Assembly (NCBI GenBank): GCA_028822445.1
Contig: JAPKDQ010000001.1
Location: forward strand, 310,001 to 374,000
Source: Rhodospirillaceae bacterium
Lineage (GTDB): Bacteria > Pseudomonadota > Alphaproteobacteria > Rhodospirillales > Rhodospirillaceae
Reading direction: 5' to 3'
DNA length: 64,000 bases
In this document: positions 1-64,000 of the stretch, piece after piece
Position numbering within the stretch: position 1 is the stretch's first letter
Layout: each line of letters begins with the position of its first letter
Program-made: the position numbers and the translations under genes
The notes under the pieces: model-generated
What the model saw: the letters and a program-made list of their open reading frames with translations, nothing else
Databases searched by the model: none
Told to the model about the DNA's origin: nothing

Positions 1-1
1 T

Positions 2-934
2 TTTCTTGCCGTTTTTGCTATCCGGTTTGCAGCTCAAGGTCTTTGGGGTGTGTGCGCGCAGGTTAGCATGGCGCGCTATTTTCATGCCGACCGAGGCAAG
101 GCTGCTGCTGTGTCGACTGCCGGTTATGCGCTAGGGTTTGCTATTTTCCCATTAATCGGCGCTTGGTTACTCATGACGTTTGGGTGGCGGGAGGCTTGGG
201 CGTTTTCAGCCTGGTTCGTCGTTCTCGTTATTCTTCCACTGACCATGTTTCAGCTATGGGGCCACGGAAAACGTCACCTGGCGTACGAAGAAAAACTGGC
301 TGGACTTGTAGACGAAAAAACTGGAACTAAAGTTCGCCAGTGGGCTCTTAAAGAGGTCCTGTCAGATGTTCGGTTTTGGTTCCTTCAACCCGCCATGTTG
401 GCTGTTCCGGCGATCATATTCTCGATTCAGTTTCATCAACTCTATTTAATTGAATCTAGAGGCTGGGCGCTGACCGCGTTTGCCGGGGGCTACACAGTTT
501 ATTCTGTGGTTTCGTTGCTTGCGATATTGATTACGGGTTCGATGATTGATCGGTATGGATCGTATAAACTTGTCATTCTTTATCTATGCCCTTTAGTGCC
601 GGCTCTGCTTGTGCTTGCATTCGTCTCATCAGCGATCTCTATTCCTATTTTTATGGCATTGACCGGCGTAACGTTTGGCATGAGCCTGGTTGTATTCATG
701 ACGGTATGGGCGGAGATGTACGGCACGAAAAATATGGGTGCCATTCGCTCATTTAATATATTTTTGAACGTATCTTTTGCTTCGTTAGTCATGGTTCTGA
801 CGGGATGGTTGATCGATGGTGGGGTTAGTATTGAAGCCATGTGCCTCGGAGGAGTAGGGGTCGTCGCCCTGTCCTTAATTTCGACAACAGTCGCCCGCCG
901 CATGCCTGAACCGCACCGAGCCTCAGTGTCCTAA
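2..934 (+). CDS. MFS transporter, 5' end outside the window
   Basis: C-terminal part of a major facilitator superfamily permease of the inner membrane. The frame is open from base 2, so the true start lies upstream; a GTG at 50 is internal. The first visible residues carry a WGVCAQVSMARYFHADRGKA stretch, which matches the end of TM4, the cytoplasmic loop and the start of TM5 in MFS proteins of the oxalate/formate and monocarboxylate type. About eight hydrophobic segments follow, with a polar central loop (HGKRHLAYEEKLAG...) between the two six-helix halves. The stop is 13 bases before the first serine hydrolase, so the two are probably co-transcribed and the transporter may move a substrate or product of those hydrolases. 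The substrate cannot be told from sequence. Confidence 0.85.
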   Translation, partial: FLAVFAIRFAAQGLWGVCAQVSMARYFHADRGKAAAVSTAGYALGFAIFPLIGAWLLMTFGWREAWAFSAWFVVLVILPLTMFQLWGHGKRHLAYEEKLAGLVDEKTGTKVRQWALKEVLSDVRFWFLQPAMLAVPAIIFSIQFHQLYLIESRGWALTAFAGGYTVYSVVSLLAILITGSMIDRYGSYKLVILYLCPLVPALLVLAFVSSAISIPIFMALTGVTFGMSLVVFMTVWAEMYGTKNMGAIRSFNIFLNVSFASLVMVLTGWLIDGGVSIEAMCLGGVGVVALSLISTTVARRMPEPHRASVS

Positions 935-947
935 CGGGAGATTAACA

Positions 948-2174
948 ATGCTGGCTAAGAAGGTGATTGCCGTGACGTCCGGCCTGGTTGTGATCGCCGG
1001 CCTGGCATTTCTTTGGTCGAATAGAGTTCTGATTGAACGCCACTACACACAAGGCACGCCTAACCAAGTGAATGGGTATGCTTGGTATGAGCCGACGGAT
1101 AAGATTGCCGGCGCGCACGCAGGGTTTTATGACGTTGTAGCGCTTGAGCAGCGCTCTATATCTGCGGATGCTATCTCGGCGGCGAGTGTTTATGCCAAGA
1201 GTAAGCGCTCAGAGAGTTTATTGATCTGGCATCGTGGCAAGCTTCAATATGCTGAATACTGGCTTGGCCTTGGTCCGGATGATGTCGTCAATTCCCGTAG
1301 CATGCATAAGATGGCGGGCGGGCTACTCATCGCGCGCGCGATCTCTGACGGGCACATCAAATCTTTGGATGACTCCGTGGCTGAGTATATCCCGGCATGG
1401 CAAGGCACTGACAAAGCCAGCATAACGATCCGCAACGTCTTGCAAATGTCGAGCGGCCTGAGGTGGTTCAGTATCCGCGACACGCCGCCGTTTGGGCTCA
1501 GCTCAAGGCGCTATCTTGACCCTGAATGGGATAAGGTTTTGCTGAAAGACGTTCCAATGTCGTTTGAGCCGGGAACGGAATACGACTACAGCGACACCAC
1601 AGCCGATGTCATGCCTCACATTATTCAGGGTGCGACCGGGAAGCGTTACGCGGAATATTTCTCCGAAGCTCTAATTCAACCCCTCGGCGCAAAAGGTGGG
1701 TTTGTTTGGATTAACCGAAATGGCGGCATGCCTCATGGCGGATGTTGCCTTATGCTTCCGCCCGAAACCTGGCTGCGCTTCGGGCTATTGCTCTTGAACG
1801 GTGGCGCTTGGGATGGGCAGCAATTATTGCCGGACACCTGGATGGCCGAGATGCTTACGCCATCCCTCAACAAAGAACAATTTGGTCTGATGATTTGGCT
1901 AGGTAAACCGTATCTCGAACGGCGGCTATATCACCGGCCAGAGTCACCAATCAATCAGGTGCCGAAACCCGGTGTCTATAACTCGGAACCGTTTCTTGCT
2001 GAAGATCTCTTTATGTTCGACGGGGCAGAGGGGCGGATGGTCTACATTGTTCCCTCTGAAGACTTGGTGATTATACGAACAGGGTTTCGTCCACCTCCGG
2101 GCGAGGCTGAATGGGATAATGCGTTTCTCCCAAACACAATTCTGCGCGGGATCTTGAACCCGGCTGAGGACTAG
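948..2174 (+). CDS. Membrane-anchored serine hydrolase, beta-lactamase/EstB family (copy 1)
   Basis: A 408-residue protein of the class C beta-lactamase / NylB / EstB esterase superfamily. An N-terminal hydrophobic segment (about residues 5-23) should anchor it with the catalytic domain in the periplasm. The S-x-x-K motif is SMHK (Ser118-Lys121), and the Tyr motif is YSD (Tyr214). The third, KTG-like position is not a clear KTG; the family end has a DGAEGRMVYIVPS strand. This pattern suggests an esterase or amidase rather than a beta-lactamase. A purine-rich ribosome site (cgggag) lies 8 bases before ATG 948. It is followed after 2 bases by a paralogue, and two more copies lie at 30.8-33.4 kb. 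Confidence 0.85.
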   Translation: MLAKKVIAVTSGLVVIAGLAFLWSNRVLIERHYTQGTPNQVNGYAWYEPTDKIAGAHAGFYDVVALEQRSISADAISAASVYAKSKRSESLLIWHRGKLQYAEYWLGLGPDDVVNSRSMHKMAGGLLIARAISDGHIKSLDDSVAEYIPAWQGTDKASITIRNVLQMSSGLRWFSIRDTPPFGLSSRRYLDPEWDKVLLKDVPMSFEPGTEYDYSDTTADVMPHIIQGATGKRYAEYFSEALIQPLGAKGGFVWINRNGGMPHGGCCLMLPPETWLRFGLLLLNGGAWDGQQLLPDTWMAEMLTPSLNKEQFGLMIWLGKPYLERRLYHRPESPINQVPKPGVYNSEPFLAEDLFMFDGAEGRMVYIVPSEDLVIIRTGFRPPPGEAEWDNAFLPNTILRGILNPAED

Positions 2175-2176
2175 GA

Positions 2177-3358
2177 ATGAATAGAAGGGCCCGAGGACTG
2201 GCCGCATTTGTTGCAGTGGCCTGCGCGGCTATTATGTTAGATTGGATGTTCTGGATGCGGTTCCTCTCCATCGGAGAGCAAACACCCGTGAGCTACCCCA
2301 GTTGGATTGCGCCAACAGAGACCGTACGTGGGAATTTCGTTGATGCGTTGCCCACAGCGGAACCGCAAGATCGCGTGCTGTCTGACCAAGCGATTACCGA
2401 CCTTGTTACCTATGCGGAGCAACTGGGTTCATTCTCTCTTCTTGTTCATCACAAGGGTGCCGTTCAGTTCGAAACTTATTGGCGTAACTTTGGCCCCGAC
2501 GACGTCACAGAAACATATTCTATGGCAAAGTCGGTGCTCGGTATCATGGTGGGGTTTGCTCTTGAAGATGGTGCGATAGGATCCATAGATGACCTTGTTA
2601 CAGCTTACGTCCCTGAGTGGTCTGGCACAGACCGCGAACCCATGACGGTTCGCCATGTATTGCATATGGCGAGCGGATTGGAACACCATAGCTTCAATTT
2701 CAAGCTGGACCAGAATCCCTTTGGCAAAGCGCTTCGATTGTTTATTGGCACTGACATGGAACAGTCGATTTTAAGGTTCGGCCTTGATGCGCCACCGGGC
2801 ACAGAATTCACTTACAATAGCGCTAATTCACAACTGATGATGATGATCCTGCAGCGCGCAACTGGGCGCTCCTATGCAGACTATGTGTCCGAGAAGCTTT
2901 GGCGCCCTTTAGGGTCAAAGGACGCGTCCCTGTGGATGGACCGAACTGATGGCATGCCTAAGGCGTATGCGTTTTTCCAGGCACGCCCGCGCGATTGGCT
3001 ACGTATTGGTCTAGCTATCAAGAACGGCGGTACCGTTGATGGCAAACAGGTCATCTCGCCAGATTGGCTGTCACAGATGCAGACCCCGTCTACTAATAAT
3101 CCCAAGTATGGAATTCAAATGTGGATCGGTAGTCCTTACGTGCCGGAGCGGTACTATAATTCAAGCACCCCCTTCGGCGTGAAACAGGCTGAGGCTTTCT
3201 TGACGGATGATGTCGTCTTCTTTGATGGTGGTGGTGGCCAGCGTGTTTATGTGGTGCCGTCGGCGGATCTAGTGATTGTGCGTACAGGAATGCCTTCGCC
3301 TGCTTGGGATGACGGCATCATACCCAATATCGTTCTGCGTGATTTGGGTCTTGAGTAG
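2177..3358 (+). CDS. Membrane-anchored serine hydrolase, beta-lactamase/EstB family (copy 2)
   Basis: A 393-residue paralogue of the preceding gene, starting 2 bases after its stop and probably translationally coupled. N-terminal hydrophobic anchor (about residues 8-26), then the serine hydrolase domain: SMAK (Ser115-Lys118), FTYNSAN (Tyr213), and the C-terminal strand FFDGGGGQRVYVVPS in the region that carries KTG in beta-lactamases. Length and motifs fit EstB/6-aminohexanoate-dimer hydrolase-like enzymes; the substrate is unknown. The copies have diverged clearly (SMAK against SMHK in the other three), which suggests different specificities rather than recent duplication. Confidence 0.85.
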   Translation: MNRRARGLAAFVAVACAAIMLDWMFWMRFLSIGEQTPVSYPSWIAPTETVRGNFVDALPTAEPQDRVLSDQAITDLVTYAEQLGSFSLLVHHKGAVQFETYWRNFGPDDVTETYSMAKSVLGIMVGFALEDGAIGSIDDLVTAYVPEWSGTDREPMTVRHVLHMASGLEHHSFNFKLDQNPFGKALRLFIGTDMEQSILRFGLDAPPGTEFTYNSANSQLMMMILQRATGRSYADYVSEKLWRPLGSKDASLWMDRTDGMPKAYAFFQARPRDWLRIGLAIKNGGTVDGKQVISPDWLSQMQTPSTNNPKYGIQMWIGSPYVPERYYNSSTPFGVKQAEAFLTDDVVFFDGGGGQRVYVVPSADLVIVRTGMPSPAWDDGIIPNIVLRDLGLE

Positions 3359-3475
3359 GCGTGGGCCTATACGCCGTTGTTTGATCAATCGCCAGAATTG
3401 GACGACGTCCATCCCTCTTCGGGCATCTGATGGCTAACCGGCGGCTCTAACCAAAGAACTACCGTGTTTCGTGCC

Positions 3476-4909
3476 TTACTCCGCTGCTGCCGCGGCAGCA
3501 GTATCCCAGGTTAGGAACTTTTCGCCGAGTAAGCGCCCCATCGTGAGGCAACCACCGACGCTTGACCCACCCAGGTAGGCATTACCCCAAATGCCCATGC
3601 CCAGCATCTCGCCACCGGCATACAGGTTAGTGATGGGTTTACCCTCAGCGTCTAGGACGCGAAGTTCGTTGTCGCAGGCTATGCCGCCGAAGCCCACCAC
3701 CGAAATGGCATAGTGACGGATCGCGTAGAACGGTCCTTTTTCAATCGGGGCAGGTGTGTGCTTGCGGCCCCACGGGTCGGACTTTACTTCACGTCCTTGG
3801 TTGAACTGTTTGACCGTTGTCTTAAGGTTTTCAGCATGAACGCCGCAGGCTTCGGCCAAGTCCTCAATGTTGTCGGCGCGGCAATAATCAGCATGGGTGG
3901 CAAAAGCTCGCTCGATTTTCTCCGCATCCCAGCCAAGGAATAACTGAGGTGCTTTATCTAGAATGCCTTGGTCATAAACCAGCCAACAACTCCAGTCGGA
4001 CTGATTCATGATTGTGCGTTCGCGGAAGTCTTGGCTCTCTTCTTCTTCATTGATGAAGCGGCGACCTTCGTTATTCACCAGAATTTCCCATGGCGCGCGC
4101 ATAGCAGGGAACGTTGCCGTGTGAATCCAGTGATCGTCCGGTTTGTCGACATCGACGGTGCCGCCGAAGGTCATGATCAAGTTATCTGCGAACTGAACCC
4201 TGGCACCCAGCTTGCGGGCCTGTTGAATGCCATCCCCCTTGGAGTGCTCGTGGGTGTAAACTCGCTTTGGACGATTGTGGAATTCCTTCCAGTGTTCGTC
4301 GCTATTGGAATACCCACCACACGCCAGCAAGGTTGTTGAAGCGCGAATTTCTTCACGGGCGCCGTTTTCAGTTTTGACAACGATGCCGCCAACAGAGCCG
4401 TCGGCGTTAACAATAAGGTCGGTCATGCGGGTTTTAAGTCGAAGCTCAACGTTACCGCCCTCGAGAATTTTGTTAAAGGCAGTCTCAAGAACTACGGCAT
4501 ATGCTTTTCCAGCGGTCGCCGGTGTCGTGATGCGCGCGGTCGAGTAAGGCTCGTGCCCTTGGCCAATGACCGGATTATCTTCTGGATATTCAAGACCGAT
4601 CGACATGATCCAATCTAAGGTTTTGCCCGAGTTTTCCTGCCACAGGCGCAGTTTGTCGTATTCGCCAGTGCCGTGATTGATCTCGATGCTGTCTTGGAAA
4701 TGTTTCTCAGGGGAGTCATCGATGCCCTTCTTCTTTTGTAGAGCAGACCCAGCCGCACTCATGGACCCTGACGATAGGTGAAGCGTGCCCCCAACCTTAT
4801 CGGCGACATCAACCACCAGTACTTTCGCCCCGCGCTCTGATGCTTTGATTGCCGCTGGTATTCCAGTTGTACCGGCGCCAACGATGACGATATCCCATTG
4901 GTTGGACAT
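3476..4909 (-). CDS. FAD-dependent oxidoreductase, fumarate reductase/ketosteroid dehydrogenase type
   Basis: A 477-residue flavoprotein of the FAD-binding-2 (fumarate reductase/succinate dehydrogenase flavoprotein) family. The dinucleotide site is IVIVGAGTTG at residues 7-16, with the second glycine-rich FAD contact at the C-terminus (AYLGGSSVGGCLTMGR). No signal peptide and no heme-binding domain are seen, so it is a soluble cytoplasmic enzyme, unlike periplasmic fumarate reductases. Relatives include 3-ketosteroid delta-1-dehydrogenases and tricarballylate dehydrogenase; the substrate cannot be assigned. ATG 4909 is preceded by AGGGGAAC. It is convergent with the serine hydrolases and not obviously in an operon. 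The protein ends in an alanine run. Confidence 0.85.
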   Translation of the reverse strand: MSNQWDIVIVGAGTTGIPAAIKASERGAKVLVVDVADKVGGTLHLSSGSMSAAGSALQKKKGIDDSPEKHFQDSIEINHGTGEYDKLRLWQENSGKTLDWIMSIGLEYPEDNPVIGQGHEPYSTARITTPATAGKAYAVVLETAFNKILEGGNVELRLKTRMTDLIVNADGSVGGIVVKTENGAREEIRASTTLLACGGYSNSDEHWKEFHNRPKRVYTHEHSKGDGIQQARKLGARVQFADNLIMTFGGTVDVDKPDDHWIHTATFPAMRAPWEILVNNEGRRFINEEEESQDFRERTIMNQSDWSCWLVYDQGILDKAPQLFLGWDAEKIERAFATHADYCRADNIEDLAEACGVHAENLKTTVKQFNQGREVKSDPWGRKHTPAPIEKGPFYAIRHYAISVVGFGGIACDNELRVLDAEGKPITNLYAGGEMLGMGIWGNAYLGGSSVGGCLTMGRLLGEKFLTWDTAAAAAAE

Positions 4910-4969
4910 GCTGTGTTCCCCTGTTCGTGTTCTTAATTATTCAGATTTATACGGTACTGAGGTAATATA

Positions 4970-5242
4970 ATGATGGCCAGCCAGTGTCTCAGACTATGTG
5001 CTGGAAAATCCTCTGAAAGAGTAAAATTACTCAAAGAATTGAAGTTATATATTCTAAGATTTTCCCCAACATTGATAGAGGTTGAGATAGTAAAAAGTAT
5101 TGATCATTTGTCGATGACTTTCAGAAACCCTGCTGTTCATGAAAAAAATTTCAGTATTGAAGACTTAATTGAAGTCAGACAAATTACTTCTGTAATATTG
5201 AATTCAATTATTGGTCCGCGAGTAATTGAAAAAGAGAATTGA
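4970..5242 (+). pseudogene. AT-rich 90-residue reading frame, probably the 3' remnant of a HEPN-like gene
   Basis: A short frame in a stretch clearly richer in A and T than its neighbours. The last 40 residues contain FRNPAVH followed by SIEDLIEVRQITSVILN, a pattern often seen at the C-terminal end of HEPN-like helical domains of defence and mobile-element proteins. There is no clear ribosome site and the N-terminus does not look like a protein start, so I read it as the tail of a truncated foreign gene. It could instead be a real small protein or chance. It lies inside the candidate integration scar that ends near 5841. Confidence 0.35.
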
Positions 5243-5258
5243 TACTAATTCTGAACCC

Positions 5259-5296
5259 TTACCCACCTTTGGTGGGTAAATGCACCGAGGGTGCAT
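5259..5296. repeat. Two perfect tandem hairpins
   Basis: Bases 5259-5267 (ttacccacc) pair perfectly with 5271-5279 around a ttt loop. Bases 5280-5286 (atgcacc) pair perfectly with 5290-5296 around a gag loop. The two stems abut with no spacer. They sit 16 bases after the stop of the AT-rich frame. There is no U-run after either stem, so they are not typical intrinsic terminators; they may be processing, binding or replication signals of the lost element. Both strands would fold equally. Confidence 0.7.
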
Positions 5297-5731
5297 GGTC
5301 TAGATATGAATTATTGATCTCTAGAATATCTAATCTGGGGTGTGTTCTAGGCACACTAACCTCACCACAGGGAAAGCGTGTCTAGAAAACAAATCTACGT
5401 CTGCGTCCGTCAACACATCCAGTCAGAGAAACCTAATCGAATAGGAAGGGTGGGTAATCCGGTATCCCTTTACACTCTACTAAACTACGGTAGCGATACA
5501 GAACTGACTGAATAATTACCTGTATCACTTGAGGGTTATTTCTCCCTCGCCTTGTTGGAAACCTTTAAGCACCCATATCCAACTTTGGTGCGTCATTATC
5601 TAAATCTGTTACCTAACCAAGTTCCGAACTAGAGTTCCTGTTTTTCAATGGGTTTGCAAACTCACAAAATATTTCATTTAAGGTTATTTATACAAACTTT
5701 GATTTCTAACATTCAATTTAGCACAGATATT
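5297..5731. other. AT-rich gene-free stretch
   Basis: No reading frame with family resemblance was found on either strand. Composition is AT-rich, unlike the flanking genes. A weak hairpin (gaggg/ccctc, in the line starting 5521) and a gtgtg/cacac pair near 5340-5357 are visible but short. It is probably decayed sequence of the same foreign segment as the frame at 4970-5242. Confidence 0.5.
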
Positions 5732-5762
5732 TTTGACACAGATTTGACACAGTGACACACTC
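5732..5762. repeat. Clustered TTTGACACAG-type direct repeats
   Basis: The decamer tttgacacag occurs at 5732-5741 and again at 5743-5752, and a third gacaca unit at 5754-5759. Such short direct repeats beside an attachment core resemble arm-type binding sites of tyrosine integrases. They lie about 55 bases before the tRNA-Arg fragment at 5817-5841, as expected for an att arm. An inverted repeat (gatctct...agagaaatc) lies just after them. The function is inferred from position and pattern only. Confidence 0.5.
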
Positions 5763-5816
5763 AGATCTCTAATTTTATAGAGAAATCTGTGAAAAAATAA
5801 GCGTTTTCAATATATT

Positions 5817-5841
5817 GCTGGATAGAGCACTAGACTACGAA
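5817..5841 (+). other. 25-base fragment of tRNA-Arg(ACG), candidate attachment site core
   Basis: The segment reads gctggatagagc followed by actagactacgaa. From memory this is the D-loop, D-stem and anticodon arm of bacterial tRNA-Arg with anticodon ACG, stopping exactly at the 3' end of the anticodon loop (ctacgaa). Neither the acceptor stem upstream nor the anticodon 3' stem (expected tctag, found gctcg) is present, so it is not a working tRNA gene. A core ending in the anticodon loop is typical of tyrosine-integrase attachment sites, and clustered direct repeats lie just upstream. I infer an att scar or a non-integrated attP. Confidence 0.55.
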
Positions 5842-5887
5842 GCTCGTGCATTCTTAGGCGAATACAGGATTGTTCCTTGAGGCATGG

Positions 5888-6772
5888 TTAGGCGTCACCC
5901 CACGCCAAAACATCTGGAATAAACTCTTCAGCTTGGGCCAAATAGGCTGGCGACAATTCGTCGAAGCTTTTCAGTTTACTCCCGGCGCAATGCCAGACTG
6001 AATGACCGGGTCGGTCGCCCATGTTGAGAAAACCTTGCCAAGGCGCCAGGAATACGATCCCGAAAATTGAATCTACGCGTTGGAGTTCTGGATTCCGAAT
6101 TTGGTCTAAAGCAATTGTGGTGGTGCCGTACTCGGCCAAGGGAATGGGGCGTTGATCCGGGTATTTGCGCTGCCCGATCATTTGAATGTTATCCCCCATG
6201 ACCGTCCAGGTCAGGGTCAAGGCGCTTTCCATTTTTGGATCAATGTCGGCGCTCCAGTTTTCACCTTTCTTTGCATTGGTGTTCCTGGCGAACTGTGCGC
6301 TGGTGATTTTACCGTCTGTTCCAACGTAATATAGGCTGCGCGATCCAATAATATTTGGTGCGACTAAATTTTCTTCACCGGTCCAGGGGTTGCGATACAC
6401 CTTACCATTCAGGACTTCGCCGGAGTTCGGGTCTTTGAAAACCGTCATGACCTTCGACCAAACCTCGTAACGGCCATCGCCGCGTTCCATAACCATTTTT
6501 GTCTCGCAGCTTTCGCAATCAAAAACGATCTTTGGATTCTGATCGGGTGTCACGGCAATATAATAGCCGCGCCAAGCGTTCGGTGCCGGCTTGCCGGTGA
6601 GGTCGCCCTGAATGCGCAGGTAATCTCGTAATTCTTGCTCTGGGGATGTGTGGAAGGGGCTACCCGATGCAGTGGCCGACCCTGTAATACCTGTGGCGGC
6701 TATGGCTCCAAGGCCGCTGACGCCAAGATTGAAGGCGCGGCGTGATATCATAGGTTCAGACAAAGTCGTCAT
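5888..6772 (-). CDS. Tat-exported DUF1838 family protein (copy 1)
   Basis: A 294-residue protein. The N-terminus has a twin-arginine motif (SRRAFN, residues 10-15) followed by a hydrophobic stretch and a small-residue cleavage region, so it should be exported folded to the periplasm. The body matches DUF1838: a RGYYIAV segment, the pair FDCESCETKMV, and a FKDPNSGEVLNGKVYRNPWT stretch. DUF1838 has no established biochemical role; members often sit with oxidoreductase and catabolic genes. GGAGA precedes ATG 6772. A divergent paralogue lies at 57094-58008 in the Rieske oxygenase operon, which suggests related roles at the two loci. It stands alone here, downstream of a gap with a decayed VOC gene. 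Confidence 0.8.
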   Translation of the reverse strand: MTTLSEPMISRRAFNLGVSGLGAIAATGITGSATASGSPFHTSPEQELRDYLRIQGDLTGKPAPNAWRGYYIAVTPDQNPKIVFDCESCETKMVMERGDGRYEVWSKVMTVFKDPNSGEVLNGKVYRNPWTGEENLVAPNIIGSRSLYYVGTDGKITSAQFARNTNAKKGENWSADIDPKMESALTLTWTVMGDNIQMIGQRKYPDQRPIPLAEYGTTTIALDQIRNPELQRVDSIFGIVFLAPWQGFLNMGDRPGHSVWHCAGSKLKSFDELSPAYLAQAEEFIPDVLAWGDA

Positions 6773-7109
6773 GAGTGTTCTCCAGTAAGGTTTATGTCCA
6801 TCGATGTTCGTCGAGATCTAAGCGTTTGGCATGGCTTCAATTCTTTGATGCTCAACGAGTGGTCGCGCTGTACAGTGGCGCCGAGGCACTTAGAGTTGAT
6901 AGATTGGTGCTCTCTCTAATTCAAGATGGCCTTCGTTGCCGACGCAGGTAGCGCCACAGGACGGCCGTTTTCAGCGGGTTTGACATCTGTCTCTGCTGCG
7001 GGTTGCTTCGCCATTGTGGGTGGCCAGGTGTTCATCCTGGAGGTCAGGTTGTCGGCGGCAAAGCCGTCTTCACGGGGCGTGTATTAAGATGACGTAGCAT
7101 GCAGGGGTG
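6773..7109. other. Gap without an intact gene
   Basis: Contains the upstream region of the DUF1838 gene (its ribosome site lies at about 6781-6786). The right half may hold unrecognisable 5' sequence of the VOC remnant that follows. No promoter, RNA or frame could be supported beyond that. Confidence 0.4.
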
Positions 7110-7277
7110 ATGTTGAAGGTCACCTTGGCCGCCAAAGCGGTGGAGCATGAAATTCTCTTTGACGTAAAGGTATCCGGGACGGGCGTGTCGCGAAACATGA
7201 TGCTGTTTGACCCCAACGGAAATATTGTTGAGTTCTTTCAGGTCAACACAGCACGGATCAAATGGCTCTACCAATAA
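7110..7277 (+). pseudogene. C-terminal remnant of a VOC/glyoxalase family protein
   Basis: A 55-residue frame ends in NMMLFDPNGNIVEFFQV, the characteristic last strand of vicinal oxygen chelate (glyoxalase/bleomycin resistance) proteins, with the metal-binding Glu in IVEFF. Only about half of a VOC repeat remains, and no in-frame upstream part with family resemblance is seen. It is therefore a truncated gene remnant. It lies upstream of, and on the same strand as, the gene at 7378, but is unlikely to be expressed as a functional protein. Confidence 0.6.
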
Positions 7278-7377
7278 AAATGTTATGGTATAGAAGGCGA
7301 TGTTCTAAGTACTCATCATTTGTATGACGGGTCCTCATTTACAGGAACAGTATACAATACCAGTTAGGTGTAGCGGC

Positions 7378-9213
7378 ATGAACGACGTAAAGCGGATGTT
7401 CTGGGCAGTTTTAGTCACAGCGTTGACCTCTATAGAGCTGTCTACGCCCGCGTCTTCTGAAGCTCGTAAAGTCGGTGTTCTTTATGTAGTCCATGGCGGA
7501 GCAGGTAGCACACGCATAGAGTATTTATGGGACAGCGCGATGCAGATTTTTTCTTACGACCCTCATTCTGCCATCTACCAGAGAGTGATTTGGAACGAAG
7601 AGGCGTGGCCTATGGTCGCGTCTTTTGGGGATGGGCAAAGTTACAGCAACGTGGCATCTCAATTGGACAAGTACGCGTTTGAAGATGAGCGGATTGGGCA
7701 CGACCCCAGCGCCGAGCGCACTGAAAAACAAATGAGTGATATGACATCAGCGTTGAAGAAACGCGAAGCTGAGTTGGGCGTTAGGTTTTTCGTAGATAGG
7801 GCGCAGTGGATTGGTCCTGGTGAACAAACACAGTTTCTGCCTGAGCCACGGCGGCTTTATGAACCTCAAATTTTCGGTGGTGCGCGTTTAACCTATTGCG
7901 GTAGCGAGACGGATGGTGGCCCTTGGGCTGACTGTAACCCTGCGCGCTACAATATAGATGGGCCTGCAGAGCGCCTTCTGGCTAAGGGTGTGGATGAAAT
8001 AGTCATGATAGATATGACGACTGCTGGAGTCCGGTTCTGGAAAAGCTATGACGTCGTAACTCGCTCGCGTGAGGTGGTTGATCGGCATAACGCGGTAAAC
8101 GGCACGGATATTGAGGTGACGTGGGTTAACGACCCGACTGATCTCATGCGGGACTCTTTCCCATTAGAGCCGAAGGGGTGGACACGTAGTCTTGGCGCCC
8201 CAATTAAAGACAGTGTTGTGTCATTGGAGGGCCGGCCCGGCCCGGTAACCGAAGACCCTGCATTTGCTGCACTATATACCGAAGGCATTGAAAAGCGCCT
8301 CAATCCGTCCATCGCTGATAAAAACACTGCGGTGATGTTCATCAACCACTCTATCCGTGATGGCAACGAGGCTTACGATCCCAAGGTCAATGATACAGTG
8401 CTGCTTAATGACCTTCTCAAGGCAGAGATCATACGGACCCATCCGGATATTGATCCCCAGAACATTATCGGGACGTGGATGGGACTTCGTGTTGAGAATC
8501 CCAATATTAAGATTGGCGGCCTCGTATCGTCTAAGCTTGAACGGTCTCGTGAAATGCGTGCCGAAAATCTTGGTCACCGCTGGTTCTATGAAACCGACAA
8601 AGTGCCGCCGGGCGGAGACAATAAATATTTCTACTGGGATGGTCTCGAATACCTAAAGGAGCGTGGCGCCAAACACATTGTTGTAGTGTTCACCCAGGTG
8701 GTGATTGATTCTGTTTTAACATTGGTCGAATTGCCCAACCAAATTGGTAAAGAGATTGGAACCAAAACGTGGCTTTATGCGGCCAGTGGAGATTTTGATC
8801 GCTACCCCAGTCATGGTCACCCCTTTGCAGATTATTGGGGCCGTCAGGCTGAAACTATGTGCCGCCCTGTTGGCGCGCCTATGAATGCGCCAAAGTCGGA
8901 GCACTGCTGTCTCTTGATGGGAGGGTGCGGCACGGCGCAGCCTTACCCACCGTTGCGGCAAACCCCTATCAATCAAGCCATGCAGGATACCGACCCTCAT
9001 TTGGTGCGCGACCTTTCGGCCTATGGTCACCTTGGGTATGAACAGTCCAAGGGGCCTCCTGACGAGGACTACCCAGTCCAAGACCAATACGCCGGAACGT
9101 GGGCGGTCTGGGACCCAATTAACGGTGATGCGCGAATGGGAGACTTCCTGGCAGGGCATGTCGTCCGCCACATGGAGGCGCGGCACGGAAAGGTTCAAAA
9201 AGCCGAGCGCTAG
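7378..9213 (+). CDS. Secreted protein of unknown function, possibly chelatase-like fold
   Basis: A 611-residue protein from ATG 7378; an in-frame ATG at 7324 would add 18 polar residues before the signal peptide and is less likely. The N-terminus (MNDVKRMFWAVLVTALTSIE...) is a Sec signal peptide. The mature start KVGVLYVVHGG is a hydrophobic strand plus glycine loop, and a second strand-rich part near residue 450 has AKHIVVVFTQVVIDSVLTL. This two-lobed pattern faintly recalls ferrochelatase/CbiX chelatases, but I see no catalytic signature and do not assign that activity. Several cysteines (LTYCGSE, ADCNPAR, SEHCCLLMGGCG) could form disulfides in the periplasm. It is followed after 15 bases by a signal-peptide hydrolase gene. 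Confidence 0.75.
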   Translation: MNDVKRMFWAVLVTALTSIELSTPASSEARKVGVLYVVHGGAGSTRIEYLWDSAMQIFSYDPHSAIYQRVIWNEEAWPMVASFGDGQSYSNVASQLDKYAFEDERIGHDPSAERTEKQMSDMTSALKKREAELGVRFFVDRAQWIGPGEQTQFLPEPRRLYEPQIFGGARLTYCGSETDGGPWADCNPARYNIDGPAERLLAKGVDEIVMIDMTTAGVRFWKSYDVVTRSREVVDRHNAVNGTDIEVTWVNDPTDLMRDSFPLEPKGWTRSLGAPIKDSVVSLEGRPGPVTEDPAFAALYTEGIEKRLNPSIADKNTAVMFINHSIRDGNEAYDPKVNDTVLLNDLLKAEIIRTHPDIDPQNIIGTWMGLRVENPNIKIGGLVSSKLERSREMRAENLGHRWFYETDKVPPGGDNKYFYWDGLEYLKERGAKHIVVVFTQVVIDSVLTLVELPNQIGKEIGTKTWLYAASGDFDRYPSHGHPFADYWGRQAETMCRPVGAPMNAPKSEHCCLLMGGCGTAQPYPPLRQTPINQAMQDTDPHLVRDLSAYGHLGYEQSKGPPDEDYPVQDQYAGTWAVWDPINGDARMGDFLAGHVVRHMEARHGKVQKAER

Positions 9214-9228
9214 CGCCATGGTTTTCCC

Positions 9229-10194
9229 ATGATTAAAAAACTCATCGCTCTTCTTTCTATCCTTGTTCCCGCAAGTGCTCTGGAAGCGGGCCCCTATAAA
9301 CCTGATTCTGGACCTCTGCAGGTCTCTTTTGAACAGGTGTCCATTGATGCGGGTGGCCGGATGCTATCCATGCGTATTGCCTTTCCTACGGACGGTGGGA
9401 TGTACCCGGTTGTTATTTTATCTCACGGCGGCGGATGTGCGGGCGGGAGCTACCAGGTCGTTTCTGATCATTGGGCCTCCCATGGCTATATGGTTATACA
9501 ACCCACTCATCCGGATTCCGTTTCCGTTGGCTTCGATATGGCTGCATTAGACCCGCGCCAGATGGAAGGCATTGTTGGTCAACGCGTTGAAGACATGTCT
9601 TTAGTTCTCGATGCGTTGTCCGACCTCGAAACCATGTTTCCATCTTTGGCCGGGAAAATGGATGTAGAACGCCTGGTTGCAGCTGGGCACTCTATGGGGG
9701 GGGCGACAGCCCTTCTGGCGACAGGGCTAGTTCTCGAAAATCCATTCAGCAAAAGAAAGACCGCGTCATCCGAGGACCGATATGATGCGCTGCTATTGCT
9801 GAGTGAACCGGGCCGCAATCCCACTCTGCCGGACGAACCGTGGCGCTCTATTGATCTCCCCACGTTTATTTATACGGGAACCAATGACTACGGGTCAGAG
9901 TCTGGAGAGGGCTCAAACATCCCTTTTCAATATACCATCATGAATGATAAGGTAGAGCCTCCTCCGCCAAAGCATTACCTATGGGTAGATGATGTGAATC
10001 ACGACCTCTCAGGGGCGTGGTGCCGAGACCCATTGGCGTCTGACTATGATGTCGAAGCGGTCGCCATTTTGCGAGGCGTGAGCACAGCGTTTCTGGATGC
10101 CTATACCAAAAGGGATCAAGCGGCTTTGGACTTTCTCAATACTGAAGCCCTGCCTGACGCGGCCGGTTCCCGTCCAACCTTAAGTCGCCCCTAA
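9229..10194 (+). CDS. Secreted alpha/beta hydrolase (PAF-acetylhydrolase/dienelactone hydrolase-like)
   Basis: A 321-residue alpha/beta hydrolase with an N-terminal signal peptide (about residues 1-20). The oxyanion-side loop is LSHGGGCAGGS (residues 65-74), the nucleophile elbow is GHSMGG with Ser155, and the likely catalytic His is in DDVNHDLSG. Layout and length resemble bacterial homologues of platelet-activating-factor acetylhydrolase and large dienelactone hydrolases. The substrate is presumably an ester. It is encoded 15 bases after the unknown secreted protein at 7378-9213, so both are likely co-expressed and act in the periplasm. Confidence 0.8.
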   Translation: MIKKLIALLSILVPASALEAGPYKPDSGPLQVSFEQVSIDAGGRMLSMRIAFPTDGGMYPVVILSHGGGCAGGSYQVVSDHWASHGYMVIQPTHPDSVSVGFDMAALDPRQMEGIVGQRVEDMSLVLDALSDLETMFPSLAGKMDVERLVAAGHSMGGATALLATGLVLENPFSKRKTASSEDRYDALLLLSEPGRNPTLPDEPWRSIDLPTFIYTGTNDYGSESGEGSNIPFQYTIMNDKVEPPPPKHYLWVDDVNHDLSGAWCRDPLASDYDVEAVAILRGVSTAFLDAYTKRDQAALDFLNTEALPDAAGSRPTLSRP

Positions 10195-10219
10195 GCGCTA
10201 AACGCGGACTTCCCTTTTC

Positions 10220-10254
10220 TCCCTGATCGTCCTAGGCTTATTGGAAATCAGGGA
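10220..10254. terminator. Possible bidirectional terminator hairpin
   Basis: Bases 10220-10227 (tccctgat) pair with 10247-10254 (atcaggga) around a 19-base loop, between convergent genes. Pyrimidine-rich sequence precedes it and A-rich sequence follows it, as for a weak terminator reading on either strand. The loop is long, so confidence is low. Confidence 0.3.
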
Positions 10255-10297
10255 AGAAATATATTTCAAGGCCTCAGTAATGGGGCAGTAGGGTCGG

Positions 10298-11731
10298 CTA
10301 GACCGCGGTTCCGCCGACGGTCAGGACATCCAGCTTAAGGGTTGGCTGTCCGACCCCGACAGGAACACCTTGGCCGTCTTTGCCGCAGGTGCCGATGCCT
10401 GGGTCTAGCATCATGTCGTTGCCGATCATCGAGACTTCGGTGAGGCAATCTGGTCCATTACCGATCAGGGTTGCGCCTTTGACCGGCGCGCCAATTTTAC
10501 CGCCTTCGATCAAGTAAGCCTCTGTTGCGGAGAACACGAACTTACCGGACGTGATATCGACTTGGCCGCCGCCGAAATTCACTGCGTACAATCCCTTATC
10601 GACCGATTTAATGATCTCTTCGGGATCGTGATCGCCATTCGCCATGTAGGTATTAGTCATGCGCGGCATGGGGTGGTGGGCATAAGATTCCCGCCGTCCA
10701 TTGCCAGTTGGTTTCACGCCCATGAGACGTGCGTTTAACCTATCCTGCAAAAAGCCGACCAAAATACCGTCTTCGATTAATGTTGTTGAGGATGTAGGCG
10801 TGCCTTCATCATCGATGGTTAAGGAGCCGCGCCGGTCTTGCATGGTGCCATCATCGATGACTGTGACGCCTTTGGCGGCGACTTGCTTGCCCATCAGGTC
10901 GTAGAAGGCAGAGGTCTGCTTGCGGTTGAAGTCACCCTCGAGACCGTGGCCTACGGCTTCATGGAGTAAGATGCCCGGCCAGCCTGGACCAAGCACCACG
11001 GGCATTTCCCCCCCTGGGGTGTCAACGCTTTCTAGATTCACAAGGGCTTGCCGTAATGCCTCGTCGACTGCGCCCGTCCAGGTGCCTTCATCAAGGAAGT
11101 GATCGTAGCTAACACGACCGCCGGTGCCGTAAGAGCCCATTTCCATGCGATCACCTTCGCCGACAACAATCGATACGTTCAGGCGAATCAGCGGACGAAT
11201 ATCGCCGACTGAAAGCCCACCAGCCCGCATAATCTGAACGGCTTGCCACGACGCCGATAGAGACGCGGATACTTGCTTAATTTTGCTGTTCTTGGAGCGG
11301 GCATACGCGTCGATGGACTCAAGTGTTTTGACTTTGGTTTCGTAGGGAACCAAAGGCAGCGGATTTTCATCTGTGTAAAGCGCTTGGTTTGTTCCTGTCG
11401 GTGGATCGGCCAAAGTTCCGCTATGGCCAGATTTAACGGCATTTACGGTTTTAGCGGCACGAGCGATGGCGGCCTCTGTCATCGTTGTCGAATGCGCGAA
11501 GCCCGTAGCTTCGCCGACCAAGGCGCGCAACCCAAATCCCTGTGCTGTATCGAACGCAGCAGAGCGAATCCGACCGTCATCAAAGCTTAGGCTTTCCGCC
11601 TGGCTGTATTCAAAAAATAATTCGCCGTCGTCACAGCCCGATAGCGTATCCGCAACGGTTTTCTCGACAGAATGTTTATCCATTCCGGTGCGTGTGAAAA
11701 ATAGGTCATCGGTAACCGATAGGTCGCTCAT
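10298..11731 (-). CDS. tldD: TldD family metalloprotease
   Basis: A 477-residue TldD homologue. TldD pairs with TldE/PmbA to form a cytosolic zinc protease that degrades unfolded peptides and processes ribosomal natural products and the antitoxin CcdA. The metal motif is HEAVGH (His257, Glu258, His262), followed by GLEGDFNRK. ATG 11731 is preferred; an upstream TTG at 11740 adds three residues. Length is normal for TldD. PmbA is not in the window. It is downstream of and on the same strand as ctaA (25-base gap), and so possibly co-transcribed. Confidence 0.95.
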   Translation of the reverse strand: MSDLSVTDDLFFTRTGMDKHSVEKTVADTLSGCDDGELFFEYSQAESLSFDDGRIRSAAFDTAQGFGLRALVGEATGFAHSTTMTEAAIARAAKTVNAVKSGHSGTLADPPTGTNQALYTDENPLPLVPYETKVKTLESIDAYARSKNSKIKQVSASLSASWQAVQIMRAGGLSVGDIRPLIRLNVSIVVGEGDRMEMGSYGTGGRVSYDHFLDEGTWTGAVDEALRQALVNLESVDTPGGEMPVVLGPGWPGILLHEAVGHGLEGDFNRKQTSAFYDLMGKQVAAKGVTVIDDGTMQDRRGSLTIDDEGTPTSSTTLIEDGILVGFLQDRLNARLMGVKPTGNGRRESYAHHPMPRMTNTYMANGDHDPEEIIKSVDKGLYAVNFGGGQVDITSGKFVFSATEAYLIEGGKIGAPVKGATLIGNGPDCLTEVSMIGNDMMLDPGIGTCGKDGQGVPVGVGQPTLKLDVLTVGGTAV

Positions 11732-11756
11732 GCGAGACAAAGTCCTTGTTGCGAGG

Positions 11757-12848
11757 TCATGCGGCGTTAGAGGCGGCAGAGGACGAAATATTTTGCTGCC
11801 TAGGTGCTGGTAGGCTGAGGAGGCGAGAGATCGTCACACTCAATGTGAAAAGGATCAAGGCACCAGTTTGGTGAAGGAGAGCGAGCCAAAGGGGTGCAAC
11901 GAGAAGTAGTGTTGAAACCCCAAGGCCAGCCTGGACAAAAGCCATTACTACAAACCCGTTGGCGAGCTTGCGAACCTGCTCGGATACCTCACTCGCTCGT
12001 ATTCGCCACCAAGTGGCAGCAATCAACAGGGCTAAAGTGATTCCTAGGAGTCGGTGATTGAACTGGACAGTCATGATGTTCTCGAACCAGTTCGCATACC
12101 ACGGTGTCATCTCATACATTCCGTCTGGAATAATTTTGCCATCCATAAGCGGGAAGGTGTTGTAGATCAGTCCCGCATTGAGGCCTGCGACAAATGCACC
12201 AGACATGACGACCAGGAGCACGGCTAAAGATGCGCCCAGTGCAAGCCGAGCTATGGCAGGGCCTGGCTTCGGCTTATGTAGCTCAGGCTCGTCATGGTCG
12301 CGTATACCTAGCGCCACCCATATCAAGAGGCCATAAACCACGAAGGCGAGGCCTAAGTGTGCGGCCAGTCGGTATTGGCTGACGTCTGGCCGGTCTATCA
12401 GTCCACTGGCGACCATGAACCAGCCCAAGAACCCTTGAGAGCCACCTAAGACGAGGAGGCCGCCCAACTTCCAAGCCAGCCGCCCGCGTGCGCGTCCCGT
12501 AAAGATAAACCAAAAAAACGGCAGGGCGAAGACCAGCCCAATAAGGCGCCCCCAAAGGCGATGGCTATACTCTAGCCAGTAGATCTCTTTGAAATCTCCA
12601 ACCTCCATCCAAGAGTTCACCTTTTGGTATTCGGGATACTGCATGTAGTGTTTAAATTCTGCAGTCCACTCTTCATCTGTCAGGGGGGGGAGAATTGTGA
12701 GCGGCTTCCATTCGACCATGGAAAGACCAGATTCGGTCAGCCGTGTCGCGCCGCCTAGAACCACCATGAAGAAAACCATACCGGCGCAGATCAGAAGCCA
12801 TAAGCGTAAACGCTTGGCATCGGGTGCGGATGGGCTGAAAGGCGTCAT
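11757..12848 (-). CDS. ctaA: Heme A synthase, COX15/CtaA type 2
   Basis: A 363-residue integral membrane protein that oxidises the C8 methyl of heme O to give heme A for aa3-type cytochrome oxidase. Eight hydrophobic segments are visible. Conserved parts include GGATRLTESGLSMVEWKP near the N-terminus, EYSHRLWGRLIG with a heme-ligand histidine, FVAGLNAGLIYNTFPLMDG, FNHRLLG, and LLHQTGA. The long undivided form without CtaB fusion is the type found in alphaproteobacteria and mitochondria. ATG 12848 is chosen over a TTG at 12866. Its presence implies an aa3 oxidase elsewhere in the genome. Confidence 0.95.
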   Translation of the reverse strand: MTPFSPSAPDAKRLRLWLLICAGMVFFMVVLGGATRLTESGLSMVEWKPLTILPPLTDEEWTAEFKHYMQYPEYQKVNSWMEVGDFKEIYWLEYSHRLWGRLIGLVFALPFFWFIFTGRARGRLAWKLGGLLVLGGSQGFLGWFMVASGLIDRPDVSQYRLAAHLGLAFVVYGLLIWVALGIRDHDEPELHKPKPGPAIARLALGASLAVLLVVMSGAFVAGLNAGLIYNTFPLMDGKIIPDGMYEMTPWYANWFENIMTVQFNHRLLGITLALLIAATWWRIRASEVSEQVRKLANGFVVMAFVQAGLGVSTLLLVAPLWLALLHQTGALILFTLSVTISRLLSLPAPRQQNISSSAASNAA

Positions 12849-13019
12849 TTCGTGTCCAGAAAGCAATTAATGAAGTGTGTAGGGGTGACTTAGGTGATCA
12901 TTGAGGCTGCAACAAGGCTGTCCTAGTCTTTTCTGTAGTGGTATTCGGGGGGTAAGACTTCGCCTATCCTGTGTCTCAATACACTGCTGGGCTTCAAATA
13001 ACCTGAACCGACGGACGTC

Positions 13020-13802
13020 ATGCCCAACGAAGCTTCGTCTATAGATTGCCCAGACTATTCGGTGGTCGTTCCTGTTCTTAATGAAGCAGGGAATATTCTG
13101 CCGTTGATCGATGAGATTTGCGCTGCCATGGTCGAAGTGGCAGGCGAGGGCGGATATGAGATCGTTTATGTTGATGACGGGTCGACGGATGAGGCACCAG
13201 CGGAACTAGAGGTTGCGGCTCAAGGCCAAAATGTTCTTCGTGTATATCGTCACGAGACGTCCTGCGGCCAAAGCCAGGCTCTTATTACCGGTATTAAGCA
13301 CGCGAAGTCAGATTGGATTATCACCCTTGATGGGGATGGTCAGAATGACCCCTCTGATATCCCAAAGCTTATTCGCGCGCGCGATGATGCCGTCGCTAGA
13401 GAGCCAGGATACGCTGAACGGTTTCTCTACGTTGGGCATCGCCGTCGGCGTCACGACAGTCTGGCCCGAAGTTATCAATCTTGGCTGGCCAACGACATTC
13501 GTGGCTGGATCCTTGGCGATCATACGCCGGACAGTGGGTGTGGCCTGAAGCTCTTTCGTCGGGATGTATTTCTAGACTTGCCGCGGTTCAACGCTTTGCA
13601 CCGGTTTATCCCGGCGCTGGTCATTCGGGCTGGTAGTCGCGCGGTTTCCGTTGAGGTGTCACATCGACCTCGGACACGTGGGCAATCCAAGTACGGTTTA
13701 TGGCGGCGACTGGCCACCGGTGTCGTCGACCTGATAGGCGTACTGTGGTTGATTGCCCGCAATACCCGACCTGAACTTACTAAACAAAAGGGCGCCCCAT
13801 GA
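13020..13802 (+). CDS. Glycosyltransferase family 2 (dolichol-phosphate mannosyltransferase-like)
   Basis: A 260-residue GT2 enzyme of the DPM1/GtrB/ArnC group, which moves a sugar from a nucleotide to a polyprenyl phosphate at the inner face of the membrane. Motifs are VVVPVLNEAGN (start of the GT-A fold), VYVDDGSTD, and the DXD-type metal site LDGDGQNDP. The C-terminal TM pair of GtrB is absent; only a short hydrophobic stretch (DLIGVLWLIARN) remains. In many alphaproteobacteria this gene is followed by a small membrane protein with the lipid A biosynthesis N-terminal domain; here a decayed copy of that gene overlaps the stop by ATGA. Confidence 0.9.
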   Translation: MPNEASSIDCPDYSVVVPVLNEAGNILPLIDEICAAMVEVAGEGGYEIVYVDDGSTDEAPAELEVAAQGQNVLRVYRHETSCGQSQALITGIKHAKSDWIITLDGDGQNDPSDIPKLIRARDDAVAREPGYAERFLYVGHRRRRHDSLARSYQSWLANDIRGWILGDHTPDSGCGLKLFRRDVFLDLPRFNALHRFIPALVIRAGSRAVSVEVSHRPRTRGQSKYGLWRRLATGVVDLIGVLWLIARNTRPELTKQKGAP

Positions 13803-13999
13803 GTTGGTTTTTTGCATAGTTTGCAACAATGAGCCTATTGAAGGCCTTCGGGTTACGTGGCCAAGCCGTTTTCACCGCCGTCCAATTCGGGAGAATCGGC
13901 ATTTATTCGCGAAATCTGCACTTCATTTATAGAGATCATCGCGCGACACAGGGTGTTATGGGGCCTGACCGAGAAGGCCAAGGCCAGGCGCTGACCTAG
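13799..13999 (+). pseudogene. Decayed lipid A biosynthesis N-terminal domain (LABD) protein
   Basis: One frame runs from ATG 13799, which overlaps the glycosyltransferase stop as ATGA, to TAG 13999. It is broken by an in-frame TAG at codon 7. The downstream part has GLRGQAVFTAVQFGRIGIYSR. This joins the N-terminal family motif (GQxxFTxRFxxQW) directly to the C-terminal motif (GxxIYxRNL), missing the roughly 40-residue middle with its membrane helices. An internal ATG at 13829 could give a 56-residue peptide, but without the helices it should not work. In intact genomes this partner is a small membrane protein working with the GT2 enzyme. Confidence 0.6.
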
Positions 14000-14059
14000 T
14001 GCTCGCGCGGGTTTGGCCCCAAAAGCGTGATTTACCCCCATTTTTTCATGATCGGGTCC

Positions 14060-14088
14060 TTGACCCTCGCTCTGAGAGTCCTTATCTA
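14060..14088 (+). promoter_or_regulatory. Putative sigma-70 promoter of groES-groEL
   Basis: A -35 box ttgacc at 14060-14065 and a -10 box tatcta at 14083-14088 are separated by 17 bases. The CIRCE operator begins 2 bases after the -10 box, so HrcA bound there would cover the transcription start. Confidence 0.6.
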
Positions 14089-14089
14089 G

Positions 14090-14116
14090 CTGGCACTCCT
14101 CAGGGGAGAGTGCCAG
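14090..14116 (+). promoter_or_regulatory. CIRCE operator for HrcA
   Basis: A perfect 9-base inverted repeat, ctggcactc (14090-14098) and gagtgccag (14108-14116), separated by 9 bases. The arms, spacing and place upstream of groES match CIRCE (consensus TTAGCACTC-N9-GAGTGCTAA), with two bases changed symmetrically in each arm (CTG for TTA). It predicts repression of groES-groEL by HrcA and release on heat shock. Confidence 0.9.
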
Positions 14117-14186
14117 AGATTTGCATAACCTCCTGAATTACAATAATTTTTTATGACGCACACCAAGACCTAAAAGGAGGTTTCGC

Positions 14187-14477
14187 ATGAAATTTCGGCC
14201 GCTGCACGACAGAGTGCTGGTCAAGCGCCTGGATTCAGATACCAAATCTGCCGGGGGCATCATTATTCCTGATACTGCTCAAGAGAAACCAATGGAAGGC
14301 AAAGTTGTCTCCGTAGGCTCTGGCGCACGTGGGGAAGATGGCAAAGTTCAAAAGCTCGATGTTAAGAAGGGTGACCGCATCCTCTTCGGCAAATGGTCCG
14401 GCACGGAAGTCAAGGTTGACGGGGATGACCTGTTGATCATGAAGGAATCCGACATCATGGGCATTATCGAGAAATAG
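14187..14477 (+). CDS. groS: Co-chaperonin GroES
   Basis: A 96-residue 10-kDa chaperonin that caps the GroEL ring during ATP-driven folding in the cytoplasm. It starts [16 protein letters not shown], with the mobile-loop sequence [15 protein letters not shown] and the roof-loop region. Length is normal. A strong ribosome site (aaaggagg) lies 8 bases before the ATG. It sits behind the CIRCE operator and 44 bases upstream of groEL. Confidence 0.98.
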
Positions 14478-14506
14478 TGACGCTCTGCGACACAAACTCA
14501 AGTTAA

Positions 14507-16180
<1,674 letters not shown>

Positions 16181-16208
16181 GCCCACTTCTACCGTTTGTT
16201 ACTTTTGG

Positions 16209-16241
16209 AAAAGGGCTACGTTTTACGACGTGGCCCTTTTT
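16209..16241 (+). terminator. Intrinsic terminator of groES-groEL
   Basis: The segment starting aaaagggctacgt (16209) folds back on acgtggccctttt with one G-T pair and a short loop, and ends in a T run (ctttttct). It begins 29 bases after the groEL stop and fits a Rho-independent terminator. Confidence 0.8.
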
Positions 16242-16282
16242 CTATGTCCGCGCTATAGAAGGGGCCCGTTCTGGAGTGCCTT

Positions 16283-16828
16283 ATGCCGTCAAAGTCATTT
16301 GTTAAGTTCGTTGGTCTGATTCTGTTGCTCTCCTTGGGGCCAGCGTCGATCTATTTTTTGTACAAGCGGACCGGTGGCCTGGAATCTAGGGTTGAGTTGG
16401 AGTTTCACCGCAATGCCCGGTTCTTGTTTATGGGCGGAATCGAAACCATTGACCCCAGCGTGCTTACCGAGTGGTCTTGGGAGCGCGTGTGCGCCTTCGG
16501 GAGTGGCCTTAGTCAGGCCGAAGTGGATGGCCTTGTGGGGTTTTCTTACGAGAACTTTACGCAGTTAACCTGGCGCAATCTCGATGATCACTGGACACTC
16601 CTGTTCATCGATTCAGAACGCGACACGAATTGGGGCCTTCATCGCCCAGTCACGCCAATCCGTATCCCGATTCCTGATATCTCAGATTTCCGTGTGGCTG
16701 ATGGGTCTATCGGGTCTTGTGTGGATCGTGAGAATGCGCGGTTGGCGCTGGAGCGTCGTGAGGTTCCCCTCGGGCAAACTCCGATAACAGCCCATTTGAT
16801 CGATGTGTCTAGGAGAGCAGCGGAGTAG
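16283..16828 (+). CDS. Hypothetical protein with N-terminal membrane anchor
   Basis: A 181-residue protein not recognised as any family. One hydrophobic helix at about residues 9-27 (FVGLILLLSLGPASIYFLY) is followed by a soluble domain rich in tryptophan and acidic residues (TEWSWERVCAF, LTWRNLDDHWTLLFIDSE). It contains two cysteines, about residues 70 and 152, that could pair in the periplasm. Topology suggests an inner-membrane anchored periplasmic protein. ATG 16283 follows ggag at a suitable distance. It ends 9 bases before the convergent end of the helicase gene. Confidence 0.6.
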   Translation: MPSKSFVKFVGLILLLSLGPASIYFLYKRTGGLESRVELEFHRNARFLFMGGIETIDPSVLTEWSWERVCAFGSGLSQAEVDGLVGFSYENFTQLTWRNLDDHWTLLFIDSERDTNWGLHRPVTPIRIPIPDISDFRVADGSIGSCVDRENARLALERREVPLGQTPITAHLIDVSRRAAE

Positions 16829-16837
16829 GCTGCGACG

Positions 16838-19591
16838 CTAGCTTTTAGTGTCGGTGTGCAGAAACGTCTTCGTTTCAGAAACAGCTTCGGCCAACCCAAC
16901 CCGATGAACTGGCGTGCCCTCTGGGAAGGCGCCAAGTAATCGAGAGGGCATCATTGAATCCAACAGGACGAACACACCTCTGTCCCCATCCCGTCGAATG
17001 AGTCGACCGAAGGCCTGCTTAAGCCTTAAGCGAGTAATTCGGTCATCATAGGTTCGTTTGCCAAAGGCTTCGCGGCGCGCGCGATGCAATATATCAGGTC
17101 GCGGCCACGGCACACGGTCAAACACCATGAGCTGCAATGATTTACCCGGTACGTCGACGCCATCGCGCATGGCATCTGTGCCGAGTAGGCAGGCTTTTTC
17201 TTCGGCGCGGAAGATGTCCACGAGGCTCGCTGTTGGCAAGGGGTCAACGTGCTGGGCGTAGAGTGGTATGCCCGCGTCCTCAAGAATCGGCGCAATTTGA
17301 TCAAAGGTCGCGCGCAAGCGTGAAATGGCAGTGAACAAGCCCAGCGCGCCGCCCTCAGCGGCGAGGAATAAATCCCGATAGGCTCCGGCTACTTGAACCA
17401 AGGCATCCTTGCGCACGTCGTTTACAATATATACGCGCGTCGCCTCTTCGTAATTGAAAGGCGAGGACAAAGCTGACCGCATGGGTGTGCTGGTAATATG
17501 AAACGAGCCAACTTGTTGGTCAGCACTTTCCCAATCCACGGCGTCATCACCAGTTCCGTCCCGCAATGTTGCCGATGTGATGGCCACGCCTTGTGCCGGA
17601 TCGAGAACGGCTCGTGCGAAGGGTAGGGTGGGGTCTACCCAGTGACGGTGGAGTCCTACGTCAATGTCGCGGCTCTCTATGCGGTCAACGCCTAACCAAT
17701 CGACGAACTCAGTTGGTGTGTCATTAGCGAGGGCTTTGATCATGTCGCGCCATGCTGTCAGCGGCATGACGGCCCGACGTTCTAAGCTGCGGCACAGTCC
17801 GTCGACACGCGCTCGCGTTGCTGTATCCAGTTCGTCAGTAGGGCGCTCAAGCTGTTGTGCTAGCATTTTGACCAACTGCTTCACTGGCTCGACAAGACGC
17901 ATAAGCGCGGTGTCGAGAACAGCCGCTGTATCGAGCAATCCTTCAATTGGTTCGACCGCGTCCGTTTGGAGGCTGTATGGGGACCCCGGGTCGTCCCGCG
18001 TATAGACTTGGCGTTTTACAAGGCTGATAAAGATTTCAGCGGGGCCGCGAGGTTCACCGTCGTCCAGTCGTGTCAGCCAACCCGGAGCGGGAAGCGATCG
18101 GGCATTATGTAGAATGCTGTCCAAGGCCATGGCCATGGCTTCGCCGTCCGCATCCAGTTCACTCAGCAGATCATCGATGCGGCGTTTAAGGCCGCGGGAC
18201 CGTGTCGGTCGGCCGCCGGCTTCCGCGCCAACTAGCCAGCGTCTCAGGTCGGCGGTTTCTGCAGCGCTTAAGTGTGCCGAGAACGCGCTGTCGGCGGCGC
18301 CAAACAAGTGGTGTCCTTCATCGAAGACGTAGCGTGTAGGTGTTGTCCCACCGTCCAGGCCACCCATTGCGGCTTGCACCATGACGAGGGCATGGTTAGC
18401 GACCACGATATCCGCGGTCTGTGCCTTACGAACTGTCTTTTCAACGAAGCAGGTGCGGTAGTGGGGGCAGGCGGCGAAGATACATTCCCCGCGACGGTCG
18501 GCTAGAGAGAGAACGCGCCCCGTGCCAAAAATGTCGGCCAACCAGGATGGGAAATCCCCGCCAACCATGTCGCCAGACTTTGTGGCAAGAATCCACCGCG
18601 CGATGAGCGCTAAGGGAATTGCCGCGCTTGGGTCCGTGCCAGACCTGTTCAAAGCTTCTTCGTAATTCAGCAGGCAGAAGTAATTTTCGCGCCCTTTGCG
18701 GACCACGACACGCCGGGCCTTTACCTCAGGGTCGGGATATAGCCTATCTAATTCCTGATCCAATTGCCGCTGCAGATTACGCGTGAAAGTCGAGACCCAC
18801 ACTGCGCCGTTATTTTTTTCCGCCCAAACGCTAGCCGGTGCCAGGTACCCGAGTGTTTTGCCAATTCCGGTTCCGGCTTCCGCGAGAACCAGGTTTGGCT
18901 CATCGGGCGCTGGTTTGGCTTTAAACGCGTGGCTTACTGCAGCTGCGTATTTTTTTTGAGACTCACGTTTTTCCGACGTTTCTCCCAACAGGAGCTCTAA
19001 CCGGGCTCGGCTTTCATGCTCAGAGACGGCGTCATTGCCTGGCGGTGGCAGGGGGGCTTGATCCTCAAAGGGGGCCAGTCGGGTCCACACCCGTAACGGA
19101 GATAAACCGATACCTCCACCATCCGAGTCAGCCCCAATGGCTGCAAGAACAGACGGCCCCCAGCCCCAGCCGGCTTGGTCGAGCACATGGGCGACGGCCC
19201 GAGCATGGCGAACATCACTGCCATGCCAACTCATCACTTCAGTTAGTAGTGCTCGTGCGGACGAGATCAGGGCGGTTCCTTCATCGATCAACGTTGTCGG
19301 TAATTTGATATCCATTTCTGCTGCGACGCCGCGCACCGTGGGGAGGCAAAACTCACCCGGACGCACATAGGCGAACAGTTCCAGAATATCGCATCCCGGT
19401 ACTGGCTTTAGGCCCAGGCGCGCAGCTGTCGCGCGGCTATGGCATTGGATGACTGGTGGTTCGACCTCAGTCTTAGCCGTGGATGCCGTGAATTCCCGCA
19501 CTTCACCATCGGAAAACATCAGGATGCCGTCCCGGGCGCGGGTCACCAGAACCGGTGCGCCCGGCAGTTGAAGAGTGCGCTCGGGTGTCAC
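16838..19591 (-). CDS. DinG-like superfamily 2 DNA helicase
   Basis: A 917-residue XPD/DinG-type ATP-dependent 5'-3' DNA helicase, presumably acting in repair or replication-conflict resolution. The roughly 200-residue N-terminal region before the helicase core is common in alphaproteobacterial DinG proteins. The Walker A motif is AEAGTGIGKT (residues 237-246). A cysteine set follows (FCLLNYEEA, then ECIFAAC and YRTC), as expected for the 4Fe-4S domain of this family. The DEAH box reads DEGHH. Motif VI is QAFGRLIRR. The start codon is GTG 19591; no better ATG is seen. It is divergent from lysK. Confidence 0.9.
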   Translation of the reverse strand: MTPERTLQLPGAPVLVTRARDGILMFSDGEVREFTASTAKTEVEPPVIQCHSRATAARLGLKPVPGCDILELFAYVRPGEFCLPTVRGVAAEMDIKLPTTLIDEGTALISSARALLTEVMSWHGSDVRHARAVAHVLDQAGWGWGPSVLAAIGADSDGGGIGLSPLRVWTRLAPFEDQAPLPPPGNDAVSEHESRARLELLLGETSEKRESQKKYAAAVSHAFKAKPAPDEPNLVLAEAGTGIGKTLGYLAPASVWAEKNNGAVWVSTFTRNLQRQLDQELDRLYPDPEVKARRVVVRKGRENYFCLLNYEEALNRSGTDPSAAIPLALIARWILATKSGDMVGGDFPSWLADIFGTGRVLSLADRRGECIFAACPHYRTCFVEKTVRKAQTADIVVANHALVMVQAAMGGLDGGTTPTRYVFDEGHHLFGAADSAFSAHLSAAETADLRRWLVGAEAGGRPTRSRGLKRRIDDLLSELDADGEAMAMALDSILHNARSLPAPGWLTRLDDGEPRGPAEIFISLVKRQVYTRDDPGSPYSLQTDAVEPIEGLLDTAAVLDTALMRLVEPVKQLVKMLAQQLERPTDELDTATRARVDGLCRSLERRAVMPLTAWRDMIKALANDTPTEFVDWLGVDRIESRDIDVGLHRHWVDPTLPFARAVLDPAQGVAITSATLRDGTGDDAVDWESADQQVGSFHITSTPMRSALSSPFNYEEATRVYIVNDVRKDALVQVAGAYRDLFLAAEGGALGLFTAISRLRATFDQIAPILEDAGIPLYAQHVDPLPTASLVDIFRAEEKACLLGTDAMRDGVDVPGKSLQLMVFDRVPWPRPDILHRARREAFGKRTYDDRITRLRLKQAFGRLIRRDGDRGVFVLLDSMMPSRLLGAFPEGTPVHRVGLAEAVSETKTFLHTDTKS

Positions 19592-19792
19592 GCGTGAGCC
19601 AGTTGAGGAAAGTGTAAGGTCAAAATAGGGCCGGTCAAAACTATCAGGGGGCAGTGTTTATCTATGTCCAGGTATAGCCCTTGGAGAGTCAGTCAATCCA
19701 GCTTAAACCAATGGCAGCCCTAGAGTCGTGGGACTTGACCCCAAAATAGCGGCCCCATAGGGTGCGCGGCCTCATCAAACCGGACATTGACC

Positions 19793-21388
19793 ATGAGTAA
19801 TGCCACTACGATTGCCCGAGAAAGCAAGGCCTGGCCCGTTGCTGAAGCCCGGAAGCTGCTCGACGGCCGCCTTAAAAACGGCATGGGAGATAAAGGCTAT
19901 GTCCTGTTTGAAACCGGTTATGGACCCTCTGGCTTGCCGCATATCGGAACATTTGCTGAGGTGGTACGCACGACCATGGTGCGCAATGCGTTCCAACTGC
20001 TCGCACCCGATATGCCAACCCGCCTGTTCGCGTTTTCCGACGATATGGATGGCCTTCGCAAGGTTCCGGATAATGTTCCCAATAAAGAGATGGTCGAGAA
20101 GCACCTCGGCATGCCTCTAACCAAAATTCCTGATCCTTTCGGAACTCACGAAAGCTTCGGTCATCACAATAATGACCGCCTCAAGGGCTTCCTTGATTCC
20201 TTCGGGTTCGACTACGAATTCAAAAGCTCAACCGATAGCTATACATCGGGTGAGTTCGATGCTGCGCTTCTCCGCGTCCTGCAAGAATACGACAAAGTAA
20301 TCAATGTCATCCTGCCGACGCTGGGCCCGGAACGCCGCGCGACTTATTCACCGTTTTTACCCATCTGCCCCAAGACGGGCCAGGTGCTGCAGGTGCCAAT
20401 CATCGAGCGTAACGCCGATGCGGGCACGGTGGTTTACGAAAGCGAAGATGGCTCCAAAGTTGAAGTGCCGGTCACCGGCGGCCATTGCAAGCTTCAGTGG
20501 AAGTGCGATTGGGCCATGCGTTGGTATGCGTTCGACGTAGACTATGAGATGTCTGGCAAAGATCTGATCGATTCCGTTCGTTTGTCCGGTAACATTTGTC
20601 GTAAGCTTGGTAGTCAGCCACCGCAGAATTTGACGTACGAATTATTCCTGGATGACCAGGGCCAGAAGATATCCAAGTCCAAGGGCAACGGGATATCTGT
20701 CGAAGAGTGGCTGACCTATGCGCCGGTCGAGAGCTTGGCTCTCTTCATGTACCATAAGCCGTCGGCAGCGAAGCGGCTATACTTTGATACGATTCCAAAG
20801 TCTGTGGATGAGTACCTATCGCACCTAAAGGCGTTTCCTGGGCAAGAGCCTAAGGATCAATTTGCCAACCCCACGTGGCACATTCATAACGGTGAGCCGC
20901 CTCCGGAAGAGGGCCGCCTCAGTTTTGGCATTCTGTTGAACTTGGCCAGCGTTTGTAACTCAGATGATCCCGCTGCCCTGTGGCATTACATTAGCCGCTA
21001 TGCACCGGACGCCAGCCCAGAAAGTGATCCGCTACTGAACAAGCTAGTGTCGTATGCGATTGCGTACTTCAAAGATTTTGTTCTGCCCCATAAGATCTAT
21101 CGCCTGCCGGCGGAGGCTGAGCGCCCCGGACTAGAGGCATTGAAGTCTGGGCTAGAAGCCGTTGGACAAGGTGCCTCTGCAGAAGACTTGCAGTCGTTGG
21201 TCTATGAAATTGGCAAGTCTAATGAGGACGTGTTCCCGGGCTTAAGAGACTGGTTTAAGGCGCTTTACCAAATACTGTTGGGTCAGGATCAAGGCCCGCG
21301 TATGGGGTCCTTTATGGCTTTGTATGGTGTCGAAGAAAGTCTTGGGCTGATCACACGCGCCCTTGCCGGTGAAGACTTGTCCACCTAG
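19793..21388 (+). CDS. lysK: Lysyl-tRNA synthetase, class I
   Basis: A 531-residue class I LysRS, which charges tRNA-Lys. This archaeal-type enzyme replaces the class II LysS in many alphaproteobacteria. The HIGH motif is in GPSGLPHIGTF (His at about residue 50), and the KMSKS motif is KISKSKGNG in the second half. ATG 19793 is used; the same frame has a TTG two codons earlier. Its stop overlaps by 4 bases with the stop of the convergent thioesterase gene. Confidence 0.95.
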   Translation: MSNATTIARESKAWPVAEARKLLDGRLKNGMGDKGYVLFETGYGPSGLPHIGTFAEVVRTTMVRNAFQLLAPDMPTRLFAFSDDMDGLRKVPDNVPNKEMVEKHLGMPLTKIPDPFGTHESFGHHNNDRLKGFLDSFGFDYEFKSSTDSYTSGEFDAALLRVLQEYDKVINVILPTLGPERRATYSPFLPICPKTGQVLQVPIIERNADAGTVVYESEDGSKVEVPVTGGHCKLQWKCDWAMRWYAFDVDYEMSGKDLIDSVRLSGNICRKLGSQPPQNLTYELFLDDQGQKISKSKGNGISVEEWLTYAPVESLALFMYHKPSAAKRLYFDTIPKSVDEYLSHLKAFPGQEPKDQFANPTWHIHNGEPPPEEGRLSFGILLNLASVCNSDDPAALWHYISRYAPDASPESDPLLNKLVSYAIAYFKDFVLPHKIYRLPAEAERPGLEALKSGLEAVGQGASAEDLQSLVYEIGKSNEDVFPGLRDWFKALYQILLGQDQGPRMGSFMALYGVEESLGLITRALAGEDLST

Positions 21389-21852
21389 GCCGAGGCAATT
21401 TCAATAACCGCATCGTCTGCGTCTCGTATGCGGCCTAGGGCCTCGGTCATCGGTGGAGGTTCGCCTTCGTGTACTAAAATGCTCAGAAGCTCTGAGACCA
21501 GAATGCGCCCACCTGTGTTCAGGAAGGCGGCTTTAAGGATCGCGACGGAGTACACCGTATCGCCTGAGACGATCTTGTGTTCCAGACATATCCATTTTTC
21601 ATCAACACCAATCATACGGGTTGTCACGCCGACTTTCTTGAATGGTGGCACGGCACGTCGAAACCGGATCGACCCAGACCCAAGGCTGGGCATGAGCTTT
21701 TTGGCGCGAACCTTTTTCCAGGCGCCGCATCGCACCAAGGGATCCACCCGGCTCAAATCCATGAAGCTGAAGTACCTGGAGTTGGTCAGGTGCGTATTGA
21801 CGTCGATGTCCGTTGGCAGAACACGAAAGGGCAACGATGTCTCGTCGGTCAT
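21385..21852 (-). CDS. Acyl-CoA thioesterase, hotdog fold (4HBT/THEM6-like)
   Basis: A 155-residue hotdog-fold protein with the signature TDIDVNTHLTNSRYFSFMD, matching the D-x-N-x-H-x-N-x-x-Y pattern of 4-hydroxybenzoyl-CoA-type and THEM6-like thioesterases. The start is uncertain: ATG 21852 fits family alignments, while ATGs at 21888 and 21885 would add 11-12 residues. It lies 76 bases downstream of the acyl-CoA dehydrogenase gene on the same strand, so it probably belongs with fatty acid oxidation by releasing free acids from acyl-CoA. Confidence 0.8.
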   Translation of the reverse strand: MTDETSLPFRVLPTDIDVNTHLTNSRYFSFMDLSRVDPLVRCGAWKKVRAKKLMPSLGSGSIRFRRAVPPFKKVGVTTRMIGVDEKWICLEHKIVSGDTVYSVAILKAAFLNTGGRILVSELLSILVHEGEPPPMTEALGRIRDADDAVIEIASA

Positions 21853-21928
21853 GTCGCATTTACTTCGACGGTGCCTGGTCAGCATCATTCAGATGAGGCG
21901 GAAAAGAAGGTTTATATTTAAACTTTTC

Positions 21929-23731
21929 TTAGGCGGCTACGGCAGCGCCGAATAATTCTTCTTCCATGCCCATAATTGAGTCTCCGCCGGCCATAATCAT
22001 GGCGAACAGGCTACTGGTTTCGGGCAGAACGCGCTCGTAGTAGAATCGCGCTGTCTTCAATTTCCCGGAATAGAACCCAGTCGGGTCGGCATCTTTTTTA
22101 TTAAATGCAAGCTTGGCCGCTTTGGCCCACATGAACGCGACGGCGACATGCCCAAATAAGTTGAGGTAGTCCGTCGCGGCCGCCCCAGCTTCATTGGGGT
22201 CGCGCAGACCCCTCTGGGCGAGAATGCCGGTGGCTTGTTGCAGTCGTCCGAAGGCTTTGGCCAATCCAAGAATAAATGCCTGCATCTCTTCGTTGTCGGC
22301 GTTCTCTTCAATGAACTCTTGGAGCGGATGGAAAAATGCCCGCAGGTACCGTCCGTAATGGGCGCCCATCTTGCGGCCGATTAAATCCAAGGCTTGGATG
22401 CCGTTGGTGCCTTCATAGAGCATGGTGATCCGGGCATCGCGGACATACTGTTCCATGCCATGTTCATGGATGTAGCCGTGTCCACCGTATATCTGCACAC
22501 CTAAGTTGGCGGCAAGGAACCCCTTGTCTGTTCCAAACGATTTCACAATCGGTGTGAGTACTTGAACCAAGTCGTCAGCTCTTTGCCGTTCTGCGGCACC
22601 TTCTGATTTCTCCGCCTTATCGAGGTTAATGGCGGTCCAGAGAGATAGCGCGCGAATGCCCTCGGTCAGTGATTTCATTGTCAGCAAGTTCTTGCGTACG
22701 TCGGGGTGAACTATAATGGAGTCCGCCGGTTTGTCTGGCGACTCGGCGCCTTTAAGGGCGCGACCCTGAAGGCGCTCTTTGGCGTAATCCAACCCACCTT
22801 GGTACGCGGCTTCGCCTAACCCTAGGCCCTGGATGCCAACACCCAAGCGGGCCGTATTCATCATTGTGAACATGGCGCTCATGCCTTTGTGCGGCAGGCC
22901 AACCAACCATCCCGTTGCGTCGTCGAAGTTCATAACGCAGGTGGATGACGCTTTGATACCCATCTTGTGTTCGATTGAGCCACAGGTCACGCCGTTGCGC
23001 GGCCCAACCGTTGCGTCATCGTTTGGCAGAAATTTCGGGACGACGAACAGACTGATGCCTTTGATTCCTTCCGGTGCATCCGGAAGGCGGGCCAACACCA
23101 GGTGCACGATGTTTTCGGTGAGGTCATGTTCACCGGCGGAGATGAAGATCTTCGTTCCCGTGATCTTGTAGCTATCGTCCGGCTGTGGACCGGCTTTGGT
23201 TCGAATTAGGCCCAGGTCAGTGCCGCACTGCGGTTCGGTCAAACACATGGTGCCGGACCACGTGCCCTCAACAAACTTCGGCAAGTACAATGCCTTTTGT
23301 TTGTCAGATCCGTGCAGGTTGATAGCGTTGTAGGCGCCCTCAGTGAGGCCCGGGTACATGCCAAAGGCCATATTGGTTGAGCAGATCATTTCTTGAACCA
23401 GAAAGTGCAGCGCTGCTGGTGCACCTTGGCCCCCGAATTCAGGGGCTGCCGCCAAACCTGTCCATCCGCCTTGGGTGAACTGGTCATAGGCTTCTTTGAA
23501 TCCTTTTGGGGTGTATACAACACCGTTTTTAAGTGTGCAGCCTTCGGTGTCACCACTCAGGTTTAGCGGAAACAATACCTCAGACGTAATTTTTCCGGCT
23601 TCCTCTAGCACGGCATCGATGACATCCGGCGTGTAGTCGGCGTATTGCGCGATCTCGGCTAGTGCATCGCCGTCGAGAAGCTCATGATAGACAAACCGCA
23701 TGTCGCGGAGGGGTGGGGTATATGTGACCAT
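21929..23731 (-). CDS. Acyl-CoA dehydrogenase, long form with C-terminal extension
   Basis: A 600-residue FAD enzyme that makes the trans-2 double bond in acyl-CoA. It is the large form with an extra C-terminal domain, the same architecture as 3-methylmercaptopropionyl-CoA dehydrogenase DmdC. Motifs are CLTEPQCGTDLG and KITGTKIFISAGEHD (flavin and substrate contacts), and MLYEGTNGIQALDLIGRK with the likely catalytic glutamate. It is encoded 12 bases downstream of the bifunctional hydratase/dehydrogenase in the beta-oxidation operon. A straight-chain acyl-CoA role is likely from context; DmdC activity is possible but not supported by neighbours. Confidence 0.9.
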   Translation of the reverse strand: MVTYTPPLRDMRFVYHELLDGDALAEIAQYADYTPDVIDAVLEEAGKITSEVLFPLNLSGDTEGCTLKNGVVYTPKGFKEAYDQFTQGGWTGLAAAPEFGGQGAPAALHFLVQEMICSTNMAFGMYPGLTEGAYNAINLHGSDKQKALYLPKFVEGTWSGTMCLTEPQCGTDLGLIRTKAGPQPDDSYKITGTKIFISAGEHDLTENIVHLVLARLPDAPEGIKGISLFVVPKFLPNDDATVGPRNGVTCGSIEHKMGIKASSTCVMNFDDATGWLVGLPHKGMSAMFTMMNTARLGVGIQGLGLGEAAYQGGLDYAKERLQGRALKGAESPDKPADSIIVHPDVRKNLLTMKSLTEGIRALSLWTAINLDKAEKSEGAAERQRADDLVQVLTPIVKSFGTDKGFLAANLGVQIYGGHGYIHEHGMEQYVRDARITMLYEGTNGIQALDLIGRKMGAHYGRYLRAFFHPLQEFIEENADNEEMQAFILGLAKAFGRLQQATGILAQRGLRDPNEAGAAATDYLNLFGHVAVAFMWAKAAKLAFNKKDADPTGFYSGKLKTARFYYERVLPETSSLFAMIMAGGDSIMGMEEELFGAAVAA

Positions 23732-23743
23732 AGTTTAGTCCTC

Positions 23744-26080
23744 CTAGTTTCTGAGCGGCTTGCCGGTGTCGAGCATATGCTCCATGCGCGCCAGCGTGCC
23801 TTCTGTTCGGGCGAGCGCCATAAACGTCTCCCGTTCGAGTTTGAGGAACTCTTTCTCAGTCATGGTTTCAGTCATATCTGTGTCACCACCCGTCAGGGCT
23901 TCGGCGAGGGCACCTGCAACAACCTGATCATGTGGTGTGGCCATGCCTTTCAGGGCGAGGTCATTCAGCGCCATTTGCAACGCAGCGAGGCCGGTTGGGC
24001 CCGGCAAGGTTAACTCCTGTTCTTCCGGCGGCACGTAATTTTTTACGAGGGCGAGCGCTTTCGCTTTGGCATCAGCCAACAACCGTTCTCTATTCATGGT
24101 GATCTCGTCTGTATCTCGGAACAAACCCATCTCCGTGGCTTCCATTGCAGATTTGGCCACCTGTGCTGTGCCGATCAACTCAAAGGCTTTGGCAACGGCT
24201 GGCATGGGGCCGCGCGGCAGGTGAGGGTGGTTTTGGAGCCGTAATAGAACTTCTTTACAGCCGCCCCAGCCGGGAATAATGCCAACACCCACTTCGACTA
24301 AGCCTGTATAGGTTTCTGCATGTGCTTGAACAGCGTCGGAGTGAAGTAGAATTTCACAGCCGCCGCCGAGGGCCATGCCTGACGGCGCAGAGACAACGGG
24401 GAAGGGCGCTTGCTTAAGGGCGAGGTAAGTCTTCTGACCGTCGTCAATCTGGTTTTCAATCTCGCCCCATAACGCTATGTTGGCTGCAAAGAGAAATAGA
24501 CCCAAATTGGCACCGACGGAGAAATTGCTACCGTCGTTGTAGATGACCAGCGCTTTTAGAGAGTCATCGCCTTTGATGTGTTTAATCGTCTTTTTGTAGA
24601 GACCCATGATATCGGGGTCGAGGCTGTTCATCTTTGAGGTGAATTCAAAACATAGAACCCCGTCGCCGATATCCCAGACTGATGCTGATCCGTTCTTCAG
24701 AACCGGCTTGGAGGTTAGCTTTACATCCGAAAGGCGGAGCATGCCCCCGGGGCATGGGACATCCTGGTACGTGCCGTTAACGGTGAGGAATTGTCTGACG
24801 CCATTCTCGACGCGATAGAACCCACTTTTCTCGGCGGCCAGCGCCAGCATTGGCGGTATGGCAATGGAGTCTGCTGTGAGCTTGTCGGCGAGCCAATTTG
24901 CGCCCATGGTATCGGTGAGTTCGAAGGGGCCTTGTTTCCAACCGTAGCCATCTTTCATGCCGGCGTCGACATCGACGACAGTGTCTACTATTTCTGGAAC
25001 GAGCGATGCGGCATACGGCAGGGCATGGGCTGCTAGATACCAGGCGAACTGCCCGCCCTTATCTTCGTGTTCGACTAAGCCTCTTAAACCGCTAGCTTTA
25101 GACACCTTAAGACTATCCAGATTTGCTTTTTGCGACGGCGCATATTCACCGCTGTTGAGGTCGATGCTTTCTTTCTGGCGTTTACCGTTTTCTGTTTTTA
25201 GGCGATAAAAACCACCTGGCCCTTTGCGGCCGACCCACCCCTTTTCCAGCATCGTCTTAACGACGGGTGGTTCTGAGTGAATGGCGCGGTAAGGGTCGTC
25301 GTCTGGAAGGCGCTCCAACATGGATGCCGCGACGTGGGGCATTAGGTCGAGACCCACTAAGTCCAATGTTCCAAAGAAGCCGGACTTGGGAATGCCAAAG
25401 GGTCTGCTGCCAATGGCGTCTGCTTCGTCAACGGACAGGCCATGCTCCATGGCACCTACGAGACCAAGCTGAAACCAATAGGTACCAATTCTATTCGCAA
25501 TGAATCCCGGCGTGTCTTTAGCGTGAATGACTCCTTTGCCCAGTTTGACATCGCCAAACTGCGCCATCTCCTCGACCGCGTCTTTGCGTGTTCTCTCGGA
25601 TGCGACGATTTCCAGTAACCGCATGTAGCGCGGTGGATTAAAGAAGTGAGTGATCATGAAATCGGGGACGAGTTCGTCGTCCATGCCGCCGGTCAGTTCT
25701 TTTAAGGGAATTGTCGACGTGTTGGATGACAATACCGCACCATGCTTTTTCACTTTGGCAATCTTGGCGTAGAGGGCTTGCTTGATGTCCAGGCGTTCTA
25801 TGACAGCTTCGACGATCCAGTCGCAATCCGAAAGCCACTCCATATGGTCTTCGATGTTGCCTGGTGTGATAAGCTTTGCTGCGCGCTTCGACATAAAGGG
25901 CGCGGGCTCGGTCTTGAGCATTTTCTTGACCGCGCCTTCAGCAATGGCATTTCGATTTTTGCTATCCTTGGGCACGATATCCAGGAGCACTACGGGGACC
26001 CCGGCGTTGGCGATATGGGCGGCAATCCCAGCCCCCATAACACCTGCGCCGATCACCGCAGCTTTACGGATTTCGCTCAT
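23744..26080 (-). CDS. Bifunctional 3-hydroxyacyl-CoA dehydrogenase / enoyl-CoA hydratase
   Basis: A 778-residue beta-oxidation enzyme. The N-terminal half has the NAD-binding start AAVIGAGVMGAGIAAHIANAG and a duplicated dehydrogenase C-domain (DTPGFIANRIG). The C-terminal third is a crotonase domain with the oxyanion-hole segment GMALGGGCEILLHSD. Domain order is dehydrogenase then hydratase, opposite to E. coli FadB. ATG 26080 shares its A with the thiolase stop (TAATG), which shows translational coupling, and GGAGG lies upstream inside the thiolase gene; an in-frame codon at 26128 is an unlikely start. It works with the adjacent thiolase. Confidence 0.92.
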   Translation of the reverse strand: MSEIRKAAVIGAGVMGAGIAAHIANAGVPVVLLDIVPKDSKNRNAIAEGAVKKMLKTEPAPFMSKRAAKLITPGNIEDHMEWLSDCDWIVEAVIERLDIKQALYAKIAKVKKHGAVLSSNTSTIPLKELTGGMDDELVPDFMITHFFNPPRYMRLLEIVASERTRKDAVEEMAQFGDVKLGKGVIHAKDTPGFIANRIGTYWFQLGLVGAMEHGLSVDEADAIGSRPFGIPKSGFFGTLDLVGLDLMPHVAASMLERLPDDDPYRAIHSEPPVVKTMLEKGWVGRKGPGGFYRLKTENGKRQKESIDLNSGEYAPSQKANLDSLKVSKASGLRGLVEHEDKGGQFAWYLAAHALPYAASLVPEIVDTVVDVDAGMKDGYGWKQGPFELTDTMGANWLADKLTADSIAIPPMLALAAEKSGFYRVENGVRQFLTVNGTYQDVPCPGGMLRLSDVKLTSKPVLKNGSASVWDIGDGVLCFEFTSKMNSLDPDIMGLYKKTIKHIKGDDSLKALVIYNDGSNFSVGANLGLFLFAANIALWGEIENQIDDGQKTYLALKQAPFPVVSAPSGMALGGGCEILLHSDAVQAHAETYTGLVEVGVGIIPGWGGCKEVLLRLQNHPHLPRGPMPAVAKAFELIGTAQVAKSAMEATEMGLFRDTDEITMNRERLLADAKAKALALVKNYVPPEEQELTLPGPTGLAALQMALNDLALKGMATPHDQVVAGALAEALTGGDTDMTETMTEKEFLKLERETFMALARTEGTLARMEHMLDTGKPLRN

Positions 26081-27216
26081 TACAAGGCCTCCAGAACGGT
26101 CGCTATACCTTGGCCGCCGCCGATGCACTGCGTAGCGAGGGCATATCTCTTACCTTCGCGCTGCATGATCTGGGCGGCTTTGCCGGTGATACGGGCGCCG
26201 GTTGCGCCAAGTGGATGTCCAAGGGCAATTGCACCGCCATCAATATTGACCTTGCTCAGGTCTAGTCCCAGGTCATGAACCACGGCCAAGGATTGTGCGG
26301 CGAAAGCTTCGTTGAGTTCGATGACATCCATATCGTCCAGGGTCAGGCCGGCACGCTCCAATGCTTTGTTGGTGGCGTTAACGGGGCCGATGCCCATGAT
26401 CTCTGGGTCACATCCCGCGACCGCAATGGATTTAATGCGTGCTAAGGGCTTGAGGCCATTCTTCTCGGCAAAGGCTTCACTGGTCAGCAATACGGCTGCT
26501 GTTCCATCAGTAAGTGGCGATGATGTGCCAGCTGTGACAGAGCCATCTTGATCAAACGCCGGTTTCAGATCGCCAAGAATCTCGATGGTCGTGTCGGGTC
26601 GGATGCAGCCATCTTGATCAACCATGCCTTCACGGGTTTTGATGCCAACAATCTCGTCACTGAAATTTCCGGCTGCTTGCGCCGCGGCAGCGCGTTTATG
26701 GCTTTCGACGGCAAAGGCGTCTTGTTTGTTTCGGGGGATGTCGTATTTCTTAGCTAAGTTTTCTGCAGTCTCACCCATACCCATGTAGGCGGCGTGTCCG
26801 GCATCAACCAGTTTGGGATTGAGCATGGGGTTAAACCCAGGCATCGGGATACGCGTCATGCTTTCGATCCCAACACAGAGAAAGGCCTCTCCTGCACCCA
26901 GAGCAATCGATCCGGCAGCGGTATGAATGGCCTGCATGGACGACCCACAGAACCTGTTGATGGTTGTGCCGGCCACGTCATTCGGAAGGCCAGCTAAGAA
27001 CACGATGTTGCGGGCTATGTTGAGTCCTTGTTCACCCTCGGGGAAGGCGCAGCCCAAGACCAAATCTTCAATCGTGCTTGGATCAATCCCGGCGCGTTCG
27101 ACTAGGGCCTTCACAACGGCGGCGGCGAGGTCATCGGGCCTGGTTCTAATCAGCGCACCTTTGTTGGCGAGCGTCAGTGGGGAGCGGGCGTAGCCAGCAA
27201 TAACGGCTCCGGTCAT
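26080..27216 (-). CDS. Acetyl-CoA acyltransferase (beta-ketothiolase)
   Basis: A 378-residue thiolase that cleaves 3-ketoacyl-CoA to acetyl-CoA and a shortened acyl-CoA. The active-site nucleophile is Cys90 (NRFCGSSMQ), His334 lies in ALGHPLGATGAR, and the second cysteine is Cys364 (CIGGGQG). NEAFAAQSL is also present. The start overlaps the MerR regulator stop by 4 bases, and its own stop overlaps the next start, so this is a tightly coupled operon. Confidence 0.93.
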   Translation of the reverse strand: MTGAVIAGYARSPLTLANKGALIRTRPDDLAAAVVKALVERAGIDPSTIEDLVLGCAFPEGEQGLNIARNIVFLAGLPNDVAGTTINRFCGSSMQAIHTAAGSIALGAGEAFLCVGIESMTRIPMPGFNPMLNPKLVDAGHAAYMGMGETAENLAKKYDIPRNKQDAFAVESHKRAAAAQAAGNFSDEIVGIKTREGMVDQDGCIRPDTTIEILGDLKPAFDQDGSVTAGTSSPLTDGTAAVLLTSEAFAEKNGLKPLARIKSIAVAGCDPEIMGIGPVNATNKALERAGLTLDDMDVIELNEAFAAQSLAVVHDLGLDLSKVNIDGGAIALGHPLGATGARITGKAAQIMQREGKRYALATQCIGGGQGIATVLEAL

Positions 27217-27701
27217 GGATCCATCCCTTCCTTTTGTGTTTCTGTGCGCGGTATTGATGTGAGCGACGGGGCGGACGAATCAGTATTGACGCCTTTACTC
27301 AGCAAACGATCTGTAGCGTCGCGTTCGATTTGCTCGAGTTGTCGGAGTGAGTATTCAATGTCTTTGAGCTTGGTGCGGAGGTCATCCGCCCGTTCACGTG
27401 CTTTGCGCTGAATGTGACGAACCTGCCCAATATGCTCGGCATCGACGTTGTAGAGATTAAGGTATTCTTGAATCTCGTCGAGGGAGAAGCCAAGTCGCTT
27501 GCCGCGCAAAATAATTTGCAGTCGTGCCCGGTCGCTGTGTGTGTACACCCTCGTTGATCCTGCGAGCTGTGGATTGAGCAGGCCACGGCCTTCATAGAAT
27601 CGAACCGTGCGCGCGGTAACACCCGCATCCTCAGCCAGCTGGTTGGTGCTGTAAAACTTCTCCGATGCTGGCTTTAAGGCTTCTGCCGGTGCGTTGTTCA
27701 T
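27213..27701 (-). CDS. MerR family transcriptional regulator, LiuR-like
   Basis: A 162-residue regulator with an N-terminal winged helix-turn-helix (YSTNQLAEDAGVTARTVRFY, then EGRGLLNP...RVYTHSDRARL) and a long coiled-coil dimerisation helix with a heptad pattern. It lacks the metal-binding cysteines of MerR/CueR types. Its place inside a beta-oxidation operon, between the acyl-CoA ligase and thiolase, fits the LiuR group that controls branched-chain and fatty acid catabolism in proteobacteria. Palindromic sites upstream of the ligase (29494-29595) are its likely operators. Four-base overlaps on both sides show translational coupling. Confidence 0.9.
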   Translation of the reverse strand: MNNAPAEALKPASEKFYSTNQLAEDAGVTARTVRFYEGRGLLNPQLAGSTRVYTHSDRARLQIILRGKRLGFSLDEIQEYLNLYNVDAEHIGQVRHIQRKARERADDLRTKLKDIEYSLRQLEQIERDATDRLLSKGVNTDSSAPSLTSIPRTETQKEGMDP

Positions 27702-29404
27702 GCTGCGCTCCCCTTTGCTTGACCATCTTCTTCGACTTGGAGTTCTTTTTTGGAAAGTTTTCCAATTAATGTCTTTGGAAGTTCATCTCGGAATTCATAG
27801 GAGTCAGGCTGCTCAATGACCGACAACTTGTCTTTCAAGAAAATAATTAGTTCTGCTTCTGTTAGGGTCTGACCGCCCTTTAGGCGAATGAATGCCTTGG
27901 GGGCTTGGCCCCGGTATTTATCTCTAATGCTAATCACTGTGACTTCTTCCACTGCGGGGTGTTCGTAGATCGCGTCTTCAACTAATCGAGGGTAAATTTT
28001 GTATCCGCCGGCGATGATGATGTCTTTCAATCGGTCAACAATAAAGACATAGCCATCTTCATCCATGTACCCCACGTCACCGGTACGAAACGCACCGTCT
28101 TGAATGGCGTTCTCTGTCTCTTCGGGATTATCCCAGTAGCCCTTCATAACCTGGGGGCCGCGGATGCAGATCTGACCGCGTCGCCCAATGGGTAAAACCT
28201 CATGAGGCCCTTCAATCGAATGGATCTCGATCGTCGTGCCTGGCATAGGAATTCCAACAGAGCCTAGCTTGTTGGTTCCAACTGTGGGGTTTGTCGTCGC
28301 CACCGGAGATGTTTCGCTCAGGCCGTACCCTTCGACGACAACGCAGCCTGAAATGCGTTCAAATTCCTTCTTCACTTCCACTGGCAGGGGTGCGCCGCCA
28401 GAGATGCAAAGCTTAAGTGACGATAGGTCGTGCTTTCTGATGTCTGGATAGGTGTTGATGGCGTTGAGGATTGTTGGCACAGCTGGGAAGAAGGTTGGTT
28501 TCTTATTTGCGATTGCGCGCAGGCACGTTTTTAAGTCGAACCGCGGGAGGATGATGATCTGCGCCCCGTATCGGAGTGCTGTTGTCATCGCGACTGTCAT
28601 AGCGAAGACGTGAAAGAAGGGCAGAGCCGCAAGGAATTTTTCTTCCCCAATGTCTTTGGGGTCATACCATGCGGCCACTTGAATCGCGTTGGCACTGACG
28701 TTGGCATGGGTCAGCATGGCGGCTTTGGGGGTGCCCGTTGTTCCTCCGGTATACTGAAGAACCGCCACATCATTCTCAGGGTCAATGGCCGCAGATCTAT
28801 AATTCCCTTCGTTTTGGACGAGGTTTTCAAACCACACTTGCCGTTTATTATCTTCAATCTGGGCAAGGGTTTTGCGTTTAAAAATGTTAAACAACACAGC
28901 TTTGCGCCAGGGTAGAACGTCGATCATTGAGCACAACAACAATTTTTCTATCTTGTTTCGGTCTACTGTTTTCCGTGCTTTCGGGTACGTGAGCTCCAAA
29001 TCCATGGTCACTAACATGCGTGGCCGTGAATCCTTGGCCAGGACATCCAGTTCCTGTTGTGCGTAGAGTGGATTGATATTCACGACGACGCCGCCGATCA
29101 AAAGTACCGCATGAAATAGCACAATGTAGTAGGGCGTATTGGGAAGCATTAGAGCGATCCGGTCGCCCTTTTGTACGCCCATGTCTTGCAGCCCTTTGGC
29201 CGCGGCACGGACCATGGTCCCGGTTTGCCGATAGGTCCATGTCCGGCCTAAAAATTCCATGCAAGTGCGGTTAGGATAAGCTGCGACGCTGCGTTCAAAA
29301 GCGGCGTGGGCCGGTTCAGTTCTGATGTCCATGCCCCAGTCTGCAAATGATGGGTAGCTGGCCAACCAGGGTTTCTGTTCAATGGTAACGGCGTTGGGCG
29401 TCAT
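27698..29404 (-). CDS. fadD: Long-chain fatty acid-CoA ligase (FadD-type)
   Basis: A 568-residue adenylate-forming enzyme that activates fatty acids to acyl-CoA. The AMP-binding P-loop is LQYTGGTTGTPKAAMLTH, the A5 motif is GYGLSETSP, the A7-A8 region is TGDVGYMDEDGYVFIVDRLKD, and the C-terminal catalytic lysine is in LPKTLIGKLSKKEL. Length and motifs match E. coli FadD. It is the first gene of the operon ligase, regulator, thiolase, hydratase/dehydrogenase, acyl-CoA dehydrogenase, and lies just downstream of an AT-rich region with three palindromic sites. Confidence 0.93.
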   Translation of the reverse strand: MTPNAVTIEQKPWLASYPSFADWGMDIRTEPAHAAFERSVAAYPNRTCMEFLGRTWTYRQTGTMVRAAAKGLQDMGVQKGDRIALMLPNTPYYIVLFHAVLLIGGVVVNINPLYAQQELDVLAKDSRPRMLVTMDLELTYPKARKTVDRNKIEKLLLCSMIDVLPWRKAVLFNIFKRKTLAQIEDNKRQVWFENLVQNEGNYRSAAIDPENDVAVLQYTGGTTGTPKAAMLTHANVSANAIQVAAWYDPKDIGEEKFLAALPFFHVFAMTVAMTTALRYGAQIIILPRFDLKTCLRAIANKKPTFFPAVPTILNAINTYPDIRKHDLSSLKLCISGGAPLPVEVKKEFERISGCVVVEGYGLSETSPVATTNPTVGTNKLGSVGIPMPGTTIEIHSIEGPHEVLPIGRRGQICIRGPQVMKGYWDNPEETENAIQDGAFRTGDVGYMDEDGYVFIVDRLKDIIIAGGYKIYPRLVEDAIYEHPAVEEVTVISIRDKYRGQAPKAFIRLKGGQTLTEAELIIFLKDKLSVIEQPDSYEFRDELPKTLIGKLSKKELQVEEDGQAKGSAA

Positions 29405-29493
29405 TCAAACTCTCTATGCCATGGGCGAGGGCCGCGAAGGGTCTAGAAACCTTAAGATTAAGACCCTCAGCCATCAGTTCAAGTTAAAATAGT

Positions 29494-29507
29494 TACGTTA
29501 ACGTAAT
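29494..29507. promoter_or_regulatory. Putative MerR/LiuR operator 1
   Basis: A perfect 14-base palindrome, ttacgttaacgtaa, 90 bases upstream of the acyl-CoA ligase start. The same core recurs twice nearby. Self-regulation by the MerR gene of this operon is the simplest explanation. Confidence 0.65.
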
Positions 29508-29562
29508 AATTATATCATGAAATTTAATTAATAGATTAAAAAACTATTATAAGTATTATTAT

Positions 29563-29576
29563 TACGTTAACGTTAC
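29563..29576. promoter_or_regulatory. Putative MerR/LiuR operator 2
   Basis: The segment ttacgttaacgtta contains the perfect 10-base palindrome acgttaacgt (29565-29574), identical to the core of the site at 29494-29507 and 69 bases from it. It lies between the SCP-2 gene and the acyl-CoA ligase gene. Confidence 0.6.
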
Positions 29577-29578
29577 AT

Positions 29579-29595
29579 TTACACGTATAACGTAA
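29579..29595. promoter_or_regulatory. Putative MerR/LiuR operator 3 (imperfect)
   Basis: The segment ttacacgtataacgtaa has half-sites like those of the two neighbouring palindromes but with extra central spacing. It lies two bases after operator 2. It could be a second, weaker binding site or a degenerate copy. Confidence 0.4.
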
Positions 29596-29642
29596 AATAT
29601 AAGAAATATATATTATAAACAGTAGCTTATGATCTTATTTAA

Positions 29643-29662
29643 AATGCAGTTACAGCTGCATT
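29643..29662 (-). terminator. Possible terminator after the SCP-2 gene
   Basis: Bases 29643-29649 (aatgcag) pair with 29656-29662 (ctgcatt) around 6 bases. On the minus strand the stem is followed by TTTTAAAT, as for a short intrinsic terminator 15 bases after the SCP-2 stop. If it works, the ligase operon is transcribed from its own promoter. Confidence 0.45.
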
Positions 29663-29677
29663 CCGGCGTGCCAATCC

Positions 29678-29986
29678 TTATTCGTCGAGTAAGGCACTCA
29701 GTTTGAGTGCGATACCCTTAGACCCGAAGATTTTGAGTTTTCCCATGGTGAAGGCGACCATGGGGCTCAGTTCGCCATTCACCAGCTTCTGCGCGTTCTC
29801 TGATGAAAGGACGAGTGTCGTTTCAGCCTCATCGTCGTTAGGGTTGGCTGTAACCACTACTTCATCTCCGGTGGCATCAATCAGAACCTTACCTTCATCG
29901 CCTAAGTCAAACAGCACTGTATGGTTCAGGTCTATCAGGTTGGTTGCCAAGGCTCGCACTTCGTCCACGATTTGTTCGAAATTCAT
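29678..29986 (-). CDS. SCP-2 sterol-transfer family protein
   Basis: A 102-residue single-domain SCP-2 protein, a small soluble lipid-binding fold. Typical features are the strand VLFDLGDEGKVLIDATGD, the segment TLVLSSENAQKLVNGELSPMVAFTMGKLKIFG (given here in two parts: TLVLSSENAQKLVNGEL and PMVAFTMGKLKIFG), and the C-terminal helix. It probably binds fatty acyl-CoA or another lipid and supports the adjacent beta-oxidation operon, which lies downstream on the same strand. Confidence 0.9.
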   Translation of the reverse strand: MNFEQIVDEVRALATNLIDLNHTVLFDLGDEGKVLIDATGDEVVVTANPNDDEAETTLVLSSENAQKLVNGELSPMVAFTMGKLKIFGSKGIALKLSALLDE

Positions 29987-30097
29987 GGTTTTTGGTTCCG
30001 TTTTCTATTCGCTGTGGTCGCCCCACCTAGCATGGTGGTATGCAAGTCACAGATAGGTAGCACGATTAATGACCATACTAAGAGGGAGGGCGGAGCC

Positions 30098-30814
30098 ATG
30101 CCGAGTATTTTAATTACTGGAGCAAATCGCGGACTAGGGTTCGGCTTAACTAAACTTTATGTAGCTGACGGCTGGCGTGTTTTTGCCTGTTGCCGAGACC
30201 CTGATAATGCAGCCGAGTTATCCGCGCTATCAGAGGGGTGCGACGGATCACTAACCTTCCATCGTCTTGATGTGGAAGACCATACCTCAATAGACGCGCT
30301 TGCCGCATCACTTAAGGGCGAACCCATTGATGTTCTTCTGAATGTCGCTGGGTACTATGGCAAGATTATAGTTACGGAGCCTGGCGGTTTTCAAAAGTTT
30401 GGAACATCTGACTACTCTGAATGGGATAAGACTATGCGGGTCAATGTCTACGGCCCCATGAAGATGGCAGAGGCTCTAATCGAAAACGTACTTGCGAGTG
30501 ATCAAAAGAAGTTGGTCACGCTCTCCAGCATCATTGGATCGATCGGTGGTAATAACCTGGGTGGTATTTATCCATACCGCGCTAGCAAGGCAGCTGTGAA
30601 CGCAATTATAAAATCCATGGCCGTCGACTTTAAGGAAAAGGGGGTCACCGTCATCCCCATGCACCCAGGTTGGGTGCGAACCGATATGGGGGGCCCAGCA
30701 GCTGATATTGATGCCGACACCAGTACAGCGGGCATGAAAAAGGTCATCGATGGCCTGACGCTTGCGGACACTGGAAAATACATGGTCTACGACGGCAGCG
30801 AATTGCCCTGGTAG
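30098..30814 (+). CDS. Short-chain dehydrogenase/reductase (CsgA/sniffer-like)
   Basis: A 238-residue SDR. The cofactor motif is ITGANRGLGFG (residues 5-15), the NAG position reads NVAGYYG, and the catalytic YxxxK is in YPYRASKAAVNAI with an upstream Ser in SSIIGS. It resembles C-factor/sniffer carbonyl reductases. ATG 30098 has a strong ribosome site (gggaggg); the frame extends upstream without a plausible start. It is 26 bases upstream of a serine hydrolase pair on the same strand and is likely co-transcribed with it. The substrate is unknown. Confidence 0.88.
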   Translation: MPSILITGANRGLGFGLTKLYVADGWRVFACCRDPDNAAELSALSEGCDGSLTFHRLDVEDHTSIDALAASLKGEPIDVLLNVAGYYGKIIVTEPGGFQKFGTSDYSEWDKTMRVNVYGPMKMAEALIENVLASDQKKLVTLSSIIGSIGGNNLGGIYPYRASKAAVNAIIKSMAVDFKEKGVTVIPMHPGWVRTDMGGPAADIDADTSTAGMKKVIDGLTLADTGKYMVYDGSELPW

Positions 30815-30840
30815 CCTTTAAACGTAAACAGGTTATTTTG

Positions 30841-32052
30841 ATGCGTGTCTTAAAGTGGATTGGTATTGCGGTCGCAGTACTCATAGTGCTGCCGCTCGTT
30901 GCGTTCGGTTTGCTGTATGTGACGGACCCCGTGTTATACGGACGTATTGCATCGGTTATGATGATCGATCCCGTGAAGGATGTGGATTGGTACGAACCCC
31001 TTGAGCGGGTGCCAGGCATAGAACGCGAGGCTCTTCCTAGGGCGGAAGAGAACGCCCGGACGATTTCTCAAGAGGCCTGGCAGTTGGCCCGGGCTTACGC
31101 AGAGGAAACTGAATCTGTTGCCCTGTTGGTATGGCATAATGGGGCTTTGCAATACGAATACTACGGCGAAGGTTTTGATCGCACCTCCCGTACGGACCCC
31201 GCGTCTATGCATAAGTCCGTTATGGCTCTGTTGATAGGTGCTGCCATTGCAGACGGCACGTTGCCTTCCGTCGACGAACCGGCAGCGACCTATCTGACAG
31301 AGTGGGCGAACGACAATCGCTCAAAGGTCACGATCAAGCACTTACTGCAAATGACTAGTGGCATGTACCGCGACCCGTTTAGCCCTAGTCCGTTCGGGGC
31401 GACGGTGAGGTTTAATCTGGGGACCGAAATCACAGATATGACGCTTTCCCAGCCGGTGCGCAAGGCCCCAGGCGAAGAGTTCGATTACAACAATTTCAAT
31501 CCGCAGACGCTTTCTATTGTTTTGGAGCGGGCAACTGGCCAGCGCTACGCACAAATCTTGTCAGAAAAGCTGTGGTCTAAGATTGGAACCGGAGATGCAT
31601 ACGTCTGGTTAGATCACGAGGGTGGTTCACCGCGCGCATATTGTTGCCTGCAAGCGACGGCAGAGGATTGGGTTCGCATCGGCTTGCTTCATTTGAACAA
31701 TGGCGCGGTCGATGGCGAGCAGGTTCTGCCCGTCTCTTGGATGGAAGGCGTGGTCAAGGGGTCAGATGTTGCGCCCAACTATGGCTACCAGACTTGGCTA
31801 GGGTCTCCCTATAAAGTGCAGCGCGACTATGGCCCGTATATTGACGCCTATGTGCGCCATGATGAGCCCTATGATGCAGATGATATCATCTACTTTGATG
31901 GTGCTGGTGGGCAACGTGTGTACATTATTCCATCTTACGACATGGTGATCGTGCGCACGGGAACCGGTGGGATCGATTTTGCTGCGGGCTCGTTTGTTTG
32001 GGAAGACTCTCGTCTTCCAAACATGCTGATGCGCGGTGTTATTCAAAACTAA
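30841..32052 (+). CDS. Membrane-anchored serine hydrolase, beta-lactamase/EstB family (copy 3)
   Basis: A 403-residue relative of the hydrolases at 948-3358. It has an N-terminal membrane helix (about residues 5-27), then a periplasmic catalytic domain. Motifs are SMHK (Ser122-Lys125), YNN (Tyr216), and the C-terminal strand YFDGAGGQRVYIIPS. ATG 30841 is used. It is followed after 65 bases by a close paralogue that shares EPAATYLTEW and ASMHKSVMALL word for word, so this tandem pair arose by a more recent duplication than the copies at the left end of the window. Confidence 0.87.
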   Translation: MRVLKWIGIAVAVLIVLPLVAFGLLYVTDPVLYGRIASVMMIDPVKDVDWYEPLERVPGIEREALPRAEENARTISQEAWQLARAYAEETESVALLVWHNGALQYEYYGEGFDRTSRTDPASMHKSVMALLIGAAIADGTLPSVDEPAATYLTEWANDNRSKVTIKHLLQMTSGMYRDPFSPSPFGATVRFNLGTEITDMTLSQPVRKAPGEEFDYNNFNPQTLSIVLERATGQRYAQILSEKLWSKIGTGDAYVWLDHEGGSPRAYCCLQATAEDWVRIGLLHLNNGAVDGEQVLPVSWMEGVVKGSDVAPNYGYQTWLGSPYKVQRDYGPYIDAYVRHDEPYDADDIIYFDGAGGQRVYIIPSYDMVIVRTGTGGIDFAAGSFVWEDSRLPNMLMRGVIQN

Positions 32053-32117
32053 AGTGTGATTACGTCGACAACGAGTGTGTAATCACTTCGACTGTTTTTT
32101 CTAAAGGAGTAAACACG

Positions 32118-33350
32118 GTGGCCATTATCAAACGTATCGCTAAGGGTTTGGCGCTTCTCATCGGCGTCCTTGTGCTCGCAGGTGTTGTCTTCTTAGCGTC
32201 CGATTGGCGTTTCTATAAACGCTTGGCCACATTTGACCGCATGAACAGTATGACCAATATGGAGTGGTTTGACCCTGTCATTGAAGTGAAGCCCGGTCAG
32301 ACCTTCGATCTGGTAGTCGCTGAGCCCGGCGAACGGACCCTGTCGGACGATTTGGTTGCGGATCTAGAAGCCTATGCGGAAGGCAACGGCTCCATGTCGC
32401 TGCTGGTGTGGCACAAGGGCGCACTGCAAATGGAATGGTATGGCGAAGGTTCTGGTCGCACGTCCTATATGGAATCCGCCTCTATGCATAAGTCGGTCAT
32501 GGCCCTGTTGTATGGCCTGGCGATTGATCAAGGTTTTATTCCATCCGTTGATGAACCTGCTGCGACCTACCTCACTGAGTGGCAAAATGATGCGCGGTCT
32601 AATATCACCATCCGCAACATGCTTCAAATGGCTCATGGTTTGAGCCGGGCATCCGGCGGCTTTAGCCTGCTCGGCGACAACATGAAACTAAATATGGGGA
32701 CGGACTGGGCAGGGATAGCTCTAAAGTCACAGGCAGAAGACCCACCCAATACGGTGTTCGCCTACAGCAACTTAAATGCTCAGTTGCTTGGCCTGATCCT
32801 TCAACGCGCTACGGGTATGCCCTACGCCGAATTTTTAGAGACTGCGCTTTGGTCTAAAGTTGCTGAGAGCAGTGCCTGGGTCTGGTTGGATCGCCCGGGT
32901 GGTTTGGCAAAAACCTCTGGGTCGCTGTTTACTCCGGCCCGGAATTGGCTGCGGCTCGGTCTGTTGCACTTCAATAGCGGCCGTGTCGGTGACGAACAGG
33001 TCGTTCCCGAAGATTGGATTGCAGAGGTAATTACGCCATCACCCAACAATCCGAACTATGGCCTTCAGACTTGGCTGGGTACGGAATACAGAGAAAAAGT
33101 CGATTATGGCAAAGGCGTTGCAGCCTATGTGCCTCACTCTGAACCCTTTGAGGCGAGGGACGTGGTGTACTTTGATGGTGCCCAAGGCCAGCGGGTTTAT
33201 ATCATTGCCTCTGAAGACCTTGTTATTGTCAGAATGGGTAAGGGTGGGCTGGATTTTAAAACAGGCGCTTTTCTCTGGGATGAGCCCGAACTCCCCAATT
33301 TAATTATAAGAAGTATTAGAGGCGCTGACCAAACACCGGTTGAGCCCTAA
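32118..33350 (+). CDS. Membrane-anchored serine hydrolase, beta-lactamase/EstB family (copy 4)
   Basis: A 410-residue paralogue of the preceding gene. The start is GTG 32118, with aaaggag 9 bases upstream; the frame is open further upstream but has no plausible start. N-terminal membrane helix (about residues 8-28), SMHK (Ser122-Lys125), YSN (Tyr216), and YFDGAQGQRVYIIAS near the end. YSN is closest to the canonical Tyr-x-Asn motif of class C beta-lactamases among the four copies. A cytoplasmic SDR gene precedes the pair, so hydrolysis outside and reduction inside may be linked. Confidence 0.87.
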   Translation: MAIIKRIAKGLALLIGVLVLAGVVFLASDWRFYKRLATFDRMNSMTNMEWFDPVIEVKPGQTFDLVVAEPGERTLSDDLVADLEAYAEGNGSMSLLVWHKGALQMEWYGEGSGRTSYMESASMHKSVMALLYGLAIDQGFIPSVDEPAATYLTEWQNDARSNITIRNMLQMAHGLSRASGGFSLLGDNMKLNMGTDWAGIALKSQAEDPPNTVFAYSNLNAQLLGLILQRATGMPYAEFLETALWSKVAESSAWVWLDRPGGLAKTSGSLFTPARNWLRLGLLHFNSGRVGDEQVVPEDWIAEVITPSPNNPNYGLQTWLGTEYREKVDYGKGVAAYVPHSEPFEARDVVYFDGAQGQRVYIIASEDLVIVRMGKGGLDFKTGAFLWDEPELPNLIIRSIRGADQTPVEP

Positions 33351-33355
33351 ACGGT

Positions 33356-33387
33356 CATGAAAACCAGGGATTTCGGTTTTATTCATG
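33356..33387 (+). terminator. Possible terminator after the serine hydrolase pair
   Basis: The segment catgaaaacc (33356-33365) pairs with ggtttt...catg (33375-33387), with a three-base bulge. It begins 5 bases after the stop codon of copy 4. No strong T run follows, so the assignment is weak. Confidence 0.35.
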
Positions 33388-33486
33388 GGGTCTAAAGCGG
33401 AATCTCTGGTGCGTCAGTGCTAGGCGTTACCCTGTGATTGTTTATGGATCGGTCAAAGGTGATTTTAGTGAATTGGATCGGTAAGG

Positions 33487-33759
33487 TATGGCATTGGGTA
33501 TACAGGGTGCTGGCCTTGTCGCGAAGGGCAACGTTATGACTATTGCGATAGAGCCATTATCGTGACCGGCAGCGACGGCGTGTGGGAAACCCAGAATGCT
33601 GATAGTGAAATGTTTGGTAAAGATGCGCTGCGAGATGAGATAAAACGCGACACCCACCGATCTTCTGAAACAATCTGTGAGGCCTATCGTGACGAAGTCA
33701 TCTTGGTTGTTGTGAAGTGCATACCGAAGGGTGACATCAAGGGTCTCGCAGGCTCGTGA
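33487..33759 (+). pseudogene. C-terminal remnant of a SpoIIE/RsbU-type PP2C phosphatase
   Basis: One open frame of 90 codons has no start of its own before GTG 33562. It contains AIIVTGSDGVWETQNADSEM followed by FGKDALRDEIKRD. This is the last metal-binding motif (TDGVWEARN) and following helix of SpoIIE-family serine phosphatases. The N-terminal two thirds, including the first metal motifs, are missing. The stop TGA overlaps the GTG start of the DUF1489 gene. Whether the fragment is translated is unknown, but it cannot be an active phosphatase. Confidence 0.65.
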
Positions 33760-34178
33760 CACTTCATTTACTCAAGCTTGCGGTCGGGATTGAACACTTC
33801 GATCATCTAAAAGAACGCCAAGACCGTTTCATGACTGCGGTGGGTAATTACCAGCACACCACGCGCATGTTTCCGAAACGTGAATCCGAGTTGCTCAGTG
33901 GTGGGTCTATGTTTTGGGTTATAAAAAGGCTGGTAACTGTGCGCCAAACAATCATTGCGCTTCACCGTCAAGCTGACCCTGATGGCCGCAAGTATTGCGT
34001 GATCGAACTGGCCCCGGAGCATGTTTTTGTCTCACCGCAGAGAAAGAGGCCATTCCAGGGCTGGCGATACCTCAAGGATGAAGATGCGCCAAGCGATCTG
34101 TCGTCCACGGATGGCTACATTGATCCGGATATGCCGGCAGATATGCGGGCAGAACTAGGCCGCATAGGACTCATCTAA
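33756..34178 (+). CDS. DUF1489 family protein
   Basis: A 140-residue protein of DUF1489, a family almost confined to alphaproteobacteria and without known function. The characteristic start is present as MTLHLLKLAVGIEHFDHLKE, and the end has PFQGWRYLKDEDAPSDL. It has no signal peptide or membrane segment and is therefore cytoplasmic. The start is GTG 33756, which overlaps the stop of the phosphatase remnant (GTGA). It ends just before the convergent end of an SDR gene. Confidence 0.85.
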   Translation: MTLHLLKLAVGIEHFDHLKERQDRFMTAVGNYQHTTRMFPKRESELLSGGSMFWVIKRLVTVRQTIIALHRQADPDGRKYCVIELAPEHVFVSPQRKRPFQGWRYLKDEDAPSDLSSTDGYIDPDMPADMRAELGRIGLI

Positions 34179-34180
34179 CG

Positions 34181-35035
34181 TTACATAATTTCTGGATGAT
34201 CGTGCTTGGGCTGCAAGCAAGCCTCAAAGGCCTTGTCTGGTTCTGCACCGTGTTCCCAAAACTTCGCAATAATCCGTCGGCCTGTAAGGCTATTGGTCTC
34301 GTCCGTGCAGAGCCATACCGCTGGCGGAACGATGACGTCGCCGGGTAGAATTTTATCGCCGCGCGTGCCGACTACACCATGCACCATTGTTTGCGGAATA
34401 AAATCAGTATCCGATGCGCCACCCGGCAGCAAAATATTTACGTCTACATTGTGTTCGGCAAGTTCTTTAGCCCAGACAATGTGAGCGGTTTCTAATCCCG
34501 ACTTGGATGCGCCGTAGGGGGACAGGCTATTCCCAATCATGGTCGTGAGGCTCGTGGAAATGCTGAAGACTTTGCCAAACTTGCGTTTGATCATGTGTGG
34601 CACGACGGCCTTGGTCATTTGGAACACGCCCGTTAGATTGGTATCTATCACCGACCGCCAGGCCTCAATAGGCACATCCCAAAAATTAGTGCTTACGCCG
34701 CCCTGGTAGTCTATCCGGTATTCTTTACTGCCTCGGCCTGCATTGTTGATCAGCACGTCAATCCGCCCATAGGTCTTTAGCGTCTCTTTCACGGTGTGTT
34801 GGCAGTCGTCCCACGATCTGACGTCGGCTTGAATGGTGATGCAATGACCAGGCCCCGCGATCGAATCGGCTTTTGCTACTAAGTCCGCCATGTCCTCAAC
34901 CGTTCGCGTTCCAGTCAAGGCGACTTTGGCCCCGCCTTCTAAAAGTTTTTCAGCCATATGCCAGCCGAAGCCTCGACTACCTCCGGTAATGAGAACCACA
35001 CGGCCTTTGAGTGAATCGTGAAAGAAATTAGTCAT
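34181..35035 (-). CDS. Short-chain dehydrogenase/reductase
   Basis: A 284-residue SDR with cofactor motif ITGGSRGFGWHMAEKL, NNAGRG, and catalytic YGASKSG preceded by STSLTTM. ATG 35035 is chosen because family similarity begins a few residues later (LKGRVVLITGG); the frame extends 25 codons upstream without similarity. It resembles NAD(P)-dependent 3-oxoacyl or polyol dehydrogenases; the substrate is not determinable. It stands alone, convergent with DUF1489. Confidence 0.87.
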   Translation of the reverse strand: MTNFFHDSLKGRVVLITGGSRGFGWHMAEKLLEGGAKVALTGTRTVEDMADLVAKADSIAGPGHCITIQADVRSWDDCQHTVKETLKTYGRIDVLINNAGRGSKEYRIDYQGGVSTNFWDVPIEAWRSVIDTNLTGVFQMTKAVVPHMIKRKFGKVFSISTSLTTMIGNSLSPYGASKSGLETAHIVWAKELAEHNVDVNILLPGGASDTDFIPQTMVHGVVGTRGDKILPGDVIVPPAVWLCTDETNSLTGRRIIAKFWEHGAEPDKAFEACLQPKHDHPEIM

Positions 35036-35319
35036 AAGGTGCGTGCTCCGATCGGGTCTATGCATTGTAGGTGTGTGCGACACTGTGGCGCTGAAACGGC
35101 ATCGTGTCACGTGCAGGCTGGATAGGTTTTAAAAATGGATTATAGCGTGGTCAGGGTATTCCCAAAGATATGAGAGATGCGGACCAAATAACAGCAGAGG
35201 CCTCTATCTAGTGATTCTTGATGCTAAGTAGGGCTAGGCTGCCGAGCATAATAATTTAGCGATTATGTTACCCCAGAGGGGCAGCCCGGTCGTTTCTGAG
35301 GGTCAGTTCTGCGCGGTAC

Positions 35320-36213
35320 TTAAATCAGCGGGGGCAAAATAATTAGTGGCACACCGATGACCATTAGCGCAATGCCGGTCAGTTTTGGAGTACTTAACGG
35401 TTCGCCGAGAAAAATTCGTCCCAGTAAGAGCGCCGACAGCAGCCCAATCACCCGCTTTAGGGATTCCACCGCGCCGATCAACGTCATCTGGTAGGCAAGC
35501 AATTGGCAGCCATAGGCGAGGCCAGCCGAGGCAGAGGCCAGAACGGCTGGTCGCAAGGCGTCTCGGGCAATGGAAAGCGTCCGCTGTTGCTGCGCCAGAA
35601 AGAGATACGTCACCATTACCACCGTCATCACACACACTTGAATAAAGCCATGGGTTTCTGGTGACGATAAAGCCATGCTGGCCTTATCCAAAGGTGCGGT
35701 GGCGGACCACAACACCGCAACTGCCAGCATGTAACGCGCGCCTTTGTCGGTGACGAAGCGTTTTATAACGATGATTGGGTTTGGGTTGTCTTCCGGTACA
35801 TACAACGACATCAGGCCAAGCACCGACAGGACGATGCCGGCGCCTTGTTGTGCCGTTGGAACTTCATCCAAGGCGATGGCGGCGAAGACCGTGGTTATCA
35901 CTGGTACTAGACCGAGCACGGGTATTGTTAAACTGAGCGAGCTGATTCGCAGCGCCATCAGAAAAAGAAAGTTGGCGAGCAGGCCCGTTATCGCGGTCAC
36001 TAAACCATAGGGCCAGTACCCGCCGGTCAGTGTAAAGCCATCGGTCAGCCACACCCACGCGCCTAGTATCGGCACTTGCCCGGCGATGAATACAGTCAGC
36101 AATACCACCGGTGGAACATGGTCCGCGGCTGCTTTTCTAAAGTAGTCGCTGGCCGCAAAACCGACGGCACAAAATAGAGTGAGAATCAGAGCAGGGAGGG
36201 AGACCGCGAGCAT
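35320..36213 (-). CDS. EamA/DMT family transporter
   Basis: A 297-residue inner membrane protein with about ten hydrophobic helices in two EamA repeats. The first repeat ends with LDEVPTAQQGAGIVLSVLGL and the second with FLGEPLSTPKLTGIALMVIG, the usual repeat-closing pattern of drug/metabolite exporters. ATG 36213 starts the first helix directly; an in-frame start at 36291 would add 26 polar residues. The substrate is unknown, and no regulator is adjacent. Confidence 0.85.
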   Translation of the reverse strand: MLAVSLPALILTLFCAVGFAASDYFRKAAADHVPPVVLLTVFIAGQVPILGAWVWLTDGFTLTGGYWPYGLVTAITGLLANFLFLMALRISSLSLTIPVLGLVPVITTVFAAIALDEVPTAQQGAGIVLSVLGLMSLYVPEDNPNPIIVIKRFVTDKGARYMLAVAVLWSATAPLDKASMALSSPETHGFIQVCVMTVVMVTYLFLAQQQRTLSIARDALRPAVLASASAGLAYGCQLLAYQMTLIGAVESLKRVIGLLSALLLGRIFLGEPLSTPKLTGIALMVIGVPLIILPPLI

Positions 36214-36336
36214 AAAGGGGGTGCTTTCGTCCGAATTCGGCCTCTCGGCCTTGTTAAGGAGTAAGGCAGGTTTCGCTACAATCTTGCCCAAGCTAGGTTG
36301 TTTTTATAGCACGAGTGAACATTGGCATGGGAGCCC

Positions 36337-36624
36337 ATGATGAAGCTAGGTGCATTGGGGGTAACATCATCAGTAATTGCTTTCACCATCTGCGTTTGAT
36401 CAGTTAATGCGTTGCAGACCAAAGGTGTGCTGGTCTATGCGGACCCGAACATCAACCCGGGTCGCAGAGGTCATGACCCTCAATTCACCATGACCTAAGG
36501 CTCTATCAATGGCCGGACCTGTGATGCCTTCCGAAAGTGTGATGGGAATCAGTTTTGCATTGTGGAGGTATCCAACAACTTTTATGGCGACCTAGGCCCT
36601 GGCAGGCTGGTATTGCTGCGGTAA
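36337..36624 (+). pseudogene. Secreted Cys-rich (galactose-lectin-like) protein with two in-frame stops
   Basis: A single frame of 96 codons begins MMKLGALGVTSSVIAFTICV, a good signal peptide. It is broken by TGA at 36397 just before a plausible VNA-LQ cleavage point, continues in frame, is broken again by TAA at 36496, and continues to TAA 36624. The last part reads RTCDAFRKCDGNQFCIVEVS, then NNFYGDLGPG. This recalls the C-x-G-x-x-x-C-x-x-x-V-x-N...GDPxPG signature of SUEL/galactose-binding lectin domains. Two stops without any frameshift indicate a recently inactivated small exported protein. Confidence 0.5.
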
Positions 36625-36787
36625 TCAGCGGTGCATCTAGAGCACGCTAAAACGGTGCGCCGCCAAGATGCTAGCGCCGGACATGGGCGCAATCCATGAG
36701 CTGCTCTGGAAACGGAAGATGTAGGATAACAAATGTCACACACCTGCCGTTGACCTGGGGCATCTTCAGCCTCATGTTCAGTGCGTT

Positions 36788-37819
36788 ATGGAAGCACTTA
36801 AAATCAAAGCCTTCGTCCTTCTCAACCAGCTCGTCACAGCGATAAAAGGCCTGTTGGGCCGCCTGTTTGAGGTGATCAAAAGTGTCGTCGTCCTCGGTGC
36901 TGCAGGCACCCCATCGCCGCTACCTTTACGCATAGGTGCCGCCTTCTTGGCGCTCTTTATCATTTACTATGGCGTTGGCATGGCCTGGTACAACACCATC
37001 GCCGATGATCTCTGGTTTGAACCGTCCGAAGAATTTGTCGTCACTGGCGGTTCCAAAGCTGTTGGTACCGCTGCCGCGCTGGTTGATCTCGAAGCCAACC
37101 GCTGGTCGCCCAACAAGCCCTGGCTGCACCCGGCCTATGGCCTTGACAACATGCCGAACTACCAACTTGGTATTCTGTACGCTGCCTCTCGCTTTGCAAT
37201 TGAGCTGGGCGATGTACTTGGTCGCACCCGAGGGTCTTCTGCCATTGACCCTGATTTAGATCGCGCTGCTGGTTTGCTCAAATACAATGGCACCATTTGG
37301 TATTGGGGCTCGGGTAATTTTGTCCCCACCGCCACGGCAGACTCTCAATACCGCGAAGGTGTTGCGGCCCTTGTATCCTATAACCAGCGTCTGGCTGATG
37401 GCGATGCCACCTACGAGCGTCGCGCCGATAACCTAATCGATCTGCTCAACCGCATCGCGTCTGATCTCGGCTCTGCATCTGCCGCGCTGGATGAGCGCAC
37501 GTTACTCTCTAACGCTGGCTACTTTGACACCCGCGCCGATGATTTATTCTACAATATCAAAGGTCGCCTCTACGGTTATTCCCTCATTCTCCGCGACGTC
37601 GGAGACGATTTTGGCTCGGTTATTGGTGAGAAGCAGGCTAACGGCTTGTGGGATCAAATGCTTACTAGCCTGCGCACGGCGGCGGCGATGGATCCGTTAA
37701 TTGTGTCAAATGGCAAACAAGATGGCCTGTTCGTACCGTCTCACCTGTCGGCCCAGGGGTTTTACCTTCTGCGTGCGCGTACCCAGCTTAAAGAACTCAC
37801 TGATACCTTAACCAAGTAG
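36788..37819 (+). CDS. DUF2333 family membrane protein
   Basis: A 343-residue protein of DUF2333, an uncharacterised proteobacterial family. A membrane helix lies at about residues 47-64 (LRIGAAFLALFIIYYGVGMA). The large C-terminal domain is probably periplasmic, with conserved-looking stretches VDLEANRWSPNKPW, HPAYGLDNMPNYQLG and FDTRADDLFYNIKGRLYGY. The fold is probably mainly helical. It is followed by msrB after 73 bases on the same strand. Confidence 0.85.
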   Translation: MEALKIKAFVLLNQLVTAIKGLLGRLFEVIKSVVVLGAAGTPSPLPLRIGAAFLALFIIYYGVGMAWYNTIADDLWFEPSEEFVVTGGSKAVGTAAALVDLEANRWSPNKPWLHPAYGLDNMPNYQLGILYAASRFAIELGDVLGRTRGSSAIDPDLDRAAGLLKYNGTIWYWGSGNFVPTATADSQYREGVAALVSYNQRLADGDATYERRADNLIDLLNRIASDLGSASAALDERTLLSNAGYFDTRADDLFYNIKGRLYGYSLILRDVGDDFGSVIGEKQANGLWDQMLTSLRTAAAMDPLIVSNGKQDGLFVPSHLSAQGFYLLRARTQLKELTDTLTK

Positions 37820-37892
37820 AGACTACACTGCGCGTCATCTATTGGTGTCGCCGGGCCGTATAGATTGACAGACTCATGAAGGAGCAGTTGCG

Positions 37893-38297
37893 ATGTCTTA
37901 TAAAGTTGAAAAAACAGATGACGAGTGGAAAACCGAGTTAACCCCCGAGCAGTTCCATATACTTCGCGACAAGGGCACAGAGCGCGCGTGGACCGGCGTT
38001 TATAACGATTTCAAAGGTGACGGACAATTCCATTGCTCCGGTTGTGGTGCTGCGTTGTTTGATGCGGGCACCAAGTTTGATTCCGGATCCGGTTGGCCCA
38101 GCTTCTACGACATGGTCAACCCCGATGCGGTGAAAGAAAACCGCGATGTCACCCATGGCATGGTGCGATCCGAGGTTGTCTGCGCCTCCTGCGACGGCCA
38201 CCTCGGTCATGTCTTCCCCGATGGCCCTAACCCAACCGGGCTACGCTATTGCATTAACTCCGTCTCTATCGTTCACGAGGCCGACAAAGAGAAGTAG
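37893..38297 (+). CDS. msrB: Peptide-methionine (R)-S-oxide reductase
   Basis: A 134-residue MsrB, which reduces the R form of methionine sulfoxide in oxidised proteins. The structural zinc site is formed by Cys48, Cys51 (CSGC), Cys97 and Cys100 (CASC), and the catalytic residue is Cys120 in [18 protein letters not shown] is present. There is no signal peptide, so it is cytoplasmic. A ribosome site (aaggagc) precedes ATG 37893. It is followed after 20 bases by a DUF427 gene. Confidence 0.96.
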
Positions 38298-38317
38298 GTG
38301 AGCAGGGAAGTAGCCTG

Positions 38318-38800
38318 ATGGGCTCTGGCAGTCGTATAAAAGAATCTGTGTGGGATTATCCGCGCCCACCCGGGCTTGAACCCGATACCCGCCACGTGCG
38401 GGTTGAGTTTGCCGGAGAAACCATCGCCTCCAGCAGTGGCGCTTACCGAGTGTTGGAAACCAGCCACCCGCCATCCTTTTACATTCCCGCCGGCGATGTG
38501 AATTTTAATTTCTTGGCCGGCTCGTCCAAGCAATCTTTCTGCGAATGGAAGGGTATGGCCGAGTACTGGTCGGTCAATGTTGGCCTGCAAGTAGTCGACA
38601 ATGTGGGTTGGAGTTACCCCAAACCCACCAAGCGCTATGCTGCCATTAAAGATTACGTCTCTTTCTATCCCAGTAAAATGTACTCCTGCTTTGTTGGAGA
38701 TGAACAGGTGCAAGCTCAAGAAGGAGAGTTCTATGGCGGTTGGATCACGTCCGAAATCGAAGGCCCCTTCAAAGGCGGCCCTGGCACCTGGGGGTGGTGA
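38318..38800 (+). CDS. DUF427 family protein
   Basis: A 160-residue protein of the DUF427 (NTP_transf_9) family, a small beta-rich fold of unknown role common in actinobacteria and proteobacteria. The recognised body includes WDYPRPPGLEP, HVRVEFAGETIASS, ETSHPPSFYIPAGDV and the end GGWITSEIEGPFKGGPGTWGW (given in parts: GGWITSEIEGPF and KGGPGTWGW). It is cytoplasmic and co-oriented with msrB. The stop TGA shares a base with the next start (TGATG). Confidence 0.85.
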   Translation: MGSGSRIKESVWDYPRPPGLEPDTRHVRVEFAGETIASSSGAYRVLETSHPPSFYIPAGDVNFNFLAGSSKQSFCEWKGMAEYWSVNVGLQVVDNVGWSYPKPTKRYAAIKDYVSFYPSKMYSCFVGDEQVQAQEGEFYGGWITSEIEGPFKGGPGTWGW

Positions 38801-39207
38801 TGAAAACGAAATTTCTATTAAACGATCTCGCGCTCATCGTGTTGGGATTGGTTTCTGCTTATGTCGCGGGGGTCTACGTCTTGAGTTTTAATTCAAGAAT
38901 TGTCATTTTTATGATCGTTTTGACGGTTCTTTTTTATCTTCCTTATCTCGTCCAGATCTTAAGAAACAGGCTTTATCCGGTCAGAGACCTGGACACGAAA
39001 GACCAAGGTAGAAAGCCAAAGAAAACGATGGTTGCTGATTTCTTATTGGCCACCGGCGGCTTAACGATTGTATTTTTTATGTCTGAGTTCCTGGTTCCCT
39101 TAGACGCGATGATGACAAGTGTTGCCCTATTTTTGATCGCTATAAGGTACACGCCCCATCTGGTAAAGAGTTACCGAGAGGGGCGGGGGTTCGTTCGACA
39201 TCGATGA
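38800..39207 (+). CDS. Small four-helix membrane protein of unknown family
   Basis: A 135-residue protein starting MKTKFLLNDLALIVLGLVSA. Four hydrophobic segments are visible (about residues 9-28, 32-52, 75-95 and 98-114), with positively charged loops (RNRLYPVRDLDTKDQGRKPKK). The start overlaps the DUF427 stop as TGATG, so it is translationally coupled to it. No family was recognised. Confidence 0.65.
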   Translation: MKTKFLLNDLALIVLGLVSAYVAGVYVLSFNSRIVIFMIVLTVLFYLPYLVQILRNRLYPVRDLDTKDQGRKPKKTMVADFLLATGGLTIVFFMSEFLVPLDAMMTSVALFLIAIRYTPHLVKSYREGRGFVRHR

Positions 39208-39381
39208 ACGCGTGAATACGGCGTAGTTAATTTGAATGAGACGCTCTTGAAATGTGGTAAAGTTATACCCCGTACACAATTGATGATTTGTGCGGTCAGC
39301 ATAAGCACTGATTTTCCCGCCTACTTGTGCTGACTATTTGCACGCAGCCGTCATTGGAACTTTATTTTTAACAACTCTGGC

Positions 39382-39615
39382 TTGTCAGGAAGACGAATCG
39401 ACTACGTGGCTGTTCGGCGCTATTTCAAAGTGGCTGGCAGTCATACTGCAGCAACCGCTAGCTATATGGCTCACGAGTAAAATTTACCGGCGAATTCAAT
39501 ACACTATCGCCTGGGCAAAGAGATTGAGACGGTCGCAGACTGGCTCGACGCCATTCCTAAAACGGCCAGAGTACTCGACCTTGGTTGCGGCGCTGGCACC
39601 TGGACGGCCTTAAGA
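39382..39615 (+). pseudogene. N-terminal remnant of a SAM-dependent methyltransferase
   Basis: In one frame the residues before TAA 39478 (ASYMAHE) are followed in frame by SIHYRLGKEIETVADWLDAI, then ARVLDLGCGAGTWTAL. The last piece is class I methyltransferase motif I (VLDLGCGxGxW), the SAM-binding loop. There is no start codon with similarity, one internal stop, and the rest of the gene is missing where the downstream hydrolase gene begins. It is a truncated dead gene. A different frame starting TTG 39338 has a lipoprotein-like N-terminus but is incompatible with this and is probably chance. Confidence 0.55.
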
Positions 39616-39619
39616 AAGT

Positions 39620-40402
39620 TTACGCCTCCAAAAACTCTTCCACCAATGCCGCCAACTCGTTAGGTTTTTCGTAAAAGCAGAACGCGCCGGCATCCGCCAT
39701 CACCGTGCGGGTGCTGTTGGGAATAATATCCGACAGCTTTTCTTGGCCGCTGACGAAGCTATCCAGATCGCCTTGGATCAATAGCACTGGGCATTTCAAA
39801 TTGGCGCAGGCCTCGCCTTTGTTCCATTTCAGAATCGGATCGTGAGCATCAAAGGGTTTTAGCCGTTCTTTCATGTTGTTGAGGAAGATGCGATGCATCA
39901 TATCCATGGATGTGTCTGGCCCACCCAACTTGGCGTAGATACCCCACATCTTTTTGAGGAACGCGCCGTCTTTCGTGATTGCCTCTTCGGTGGTGTGGCG
40001 ATCCTTCAACATTTCTGCTGCCGCTTCCTGACTACGGTAACCCGTTCCGGAGGCAACGATATGCGTGACCCGGTCTGGGATAGCGGCAGCAATATCGATG
40101 GCAATGGACGCGCCGCCGTGGTGGCCGAGTAAGGCCGCGCTGTCGATGCCCAAGCCGTCCATGGCTTGGATCACCGTGCGGGTGTAGTCGCCCATGGTCG
40201 GTTCGTGCGGCGGGTTGGCAGACATGCCGTGGCCCAGCCATTCTATGGCCCACAGAGTGTGGCTATTGGACAGCAAGGGCGCGAGGTCTGTGTATTCGTC
40301 CGAGGTCTGTGTAGACTGATGAAGCAGAATCAGATTGGGTCCGTTACCGGTGGTCCAGTAGTGCAGTTGCCCCATGTCCGTATCGACGTAGCCGCGTTTC
40401 AT
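39620..40402 (-). CDS. Alpha/beta hydrolase fold protein with atypical elbow (copy A)
   Basis: A 260-residue alpha/beta hydrolase. The nucleophile elbow reads GHHGG (Gly93 to Gly97), with His95 where Ser, Cys or Asp is normal. The acid position near IQGDLDSFV looks kept. The C-terminal catalytic-His region reads MADAGAFCFYEKP, without the usual GHxxxxExP histidine. It may therefore be a non-hydrolytic homologue, use a different mechanism, or bind a ligand. It is cytoplasmic. A second hydrolase homologue with the same kind of elbow lies next upstream on the same strand. Confidence 0.82.
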   Translation of the reverse strand: MKRGYVDTDMGQLHYWTTGNGPNLILLHQSTQTSDEYTDLAPLLSNSHTLWAIEWLGHGMSANPPHEPTMGDYTRTVIQAMDGLGIDSAALLGHHGGASIAIDIAAAIPDRVTHIVASGTGYRSQEAAAEMLKDRHTTEEAITKDGAFLKKMWGIYAKLGGPDTSMDMMHRIFLNNMKERLKPFDAHDPILKWNKGEACANLKCPVLLIQGDLDSFVSGQEKLSDIIPNSTRTVMADAGAFCFYEKPNELAALVEEFLEA

Positions 40403-40580
40403 GGTCGCGTCCTTCCTGTGCTCTAGGTGGGTTCTGTGCTCTTTCTATTTTGGTCTAGGCTATTGGCCTAAGGGCAAGATGCTCGGATGTTTGATGCAAC
40501 ATTGTAACCCACTAGAAATTTTGGTGCATGAGCTCTAACCGCTATTTTTCAATTACTTTTATCCGATCGCTTTTTTGCGG

Positions 40581-41438
40581 TCACTTTGCTGCGTCAGGCC
40601 AGGCATCTGAATCGAGGAAAGGCCTAACAAACGCTGACGTTTCTTCTGGGTGATAGTCCAGAAAGCCGTGCCCCCAATCCATCAGCTCAATGATTTTTCC
40701 GTTGGTTAGATGTGGAGCGATGCGCCGGGTGTACTTCACCAGGTCATCGTTGGTATTGATGATCAGAATCGGCTGTTTCACAGCGGGGATATTCTCGGGG
40801 TAGGTGTAAGAGAACGCTGCGGCGTGTCCCCAGTGTTTGCGCTCACCGCCCTTAATGTGATCTGGGAAGGCATGCATGATGTCTGCCGGGGTGTGCTCGG
40901 GTCCACGCCATCGCCATAGGCCAGCCCAACTGTGAAGCAGGTGGGTGCCATCTGCCACCGGGGTATCTGGGCTACCCATCTCATCATTCTGCTTTACCAG
41001 GTCTTCGGCGGTGTAGATCGGGGTTGAAATGAGGACGAGGTGCTTAATCCGGTCCGGCTGTTGCTGCGCAAGCTCAACGCAGGTTTTTGAGCCTGTGTGA
41101 TAGCCCATGACGTCGGCCTCTTTAATGTTCAAGGCGTCGATCACGTCTGTCATAGCCTTAGCAAACGTCGCAATCGTCGGCTGCTCTGAAGGGAAGTCAG
41201 ACATGCCGTAGCCCGGCGTGTCCGGTGCAACGATCAGACGGTCTTTGCCCATTTCGCCGAGCCAGGTATCGTAGACGATGCCTGACGACGGACTAAGGTG
41301 AAAGCAAATCATAGGTCTCTTTTTGCTGTTGGGGTCGCCCGCCATACGGAGGTGAATTTGGCCCTCGCGGCTATCGATGTAGGTGCGGCGGATCGGGGCT
41401 GAGCCCGGCTTAGCATGTGGGGTGGCGGGGTAGGTCAT
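40581..41438 (-). CDS. Alpha/beta hydrolase fold protein with atypical elbow (copy B)
   Basis: A 285-residue alpha/beta hydrolase. The elbow is GYHTG (Gly112 to Gly116), with His114 at the nucleophile position. The C-terminal His is kept in DWGHGFLDYHPEE (His257). FHLSPSSG forms the oxyanion loop. Alpha/beta hydrolases with a GYHTG elbow are known in sequence databases, but to my knowledge lack an established mechanism. GGAGAGATCTC precedes ATG 41438. A decayed frame lies directly upstream. Confidence 0.82.
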   Translation of the reverse strand: MTYPATPHAKPGSAPIRRTYIDSREGQIHLRMAGDPNSKKRPMICFHLSPSSGIVYDTWLGEMGKDRLIVAPDTPGYGMSDFPSEQPTIATFAKAMTDVIDALNIKEADVMGYHTGSKTCVELAQQQPDRIKHLVLISTPIYTAEDLVKQNDEMGSPDTPVADGTHLLHSWAGLWRWRGPEHTPADIMHAFPDHIKGGERKHWGHAAAFSYTYPENIPAVKQPILIINTNDDLVKYTRRIAPHLTNGKIIELMDWGHGFLDYHPEETSAFVRPFLDSDAWPDAAK

Positions 41439-41459
41439 GAGATCTCTCCATCATCCGTC

Positions 41460-41759
41460 TTAAAAAAAGCGTTCAGGCAGCATACGCCGAAGCACAGTAT
41501 CTTTGTCTATCATGTGATGTTTGATGGCTTCTGTCTCTTGCACGCTAACCGGGGCTAAAACCGTCCAGCCGGTCTAGACATGAAGTTTGTAAGAGCGACG
41601 AGCGGTGTCGGTGTTGTATTCAGAGAAGGTTAGCAAGTCGCGCGGAGTGTTCGGGAAGTTGCATGGGGCAACATCACCCACGCATTTCCGACCATCTAAG
41701 TGATGCTTCAATACAAACCCTAAGGACCCATATGTGAGGCGCGGTGGCTCTGTCCATAG
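41460..41759 (-). pseudogene. Decayed unidentified frame with one internal stop
   Basis: On the minus strand one frame reads about 61 codons (including GFVLKHHLDGRKCVGDVAPC and TPRDLLTFSEYNTDTARRSY), then TAG at 41574-41576. It then continues 37 more codons (GWTVLAPVSVQETEAIKHHM) to TAA 41460. Residue use looks protein-like on both sides of the stop, which suggests the 3' end of a dead gene. I do not recognise the family. It fills most of the gap between the hydrolase at 40581 and the small secreted protein at 41785. Confidence 0.4.
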
Positions 41760-41784
41760 TCAGGCTAGATTGATAAGGTTGGCC

Positions 41785-42258
41785 ATGATGAACAAAAGCC
41801 TATGTGCGACCCTAACTTTAGTGTTTGGCCCGATACTCTTGTGTGCAGTGTCTCCCGCCGGGGCCGTTTCAGACGATGCCAATCCCTGGTTGGCCATTGA
41901 GAGTGCCCTCTGTGTTGTCCATCGCACCGTCGACTATTCGGCCTTTGTCGGTGCTTCTGTTCGCTTTGATACAGCTGAGTGGACGGGTGCCCTGAACGGG
42001 CTCCCAACCCACTGTCATCTGGCCGGGATTATGACGGATGGCGAACCATTTGATGTCAAAATACCGATGGTGTGGAACGGGCAGGTTTTTCCAGCCAGTT
42101 GCGATATGTCAATGCCAAGCCCAGTCGAAAGCATGGATGCTTTAAGCAAAGGCACGATCGCTGCTTTTGGACCTGTTTCTGGAAGGACAGCCAAGCTATT
42201 GCGTGCAGTTAGTGCGCAGCAGCGGGATACATCGTTTGTTGGGATACCCTGTGATTAG
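41785..42258 (+). CDS. Small secreted protein resembling the N-terminus of tannase/feruloyl esterase
   Basis: A 157-residue protein from ATG 41785 (ATG 41788 also possible). The signal peptide is MMNKSLCATLTLVFGPILLC, ending near SPAGA. The segment LPTHCHLAGIMTDGEPFDVK followed by IPMVWNGQVFP resembles the N-terminal part of tannase/feruloyl esterase family proteins (LPxHCxVxGxI...FxVxLPxxWNG). The catalytic domain with Ser, Asp and His is absent. It is either a truncated remnant or a small domain that stands alone. Several cysteines suggest disulfides. No neighbour is co-oriented. Confidence 0.55.
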   Translation: MMNKSLCATLTLVFGPILLCAVSPAGAVSDDANPWLAIESALCVVHRTVDYSAFVGASVRFDTAEWTGALNGLPTHCHLAGIMTDGEPFDVKIPMVWNGQVFPASCDMSMPSPVESMDALSKGTIAAFGPVSGRTAKLLRAVSAQQRDTSFVGIPCD

Positions 42259-42309
42259 ACGGCCGCTTGTTTTTCGAATTGTCTGCGAGGGCGGAACTAG
42301 AGTTTAAGG

Positions 42310-43572
42310 CTACTGACGCAGTGCCTGTTTCGGCGCGTTATAGTCTGTATTGTGCTCTGGGAAGGCTTCGTGCCCTTTGAGCATGTAGTTCCAGTACATC
42401 AACGGTAGGCCAGTTCTTTTGATCCACCAATAGGACCGCCGCTCTTTGCGTGGGTCTAGGGCAAACGTCGGTGTGACTTTCCCGCCGTAGGTAAATTCCG
42501 CCATCAGTACTTTGCCATATGCCGTCGTCAGCGGGCAGGAGCCATAGCCGTCGTAGCCTTCTTCGTCGATGCTGCCGCCCTGGATTAAGGCGAGCAAGTT
42601 GCGCACAACCACAGGCGCTTGCTTGCGGATGGCTGCGGCTGTTTTTGAATTGGGTGTGGAGCAGGCGTCGCCAAGGCTAAACACGTTGGGATGTGTGGTT
42701 GATTGCATGGAATGCTTATGGACATCGACCCAGCCGCTATCGTTCGATACGGCTGAATCTTTAACGACACGAAGCGGCCCTTGAGGCGGTACCGCGTGGA
42801 GCAGGTCGTAGTCCATCTCGATGGTCTGGCCTTCGTTATCGCCACCAACCACAGCAAAAGTTGCGCGTTTTCTGGTGCCATCGATTTTGGTCAGATTGTG
42901 ATGGAAATGCTTATGAATGCCATAGTCATCCGCAATCTTAGCAAGCTCGCGGGCGAAGAATGGAACGCCGAACATGGATGGGCTTTGCGGCAGGAAGTGA
43001 ACGTTGCAGTCCTGCAAGATGCCGCCACGACGCAGATAGTCGGCCATTAGGTAAGCGATCTTCTGCGGTGCACCAGGGCACTTGATAGGCATTGCCGGCT
43101 GCGTGAAGAGGGCGGTGCCGCCGCGCGGAAATGCTTTGATGCTTTCCCATGTATATTCTACGTGCTTTGGCGAATAATTGGAGCATACGCCGTTGCGGCC
43201 GATGTTTTCAGCTAAACCCTCAATACTCGACCAGTTGCAGATAAGACCGGGGCAAACGACGAGAAAATCATAAGTGATCTCGCCGCCCCTAGAGAGACCA
43301 ACTTTTTTGTCATCTGGATCAATGTTTACGGCTGAGTCTTGGATCCATTGTACGCCGTCGGGAATGAGCCTGGCTTCGTCCCTGCGCGTATCCTTCAGTT
43401 TATAAGAGCCTGCACCTACCAGCGTAAACGCGGGCTGGTAATAGTGATCGCTAGACGGGTCGATGATTGCAATGTCCAATTCATCACCGTGGGCATGGTT
43501 TTGTAGTGAGGCTGCAACGGTAATTCCAGCACTGCCGCCGCCGACGATAAGAATTTGATGATGTCTGGCCAT
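42310..43572 (-). CDS. sqr: Sulfide:quinone oxidoreductase, SQOR-like (type II)
   Basis: A 420-residue flavoprotein that oxidises sulfide and passes electrons to quinone at the membrane. The FAD motif is LIVGGGSAGITVAASL (residues 8-23). Redox cysteines are Cys165 in IKCPGAPQK and Cys346 in GYGSCPLTT, matching the two cysteines of mitochondrial SQOR (KCAGAPQK and TSCPLVT) and marking it as type II. There is no signal peptide; the C-terminal region (LPLMYWNYMLKG) may attach to the membrane. The upstream neighbour on the same strand is a Na+/alanine symporter with a 39-base gap. No persulfide dioxygenase is seen in the window. Confidence 0.88.
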   Translation of the reverse strand: MARHHQILIVGGGSAGITVAASLQNHAHGDELDIAIIDPSSDHYYQPAFTLVGAGSYKLKDTRRDEARLIPDGVQWIQDSAVNIDPDDKKVGLSRGGEITYDFLVVCPGLICNWSSIEGLAENIGRNGVCSNYSPKHVEYTWESIKAFPRGGTALFTQPAMPIKCPGAPQKIAYLMADYLRRGGILQDCNVHFLPQSPSMFGVPFFARELAKIADDYGIHKHFHHNLTKIDGTRKRATFAVVGGDNEGQTIEMDYDLLHAVPPQGPLRVVKDSAVSNDSGWVDVHKHSMQSTTHPNVFSLGDACSTPNSKTAAAIRKQAPVVVRNLLALIQGGSIDEEGYDGYGSCPLTTAYGKVLMAEFTYGGKVTPTFALDPRKERRSYWWIKRTGLPLMYWNYMLKGHEAFPEHNTDYNAPKQALRQ

Positions 43573-43611
43573 GTCTGGGGTCCAATTTGTCTCGATGATT
43601 TATTTAGCAGT

Positions 43612-44979
43612 TTAGGTATCGCTTTTTTCAACAAGCTTTCGCCCACCTGATAAACGATCCGAGGTAATTTTGAAGATGATTGGGCTCAATAGTAAGAGCG
43701 CAAGGAGGTTTGGTACAGCCATCAGTGCGTTCATGATGTCTGCCATCAGCCAAATGGCTTCTAAGCTGGTGAGGGCGCCGACAGGGATAACTGCACACCA
43801 CAGAACCCGGAACGGGGTTATTGCCTTCGGGCCAAATAGGTATTCAGCGCAGCGCTCGCCGTAATAGCTCCAGCCTAGAATAGTTGTGAATGCAAAGACC
43901 ATGAGGGCGAGCACAACGATGTAGTTGCCATAGGGCAGGGCGTTGCTAAAGGCGATGGTCGTCATGGTTGCACCATTCTCTCCGCTCATCCAGGCGCCGG
44001 TCACGATGATGACGAGCGCTGTCATGGTGCAGACGACAATCGTATCGATGAACGTCCCGAGCATGCCAATGGCCCCTTGTCGCACAGGGTCGTTGGTCTT
44101 GGCGGCGGCGTGGGCAATTGGAGCTGAACCAAGTCCGGCTTCGTTGGAAAAGATACCGCGTGCGACGCCAAACCGAATGGCAGCCATAACGGCAGCGCCA
44201 GCAAACCCACCTGTCGCCGCCGTGCCGGTGAAGGCGTCGGAGACAATCATTGCGAGGGCTGCGGGAATCTCAGCCACATTCATTGCTAAAATGATCAAGC
44301 TCGCGCTGATGTAGAACACGACCATGATTGGCACCAGTTTCCCAGCGACTTGAGCGATACGCTGAATGCCGCCGATCAAAACCATGGCTGTTAATGTGAG
44401 GACAACAAAGGCTGTGATCCACATGGGAATGCCAAGGTTGGATTCCAACACGTCGGAGATTGAATTTGCCTGAACAGTGTTACCAGCGCCCAGTCCGGCG
44501 CAAATTGCGAGCAGAGCGAAGGCCGTGCCGAGCCATGTCCATTTCGGACCGAGGCCATTCTTAATGTAATACATCGGTCCGCCGACATAGCGACCATCTT
44601 CATCAATTTCGCGGAAATGTACGGCCATCACCGCTTCGCCGTATTTTGTCGCCATGCCGACGAGGGCCGTCATCCACATCCAGAAGATCGCGCCGGGTCC
44701 ACCAAGAAAGATGGCGGTAGCTACACCTGCAATATTCCCGGTACCCACCGTCGCAGACAGAGCGGTCATGAGGGCTTTAAAGGGGGATATTTCACCGTCA
44801 CCCGCGGCATCGTCACCCGCATCTTTACTGAATAGAACGCCAAGCGCTTCCGGCAGGCGGCGGATCGACATACCTTTGAGGCCGACGGTTAGATATAGGC
44901 CTATTCCAAGTAGAGGAAACATCATGATCAGCCATACCCAATTGCTAATCAGACCTAAAACGCCGGTAAAGTTTTCCAT
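43612..44979 (-). CDS. Sodium:alanine symporter, AGCS family
   Basis: A 455-residue inner membrane Na+/amino acid symporter with about ten or eleven hydrophobic helices. Typical AGCS segments are present: ALSATVGTGNIAGVATAIFL, GGPGAIFWMWMTALVGMATK, RGIFSNEAGLGSAPIAHAAA and TILGWSYYGE. These match AgcS of Methanococcus and alanine/glycine carriers such as DagA. The precise amino acid is not determinable. It lies upstream of and on the same strand as sqr. Confidence 0.92.
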   Translation of the reverse strand: MENFTGVLGLISNWVWLIMMFPLLGIGLYLTVGLKGMSIRRLPEALGVLFSKDAGDDAAGDGEISPFKALMTALSATVGTGNIAGVATAIFLGGPGAIFWMWMTALVGMATKYGEAVMAVHFREIDEDGRYVGGPMYYIKNGLGPKWTWLGTAFALLAICAGLGAGNTVQANSISDVLESNLGIPMWITAFVVLTLTAMVLIGGIQRIAQVAGKLVPIMVVFYISASLIILAMNVAEIPAALAMIVSDAFTGTAATGGFAGAAVMAAIRFGVARGIFSNEAGLGSAPIAHAAAKTNDPVRQGAIGMLGTFIDTIVVCTMTALVIIVTGAWMSGENGATMTTIAFSNALPYGNYIVVLALMVFAFTTILGWSYYGERCAEYLFGPKAITPFRVLWCAVIPVGALTSLEAIWLMADIMNALMAVPNLLALLLLSPIIFKITSDRLSGGRKLVEKSDT

Positions 44980-45057
44980 TCGTAACCCCTAAGAATTTCC
45001 CCTAGCCTTTATGAGGCTGGGCTAAGCATAACGGTCTCTGGGGCGGGGCACAAAGGC

Positions 45058-46140
45058 CTATAAAGCGCTATTTTTCTGGGTCTGGTAGATATGCGCTTGC
45101 CCATTGATGTCTTGGATTTCCAGCCCCCCATCTTCGGAGCCTGAGATATAGGACGGCCCGACTGGCACTTTGCCGTATCCGCCTGGGATATCCAGAATGT
45201 AGGTAGGGATCGCGAGACCCGATATGCGGCCGCGTAGCTGTTTCATCAGCTCCTGCCCTGTTTCAATCGGGACACGAAAGTGGCCGGTGCCTGGGGCCAG
45301 GTCAGGATGGTGAAGATAATAGGGCATGATACGTGCTTCCACCATGGTGCGGAATAGCTCTGCGAGCGTATCTGCATTGTCATTGATGCCTTTTAGAAGA
45401 ACCGTTTGGCCGACGAGCGGAATCCCAAGGTCAGTAAACTTTCGGCATGCTGCCAAAGTATCTGCCGAGAATTCCCGTGCATGATTGCTATGAACCGCGA
45501 CGTAGACCGTGGCGCGTCGGTTGGAGAGCGCCGCAACGAGGTCTTGCGTCACGCGCTCTGGCGCAGCGACAGGTAGCCGAGTGTGAAACCTCACCACCTT
45601 GACATGTTCGATGCAATCTAATGAATCTAATAAAGTAGAGATGCGCCTTGCAGAAAGCATCATTGGGTCGCCACCGGTTAGGATGACCTCCCATATTTTT
45701 TTGTTGCTTCGGATGTAGCCTAACGCTTCGGTTGTGTCTGCGTCGGTCATTATGTCTCCGCCCGGGCCGACCATCTCGCGACGGAAGCAGAACCTACAAT
45801 ACATTGCGCAGGCGTTATGAACCTTCAGAAGGACGCGGTCAGGGTAACGGTGGACGAGTCCCCTTACCGGGCTGTGTGTATGATCCCCGATGGGATCGAC
45901 ACTTTCGTCATCGGTTGTGACAAGTTCCTGTAACGAAGGCACAATTTGGAGGGCGATGGGATCGTTTTCAGCCGCTTTGTCGATGAGGTCAACCAAATGT
46001 CGCGGCGCTGAAATCGCATAGCGGTGCGCCACGCGTTTGAGATTCTTAGCCTCGTCGCTAGTGACGAGGCCTTCCAGAGCGAGGGCTTCGGGGGTGGTTG
46101 CGCCGGTATTCTGTATACGATGATGGGTCATGCGTGCCAT
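45058..46140 (-). CDS. KamA family radical SAM aminomutase (lysine 2,3-aminomutase or EpmB type)
   Basis: A 360-residue radical SAM enzyme. The 4Fe-4S cysteines are Cys111, Cys115 and Cys118 in HNACAMYCRFCFRR, followed by the glycine-rich ILTGGDPMML segment. It is shorter than clostridial lysine 2,3-aminomutase (about 415 residues) and closer to EpmB, which forms beta-lysine for elongation factor P. The partner genes epmA and efp are not in the window, so the choice between free beta-lysine synthesis and EF-P modification is open. An alternative start at 46131 would remove three residues. Confidence 0.88.
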   Translation of the reverse strand: MARMTHHRIQNTGATTPEALALEGLVTSDEAKNLKRVAHRYAISAPRHLVDLIDKAAENDPIALQIVPSLQELVTTDDESVDPIGDHTHSPVRGLVHRYPDRVLLKVHNACAMYCRFCFRREMVGPGGDIMTDADTTEALGYIRSNKKIWEVILTGGDPMMLSARRISTLLDSLDCIEHVKVVRFHTRLPVAAPERVTQDLVAALSNRRATVYVAVHSNHAREFSADTLAACRKFTDLGIPLVGQTVLLKGINDNADTLAELFRTMVEARIMPYYLHHPDLAPGTGHFRVPIETGQELMKQLRGRISGLAIPTYILDIPGGYGKVPVGPSYISGSEDGGLEIQDINGQAHIYQTQKNSAL

Positions 46141-46252
46141 TCAGTTGCTGCTGTCCGCGCAAGGAACGGGACATGATCAGTTCTAGGTCTTCCCATGGTA
46201 ACACGGCAAGGTTTAGCGCATGTGATGGCGGGTAATAGAAAGGCGCTTAACA

Positions 46253-48250
46253 ATGATATTGCTTCAGACACCGTGGACACCTAGTACAGCGCAAGAAACG
46301 CTTTCTCGGGTCATAGCGCAAAGCCTTGCGACCCTCGTGGAGCCACAGGGCGCATTGCTATTGCTACCTCATGCTGATGGCGACCCGAGCGATGCTGTAC
46401 AAGAGGAAAAGGTTATTGACGCCTTATCGGCGCTTTCAAAAACCCACGGAATTTCGATGTGCGGGTCAGTCTATGTTCGCGATGAAGACGGTATCGTTCG
46501 AACAATTGGGTATTTGACCAGTCCCGACGGTGATTTGCTTCTTCGTATGCCGAAAATTATGCCTGATCTTTTGGAAGGGTTTACGGATACAGCCTCTGCT
46601 GTATCGCAACCAGCAGAGTTTCCAGTGGCGATGACGTCTGAGGGCCAAGTCGGCATTCTGTGTGGTGAAGATGTTCTTTCCCCTCATATTGTGCGCTCAC
46701 TCGTTACCAGTGGCGCCGAGGTTATCCTTAATCCTAGCCGTGAACGAACGGATAAGCACTTCGAGATTCGGCAAAAGGCCCGCCAAGCCCGGTCTTACGA
46801 GAATGCGGCGTATGTGGCATCAGCTTCGGCAAGTGAAGTGACCATAGCCGGCGCAACCATAAAGCTGCCGGCCGCCACTGCGCTTGCTGAGCTGTGGGGC
46901 ACAGAGCTTAGGGCGTCTTCGGATGAGTCCTTTATTGTTGGCGACATCGATATTGAAGGCCTGCGTCGCCGGCGTGAGGAGCCTATGGGTAATTTACCCG
47001 CGATTGTTCGCATGCGGTTGTATGCCCACGGGTATGCGGAAGAGGCTTCAAGCGCGCGTCCATCGCCAGCAACGCGAGAGGAATGGATTGCTGCCGGAAA
47101 AGAAAAAGTGTCAGCATCTGTTCAAGCCAAGCGGGATGCTGATGATCTGATTGATCGATACGATGTTCTTCTAGGGCAGACTGTGACCCAGGTTTCTATG
47201 AACCCTGATGTATTGCCCGAATACCGGCAGAAGAACCTTACTAACGCATTGTACGTTGCAGGACCTTTCGCAAAATCTCCGGGCGTTAAACTGGTCGTGT
47301 TTCCTGAGTTCTTTCTGACCGGCCCCGTCAGTCAGCTAGGCAGTCAGTCTGGGCACATTGCAAGCAAGATTGGGATAACGTTCCCAGGACCCGAAGCAGA
47401 TCAATTGGCGAAATTTGCGCAAGACAACAAAACCTATGTGTCTGGCGGGGTGTTTGAGTTCGATCCGAAGTGGCCGGATCGTTTCTTCAACTCTGCTTTT
47501 ATATTCGATGATAACGGCAATCTCGTGCACCTGTATCGTAAGATTCACTGTGCAGATGTGTTTGGTCGCTTGCCCGATACGACGCCTGGAAGTGTATACA
47601 CGGAGTATGTGGATCGTTACGGCTATGACCGCCTGTTCCCAGTTGCGGATACTCCCCTTGGTAAACTATGCACGGTCATCTGCTTTGACATGAACTTCGG
47701 AGAGACCCACCGGGCGATGGTAAAACGAGGCGCAGAAGTCATCATTCACCCTACATCTGAGCCCCATAACGTGAGGCGACGAGGTTGGGACATTACGCGT
47801 CACGTCCGGGCGTTTGAGAACACTGCTTATATTTTATCGGCTGGTCACGGTGGCGAGTTTCGTGGAGAAGGTTTGAGTTTCCCAGGGTCCATGCAGCGCG
47901 GTTACTCTAAAGTGGTCAACTATGACGGCTCGTTGCAATGTGTCGTTGATGGGCCAGGTGCTGTTCCGCTGGTTGGTTCAATAGATATGACGGCGCTCCG
48001 TCGTGCCCGCGCTGACCTTAAGGGTAATCTGGCGGCGTGGGACGACCCAGTTGTCTATGCCCACAAATATGCAGAAGAGAGAGGCATTGGAAACGATGCT
48101 TGGGCCGGTGATCCGATGGTTAACCCGTATGCAGACGGTGCTGAGATTAAAAAAATGATCAAGATTTACCAGCGCGACGGTGTCTACGTTCGGCCTGAGG
48201 GCTCGGGTGGAAAACCAGCGATCGATCAATCTATGCAGGCTGTGGTCTAG
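46253..48250 (+). CDS. Tandem nitrilase-domain protein 1 (degenerate domain fused to intact domain)
   Basis: A 665-residue cytoplasmic protein made of two carbon-nitrogen hydrolase domains. The C-terminal domain (about residues 300-620) has the full triad: Glu352 (VVFPEFFLTG), Lys430 (LYRKIHC) and Cys477 (TVICFDMNF). The N-terminal domain (about residues 1-235) has the same fold pattern, but the Glu position is His40 (LLLPHADG); Lys101 (MPKIMPD) and a Cys137 (ILCGEDVL) remain. The second half should hydrolyse an amide, nitrile or carbamoyl bond; the first is probably structural or regulatory. Nitrilases usually have one domain of about 300 residues. It is followed by an SDR and a second fusion on the same strand. 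Confidence 0.85.
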   Translation: MILLQTPWTPSTAQETLSRVIAQSLATLVEPQGALLLLPHADGDPSDAVQEEKVIDALSALSKTHGISMCGSVYVRDEDGIVRTIGYLTSPDGDLLLRMPKIMPDLLEGFTDTASAVSQPAEFPVAMTSEGQVGILCGEDVLSPHIVRSLVTSGAEVILNPSRERTDKHFEIRQKARQARSYENAAYVASASASEVTIAGATIKLPAATALAELWGTELRASSDESFIVGDIDIEGLRRRREEPMGNLPAIVRMRLYAHGYAEEASSARPSPATREEWIAAGKEKVSASVQAKRDADDLIDRYDVLLGQTVTQVSMNPDVLPEYRQKNLTNALYVAGPFAKSPGVKLVVFPEFFLTGPVSQLGSQSGHIASKIGITFPGPEADQLAKFAQDNKTYVSGGVFEFDPKWPDRFFNSAFIFDDNGNLVHLYRKIHCADVFGRLPDTTPGSVYTEYVDRYGYDRLFPVADTPLGKLCTVICFDMNFGETHRAMVKRGAEVIIHPTSEPHNVRRRGWDITRHVRAFENTAYILSAGHGGEFRGEGLSFPGSMQRGYSKVVNYDGSLQCVVDGPGAVPLVGSIDMTALRRARADLKGNLAAWDDPVVYAHKYAEERGIGNDAWAGDPMVNPYADGAEIKKMIKIYQRDGVYVRPEGSGGKPAIDQSMQAVV

Positions 48251-48417
48251 GGCTCCACTCAATTGGACGAGAAGGGCTGGGCTCTATGTATAGAAGAGTT
48301 CCTATTGGGTTTACTTTACTCGCCATCCGGCCAATTTCTTCTCTAAATCGTGACTCGCACAGATTGGTGACCGTGTCATACTTCAGCCTGGTTTTTGGAA
48401 TGAGAAGGAGAACTGTA

Positions 48418-49125
48418 ATGTTTAGGAAAGTTCTTGTTAGTGTTGCCATCATAATTTTTGGGCTTGCGGGAGTCAGTAGCGCATCCGCAGTCGAGGGCCC
48501 TGTGCTTGTGTTTGGCGGGACAAGCGGGACTGGCCTGGCAACCGTCCAATACCTTCGCGCCCAAGGCGTTCCAGTCACGGTTTTTGTCCGCCCGACATCC
48601 GACACGTCGGTTCTTGAGCCACTTGGCGTCAAGATGGTAGTTGGAAACGCGCTCAATGCTGATGATGTGAATGCGGCATATGATTCCGGAAGTTACAAAG
48701 TGGTTGTGAGTTCTCTGGGTGGTCGGCGTGGAGAGCCGCGCCCTGACCTAGAGGGCAACAAGAATATTACAGCTGGTGCTACTGTGTTCGGCGTGAAGCG
48801 CGTTATTCAAATAAGTTCAATCGGTGCTGGCGAAACTCGTGAGCCACCGGGTGAGGACGATAATTTTATGGCCGGGGTTCTCTACATGAAAACTTTGGCG
48901 GAAGACGACCTCATTGCCAGTGGTCTCGACTACACTGTAATCCGTCCGGGTGGATTGCGTCGCGGTGAATCCACAGGCACGGGAGTCCTACAAGAAACAG
49001 AAACCATGGGGGCCATAGATCGCCAAGAGCTTGGGCGATTGGTGGTTTATGCCTTGGACGACGCTTCTACGGTTGGGAGAGTGCTGTTCGCGATTGACCC
49101 GGCTCTACCGGCATCCGAAGAATAA
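48418..49125 (+). CDS. NAD(P)-binding protein with signal peptide (NmrA/SDR-like)
   Basis: A 235-residue atypical SDR of the NAD(P)H-binding (NmrA/SDR_a5) type. After a signal peptide (MFRKVLVSVAIIIFGLAG, cleavage near SASA-VEG), the Rossmann start is VLVFGGTSGTGLATVQYL, followed by VVSSLGGRRGEPRPD and IQISSIGAGETR. Export of a nicotinamide-nucleotide protein by Sec is unusual. ATG 48418 has a good ribosome site (agaaggag); the frame is open upstream. It lies 20 bases before nitrilase fusion 2 and probably forms one operon with the two fusions. Confidence 0.82.
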   Translation: MFRKVLVSVAIIIFGLAGVSSASAVEGPVLVFGGTSGTGLATVQYLRAQGVPVTVFVRPTSDTSVLEPLGVKMVVGNALNADDVNAAYDSGSYKVVVSSLGGRRGEPRPDLEGNKNITAGATVFGVKRVIQISSIGAGETREPPGEDDNFMAGVLYMKTLAEDDLIASGLDYTVIRPGGLRRGESTGTGVLQETETMGAIDRQELGRLVVYALDDASTVGRVLFAIDPALPASEE

Positions 49126-49145
49126 TAACGGCTGAGAGATTTACG

Positions 49146-51098
49146 ATGATTCTTCTTCAAACGCCCTGGTCTATAAATTCGATGGGAGACGCCGACGCTG
49201 CAATTCGACAAGCGATGAGAACGCGAGCCAGTGACGGGCCCGAGATTGTTCTGTTGCCTCACGGGGACGGATCCGAAGCTAAAGCATCTGCGGAGAAAGA
49301 TGTTACTGCTGCTTTAGCCAAGCTAGCTGAGGCTCATGCGGTGTACATCGCGGCATCTGCGTATGTGATTGTTGATGGGGAAAAACCGCCAAGAACTATT
49401 GGCCTGGTTGTCGGGCCCCGCGGTGAAACCCTAACGCGTACGTCGAAGGTTATGCCTGATGTTGTTGAGGGGTATACTGATACGTCGGCAGATACCTTCC
49501 GACAGGCCTCGTTCCAGGTTGCGCAGACGCCCCTCGGTCAGCTCGGGGTTCTGTGTGGTGAAGACATTCTGGCCCCTCACATTGTGCGCACTATGCTTGT
49601 GAGTGGTGCTGAGATCATTCTCAACCCAACGAGAGAACGGTCAGATGCCTTGTTCGACAGTCGTGCCGTTGCGCGCATGGCGCGCGCCTACGAAAACCTT
49701 ACTTATGTTGCTGTCGCGTCTCCACTGACCGTAGATATTGATGGGGCCCGTGTCGCTCTGCCGACGGCTACGTCATTGTATCCACCGCAAGGCAAGCCCA
49801 TCGCTGCTAAGGGCTCGGAATCTTATGTCAGGGCAGATATTGATATTGAGGCGTTGCGGCGCAAGCGCTTGAGCCCGGCATTGAATTTCCCCAGCATTGT
49901 GAGGATGAATCTTTATGCCCCCGGGTATAAGGCTGAAGCGGGGGAAGTTCGAGCATCGCCGCAGTCTCGTGCGGAATGGTTGGCAGAGGGTGAGTTGCGG
50001 GTCGCTGCCCTGGCGCAATCGCTTAAGCCTGAGCCTATTTCATCGTATGGCGCGATGGTGGCGCAGCATGTCGTGCATCAATCCCATACGCCAGAACAGC
50101 TTATTGAACGTCGCCAACCCAATTTGGACGATGCGTTTGACTTGGTTCGAAATTACGGCGCGCGCGCCGCAAACTTAAAATTAGTTGTGTTTCCGGAGTT
50201 TTTTTTGACAGGCCCTGTGAGTCCATTAGGACATAAGCTAGGGCATATCGCAGATAAGATTGGCGTCACTTTTCCTGGCCCTGAGATGGATCAAATTGCT
50301 GCCTTCGCGCAAGAAATTGGCGCCTATGTTTCAGGCGGCGTGTTTGAGTATGATCCAGACTGGCCAAACCGGTTCTTCAACACGGCATTTATCTACGATC
50401 CGTCTGGTACGCTCATACATCGATACCGCAAGATTCATTGTGGAGATGCTGTTGGGTTTCTGCCTGACACAACGCCTGGCAGTGTGTTCGACCGGTACGT
50501 TGATAAATACGGGTACGAACACCTTTTCCCCGTTGCTGAAACCCCGATTGGGCGCCTCGCGACGACGATCTGTTTTGATAATAATTTCCCTGAGACCTAT
50601 CGCGCGATGGCCAAAAGAGGGGCAGAAGTTATTTTACACCCTACATCTGAACCCCATGGGTCTCACCGTGCTGGGTGGGATGCTGCGCGACGAATGCGTG
50701 CGTTTGAGAACGTCGCATATGTTCTGTCGGCGGGTCACGGCGGTGAATACTTCTTGCCGCATAGAACCGTACCGAGTGCTAGGGCGCGCGGGTACTCAAA
50801 GATCATAAACTTTGATGGCTCTGTTCAGGCGGAAGCGGATACGGCGGGTCAAGTTCCTTTAAGTGGCGTGATTGATTTGCGGGCCTTGCGGCAGGCGCGC
50901 GCTGACCTGCAGGCTAATATATCTCTATGGGACGATTCTGTAGTCTACGGGAAAGAGTACGCGCAAAAGCCGCGCGGACTTCCCAATAACCTTTGGCCTG
51001 ATGACCCTTTCGGTAACCCGTACTTTGGTGGCGCTGAAGTGAAAAAAGTCATCGAATCTTATGTGAACGAAGGTATTTTTTCCGCACCCACAGACTGA
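49146..51098 (+). CDS. Tandem nitrilase-domain protein 2 (degenerate domain fused to intact domain)
   Basis: A 650-residue paralogue of the protein at 46253-48250, with the same start MILLQTPW and the same two-domain plan. C-terminal domain: Glu351 (VVFPEFFLTG), Lys429 (RYRKIHC), Cys476 (TTICFDNNF), all intact. N-terminal domain: His39 in place of Glu (IVLLPHGDG), Lys101 (TSKVMPD), Cys137 (VLCGED). Conservation of His at the Glu position in all copies suggests that the N-terminal half serves a selected purpose other than normal nitrilase chemistry. It ends 3 bases before the convergent DctP gene. Confidence 0.85.
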   Translation: MILLQTPWSINSMGDADAAIRQAMRTRASDGPEIVLLPHGDGSEAKASAEKDVTAALAKLAEAHAVYIAASAYVIVDGEKPPRTIGLVVGPRGETLTRTSKVMPDVVEGYTDTSADTFRQASFQVAQTPLGQLGVLCGEDILAPHIVRTMLVSGAEIILNPTRERSDALFDSRAVARMARAYENLTYVAVASPLTVDIDGARVALPTATSLYPPQGKPIAAKGSESYVRADIDIEALRRKRLSPALNFPSIVRMNLYAPGYKAEAGEVRASPQSRAEWLAEGELRVAALAQSLKPEPISSYGAMVAQHVVHQSHTPEQLIERRQPNLDDAFDLVRNYGARAANLKLVVFPEFFLTGPVSPLGHKLGHIADKIGVTFPGPEMDQIAAFAQEIGAYVSGGVFEYDPDWPNRFFNTAFIYDPSGTLIHRYRKIHCGDAVGFLPDTTPGSVFDRYVDKYGYEHLFPVAETPIGRLATTICFDNNFPETYRAMAKRGAEVILHPTSEPHGSHRAGWDAARRMRAFENVAYVLSAGHGGEYFLPHRTVPSARARGYSKIINFDGSVQAEADTAGQVPLSGVIDLRALRQARADLQANISLWDDSVVYGKEYAQKPRGLPNNLWPDDPFGNPYFGGAEVKKVIESYVNEGIFSAPTD

Positions 51099-51101
51099 TC
51101 C

Positions 51102-52133
51102 CTAAGGTTTAAATGACCGCTTGGCTTCTTGAATTGCCTCGTATATTTCGGCAGCCTTATCCCCGACACCTTCAATGATTTGACCGGTTACGGGAGCGGA
51201 TGCCTGTATCCAAGCATCTCTTTGGGCTGGCGTTAAGCTGTGTATGGTAAATCCGATCTGATCAGCTTGGTCGAGAAATTTCTTTTCTTCGGCGCGCGAC
51301 ATGGCACGTGCTTGATCGATGGGGAGCCATCCATTTTGCACGATGGCCTTCTGGTTTGCTGGCAACTTCTCAAGCCATTTTGAATCAGCAATCATGAAAT
51401 TGACCGCATGCATGTGGCTTGTTAGAGAGAGGTGTGTTGCCTCTTCTGATATTCCCGTGCTCGCATATAGGATTACAGCATTGGCACCTGCATCAACGAG
51501 CCCGGTCTGGAGACCGATAATGTTCTCGGTGAAAGCGAGGGGGATGATGTCGGACGCGATTGCTTCAGCAAAGAGCCGGGCTGCAAGACCAGAGGAGACC
51601 CGAAACCGAACACCCTGTAGATTGCTAGGTGTTAAAATGGGTTTCTTTCCGTAGATGTGATGAACCCCAACTTCATCCCATGACATAAGGGTAAGGTGGT
51701 GTTGCGCAAGCAAATCGCTGTATATGTCGAATAATACGGTATCAAAAATATGGTCTGCTTGCTCGGTGCTGTCGAAGAGGAAGGGTGCTTGAAGTAAGGC
51801 GGCTTCGGCCACAATTGACCCAATGACCAACCCAGACAAATTCGCGACTTGAACGCGCCCGCGTCGCAAGCTGCTCAGTATTGTTTCTTCTGAACCCAGT
51901 TCGCCTGAAACCATTGGCGTGAGTTCGAGGTCGCCGTTTGACTGATTGTTCACGCGATCACGAAACATCATCCATTTTTCAAACCCAGCTGTGCCTTCTG
52001 GCACGCCGGTCGTGCCACCGATGATGGACATGGGTTTTGTTGCGCTTGTTTGGGCTGTCACTGCTGACGAAAAGCTAATTACAAGGATAAGGTGGGACAA
52101 ACTTGTCGTAAGGAAACGGTAGATGGTGAACAT
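51102..52133 (-). CDS. dctP: TRAP transporter solute-binding protein, DctP family
   Basis: A 343-residue periplasmic binding protein of a TRAP transporter. It has a Sec signal peptide (MFTIYRFLTTSLSHLILVIS, cleavage after TAQ). The DctP body includes ETILSSLRRGRVQVANLSG, a PFLF segment in the first lobe, GVRFRVSSGLAARLFAEAIA in the middle, and GLVDAGANAVILYASTG. These proteins commonly bind organic acids through an arginine, plausibly within RFRVSS. The membrane partners DctQ and DctM are absent from the window, so it works with a transporter elsewhere or is an orphan. It sits on the opposite strand between nitrilase fusions 2 and 3. Confidence 0.88.
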   Translation of the reverse strand: MFTIYRFLTTSLSHLILVISFSSAVTAQTSATKPMSIIGGTTGVPEGTAGFEKWMMFRDRVNNQSNGDLELTPMVSGELGSEETILSSLRRGRVQVANLSGLVIGSIVAEAALLQAPFLFDSTEQADHIFDTVLFDIYSDLLAQHHLTLMSWDEVGVHHIYGKKPILTPSNLQGVRFRVSSGLAARLFAEAIASDIIPLAFTENIIGLQTGLVDAGANAVILYASTGISEEATHLSLTSHMHAVNFMIADSKWLEKLPANQKAIVQNGWLPIDQARAMSRAEEKKFLDQADQIGFTIHSLTPAQRDAWIQASAPVTGQIIEGVGDKAAEIYEAIQEAKRSFKP

Positions 52134-52428
52134 TAAACTCAGGCTTCCAATAGCTCGTTTGAGAGATGGTATGATAAGGTCTATGGCCGATGCTGTAGCT
52201 GAGTAAGTTGGGATTGTTTAAGAATATTATAAAATAGCCATTATTGTGTTTTATTGGATATTCCAGAACACCAATCAGACGGTCACGTGTCAGGCGCAAC
52301 ATTTAAAATGGCGGGAATTGCGCTTGGTCATTGGTTATGCGGTGTTTCTTTTTGCTCCAGCATACTATCATTCAGTAAATATAACCGCCTAAATGAGATG
52401 CGGGTCTCTAACTAGAAAAGAAAGTTTT

Positions 52429-54537
52429 ATGAGCATGCTTTATATCTCTCAGAAATCTTGGTCTCCTGACGACATCGCGGCGCTGACCAAACAGGTTGAA
52501 ATGATCTCAGCTAATTCAGCTCGGTTTGAAGTTGGCGCTTCATTCAGCCCGGTGGTCCTTTTGCCACACTCTTCTAACGGTAAGGCGCCACAGGACCGGA
52601 AAGTATTGCTTAAGGCTTTGACTGGGCTCGCCGCGGACAAGAACGTGTTTCTTGCTGGATCGGCAGTGGTGCAAGGCGACGGAGATGGGGCCTCAATCAC
52701 TTTGGGCTTTCTAGTGGGTGCTGACGGCGACGTGTTGATTGAGACAGAGAAAGTATCCCCTGAACTAGTGAACGGAGTGGCGACGGATCAAACTAGTCGT
52801 TTGGGTCAGCCGAAAGAGTTTAAAGTTGCGAACACGCCGATTGGCCAAGTGGGTATTCTACCTGGCGAAGATATTCTGTTTCCGCACTACGCGCGCAGCA
52901 TCGTCTGGAAGGGTGCGGAGGTTATTCTCAACCCAACCGAGGAAACGGCCGACGATTTGTTTGAGGCGCGCCAAAACGCACGGATCGCACGTGCTTTTGA
53001 GAATACCGCATTTATCGTAACAGCATCGGCAATTTCCCGCGAACAAAATGGTGCCGACATTTCATATCCAAGCGCTAGTGGTCTTTGTGATTGGAGCGGT
53101 CGTCAGATCGAGGCTGCAGCGAATGAAGATTTTCTCAAGACGGATGTTTATGTCGATAAGTTGCGCCGCAAGCGTGCCGCGATTTTTGGCATTGCGCCCT
53201 TGCACCTGAGGGCTAATTTGTTTGCAGAGGGTTACCGTAGGATCATCGTTGATCAAAAGTCCGCTCCAGCGCAGCCGCGCAGCAAAGAAGAGTGGGTAAG
53301 TGACGCGACGCGACGCCTTGAGACTGCGAAAGCGGCTGAGGGTGCGGGGCACGAGACGGAATACGATGTGCTGTTAGTGCAGTCAGTAAAAACGATGATT
53401 CAGAAGACCTCTGATGTACGAGAGATGATCACAGAGAATGTAACACGTGCGCTGGAATTGCCCGCGCGCACGGCATCTAATCCAAATGTCAGGCTTGTCG
53501 CTTTGTCAGAGTTTTTCATGACAGGGCAGGGCGGCCACGGATACCGTTCGCCCATCACGTTGCAGCGTCTTGCGATTCGCTATCCTGGGCCAGAGATGGA
53601 GCTGCTGTCGGAGTTTGCGCTTAAGCACAAAGTTTATCTCTCTGGCTCAACTTTTGAAATCGACGACAAGCTTCCTGGCTACGTTTTTAACTCGGCCTTT
53701 ATTCTCAATGACTCAGGTGATCTCATTCATCGCTATCGCAAAATACAATGTGCCGACGTCTGGGGGTCTCTACCTGATACCACGCCGAGTACAATCTACG
53801 ATCAGTATTTGGATACGTATGGGTATGACTTCCTCTTTCCTGTCGCCGACACGCCAATTGGCCGGCTCGGCACTATGGTGTGTTTCGATCAAGCGCACCC
53901 GGAAATTGCTCGTATGTTGGTCAAAAATGGGGCTGAGGTCATTATTCATCCGTCTTCGGAGGGGCATGGATCTGGCCGCCGAGGCTGGGACTATGCGCGC
54001 CAGACCCGCGCCTTTGAGAACGTCGCCTACATCTTGTCGCCCTTGCCCGGCGGCGAGCACTTTACGCCGAACTCAAAGTATGAACATACCAATCAAATGC
54101 GCGGGTATACCAAGATGGTAAACTTCGACGGTTCTATCCAAGGAGAATTGGACACGCCGGGAGCTGCTACTCTGGCCGGTACGGTTGATTTGCTTGCCCT
54201 ACGTCGTGCGCGGGCCAACCCGCACGTCAACTTGCCGATGTGGGATGACCCCAATGTATATGTCGAGGATTATGCGGCCGAGGTTGGGCTTCCAAACAAC
54301 ATCGGCACAGGAGACCCGCTTGGCAATCCGTATCGTGGCATGAGGCCTCTTCGGAAAGTGCTAAGCAGCTATTACGACCGCGGAATCTTTGTTCCACCGA
54401 CAGCGCCATCTTCTCGGTCCTTATCGGTTCCGGGGAAGGCGCAACCAGATTTCGATAAGCCGAGCGCCGAAGAAGCTCCTAAGGCGAAGACTTTAGCAGA
54501 TGAGGAAAAGATGGATGGTGAATACATCCAAATCTGA
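52429..54537 (+). CDS. Tandem nitrilase-domain protein 3 (N-terminal catalytic Cys lost)
   Basis: A 702-residue paralogue of the two preceding fusions, with an extra C-terminal tail of about 60 polar residues (from TAPSSRSLSVPGKAQPD). The C-terminal domain has an intact triad: Glu361 (VALSEFFMTG), Lys438 (RYRKIQC), Cys485 (TMVCFDQAH). In the N-terminal domain the Glu position is His47 (VLLPHSSNG), Lys108 remains, and the Cys is replaced by Pro145 (GILPGEDIL), so this half cannot act as a nitrilase. ATG 52429 is chosen; an in-frame codon at 52393 is unlikely. It heads a six-gene operon through the Rieske beta subunit. The 295 bases upstream should hold its promoter and that of dctP. Confidence 0.85.
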   Translation: MSMLYISQKSWSPDDIAALTKQVEMISANSARFEVGASFSPVVLLPHSSNGKAPQDRKVLLKALTGLAADKNVFLAGSAVVQGDGDGASITLGFLVGADGDVLIETEKVSPELVNGVATDQTSRLGQPKEFKVANTPIGQVGILPGEDILFPHYARSIVWKGAEVILNPTEETADDLFEARQNARIARAFENTAFIVTASAISREQNGADISYPSASGLCDWSGRQIEAAANEDFLKTDVYVDKLRRKRAAIFGIAPLHLRANLFAEGYRRIIVDQKSAPAQPRSKEEWVSDATRRLETAKAAEGAGHETEYDVLLVQSVKTMIQKTSDVREMITENVTRALELPARTASNPNVRLVALSEFFMTGQGGHGYRSPITLQRLAIRYPGPEMELLSEFALKHKVYLSGSTFEIDDKLPGYVFNSAFILNDSGDLIHRYRKIQCADVWGSLPDTTPSTIYDQYLDTYGYDFLFPVADTPIGRLGTMVCFDQAHPEIARMLVKNGAEVIIHPSSEGHGSGRRGWDYARQTRAFENVAYILSPLPGGEHFTPNSKYEHTNQMRGYTKMVNFDGSIQGELDTPGAATLAGTVDLLALRRARANPHVNLPMWDDPNVYVEDYAAEVGLPNNIGTGDPLGNPYRGMRPLRKVLSSYYDRGIFVPPTAPSSRSLSVPGKAQPDFDKPSAEEAPKAKTLADEEKMDGEYIQI

Positions 54538-54575
54538 TTTTCATTTCTGTAACTGACCTAGGGTGTGATTAATAA

Positions 54576-56114
54576 ATGAACTCTGTTCTAAAGCTGTTAG
54601 TCGTTTTGGCCGCTGGGCTGATGGGCTTGTTTGATGGTAACGTCTTTGCCAAAGAGAGCGATGCCCCAAGTGTTTTGCGGGTTGCTGTTCCAGGTCGACC
54701 ACCTGGTTTGGGCAATCCTTATTCCTCTCTCCCAATCGGTGCCATCAACCACAATCATATTCTCTATGATGCTCTCACAATTGTTGGGGACAAAGGAGTG
54801 ATGCTGCCCGCGCTAGCCCTAATGTGGGAGCCGGCGGGGGATATGTCATGGGTGTTTACCTTGCGTCCCGGCGTCACGTTCTCGAATGGGGAAGCGTTTA
54901 ATGCGCAAACTGTTGTCGATGTTGTGGCTTACCTTAGAAGCGAGAAGGCTGCTGGATATTTAGTGGCGGGTGAAACCGCGATGATCGACTCTGCGACTGT
55001 GATCAATGAACTGACCGTGCGTATTGATACGAACCGCCCTGATGCGATTTTACCCAAGCGCATGAGCTTTGTGTACATGGTCGCGATGGAATACCTGGAA
55101 GCGGTTGGCATGGATGCTTTTGGCCTTTCGCCGGTCGGGTCTGGTCCCTTCAAGCTCAAAGACTGGGGGCAAAGGACCGGGACATATGTCTTAGAGCGGA
55201 ATCCCAACTCGTGGCGTGACAACGACAACTTCGATGAAATTCATTTTACTGCCGTTGGTGACGTTACAGCTCGCGCGCAATCTATTCTAAGTGGTCAGAT
55301 GGATCTGTCGTTCAAGCTGAGTCTGGACCTTCTAACTGATCTGTCCGCGGCTGGCTTCAAAACGCTTGCGCGGCCAACGTATTCCGTTGGGGCTTGGGCC
55401 TTTCATCAGGTGGATGATCAGTCTCCGGTCTCTGACGTTCGGGTCAGACGTGCATTGAACATGGCGATAGACCGTGAGGGTATAGCGGCTACTATTTTGT
55501 CAGGGGTGTCGCAGCCGGTCTCACAAGTTGCTACTGCTGATGTGTATGGCTATGCGCCAGATATACCACTCTTTCCCTATGATCCAGAGGCCGCAAGGGC
55601 GCTCCTCGATAGCGCTGGATATGGCGACGGCCTTGAGTTGAGGGCTGTCGTGCGCAGCGATCCGTCCGTGCCAGAATCCTCTCTGATCTATCAAGTTCTT
55701 GCTCAAAACCTTGCGGCGATCGGCGTTGAAGTCGAGTTAGACCCTGTTCCCGGTCAACGTTGGTTGATCATGTATTTTTCTGGAGACTGGGACGGAGCCG
55801 ACATCCTGGATACCAGTTTCAACAATTCGATCCATGGCGATGCGATTCGTAGCATCGAAACCGCTTCTTGCTTAAAAGCCGGCGCCTACTTCTGCAATGA
55901 GGCGCTTATGCCTCTGATTGAGGCCAGCAACCGAGATTTTGATCCGCTATCACGAGAGAAGAAACTACAGAAGTTAGTCAAGGCCCTGCACTTTGATCCG
56001 CCCGCTCTCTACCTCTTCCCTTATTTCGATACGTTGGGATACAGCCCGCGACTGAACGAATTGCCGGTTACTGGCCAGCGCGTTGAACTAGAAAGCGTTA
56101 CAGTTCGGGAATGA
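54576..56114 (+). CDS. ABC transporter solute-binding protein, family 5
   Basis: A 512-residue periplasmic binding protein of the peptide/nickel (family 5) group. It has a Sec signal peptide (MNSVLKLLVVLAAGLMGLFD, cleavage near VFA-KES). Family features are WEPAGDMSWVFTLRPGVTFS, VGSGPFKLKDW and VRRALNMAIDREGIA. It would capture a peptide-like or other organic solute; permease and ATPase genes are not in the window. It starts 38 bases after nitrilase fusion 3, and its stop overlaps the next start (ATGA), so it belongs to that operon. Confidence 0.9.
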   Translation: MNSVLKLLVVLAAGLMGLFDGNVFAKESDAPSVLRVAVPGRPPGLGNPYSSLPIGAINHNHILYDALTIVGDKGVMLPALALMWEPAGDMSWVFTLRPGVTFSNGEAFNAQTVVDVVAYLRSEKAAGYLVAGETAMIDSATVINELTVRIDTNRPDAILPKRMSFVYMVAMEYLEAVGMDAFGLSPVGSGPFKLKDWGQRTGTYVLERNPNSWRDNDNFDEIHFTAVGDVTARAQSILSGQMDLSFKLSLDLLTDLSAAGFKTLARPTYSVGAWAFHQVDDQSPVSDVRVRRALNMAIDREGIAATILSGVSQPVSQVATADVYGYAPDIPLFPYDPEAARALLDSAGYGDGLELRAVVRSDPSVPESSLIYQVLAQNLAAIGVEVELDPVPGQRWLIMYFSGDWDGADILDTSFNNSIHGDAIRSIETASCLKAGAYFCNEALMPLIEASNRDFDPLSREKKLQKLVKALHFDPPALYLFPYFDTLGYSPRLNELPVTGQRVELESVTVRE

Positions 56115-57067
56115 TGCAGCAGAGTACCAACTGCCTAGCCGTTGTGCTGGCCGTTGTGGTCAGTGTCACCACATCGCTGGAGACCGTTACTAAGGCTAAC
56201 GACAGTGTTTCACTGACTGTTGTCGATGGCTCTGGCGGTGTGCCGCTAACGGTTGCAGAGGCTGGGCAACCTGGAAGTCCAGGCATCTTGCTTATTCACG
56301 GAAATGGCCAGAGTTATCTCAGTTGGCATAATCAACTGAACTCTGATCTTGCTGATGACTTTCATTTGGTAGCATTTGACCTGCGTGGTCATGGCGGTTC
56401 GGGCAAGCCTTGGGATGTAAAATCTTACAATCGCGCCTGCATCTGGGCTGAAGATATTGCAGCGGTCATGCGAGAAACCGGCCTAGAAAAGCCAATCATG
56501 GTCGGTTGGTCGCGTGGCGGGTTGATGGTCATGCACTATGTCCGGTGCATGGGGACAGGCGCGTTATCCGGCATTGCGATGGTTGCGTCCAGAGGGCGGC
56601 TTGTTGAGGTGAGGTTGCCCCTGGAAGATAACCCGGCACGCATCAGCCAAGTTCAGCTAGAGGCCTCCGACCTCATAGAAAACTTGGCCGGGGCGGACAC
56701 GTTTGCGACGCTCATGACAGCGGAACCTGTTGATGGAGATTGGTCAGCCGTTTCAAAAGCTATGAATATTATGTCTCCACCCTATGCACGCCGCGCTATG
56801 CGCAGCCCGACACTTGACCCTAACGGGGATGTCATTTTCTCATATGCCGATCTCGTTGAACGCATTGATGTGCCGTTTCTTGTTGTCTTGGGGGATCAAG
56901 ACCCGCTTCGAGATTCTGCTCAGCTGGGGCAAGCGTTTGAGAACGCTTTACCTCAGGCTAAAGTGCTGATGTACCCTGGCGTTGGGCATTCTCCTTTTCT
57001 AGAGGAGCCACAAAAATTTAACGCGGATATCAGGAGTTTCGTAAACTCTGTTTCCAAAGCAAAGTAA
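56111..57067 (+). CDS. Secreted alpha/beta hydrolase
   Basis: A 318-residue alpha/beta hydrolase with an N-terminal signal sequence (CLAVVLAVVVSVTTSLETVT). Catalytic features are intact: oxyanion loop LIHGNGQSYLSW, nucleophile Ser134 in VGWSRGG, acid near VVLGDQDPLRD, and His in YPGVGHSPFLEEP. It resembles haloperoxidase/epoxide hydrolase-type esterases. The start overlaps the binding-protein stop by 4 bases; ATG 56114 would be the second choice. It probably cleaves an ester or lactone in the periplasm before uptake or oxidation. Confidence 0.87.
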   Translation: MMQQSTNCLAVVLAVVVSVTTSLETVTKANDSVSLTVVDGSGGVPLTVAEAGQPGSPGILLIHGNGQSYLSWHNQLNSDLADDFHLVAFDLRGHGGSGKPWDVKSYNRACIWAEDIAAVMRETGLEKPIMVGWSRGGLMVMHYVRCMGTGALSGIAMVASRGRLVEVRLPLEDNPARISQVQLEASDLIENLAGADTFATLMTAEPVDGDWSAVSKAMNIMSPPYARRAMRSPTLDPNGDVIFSYADLVERIDVPFLVVLGDQDPLRDSAQLGQAFENALPQAKVLMYPGVGHSPFLEEPQKFNADIRSFVNSVSKAK

Positions 57068-57093
57068 TGATGAAGTTCTGAAGGAGCTTGAGT

Positions 57094-58008
57094 ATGAAGA
57101 AGACTACCTGGAGTCGTCGTAGCGCACTCGCATCAGCAGGCGCAGCCAGTGCGGTTCTTGTCTCGGCTGAGGCCGTGCAGTCCGCAAAGGCTTCTATGCT
57201 TCCAGATTCAATATCTGATTGGACTCCGGAGGACCGCGTCTACGCATTGGCAAAGCAGCAGGGCCGGATTGATGACGGCAAAGCGATTTGGCGGACGCGC
57301 GGCGTAATTTATGGCTTTAAGGCTCCTGACTCACCCATTCCACTCGTTCGGTTCAAAGGGTGTGAGCAGCAATGGGTGAAGAAAGTCTCAGATGCTGAAT
57401 TCGTTAAATATAATTCGCTCCTGACCTATTACAGCGATTTTGAGAGTGATGAGATTATCGATGGTTTTACCAACCCAATGACGGGTCAGGACGTTACGTT
57501 CAAGCCCAATTGGAGCCGTGTTCCAGAAGGTCAAAGCATATCTGCTCGCGGCGTCACGCTTAACATCATCGATAAAGCGTTCCCGGATTTCTATGCCAAG
57601 AGTTCAATTCGTGACGTAGAAATGAATTTGATCGGCGATACAGTGTCGTTTCACGCCAAGATGAGGTGGCCCGAACCATTAGTGCGTAAGCCTTATAATC
57701 AAGACAATACCTTTTTTGCTAAACTTTCTGATCTTCAAGACCCTGATCAGTCATGGATACCCGCGCATGGGGCAGGTCAAATTCTAATGCCCTCTATGGC
57801 AAGTATTGGGATGAACGATCCCGACCTCGGTCAGGTCATTTGGCACGTGGAATTTTATAAAATAAAATCATGGGATGATTTGCCCGCCGACTACCTAGAG
57901 AAGGCATTGGCTGAGCACGGCGAAGATTTTGACGTGAACCCGAAGGGCGATACTGTTCCGTCAAAGCTGGCTCAGAACCTTGCTCGCTTAGGGTACGTAA
58001 AGGATTAA
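57094..58008 (+). CDS. Tat-exported DUF1838 family protein (copy 2)
   Basis: A 304-residue DUF1838 protein. The twin-arginine motif is in TTWSRRSALASAG, followed by a hydrophobic region ending near SAKA. Body segments IYGFKAPDSPIPLVRFKGCE, TYYSDFESDEIIDGFTNPMT and GQVIWHVEFYKIKSWDDLPA parallel the copy at 5888-6772. The start is ATG 57094, with aaggag 7 bases upstream. The next gene, a Rieske oxygenase, begins 6 bases after the stop. DUF1838 function is unknown; the context suggests a role in handling the oxygenase substrate or product outside the cytoplasm. Confidence 0.82.
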   Translation: MKKTTWSRRSALASAGAASAVLVSAEAVQSAKASMLPDSISDWTPEDRVYALAKQQGRIDDGKAIWRTRGVIYGFKAPDSPIPLVRFKGCEQQWVKKVSDAEFVKYNSLLTYYSDFESDEIIDGFTNPMTGQDVTFKPNWSRVPEGQSISARGVTLNIIDKAFPDFYAKSSIRDVEMNLIGDTVSFHAKMRWPEPLVRKPYNQDNTFFAKLSDLQDPDQSWIPAHGAGQILMPSMASIGMNDPDLGQVIWHVEFYKIKSWDDLPADYLEKALAEHGEDFDVNPKGDTVPSKLAQNLARLGYVKD

Positions 58009-58014
58009 GCTCCT

Positions 58015-59211
58015 ATGAGTTCACGGGACAAAAAATCGTGGGACGCTTCACCTGATATGCCTGCGGGGCATTTCGTCTCGGGTGACGTCTACACTGATCC
58101 GGATATCTATAAAGACGAGTCCGAGAAGGTCTTCGCAAAGGCGTGGCGGTTTGCGTGCCATGATAGTGAGCTTCCAGAAGCGTTTGACTATCGTGTGTTT
58201 GAGCAAGACGGGCAGTCTCTTTTTGCGATACGAGGAGAAGATGGCGTTATTCGGTCTTTTCTTAATGTTTGCTCTCATCGTGGTGCGAAACTACTGGATC
58301 AACCTGCCGGTAATGCCAAGCTTATCACCTGCTTTTATCATCGATGGACCTACGATGCCCACGGCCATTGTGCTGGAATTCCTCGGGTTTCGGGATATTC
58401 AGGGGATGTGGTCAGCAAAGAGACCATGGGGTTGCGCGAAGTGCGGACCGAGACTTTGCATGGTTTGGTCTTCGTCACGCTGGATGACGCAGCGCCAGAC
58501 TTAACGTCATTCGTTGGTAAGGCTCTCGATCGATTTTCTGAGATGCTGACCGGGCAGCCTCTTGAGGTGTTCCATTATAACCGCGCGGTTCTCGATTGTA
58601 ATTGGAAGGCCTGGCACGAAACCAACATGGATCTTTACCATGAGTTCATGCACGTGGTTTTGCGTAAGACACAAGTGAATGCAATGCCGATGAAAGACCG
58701 CAAGCTCATTGTGTTTAAAAATGGTCATGGCGGCAGCGGAGGCGATATGAAGGCTGCCTATGACGGATACAAGGGCTTCGCTGGCCGAGGTAATGATATT
58801 CCGCCTTTATCGGGAATGGCGCCGACAGATTTTCGCTTTATTAATCTGTTCCCTTCGACTGCGATTATTTCACGCGGGACTGTCGTTCGTATTGATACGG
58901 CGACCCCTATGGGCCCGGACAAGACACTGCTTGAAATGCGCGGGCTTGGCGTTATGGGCGAGCCGGAAGAACACCGACGTGTGCGCCAACGTCATCACAA
59001 TCAATACTGGGGTCCCTTCGGGCGCAACGTGCCAGAAGATACAATCGCGGCTGAGGCCTGCGCGGATAGCTTTCGTGGCCACGCAGGGCGCTATCAAATT
59101 ATTAGTCGAGACGAAGGCCTTACAGGACAGGACGACGCAGTGCTTCGGGCGTTCTATAAAGAATGGGCGCTAAAAACCGGGCGTGACCCAGGGCAGCCCG
59201 TATCGTCATGA
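58015..59211 (+). CDS. Rieske non-heme iron oxygenase, alpha subunit
   Basis: A 398-residue ring-hydroxylating oxygenase alpha subunit. The Rieske [2Fe-2S] ligands are Cys86 and His88 (NVCSHRGA) and Cys106 and His109 (CFYHRW), with the usual 17 residues between His88 and Cys106. The mononuclear iron site is ETNMDLYHEFMHV: His209, His213, and Asp206 as the bridging residue. The two His are three residues apart, where four is more common. The second Rieske motif has Arg where Gly is usual (YHRW for YHGW). No ferredoxin or reductase gene is adjacent. The beta subunit start overlaps the stop by 4 bases. Confidence 0.9.
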   Translation: MSSRDKKSWDASPDMPAGHFVSGDVYTDPDIYKDESEKVFAKAWRFACHDSELPEAFDYRVFEQDGQSLFAIRGEDGVIRSFLNVCSHRGAKLLDQPAGNAKLITCFYHRWTYDAHGHCAGIPRVSGYSGDVVSKETMGLREVRTETLHGLVFVTLDDAAPDLTSFVGKALDRFSEMLTGQPLEVFHYNRAVLDCNWKAWHETNMDLYHEFMHVVLRKTQVNAMPMKDRKLIVFKNGHGGSGGDMKAAYDGYKGFAGRGNDIPPLSGMAPTDFRFINLFPSTAIISRGTVVRIDTATPMGPDKTLLEMRGLGVMGEPEEHRRVRQRHHNQYWGPFGRNVPEDTIAAEACADSFRGHAGRYQIISRDEGLTGQDDAVLRAFYKEWALKTGRDPGQPVSS

Positions 59212-59666
59212 GAGAATTTGAACCAATACGATCACTCGTCGGTCGAAGCTGCCTCGCTCTCGATGATGGCGATTTCAACGGCTACCTTGATCTTTGTGCG
59301 CCTGAATTCGCTTATCGCATTGTTGTTTGGAGCCCCGAACTCGGCAAAGACATGGTTTGGCTTGACCATGACCGTGATGGATTAGCCGGGCTATTCGAGA
59401 CCCTACCTGACCACTTGCAACGGTCCGGTCGGTTTTCCAGGCATGCGTCTGTTTACACGGTTGAGGAGTATTCTGACGCGGGGCCATATTCTGTGGTGAG
59501 CAGTGTTGTGGTTCATCACACGGACCTCGGTGGTCGAACACAGACGCTCGCCGTTGGGCGGTACCTGGACACTGTCGTGTGTATTGACGGTGCCTATAGA
59601 TTATCGGCGCGTGAGGTTGCGCTGGAGACCCGCGACCTTGGCATTGGCCTCCATGTACCGCTCTAG
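59208..59666 (+). CDS. Rieske oxygenase beta subunit (NTF2/SnoaL-like)
   Basis: A 152-residue small subunit of an alpha-3 beta-3 type ring-hydroxylating oxygenase, with the cone-shaped NTF2 fold. Recognisable parts are FNGYLDLCAPEFAYRIVVWS, MVWLDHDRDGLAGLFETLP and the end strand AYRLSAREVALETRDL. It usually has a structural role and helps shape substrate choice. It is the last gene of the six-gene operon that starts with nitrilase fusion 3. The stop overlaps by 4 bases with the stop of the small membrane protein on the other strand. Confidence 0.87.
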   Translation: MREFEPIRSLVGRSCLALDDGDFNGYLDLCAPEFAYRIVVWSPELGKDMVWLDHDRDGLAGLFETLPDHLQRSGRFSRHASVYTVEEYSDAGPYSVVSSVVVHHTDLGGRTQTLAVGRYLDTVVCIDGAYRLSAREVALETRDLGIGLHVPL

Positions 59667-59824
59667 GTGTCGGCGGCAGATTTCTTTTCTATAACCGCCT
59701 TAAAGATCATGTGTCCGACGATTGTCGCAACGGCAAGTCCCAGGAACACCCAAAATAGGTCCCAGGACATGCCTTCAAGGGTCTGTTGCCCATAAACGTC
59801 GCGGCTGTAGCGAAACAGCTCCAC
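59663..59824 (-). CDS. Small single-span membrane protein after the Mo-hydroxylase genes
   Basis: A 53-residue frame read directly from the sequence: GTG start at 59824, immediately after the TAA of the FAD subunit gene, and TAG at 59663. The N-terminal 20 residues are polar (VELFRYSRDVYGQQTLEGMS), then one hydrophobic helix (WDLFWVFLGLAVATIVGHMI), then a positively charged tail (FKAVIEKKSAADT). The topology suggests N-out, C-in. Being last in the Mo-hydroxylase operon and directly abutting it, it may anchor the complex or link it to the respiratory chain. No family was recognised. Confidence 0.6.
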   Translation of the reverse strand: MELFRYSRDVYGQQTLEGMSWDLFWVFLGLAVATIVGHMIFKAVIEKKSAADT

Positions 59825-60820
59825 TTAGACGTTTCCTCGGATTGCCCGTTTCACCAGGTTTTCCATAAGAGGAATCTTAAAATGGTTATAGTTGAGAGGT
59901 GTTGCTCCTCGTGATGCCGTGCTTCCAGCTAAATCAGCTGTTTCCGCATCGGGTGCGCTTCCGCGAACGATTTCTTCAGCGCCGACGATCCGTTTGGGCA
60001 CACATTCAACACCGGAGCAAACGATCCGGATATCTTCAACGATCCCATTATTAACGATCATTGAAGATGCGACGTTTACTAATGGGAAGTCCCATGTGTT
60101 CCGGTCCGCAACTTTCTCAAAGTAGAAATCAGCTCCGGCCCATTTTGACGGAATTCGGATGGCGATGAGGAGTTCGTTGGGCTCGACAACTGTCATGCGT
60201 GTAATGTTGATGGCGGGGCCGATAAAGAACTCTTCGGCTGGAACAACACGTTCCCCCGCGGGGCCGCGAATAACCATTTGTGCATCGAGCGCAGTCACGG
60301 CAGCTGCTGTGTCAGACGGTGTAACGGCGACACAACGCGAGGCGCCGAATAGGCAGTGCTCCCGGTTCATGCCTTCCGGCGTATCGGCGTAGCAGGTGTT
60401 GCCGCCGGCTCGGTAGCAATCTAAGCCAGAGCGATAGTACCAGCAGCGCGTGTCCTGACAAAGGTTCCCGCCTAAAGTTCCAGCGTTACGAATTTGAGGG
60501 CTAGCAACGCGGCCTGCCGCTTGGGCAAGAACGCCATACCGCTCGGCAATCATCGGGTTGTCGACGATTTCACGCAGTGTGGTCATTGCGCCGATCTCAA
60601 TGCCATCCGCTACTTCGCGAATACCATGAAGGTCCGCAATTCCACCGAGGTCGATCACGGCTTCTGGACGCTTGGCGCGATCCTTGAACCAATCGTAGCT
60701 GTCTTGGCCGCCCGCGACTTTCCAGCTGCGCTCACCATATTTCTCTAGTAGGTCGAGGGCATTGTCTATATCTGTCGGTTGAAACAGGGTAAACTGCGGC
60801 ATCATATCTTTTGTACTCAT
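59825..60820 (-). CDS. Molybdenum hydroxylase FAD subunit with extra [4Fe-4S] insert (PaoB-like)
   Basis: A 331-residue FAD-binding subunit of the xanthine oxidase family. Flavin motifs are AGGQDSY near residue 37 and the NAGTLGGNLCQDTRCWYY region. The cysteine set LCQDTRC, LDCYRAGGNTCYA, EHCLFGASRC matches the additional 4Fe-4S cluster segment known from E. coli PaoB (YagS) and 4-hydroxybenzoyl-CoA reductase beta subunits. It carries electrons from the Mo subunit to FAD. It starts 12 bases after the Mo subunit gene on the same strand. Confidence 0.9.
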   Translation of the reverse strand: MSTKDMMPQFTLFQPTDIDNALDLLEKYGERSWKVAGGQDSYDWFKDRAKRPEAVIDLGGIADLHGIREVADGIEIGAMTTLREIVDNPMIAERYGVLAQAAGRVASPQIRNAGTLGGNLCQDTRCWYYRSGLDCYRAGGNTCYADTPEGMNREHCLFGASRCVAVTPSDTAAAVTALDAQMVIRGPAGERVVPAEEFFIGPAINITRMTVVEPNELLIAIRIPSKWAGADFYFEKVADRNTWDFPLVNVASSMIVNNGIVEDIRIVCSGVECVPKRIVGAEEIVRGSAPDAETADLAGSTASRGATPLNYNHFKIPLMENLVKRAIRGNV

Positions 60821-60832
60821 GTCTACGCCTCT

Positions 60833-63235
60833 CTACTGGTTGCTTACTTGAAGCGTTTTATATGACTGCGGCTTTTCAGCCAGTGCATTGATAATCATGT
60901 CTGGAACCACCGGTGTGCGATTGAAGTAAACACCGCCAAGGGCGTCAGAGATCGCGCTTAACAGGGCCGACGCTGCACAACCCATCAGGGGTTCGCCAAT
61001 ACCACGCGCTCCTACGGGGTTAGTTGGGTCGGGCTTATCGACATAGCCGACATCCATCTCAAGCGGCACGTCCAAGTAAGATGGCGGTTTTGTTTGGTGG
61101 AACCCAACGTTTGCGGGTAGCCCGTTTTGCGGGTCGTAAACAATACGTTCTAGGCTGGCCATGCCGATGCCCATGACGCCGCCGCCGCGGATTTGATGTT
61201 CTAAGCCTTGGGGGTGAATAACGGTTCCGCAGTCTGCGGTGCCGACGTAGTCAATGATTTCGAACTTACCGGTTTCGACATCCAGCTCGATTTTTATGAA
61301 GGATGAGGCCAGCGCTGGTGGCAGCCCCTTGGTTGGGTACTTGTCCTTCGCGGCACCAATTAGTCCTGTTCCCGCCAAGGCTGTAACGGAAGCCTTAGTA
61401 ATGGAATGCATGTCTTCGTTCATTTCCTCACCGCTGTACTTGCCGCCAAGTTCAATGGCGCGCTGTGCGGCTTGGGCAAAGGTGAGGTTTTTCTTTGGAC
61501 TGGTCTTGGAGAAAACTTTGTCGTCGCCGACATCGTAATCTTCTGCGTTTCCGCCAAGATCCATGGCCGCGATTTCGAGTAACTTCATCTTTGCATCCAT
61601 GGCGCCCGCGTAGTTTGTGCGAGACATTGTGTAAGACGTGTTACTGCCAAACTGGCCTAAGTTCCATGGCAGGTGGCGTCGGCTATCGCCGCGCTCGATT
61701 ACGCAGTTTTCCCAAGAACACCCCAGAACTTCTGCGGCCACACGGGATGTGCTGGCGTAGGAATAGGTTCCCAGGTTTCCAATACCGGTGTGGATGTGAA
61801 TCTTGCCGTCTGGCGCAATGCGCAGTAGACCATCAAAGCCGCTAGAGCCACCAGGGTGGAAGGCGTGGCCTACGCCAATACCAATAACTTTAGAGCCGTT
61901 ACGCTGACCGCTTTCTTTCTTTTTTTCTTCCCAGTTGAAGCGTTCTGCGCCATCGCGCATAGCTTCTTTTAAGTAGGCGCTCGAAACCGGGCTGCGCTGT
62001 CCGCCAAATTTAGAATCACTGTCGGGTGCATTGAGTTCCCGTATGGCGAGGCGGTCGACCCCAAGGGTCTTTGCGGCCTTATCCATAAGGGGTTCCATAA
62101 CGCAAGCTAGCTGGTTCTGGCCGGGGCCACGTTGCGCGCCCGAGGGCGGCGTATTTGTGGCTACTGGAATGCCTTTCCAGCGCATGGCCACGGGTTGATA
62201 GACCAGAGACAGTGCAAGCCCTGCATTTGCATAGTCGGGGAAGGCATCGTTGGCCCCGCTTTGTTGCACTACGTACAAATCGGCAGCGACAAGGCGTCCG
62301 TCTTCACTAAAGCCAAGCTTTACGTTTCCTTGGAACCCGTTGCGTCGAGAGCCGAGATAATATTCCTCAGCGCGACTGATGCGCATCATGCACGGGCGTC
62401 CAACTTTCTTCGACATATGGGCTGGTATTGTTGCGATTGGGTAGGCTGTACCTTTAGATCCAAAGCCGCCACCGCAGTATTCGGCAATGAGAATGAGATC
62501 TTCCGTCTCGATACCACAGTATTTGGCATAGTCCGGGACATTAAATGTATGGCTTTGGGATGATGCATGAAGGTAGCATTTCCCATTTTCCCAATAGGCG
62601 AAAGCGCTACGTGGTTCCATGCTCTGATGAGGATGTCCTGCGATAACAAACGTTTCATCGAGAACAAGCGCGGCCTTGGAGAAACCGCCGTCCACGTCAC
62701 CGTAGTCCCACTCACTTTGAGGTTTGCCGCGTGGCAATTCGTCATCGTCGGCAGCTGCGAAGTCACGCGCCGTCCATTTGTGCCGTTCGGCTTTGCCTCT
62801 AAACAACGCCACGTTGCCGCTGTCATGGACGTCCGGCCCGCCTGGAAACAGGCTGACTAATGGATCAATTACGAATGGCCGTGATTCATATTCAACTTTG
62901 ATTTTTTCGAGGGCGTTGGACGCGACTTCTTCACTGATCGCTGCAACGGCCAAGATAGGGTCTCCGACATACTTTGGATGGTTTGTCAGGATCGGCATTT
63001 GCGGTTCAGGTATGTTCGGGACGTCGTCCGCGGTCATGACGTCGATCACGCCGTCCATCTTCAGCGCCTCAGATGCATCCACGTTGCGCACAATGGCATG
63101 CGGCATAGGGCTGACCAGGAGCTTGATAAACAGCATCCCTTCGGCACGGAAATCCTCGGAGTATTTCGCTTTACCCGTAACCTTGGCGCGTACGTCGGGC
63201 GGTGTGAAGTTTTTACCAATATGTTTGTAGGCCAT
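60833..63235 (-). CDS. Molybdenum hydroxylase catalytic subunit (PaoC/CoxL-like)
   Basis: An 800-residue molybdopterin-binding large subunit of the xanthine oxidase family. It starts with the a/b hammerhead domain (GKNFTPPDVRAKVTGKAKYS) and carries the catalytic glutamate Glu748 in VGARGIGEPLMG. Other family segments are EYCGGGFGSKG and PPSGAQRGPGQNQ. The CO dehydrogenase active-site loop with the Cu-binding Cys is not apparent, so an aldehyde or N-heterocycle hydroxylase is more likely than CO oxidation. There is no signal of its own; it would have to be exported folded with the Tat-bearing small subunit. One base separates it from the small subunit gene. Confidence 0.9.
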   Translation of the reverse strand: MAYKHIGKNFTPPDVRAKVTGKAKYSEDFRAEGMLFIKLLVSPMPHAIVRNVDASEALKMDGVIDVMTADDVPNIPEPQMPILTNHPKYVGDPILAVAAISEEVASNALEKIKVEYESRPFVIDPLVSLFPGGPDVHDSGNVALFRGKAERHKWTARDFAAADDDELPRGKPQSEWDYGDVDGGFSKAALVLDETFVIAGHPHQSMEPRSAFAYWENGKCYLHASSQSHTFNVPDYAKYCGIETEDLILIAEYCGGGFGSKGTAYPIATIPAHMSKKVGRPCMMRISRAEEYYLGSRRNGFQGNVKLGFSEDGRLVAADLYVVQQSGANDAFPDYANAGLALSLVYQPVAMRWKGIPVATNTPPSGAQRGPGQNQLACVMEPLMDKAAKTLGVDRLAIRELNAPDSDSKFGGQRSPVSSAYLKEAMRDGAERFNWEEKKKESGQRNGSKVIGIGVGHAFHPGGSSGFDGLLRIAPDGKIHIHTGIGNLGTYSYASTSRVAAEVLGCSWENCVIERGDSRRHLPWNLGQFGSNTSYTMSRTNYAGAMDAKMKLLEIAAMDLGGNAEDYDVGDDKVFSKTSPKKNLTFAQAAQRAIELGGKYSGEEMNEDMHSITKASVTALAGTGLIGAAKDKYPTKGLPPALASSFIKIELDVETGKFEIIDYVGTADCGTVIHPQGLEHQIRGGGVMGIGMASLERIVYDPQNGLPANVGFHQTKPPSYLDVPLEMDVGYVDKPDPTNPVGARGIGEPLMGCAASALLSAISDALGGVYFNRTPVVPDMIINALAEKPQSYKTLQVSNQ

Positions 63236-63236
63236 G

Positions 63237-63899
63237 TTAGCTCACCCGTGCTGCGCGCATGATTGAATTGAGGTAGTGGTCGTAGGCACCACACCGGCAA
63301 AGATTTCCAGCCAAACCTTCCCGCGCTTCTTGACGGGTTGGGTTGGGGTTGTTCTTGAGCAGGGCAACGCCAGACATCACTTGTCCCGGGGTGCAAAACC
63401 CGCATTGAGGACCTAGTTCATCAATCATGGCTTGCTGGACAGGATGCAATGTTCCGTCTGGCTGCTCCAACCCTTCGACAGTCGTGACGTCTCGTCCACG
63501 GACAGAGTGGGTCAGGGTTGAGCATGAATTATGCGTAACGTCATCGATCAGTACGGTGCAGGCGCCGCACTCACCACGGTCGCAGGCAAGCTTGGTGCCG
63601 GTGAGGCCCAGCTTGTACCGTAGCGTCATCGCTAGTGTTTCGTTCGGCAGGACGTCGACTGGGCGGTTTTTGCCGTTGATGTTGAGTGTAACGAGGCGTT
63701 CGACTGACCCGGCTGCCGGCGCGGTATCATCTGAACATCCGCTCAAACCTGTCAGCATAAATCCACCAGCAGAGGCTACGGCACCGGTCGCGATAACACT
63801 TTTAATAAAGGTCCGCCGCGTGACAGGGTCACGAGCGTCTTCATAAACAGGCCGGTCGCCGGGTTCTCTAATTGCTGTCTGCGGAGTGTCGTTCGCCAT
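63237..63899 (-). CDS. Molybdenum hydroxylase [2Fe-2S] subunit with Tat signal and lipobox (PaoA-like)
   Basis: A 220-residue small subunit. The N-terminus has a twin-arginine motif (TRRTFIK, Arg28-Arg29), a hydrophobic stretch, then LTGLSGC with Cys55 at a lipobox-like place. The plant-type [2Fe-2S] site is CDRGECGAC, and the second, C-terminal cluster is CGFCTPGQ with NLCRCGAYDHY. As in E. coli PaoABC, the Tat signal on this subunit would export the assembled complex to the periplasm; the lipobox suggests it may be membrane-tethered. It is the first gene of the operon; a Moco-insertion chaperone (XdhC/PaoD) is not in the window. Confidence 0.9.
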   Translation of the reverse strand: MANDTPQTAIREPGDRPVYEDARDPVTRRTFIKSVIATGAVASAGGFMLTGLSGCSDDTAPAAGSVERLVTLNINGKNRPVDVLPNETLAMTLRYKLGLTGTKLACDRGECGACTVLIDDVTHNSCSTLTHSVRGRDVTTVEGLEQPDGTLHPVQQAMIDELGPQCGFCTPGQVMSGVALLKNNPNPTRQEAREGLAGNLCRCGAYDHYLNSIMRAARVS

Positions 63900-64000
63900 A
63901 AATTAAATCTCTCTCTTAGTAAGCCGGCTGCGTGGCTGGGCACCTAAAAATTTAAGCCACCCTAAATACCCTAGGAATTAGGCCAAATGTAGTGAATTCG
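63900..64000. other. Upstream region of the Mo-hydroxylase operon
   Basis: AT-rich sequence with gagag near 63907-63914, which could serve as the ribosome site for the small subunit gene on the minus strand. It should hold the operon promoter, but no convincing -35/-10 pair could be chosen before the window ends. Confidence 0.3.

Follow-up and report, generated by a model that had tools for sequence, protein, structure and literature searches.

Organization of the locus

The window, a 64,000-nucleotide stretch of a Rhodospirillaceae contig, carries three genes, P1, P2 and P3, that each encode two carbon-nitrogen (CN) hydrolase domains in a single chain (Table 1). Proteins of this make-up are called doubles here. 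The lengths reported in the first-pass annotation (665, 650 and 702 residues) hold, the last depending on the choice of start codon. A Pfam search placed PF00795 (CN_hydrolase) on two stretches of each protein, in agreement with the two-domain description given earlier. In a six-frame search of the same genome, the N-terminal half (N half) was the weaker stretch, with E values of 4.6e-9, 4.1e-11 and 8.8e-8 for P1, P2 and P3, all above the family cut-off, and the C-terminal half (C half) gave 2.1e-32, 6.5e-36 and 5.4e-33. Scanned alone, 52 of 55 N halves matched PF00795 at E <= 0.001.

The genome contains five doubles, P1 to P3 and two more located away from the trio. A candidate sixth on contig C7, which appeared as one 728-aa frame in the six-frame search, was rejected, as ORF calling split it into one gene of 350 aa and another of 348 aa. 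No family among the PADLOC models of anti-phage defence reached E <= 0.001 for P1, P2 or P3, and none of the 587 plasmid-collection records that match P0003 covers more than 80% of it in a single place.

Table 1. Features of the locus (positions in the window).
Feature	Position	Strand	Description
Lysine 2,3-aminomutase-like radical SAM protein	45058..46140	-	TIGR03822, 483.6 bits (cut-off 396.25); divergent neighbor of P1-type genes
P1 (P0001)	46253..48250	+	665 aa: pseudo-nitrilase half aa 1-~292, nitrilase half aa ~298-600, C-terminal tail
P1 N half	46253..47128	+	Glu position His40; Lys101 kept; Cys position Gly138
P1 C half	47144..48187	+	Triad Glu352/Lys430/Cys477; Glu451/Tyr452 near place of second Glu
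SDR-type NAD(P)H-binding protein	48286..49125	+	PF13460; between P1 and P2, also in close relatives
P2 (P0002)	49146..51098	+	650 aa; N half His39/Lys101/Gly138; C half Glu351/Lys429/Cys476
TRAP-type solute-binding protein DctP	51102..52133	-	PF03480; between P2 and P3
P3 (P0003)	52393..54537	+	714 aa from first ATG, 702 from ATG 52429; N half His59/Lys120/Gly158; C half Glu373/Lys450/Cys497 (714-aa numbering)
ABC-type solute-binding protein family 5	54576..56114	+	PF00496; recurring neighbor
Alpha/beta hydrolase	56111..57067	+	PF00561; recurring neighbor of P3-type genes
DUF1838 protein	57088..58008	+	24.7 bits, just below the 25-bit cut-off; recurring neighbor of P3-type genes
Rieske oxygenase alpha subunit and beta subunit (Ring_hydroxyl_B/SnoaL-like)	58015..59666	+	Downstream

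The P1-P2-P3 trio is syntenic in close relatives, yet P3-type genes without P1 or P2 occur in Gammaproteobacteria and P3 split off early; the proposed specialization of the three copies within one pathway is unproven. A weakly supported suggestion is that the duplicated genes, three here and two elsewhere, would handle different small amides imported by the neighboring transport systems.

A lysine 2-monooxygenase/aminovaleramidase-like route, which combines a flavin amine oxidase with a nitrilase-type amidase, was considered as a pointer to the substrate because P3-type genes have PF01593 proteins next to them. A search with two of these amine oxidases showed resemblance to monoamine oxidases A/B, putrescine oxidase and L-amino acid oxidases. 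Because their 53 and 49 matches at E <= 1e-10 name no lysine or tryptophan monooxygenase, a route of this kind was not adopted. Five amine oxidases were scored against NCBIfam, and all stayed below the cut-offs.

The C-terminal half

The Glu-Lys-Cys triad described earlier for the C halves of P1, P2 and P3 is indeed present (Table 1), and was found in all 75 relatives, a figure that is partly circular since the peptide patterns used for the contig search included the Lys and the Cys. The full triad also occurs in 17 of the 17 rows obtained by profile searches rather than by peptide patterns.

The fourth residue of the tetrad, a second Glu, is not clearly conserved, neither candidate column being a conserved Glu in the alignment. 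Column 451 holds Gln in 24 rows, Glu in 20, Arg in 20, Lys in 6, Asp in 4 and Ala in 1 (n = 75), and column 452 holds Tyr in 75 of 75. Profile alignments bring the Glu of NIT3, NIT2 and NitFhit onto Tyr452, a hand count against an AguB-type motif places it on column 451, and its exact place is uncertain. Since the second Glu is not clearly kept, the activity of the C half is not certain.

The N-terminal half

The His reported at the Glu position of the N half is found in all three proteins, as His40 in P1, His39 in P2 and His47 in P3 (His59 in the 714-aa numbering). The conserved, non-standard role that had been argued from this shared residue is not supported for the His itself: in the wider family only 39 of 73 scorable N halves have it (24 of 26 close P1- and P2-like rows versus 8 of 20 P3-like rows); Glu is found in 2 of the 73. 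The N half also lacks the nucleophile, its Cys position being occupied by Gly in 68, Ser in 3, Asn in 1 and Lys in 1, a loss that is absent from the first-pass annotation. An hhalign comparison pairs Gly138 with Cys477 (probability 99.85, E 1.3e-30), and the strands and helices of P1 from 126 to 184 correspond to those from 465 to 523, the offset being 339 throughout. The full triad occurs in none of the 73 scorable N halves.

Conserved in the N half are Lys101 (67/69), the Gly-Glu-Asp at the old nucleophile elbow (Glu139 in 66/73, Asp140 in 71/73) and a set of Arg and Glu residues. The mean entropy of the elbow segment 136-142 is 0.91, against 1.95 overall, which puts it among the more conserved parts; strand 156-162 is lower still, at 0.75. 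Against the nearest relative, dN/dS is 0.098 (P1) and 0.102 (P3) for the N half, and 0.035 (P1) and 0.011 (P3) for the C half. The N half is thus under purifying selection. The earlier description of a pseudo-nitrilase half joined to a half with an intact triad is supported. The sequence shows the N half to be a nitrilase fold from which the catalytic Glu and Cys have been lost.

Predicted structure

The N half of P1, modeled alone with AlphaFold2 (pLDDT 91.2, pTM 0.89), has a predicted nitrilase (alpha-beta-beta-alpha) fold. In a Foldseek search with this half, all of the 50 PDB matches listed were nitrilase-superfamily chains, the best being 2w1v (E 1.1e-14, TMq 0.68). In another search, none of the 50 PDB matches listed was a chain that spans both halves. 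The full-length P1 model has a pLDDT of 91.4 and a pTM of 0.93, values that suggest that the two halves are placed in a well-defined way relative to each other. The blocks of residues 241-270 have pLDDT values of 90, 94 and 88 in the full-length model versus 67, 63 and 73 in the model of the isolated N half, a change that packing of the N tail on the C half would produce. Helices 143-184 were expected to lie at the A surface, across which nitrilases dimerize. They do not clearly stand out by their conservation within the N half, since 22 of 262 shifted blocks are as conserved; this was set aside as weak support for an A-surface model and counted against the pseudo-dimer considered below.

Descent of the doubles

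In the tree, the N halves fall into a single clade and the C halves into a second one, and for this reason one old fusion behind all doubles is the simplest history. The trio is not a recent local triplication: P1 groups with P2, whereas P3, which diverged early from both, groups with Gammaproteobacterial relatives. Pairwise identities of N and C halves correlate (r 0.86 over 2628 pairs), and full congruence of the two trees is not found in detail: L017 groups with P2-like proteins by its N half and with P1-like proteins by its C half, and the L079 group is placed differently in the two clades. This partial mismatch was counted against the pseudo-dimer considered below. The fusion may have arisen by internal duplication; single-domain proteins stand between the two sets of halves in the tree, but an AU test does not reject N and C halves as one clade (p 0.4).

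Role of the N-terminal half

We favor, as the probable explanation, that each double is a single-chain pseudo-dimer in which a dead subunit is fused to a live one. Because its catalytic residues are lost and the half is nevertheless still conserved, the N half is probably a built-in partner of the working half. It would no longer hydrolyze anything and would replace the second subunit of an ordinary nitrilase dimer, as the confident two-domain model and the near-general dimerization of the superfamily suggest. The C-terminal tail of the N half may reach the C half and help to form the active-site pocket, a role like that of the mate's swapped tail in N-carbamoylputrescine amidohydrolase. The C half, with its invariant triad, would attack a C-N bond of the amide or carbamoyl type by Glu-Lys-Cys chemistry, with a thioester on the Cys as intermediate. 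Each chain would have one active site, and the partner half would be free to evolve separately and to tune specificity. According to PMC4700190, dimerization is general in the superfamily, with one exception among crystal structures, 3ILV, which was counted against the pseudo-dimer.

The conservation of Lys101 and Gly-Glu-Asp, which would be needless for a pure scaffold, was also counted against it, and bears on an alternative with some chance, if a limited one, of being right. Here the N half would act as a regulatory subunit that senses a ligand: its old pocket (Lys101, Glu139, Asp140) would still bind a substrate-like molecule and thereby turn the activity of the C half on or off. These residues are kept even though the full triad is missing from every N half, the elbow is among the more conserved segments, and PMC10741476 describes beta-ureidopropionase, a nitrilase relative, as allosteric. 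Position 40, however, is loosely constrained, and the Lys segment is missing from four shorter doubles of 583-589 aa (L002/L081, L083, L087 and L088). We regard as rather unlikely a new class of self-regulated amidases, in which the ligand pocket of the dead half (Lys101, Gly-Glu-Asp) would still function and would govern a C half equipped with Glu-Lys-Cys and the invariant Tyr near the second-Glu place, a chemistry unseen in the superfamily.

It is improbable that the N half serves mainly in higher-order assembly (spirals, filaments) or in docking of a partner such as DUF1838, rather than at the active site. True nitrilases build spirals out of dimers, according to PMC4700190, and 13 of the 45 named loci have a DUF1838 gene no more than 8 kb from a double. 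None is found within that distance in the 10 loci with only P1- or P2-like doubles (L016-L020, L022-L026; several short-flanked), so that docking of DUF1838 is unlikely as a general role. In the open-access literature searched, DUF1838 turns up only as a gene-table entry, which gives no key to its function.

An enzyme of altered chemistry, acting through His40, Lys101 and either Asp140 or the adjacent Cys137, is very improbable: His-Lys coincides with Cys137 in 29 of the 73 N halves that could be scored, mostly P1- and P2-like, but with His40 in 39/73 and Cys137 in 31/73 no alternative catalytic set is kept family-wide. An artefact of assembly or of stop read-through between two genes, for which the two single-domain genes sharing the 728-aa frame provide a precedent, can be dismissed, as many separate assemblies contain such ORFs, about 640-740 aa long and without interruption, and the N and C halves form separate clades.

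Nitrilases generally work in pairs, and the contributions of the partners are hard to test because both are identical. The doubles represent a natural experiment in which one partner, stripped of its catalytic residues and joined to its mate, has been maintained by selection in several lineages. As pseudo-dimers, they would offer a nitrilase whose chain has a single active site and each half of which can be mutated alone, from a family that has expanded, with five members in this genome, in poorly known Alphaproteobacteria.

Comparison with known nitrilases

No characterized family of this make-up was known to the first-pass annotation, and none is described in the open-access literature searched. 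P1, P2 and P3 all score far below the curated cut-offs of the NCBIfam equivalogs for N-carbamoylputrescine amidase (93.6 bits for P2, cut-off 410.25), deaminated glutathione amidase, formamidase and aliphatic amidase. NIT2 (2w1v), NIT3 (1f89), the formamidase of Bacillus cereus (5g3o) and the N-carbamoylputrescine amidohydrolase of Medicago (5h8i) share with the doubles the nitrilase fold of both halves, the Glu-Lys-Cys residues of the C half and the dimer logic. By contrast, the doubles have two domains per chain, one of them without Glu and Cys, and their second Glu is not clearly conserved.

NitFhit (1ems), NAD+ synthase and apolipoprotein N-acyltransferase carry a nitrilase domain within a larger chain, as the doubles do, but the partner has a different fold and is not a second nitrilase domain. 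The nearest single-domain kin among those in the tree are unfused, adjacent pairs of CN hydrolases from the same bacteria (L080, L086, L105-L108). Three genomes within the same family (L105, L106 and L107) have a Glu-Lys-Cys nitrilase gene beside a Glu-Arg-Cys nitrilase gene, an arrangement that was counted in favor of the pseudo-dimer. These pairs differ from the doubles in being unfused, and in a partner that keeps Glu and Cys and has Arg in place of Lys.

Domain architecture and predicted fold

The window proteins P1, P2 and P3 each contain two CN_hydrolase (PF00795) stretches according to Pfam. A profile search of their own genome recovers the N-half stretches of P1, P2 and P3 with E values of 4.6e-9, 4.1e-11 and 8.8e-8 and the C-half stretches with 2.1e-32, 6.5e-36 and 5.4e-33, respectively, which bears out the two-domain architecture proposed for all three in the first-pass annotation. 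P1 shares 53% identity with P2 and 43% with P3.

AlphaFold2 models full-length P1 with a pLDDT of 91.4 and a pTM of 0.93, and its N half alone with values of 91.2 and 0.89. Only nitrilase-superfamily chains appear among the 50 PDB matches listed for the N half, and the earlier assignment of this half to the nitrilase fold is upheld by the prediction. Profile and prediction show two nitrilase folds per chain; no single PDB chain spans both halves among the 50 matches listed for the full length (TMq ≤0.36). Residues 241-270 reach a pLDDT of 90/94/88 in the full-length model versus 67/63/73 in that of the N half alone, a loss of confidence that fits a tail needing the C half to pack on.

Coordinates of the features in the window and of related loci (L-numbers)
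Feature	Coordinates	Strand	Description
P1	46253-48250	+	ORF, 665 aa
P2	49146-51098	+	ORF, 650 aa
P3	52393-54537	+	ORF, 714 aa; 702 aa if the start is the ATG at 52429
Lysine 2,3-aminomutase-like (KamA-like) protein	45058-46140		divergent from P1; TIGR03822 above cut-off
DUF1838	5888-6772		
DUF1838	57088-58008		
Adjacent single-domain relatives	L080:9123-11249 (own genome, C7:63123-65249)		350 and 348 aa
Adjacent unfused pair	L105:1828-3984		
Adjacent unfused pair	L106:1869-4394		
Adjacent unfused pair	L107:1526-3682		
Shorter double	L081:9584-11332 (own genome, C25)		
Double with N-terminal part	L046:14428-17580		1051-aa ORF

Catalytic residues of the two halves

Residues (P1 numbering) were compared in 75 non-redundant rows, consisting of ORFs of ≥480 aa scoring >300 bits, after removal of incomplete ORFs, shorter ORFs, and identical or contained copies. 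Glu352, Lys430 and Cys477 of the C half are conserved in 75 of 75 rows, a result that is partly built in because the patterns used to search genome contigs contain the Lys and the Cys; all three are likewise present in the 17 of 17 rows recruited by profile searches, and the Glu-Lys-Cys set reported earlier for this half stands. The catalytic set of the superfamily includes a second Glu (Glu-Lys-Cys-Glu, PMC4700190), numbered Glu132 in a passage of PMC4812014. Column 451 of the C half is mixed and column 452 is Tyr in 75/75 rows. Profile alignments pair Tyr452 with a Glu of NIT3, NIT2 and NitFhit, which we take to be the catalytic one in each; the second Glu is not clearly retained in the C half.

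Position 40 of the N half, at which a shared His had been regarded as a conserved feature, is scorable in 73 of the 75 rows, the other two being devoid of that segment. It is occupied by His in 39, Leu in 14, Gln in 9, Ala in 4, Glu in 2, Ile in 2, and Val, Trp and Pro in one each. When the rows are sorted by their nearest window protein, His is found in 13/14 scorable P1-like, 11/12 P2-like and 8/20 P3-like close rows (≥50% identity), and in 7/27 more distant ones. The His therefore marks the close P1- and P2-like proteins, not the family as a whole.

Alignment of the two half-alignments by hhalign (probability 99.85, E 1.3e-30) pairs Cys477 with Gly138 and not with Cys137, and the secondary-structure elements of the full-length P1 model, between strand 126/465 and helix 170/509, are likewise shifted by a constant 339 residues. 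The N half has lost the nucleophile too: of the 73 rows, 68 have Gly at position 138, 3 have Ser, 1 has Asn and 1 has Lys; the preceding position, 137, is Cys in 31/73. Lys101 is conserved in 67/69. A full triad is absent from the N half in all 73 scorable rows, both rows with Glu at position 40 carrying Gly at 138. Gly93, Arg148, Gly154 and Glu156 are invariant in 73/73 rows, and Arg238, Arg241 and Arg253 in 75/75.

Compared with the nearest relative (L009), the N and C halves of P1 have dN/dS ratios of 0.098 and 0.035, and those of P3 have 0.102 and 0.011, respectively; the remaining 13 of 15 pairs gave no dS estimate for at least one half. The N half is the less similar one in 2594 of 2628 row pairs. 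The N half is not decaying and is under purifying selection. Shorter doubles of 583-589 aa (L081, L083, L087, L088) have an N half devoid of the Lys segment and apparently represent further decay of the pseudo-half.

Several single-domain relatives were also encountered. The adjacent genes of L080, L086 and L108 encode Glu and Cys, with Arg replacing the catalytic Lys (motifs YRRIN, PCGEI). In L105-L107, from three genomes, a Glu-Lys-Cys nitrilase lies next to one with Arg for Lys, possibly an unfused parallel of the double family. L111, L113, L114, L115 and L116 are free-standing pseudo-nitrilases with Ala at the Cys position, which is Ser in L102 and L112.

Origin, distribution and gene neighbourhood

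A quick tree (SH-aLRT only), built from 31 sequences each of N halves, C halves and single-domain relatives, places all N halves on one side of one starred branch, and all C halves likewise. P3 groups with L014, L037, L048 (Steroidobacteraceae), L033 and L036 (Gammaproteobacteria) with a support of 99 in both clades, and P1 and P2 fall in one group (99 for the C halves, 80 for the N halves). The branchings differ for L017, whose N half falls among the P2-like ones and whose C half among the P1-like ones, and for the L079 group, whose N halves belong with the P1/P2-like ones (81, open) and whose C halves are closer to the P3-like ones (100). A single old fusion followed by duplication is the simplest reading, probably with transfer between classes after the fusion; the fusion may have arisen by internal duplication, a single clade of N and C halves not being rejected in an AU test (p 0.4).

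The own genome encodes five doubles, namely P1, P2, P3, a 677-aa protein at C5 and a 583-aa protein at C25 whose N half is devoid of the Lys segment. Near-full-model matches occur in 17/73 genomes of the same family by count of rows (the tool tally of 19/73 includes two genomes with single-domain matches only). In an even draw of the class, they occur in at least 4/385 genomes, the own genome and three of one other family (the tally of 12/385 counts single-domain matches too), and in a draw of the phylum in at least 1/398, the own genome only; with ≤3 candidates scored per genome, misses are possible in both draws. Named records comprise metagenome-assembled 'Rhodospirillaceae', other Alphaproteobacteria, one Phenylobacterium, Gammaproteobacteria, Steroidobacteraceae and Lysobacterales. 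Among the 50 loci from the search of genome contigs, five (L054-L058, other phyla) match no more than part of the C half, and no plasmid record matches over 80% of P3. In L046, the double is preceded by ~370 residues without a Pfam match, which might reflect either a genuine extension or a start placed too far upstream.

The order P1-SDR-P2-(SDR)-DctP-(other gene)-P3, with SDR-type NAD(P)H-binding and TRAP-type solute-binding (DctP) proteins, is conserved in L009, L011, L012, L021, L013/L091 and L089; L014 and L015 lack P2 and have two doubles each, one P1-like and the other P3-like. At 45 named loci, some shortened by contig ends, the genes lying within 8 kb of a double include ABC-type solute-binding protein family 5 (16), DUF1838 (13), KamA-like (12), flavin amine oxidase (12), TonB receptor (11), alpha/beta hydrolase (10), IclR regulator (9), DctP (7) and SDR (6). 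KamA accompanies P1-like genes; DUF1838 and amine oxidase accompany P3-like genes in Alpha- and Gammaproteobacteria. DUF1838 is largely expanded in the own genome (28 matches, 24 genes by count, in 2.85 Mb) and absent from 14 of 14 control genomes. The C25 double has one copy at a distance of ~260 bases and the C7 single-nitrilase pair another at ~0.8 kb, whereas the C5 double has none within 30 kb. The neighbours suggest that small nitrogen compounds are taken up and broken down, without naming a substrate.

Proposed mode of action

The N half lacks the Glu and the Cys, the C half keeps the triad, and each half forms one clade. Given its two nitrilase folds, the confident model of both together and a tail that gains order when the other half is present, the double chain is most readily understood as a fused dimer in which a single site is live. 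The C half would perform amide-type chemistry. Among the open-access papers listed for fused, double or inactive nitrilases, nitrilase pseudoenzymes and pseudo-dimers, none was seen to describe a protein of this make-up, which may have been described elsewhere. A figure legend in PMC4700190 gives dimerization through the A surface as common to every member of the superfamily, and the discussion of that paper mentions one exception, the crystal structure 3ILV. Passages of PMC4812014 describe swapped C-terminal fragments in superfamily dimers and, for N-carbamoylputrescine amidohydrolase, a pocket lined by a Trp from the tail of the mate. In the double chain, the N-half tail would contribute to the C-half pocket, and the two halves would be joined through the A surface, as in the superfamily dimers.
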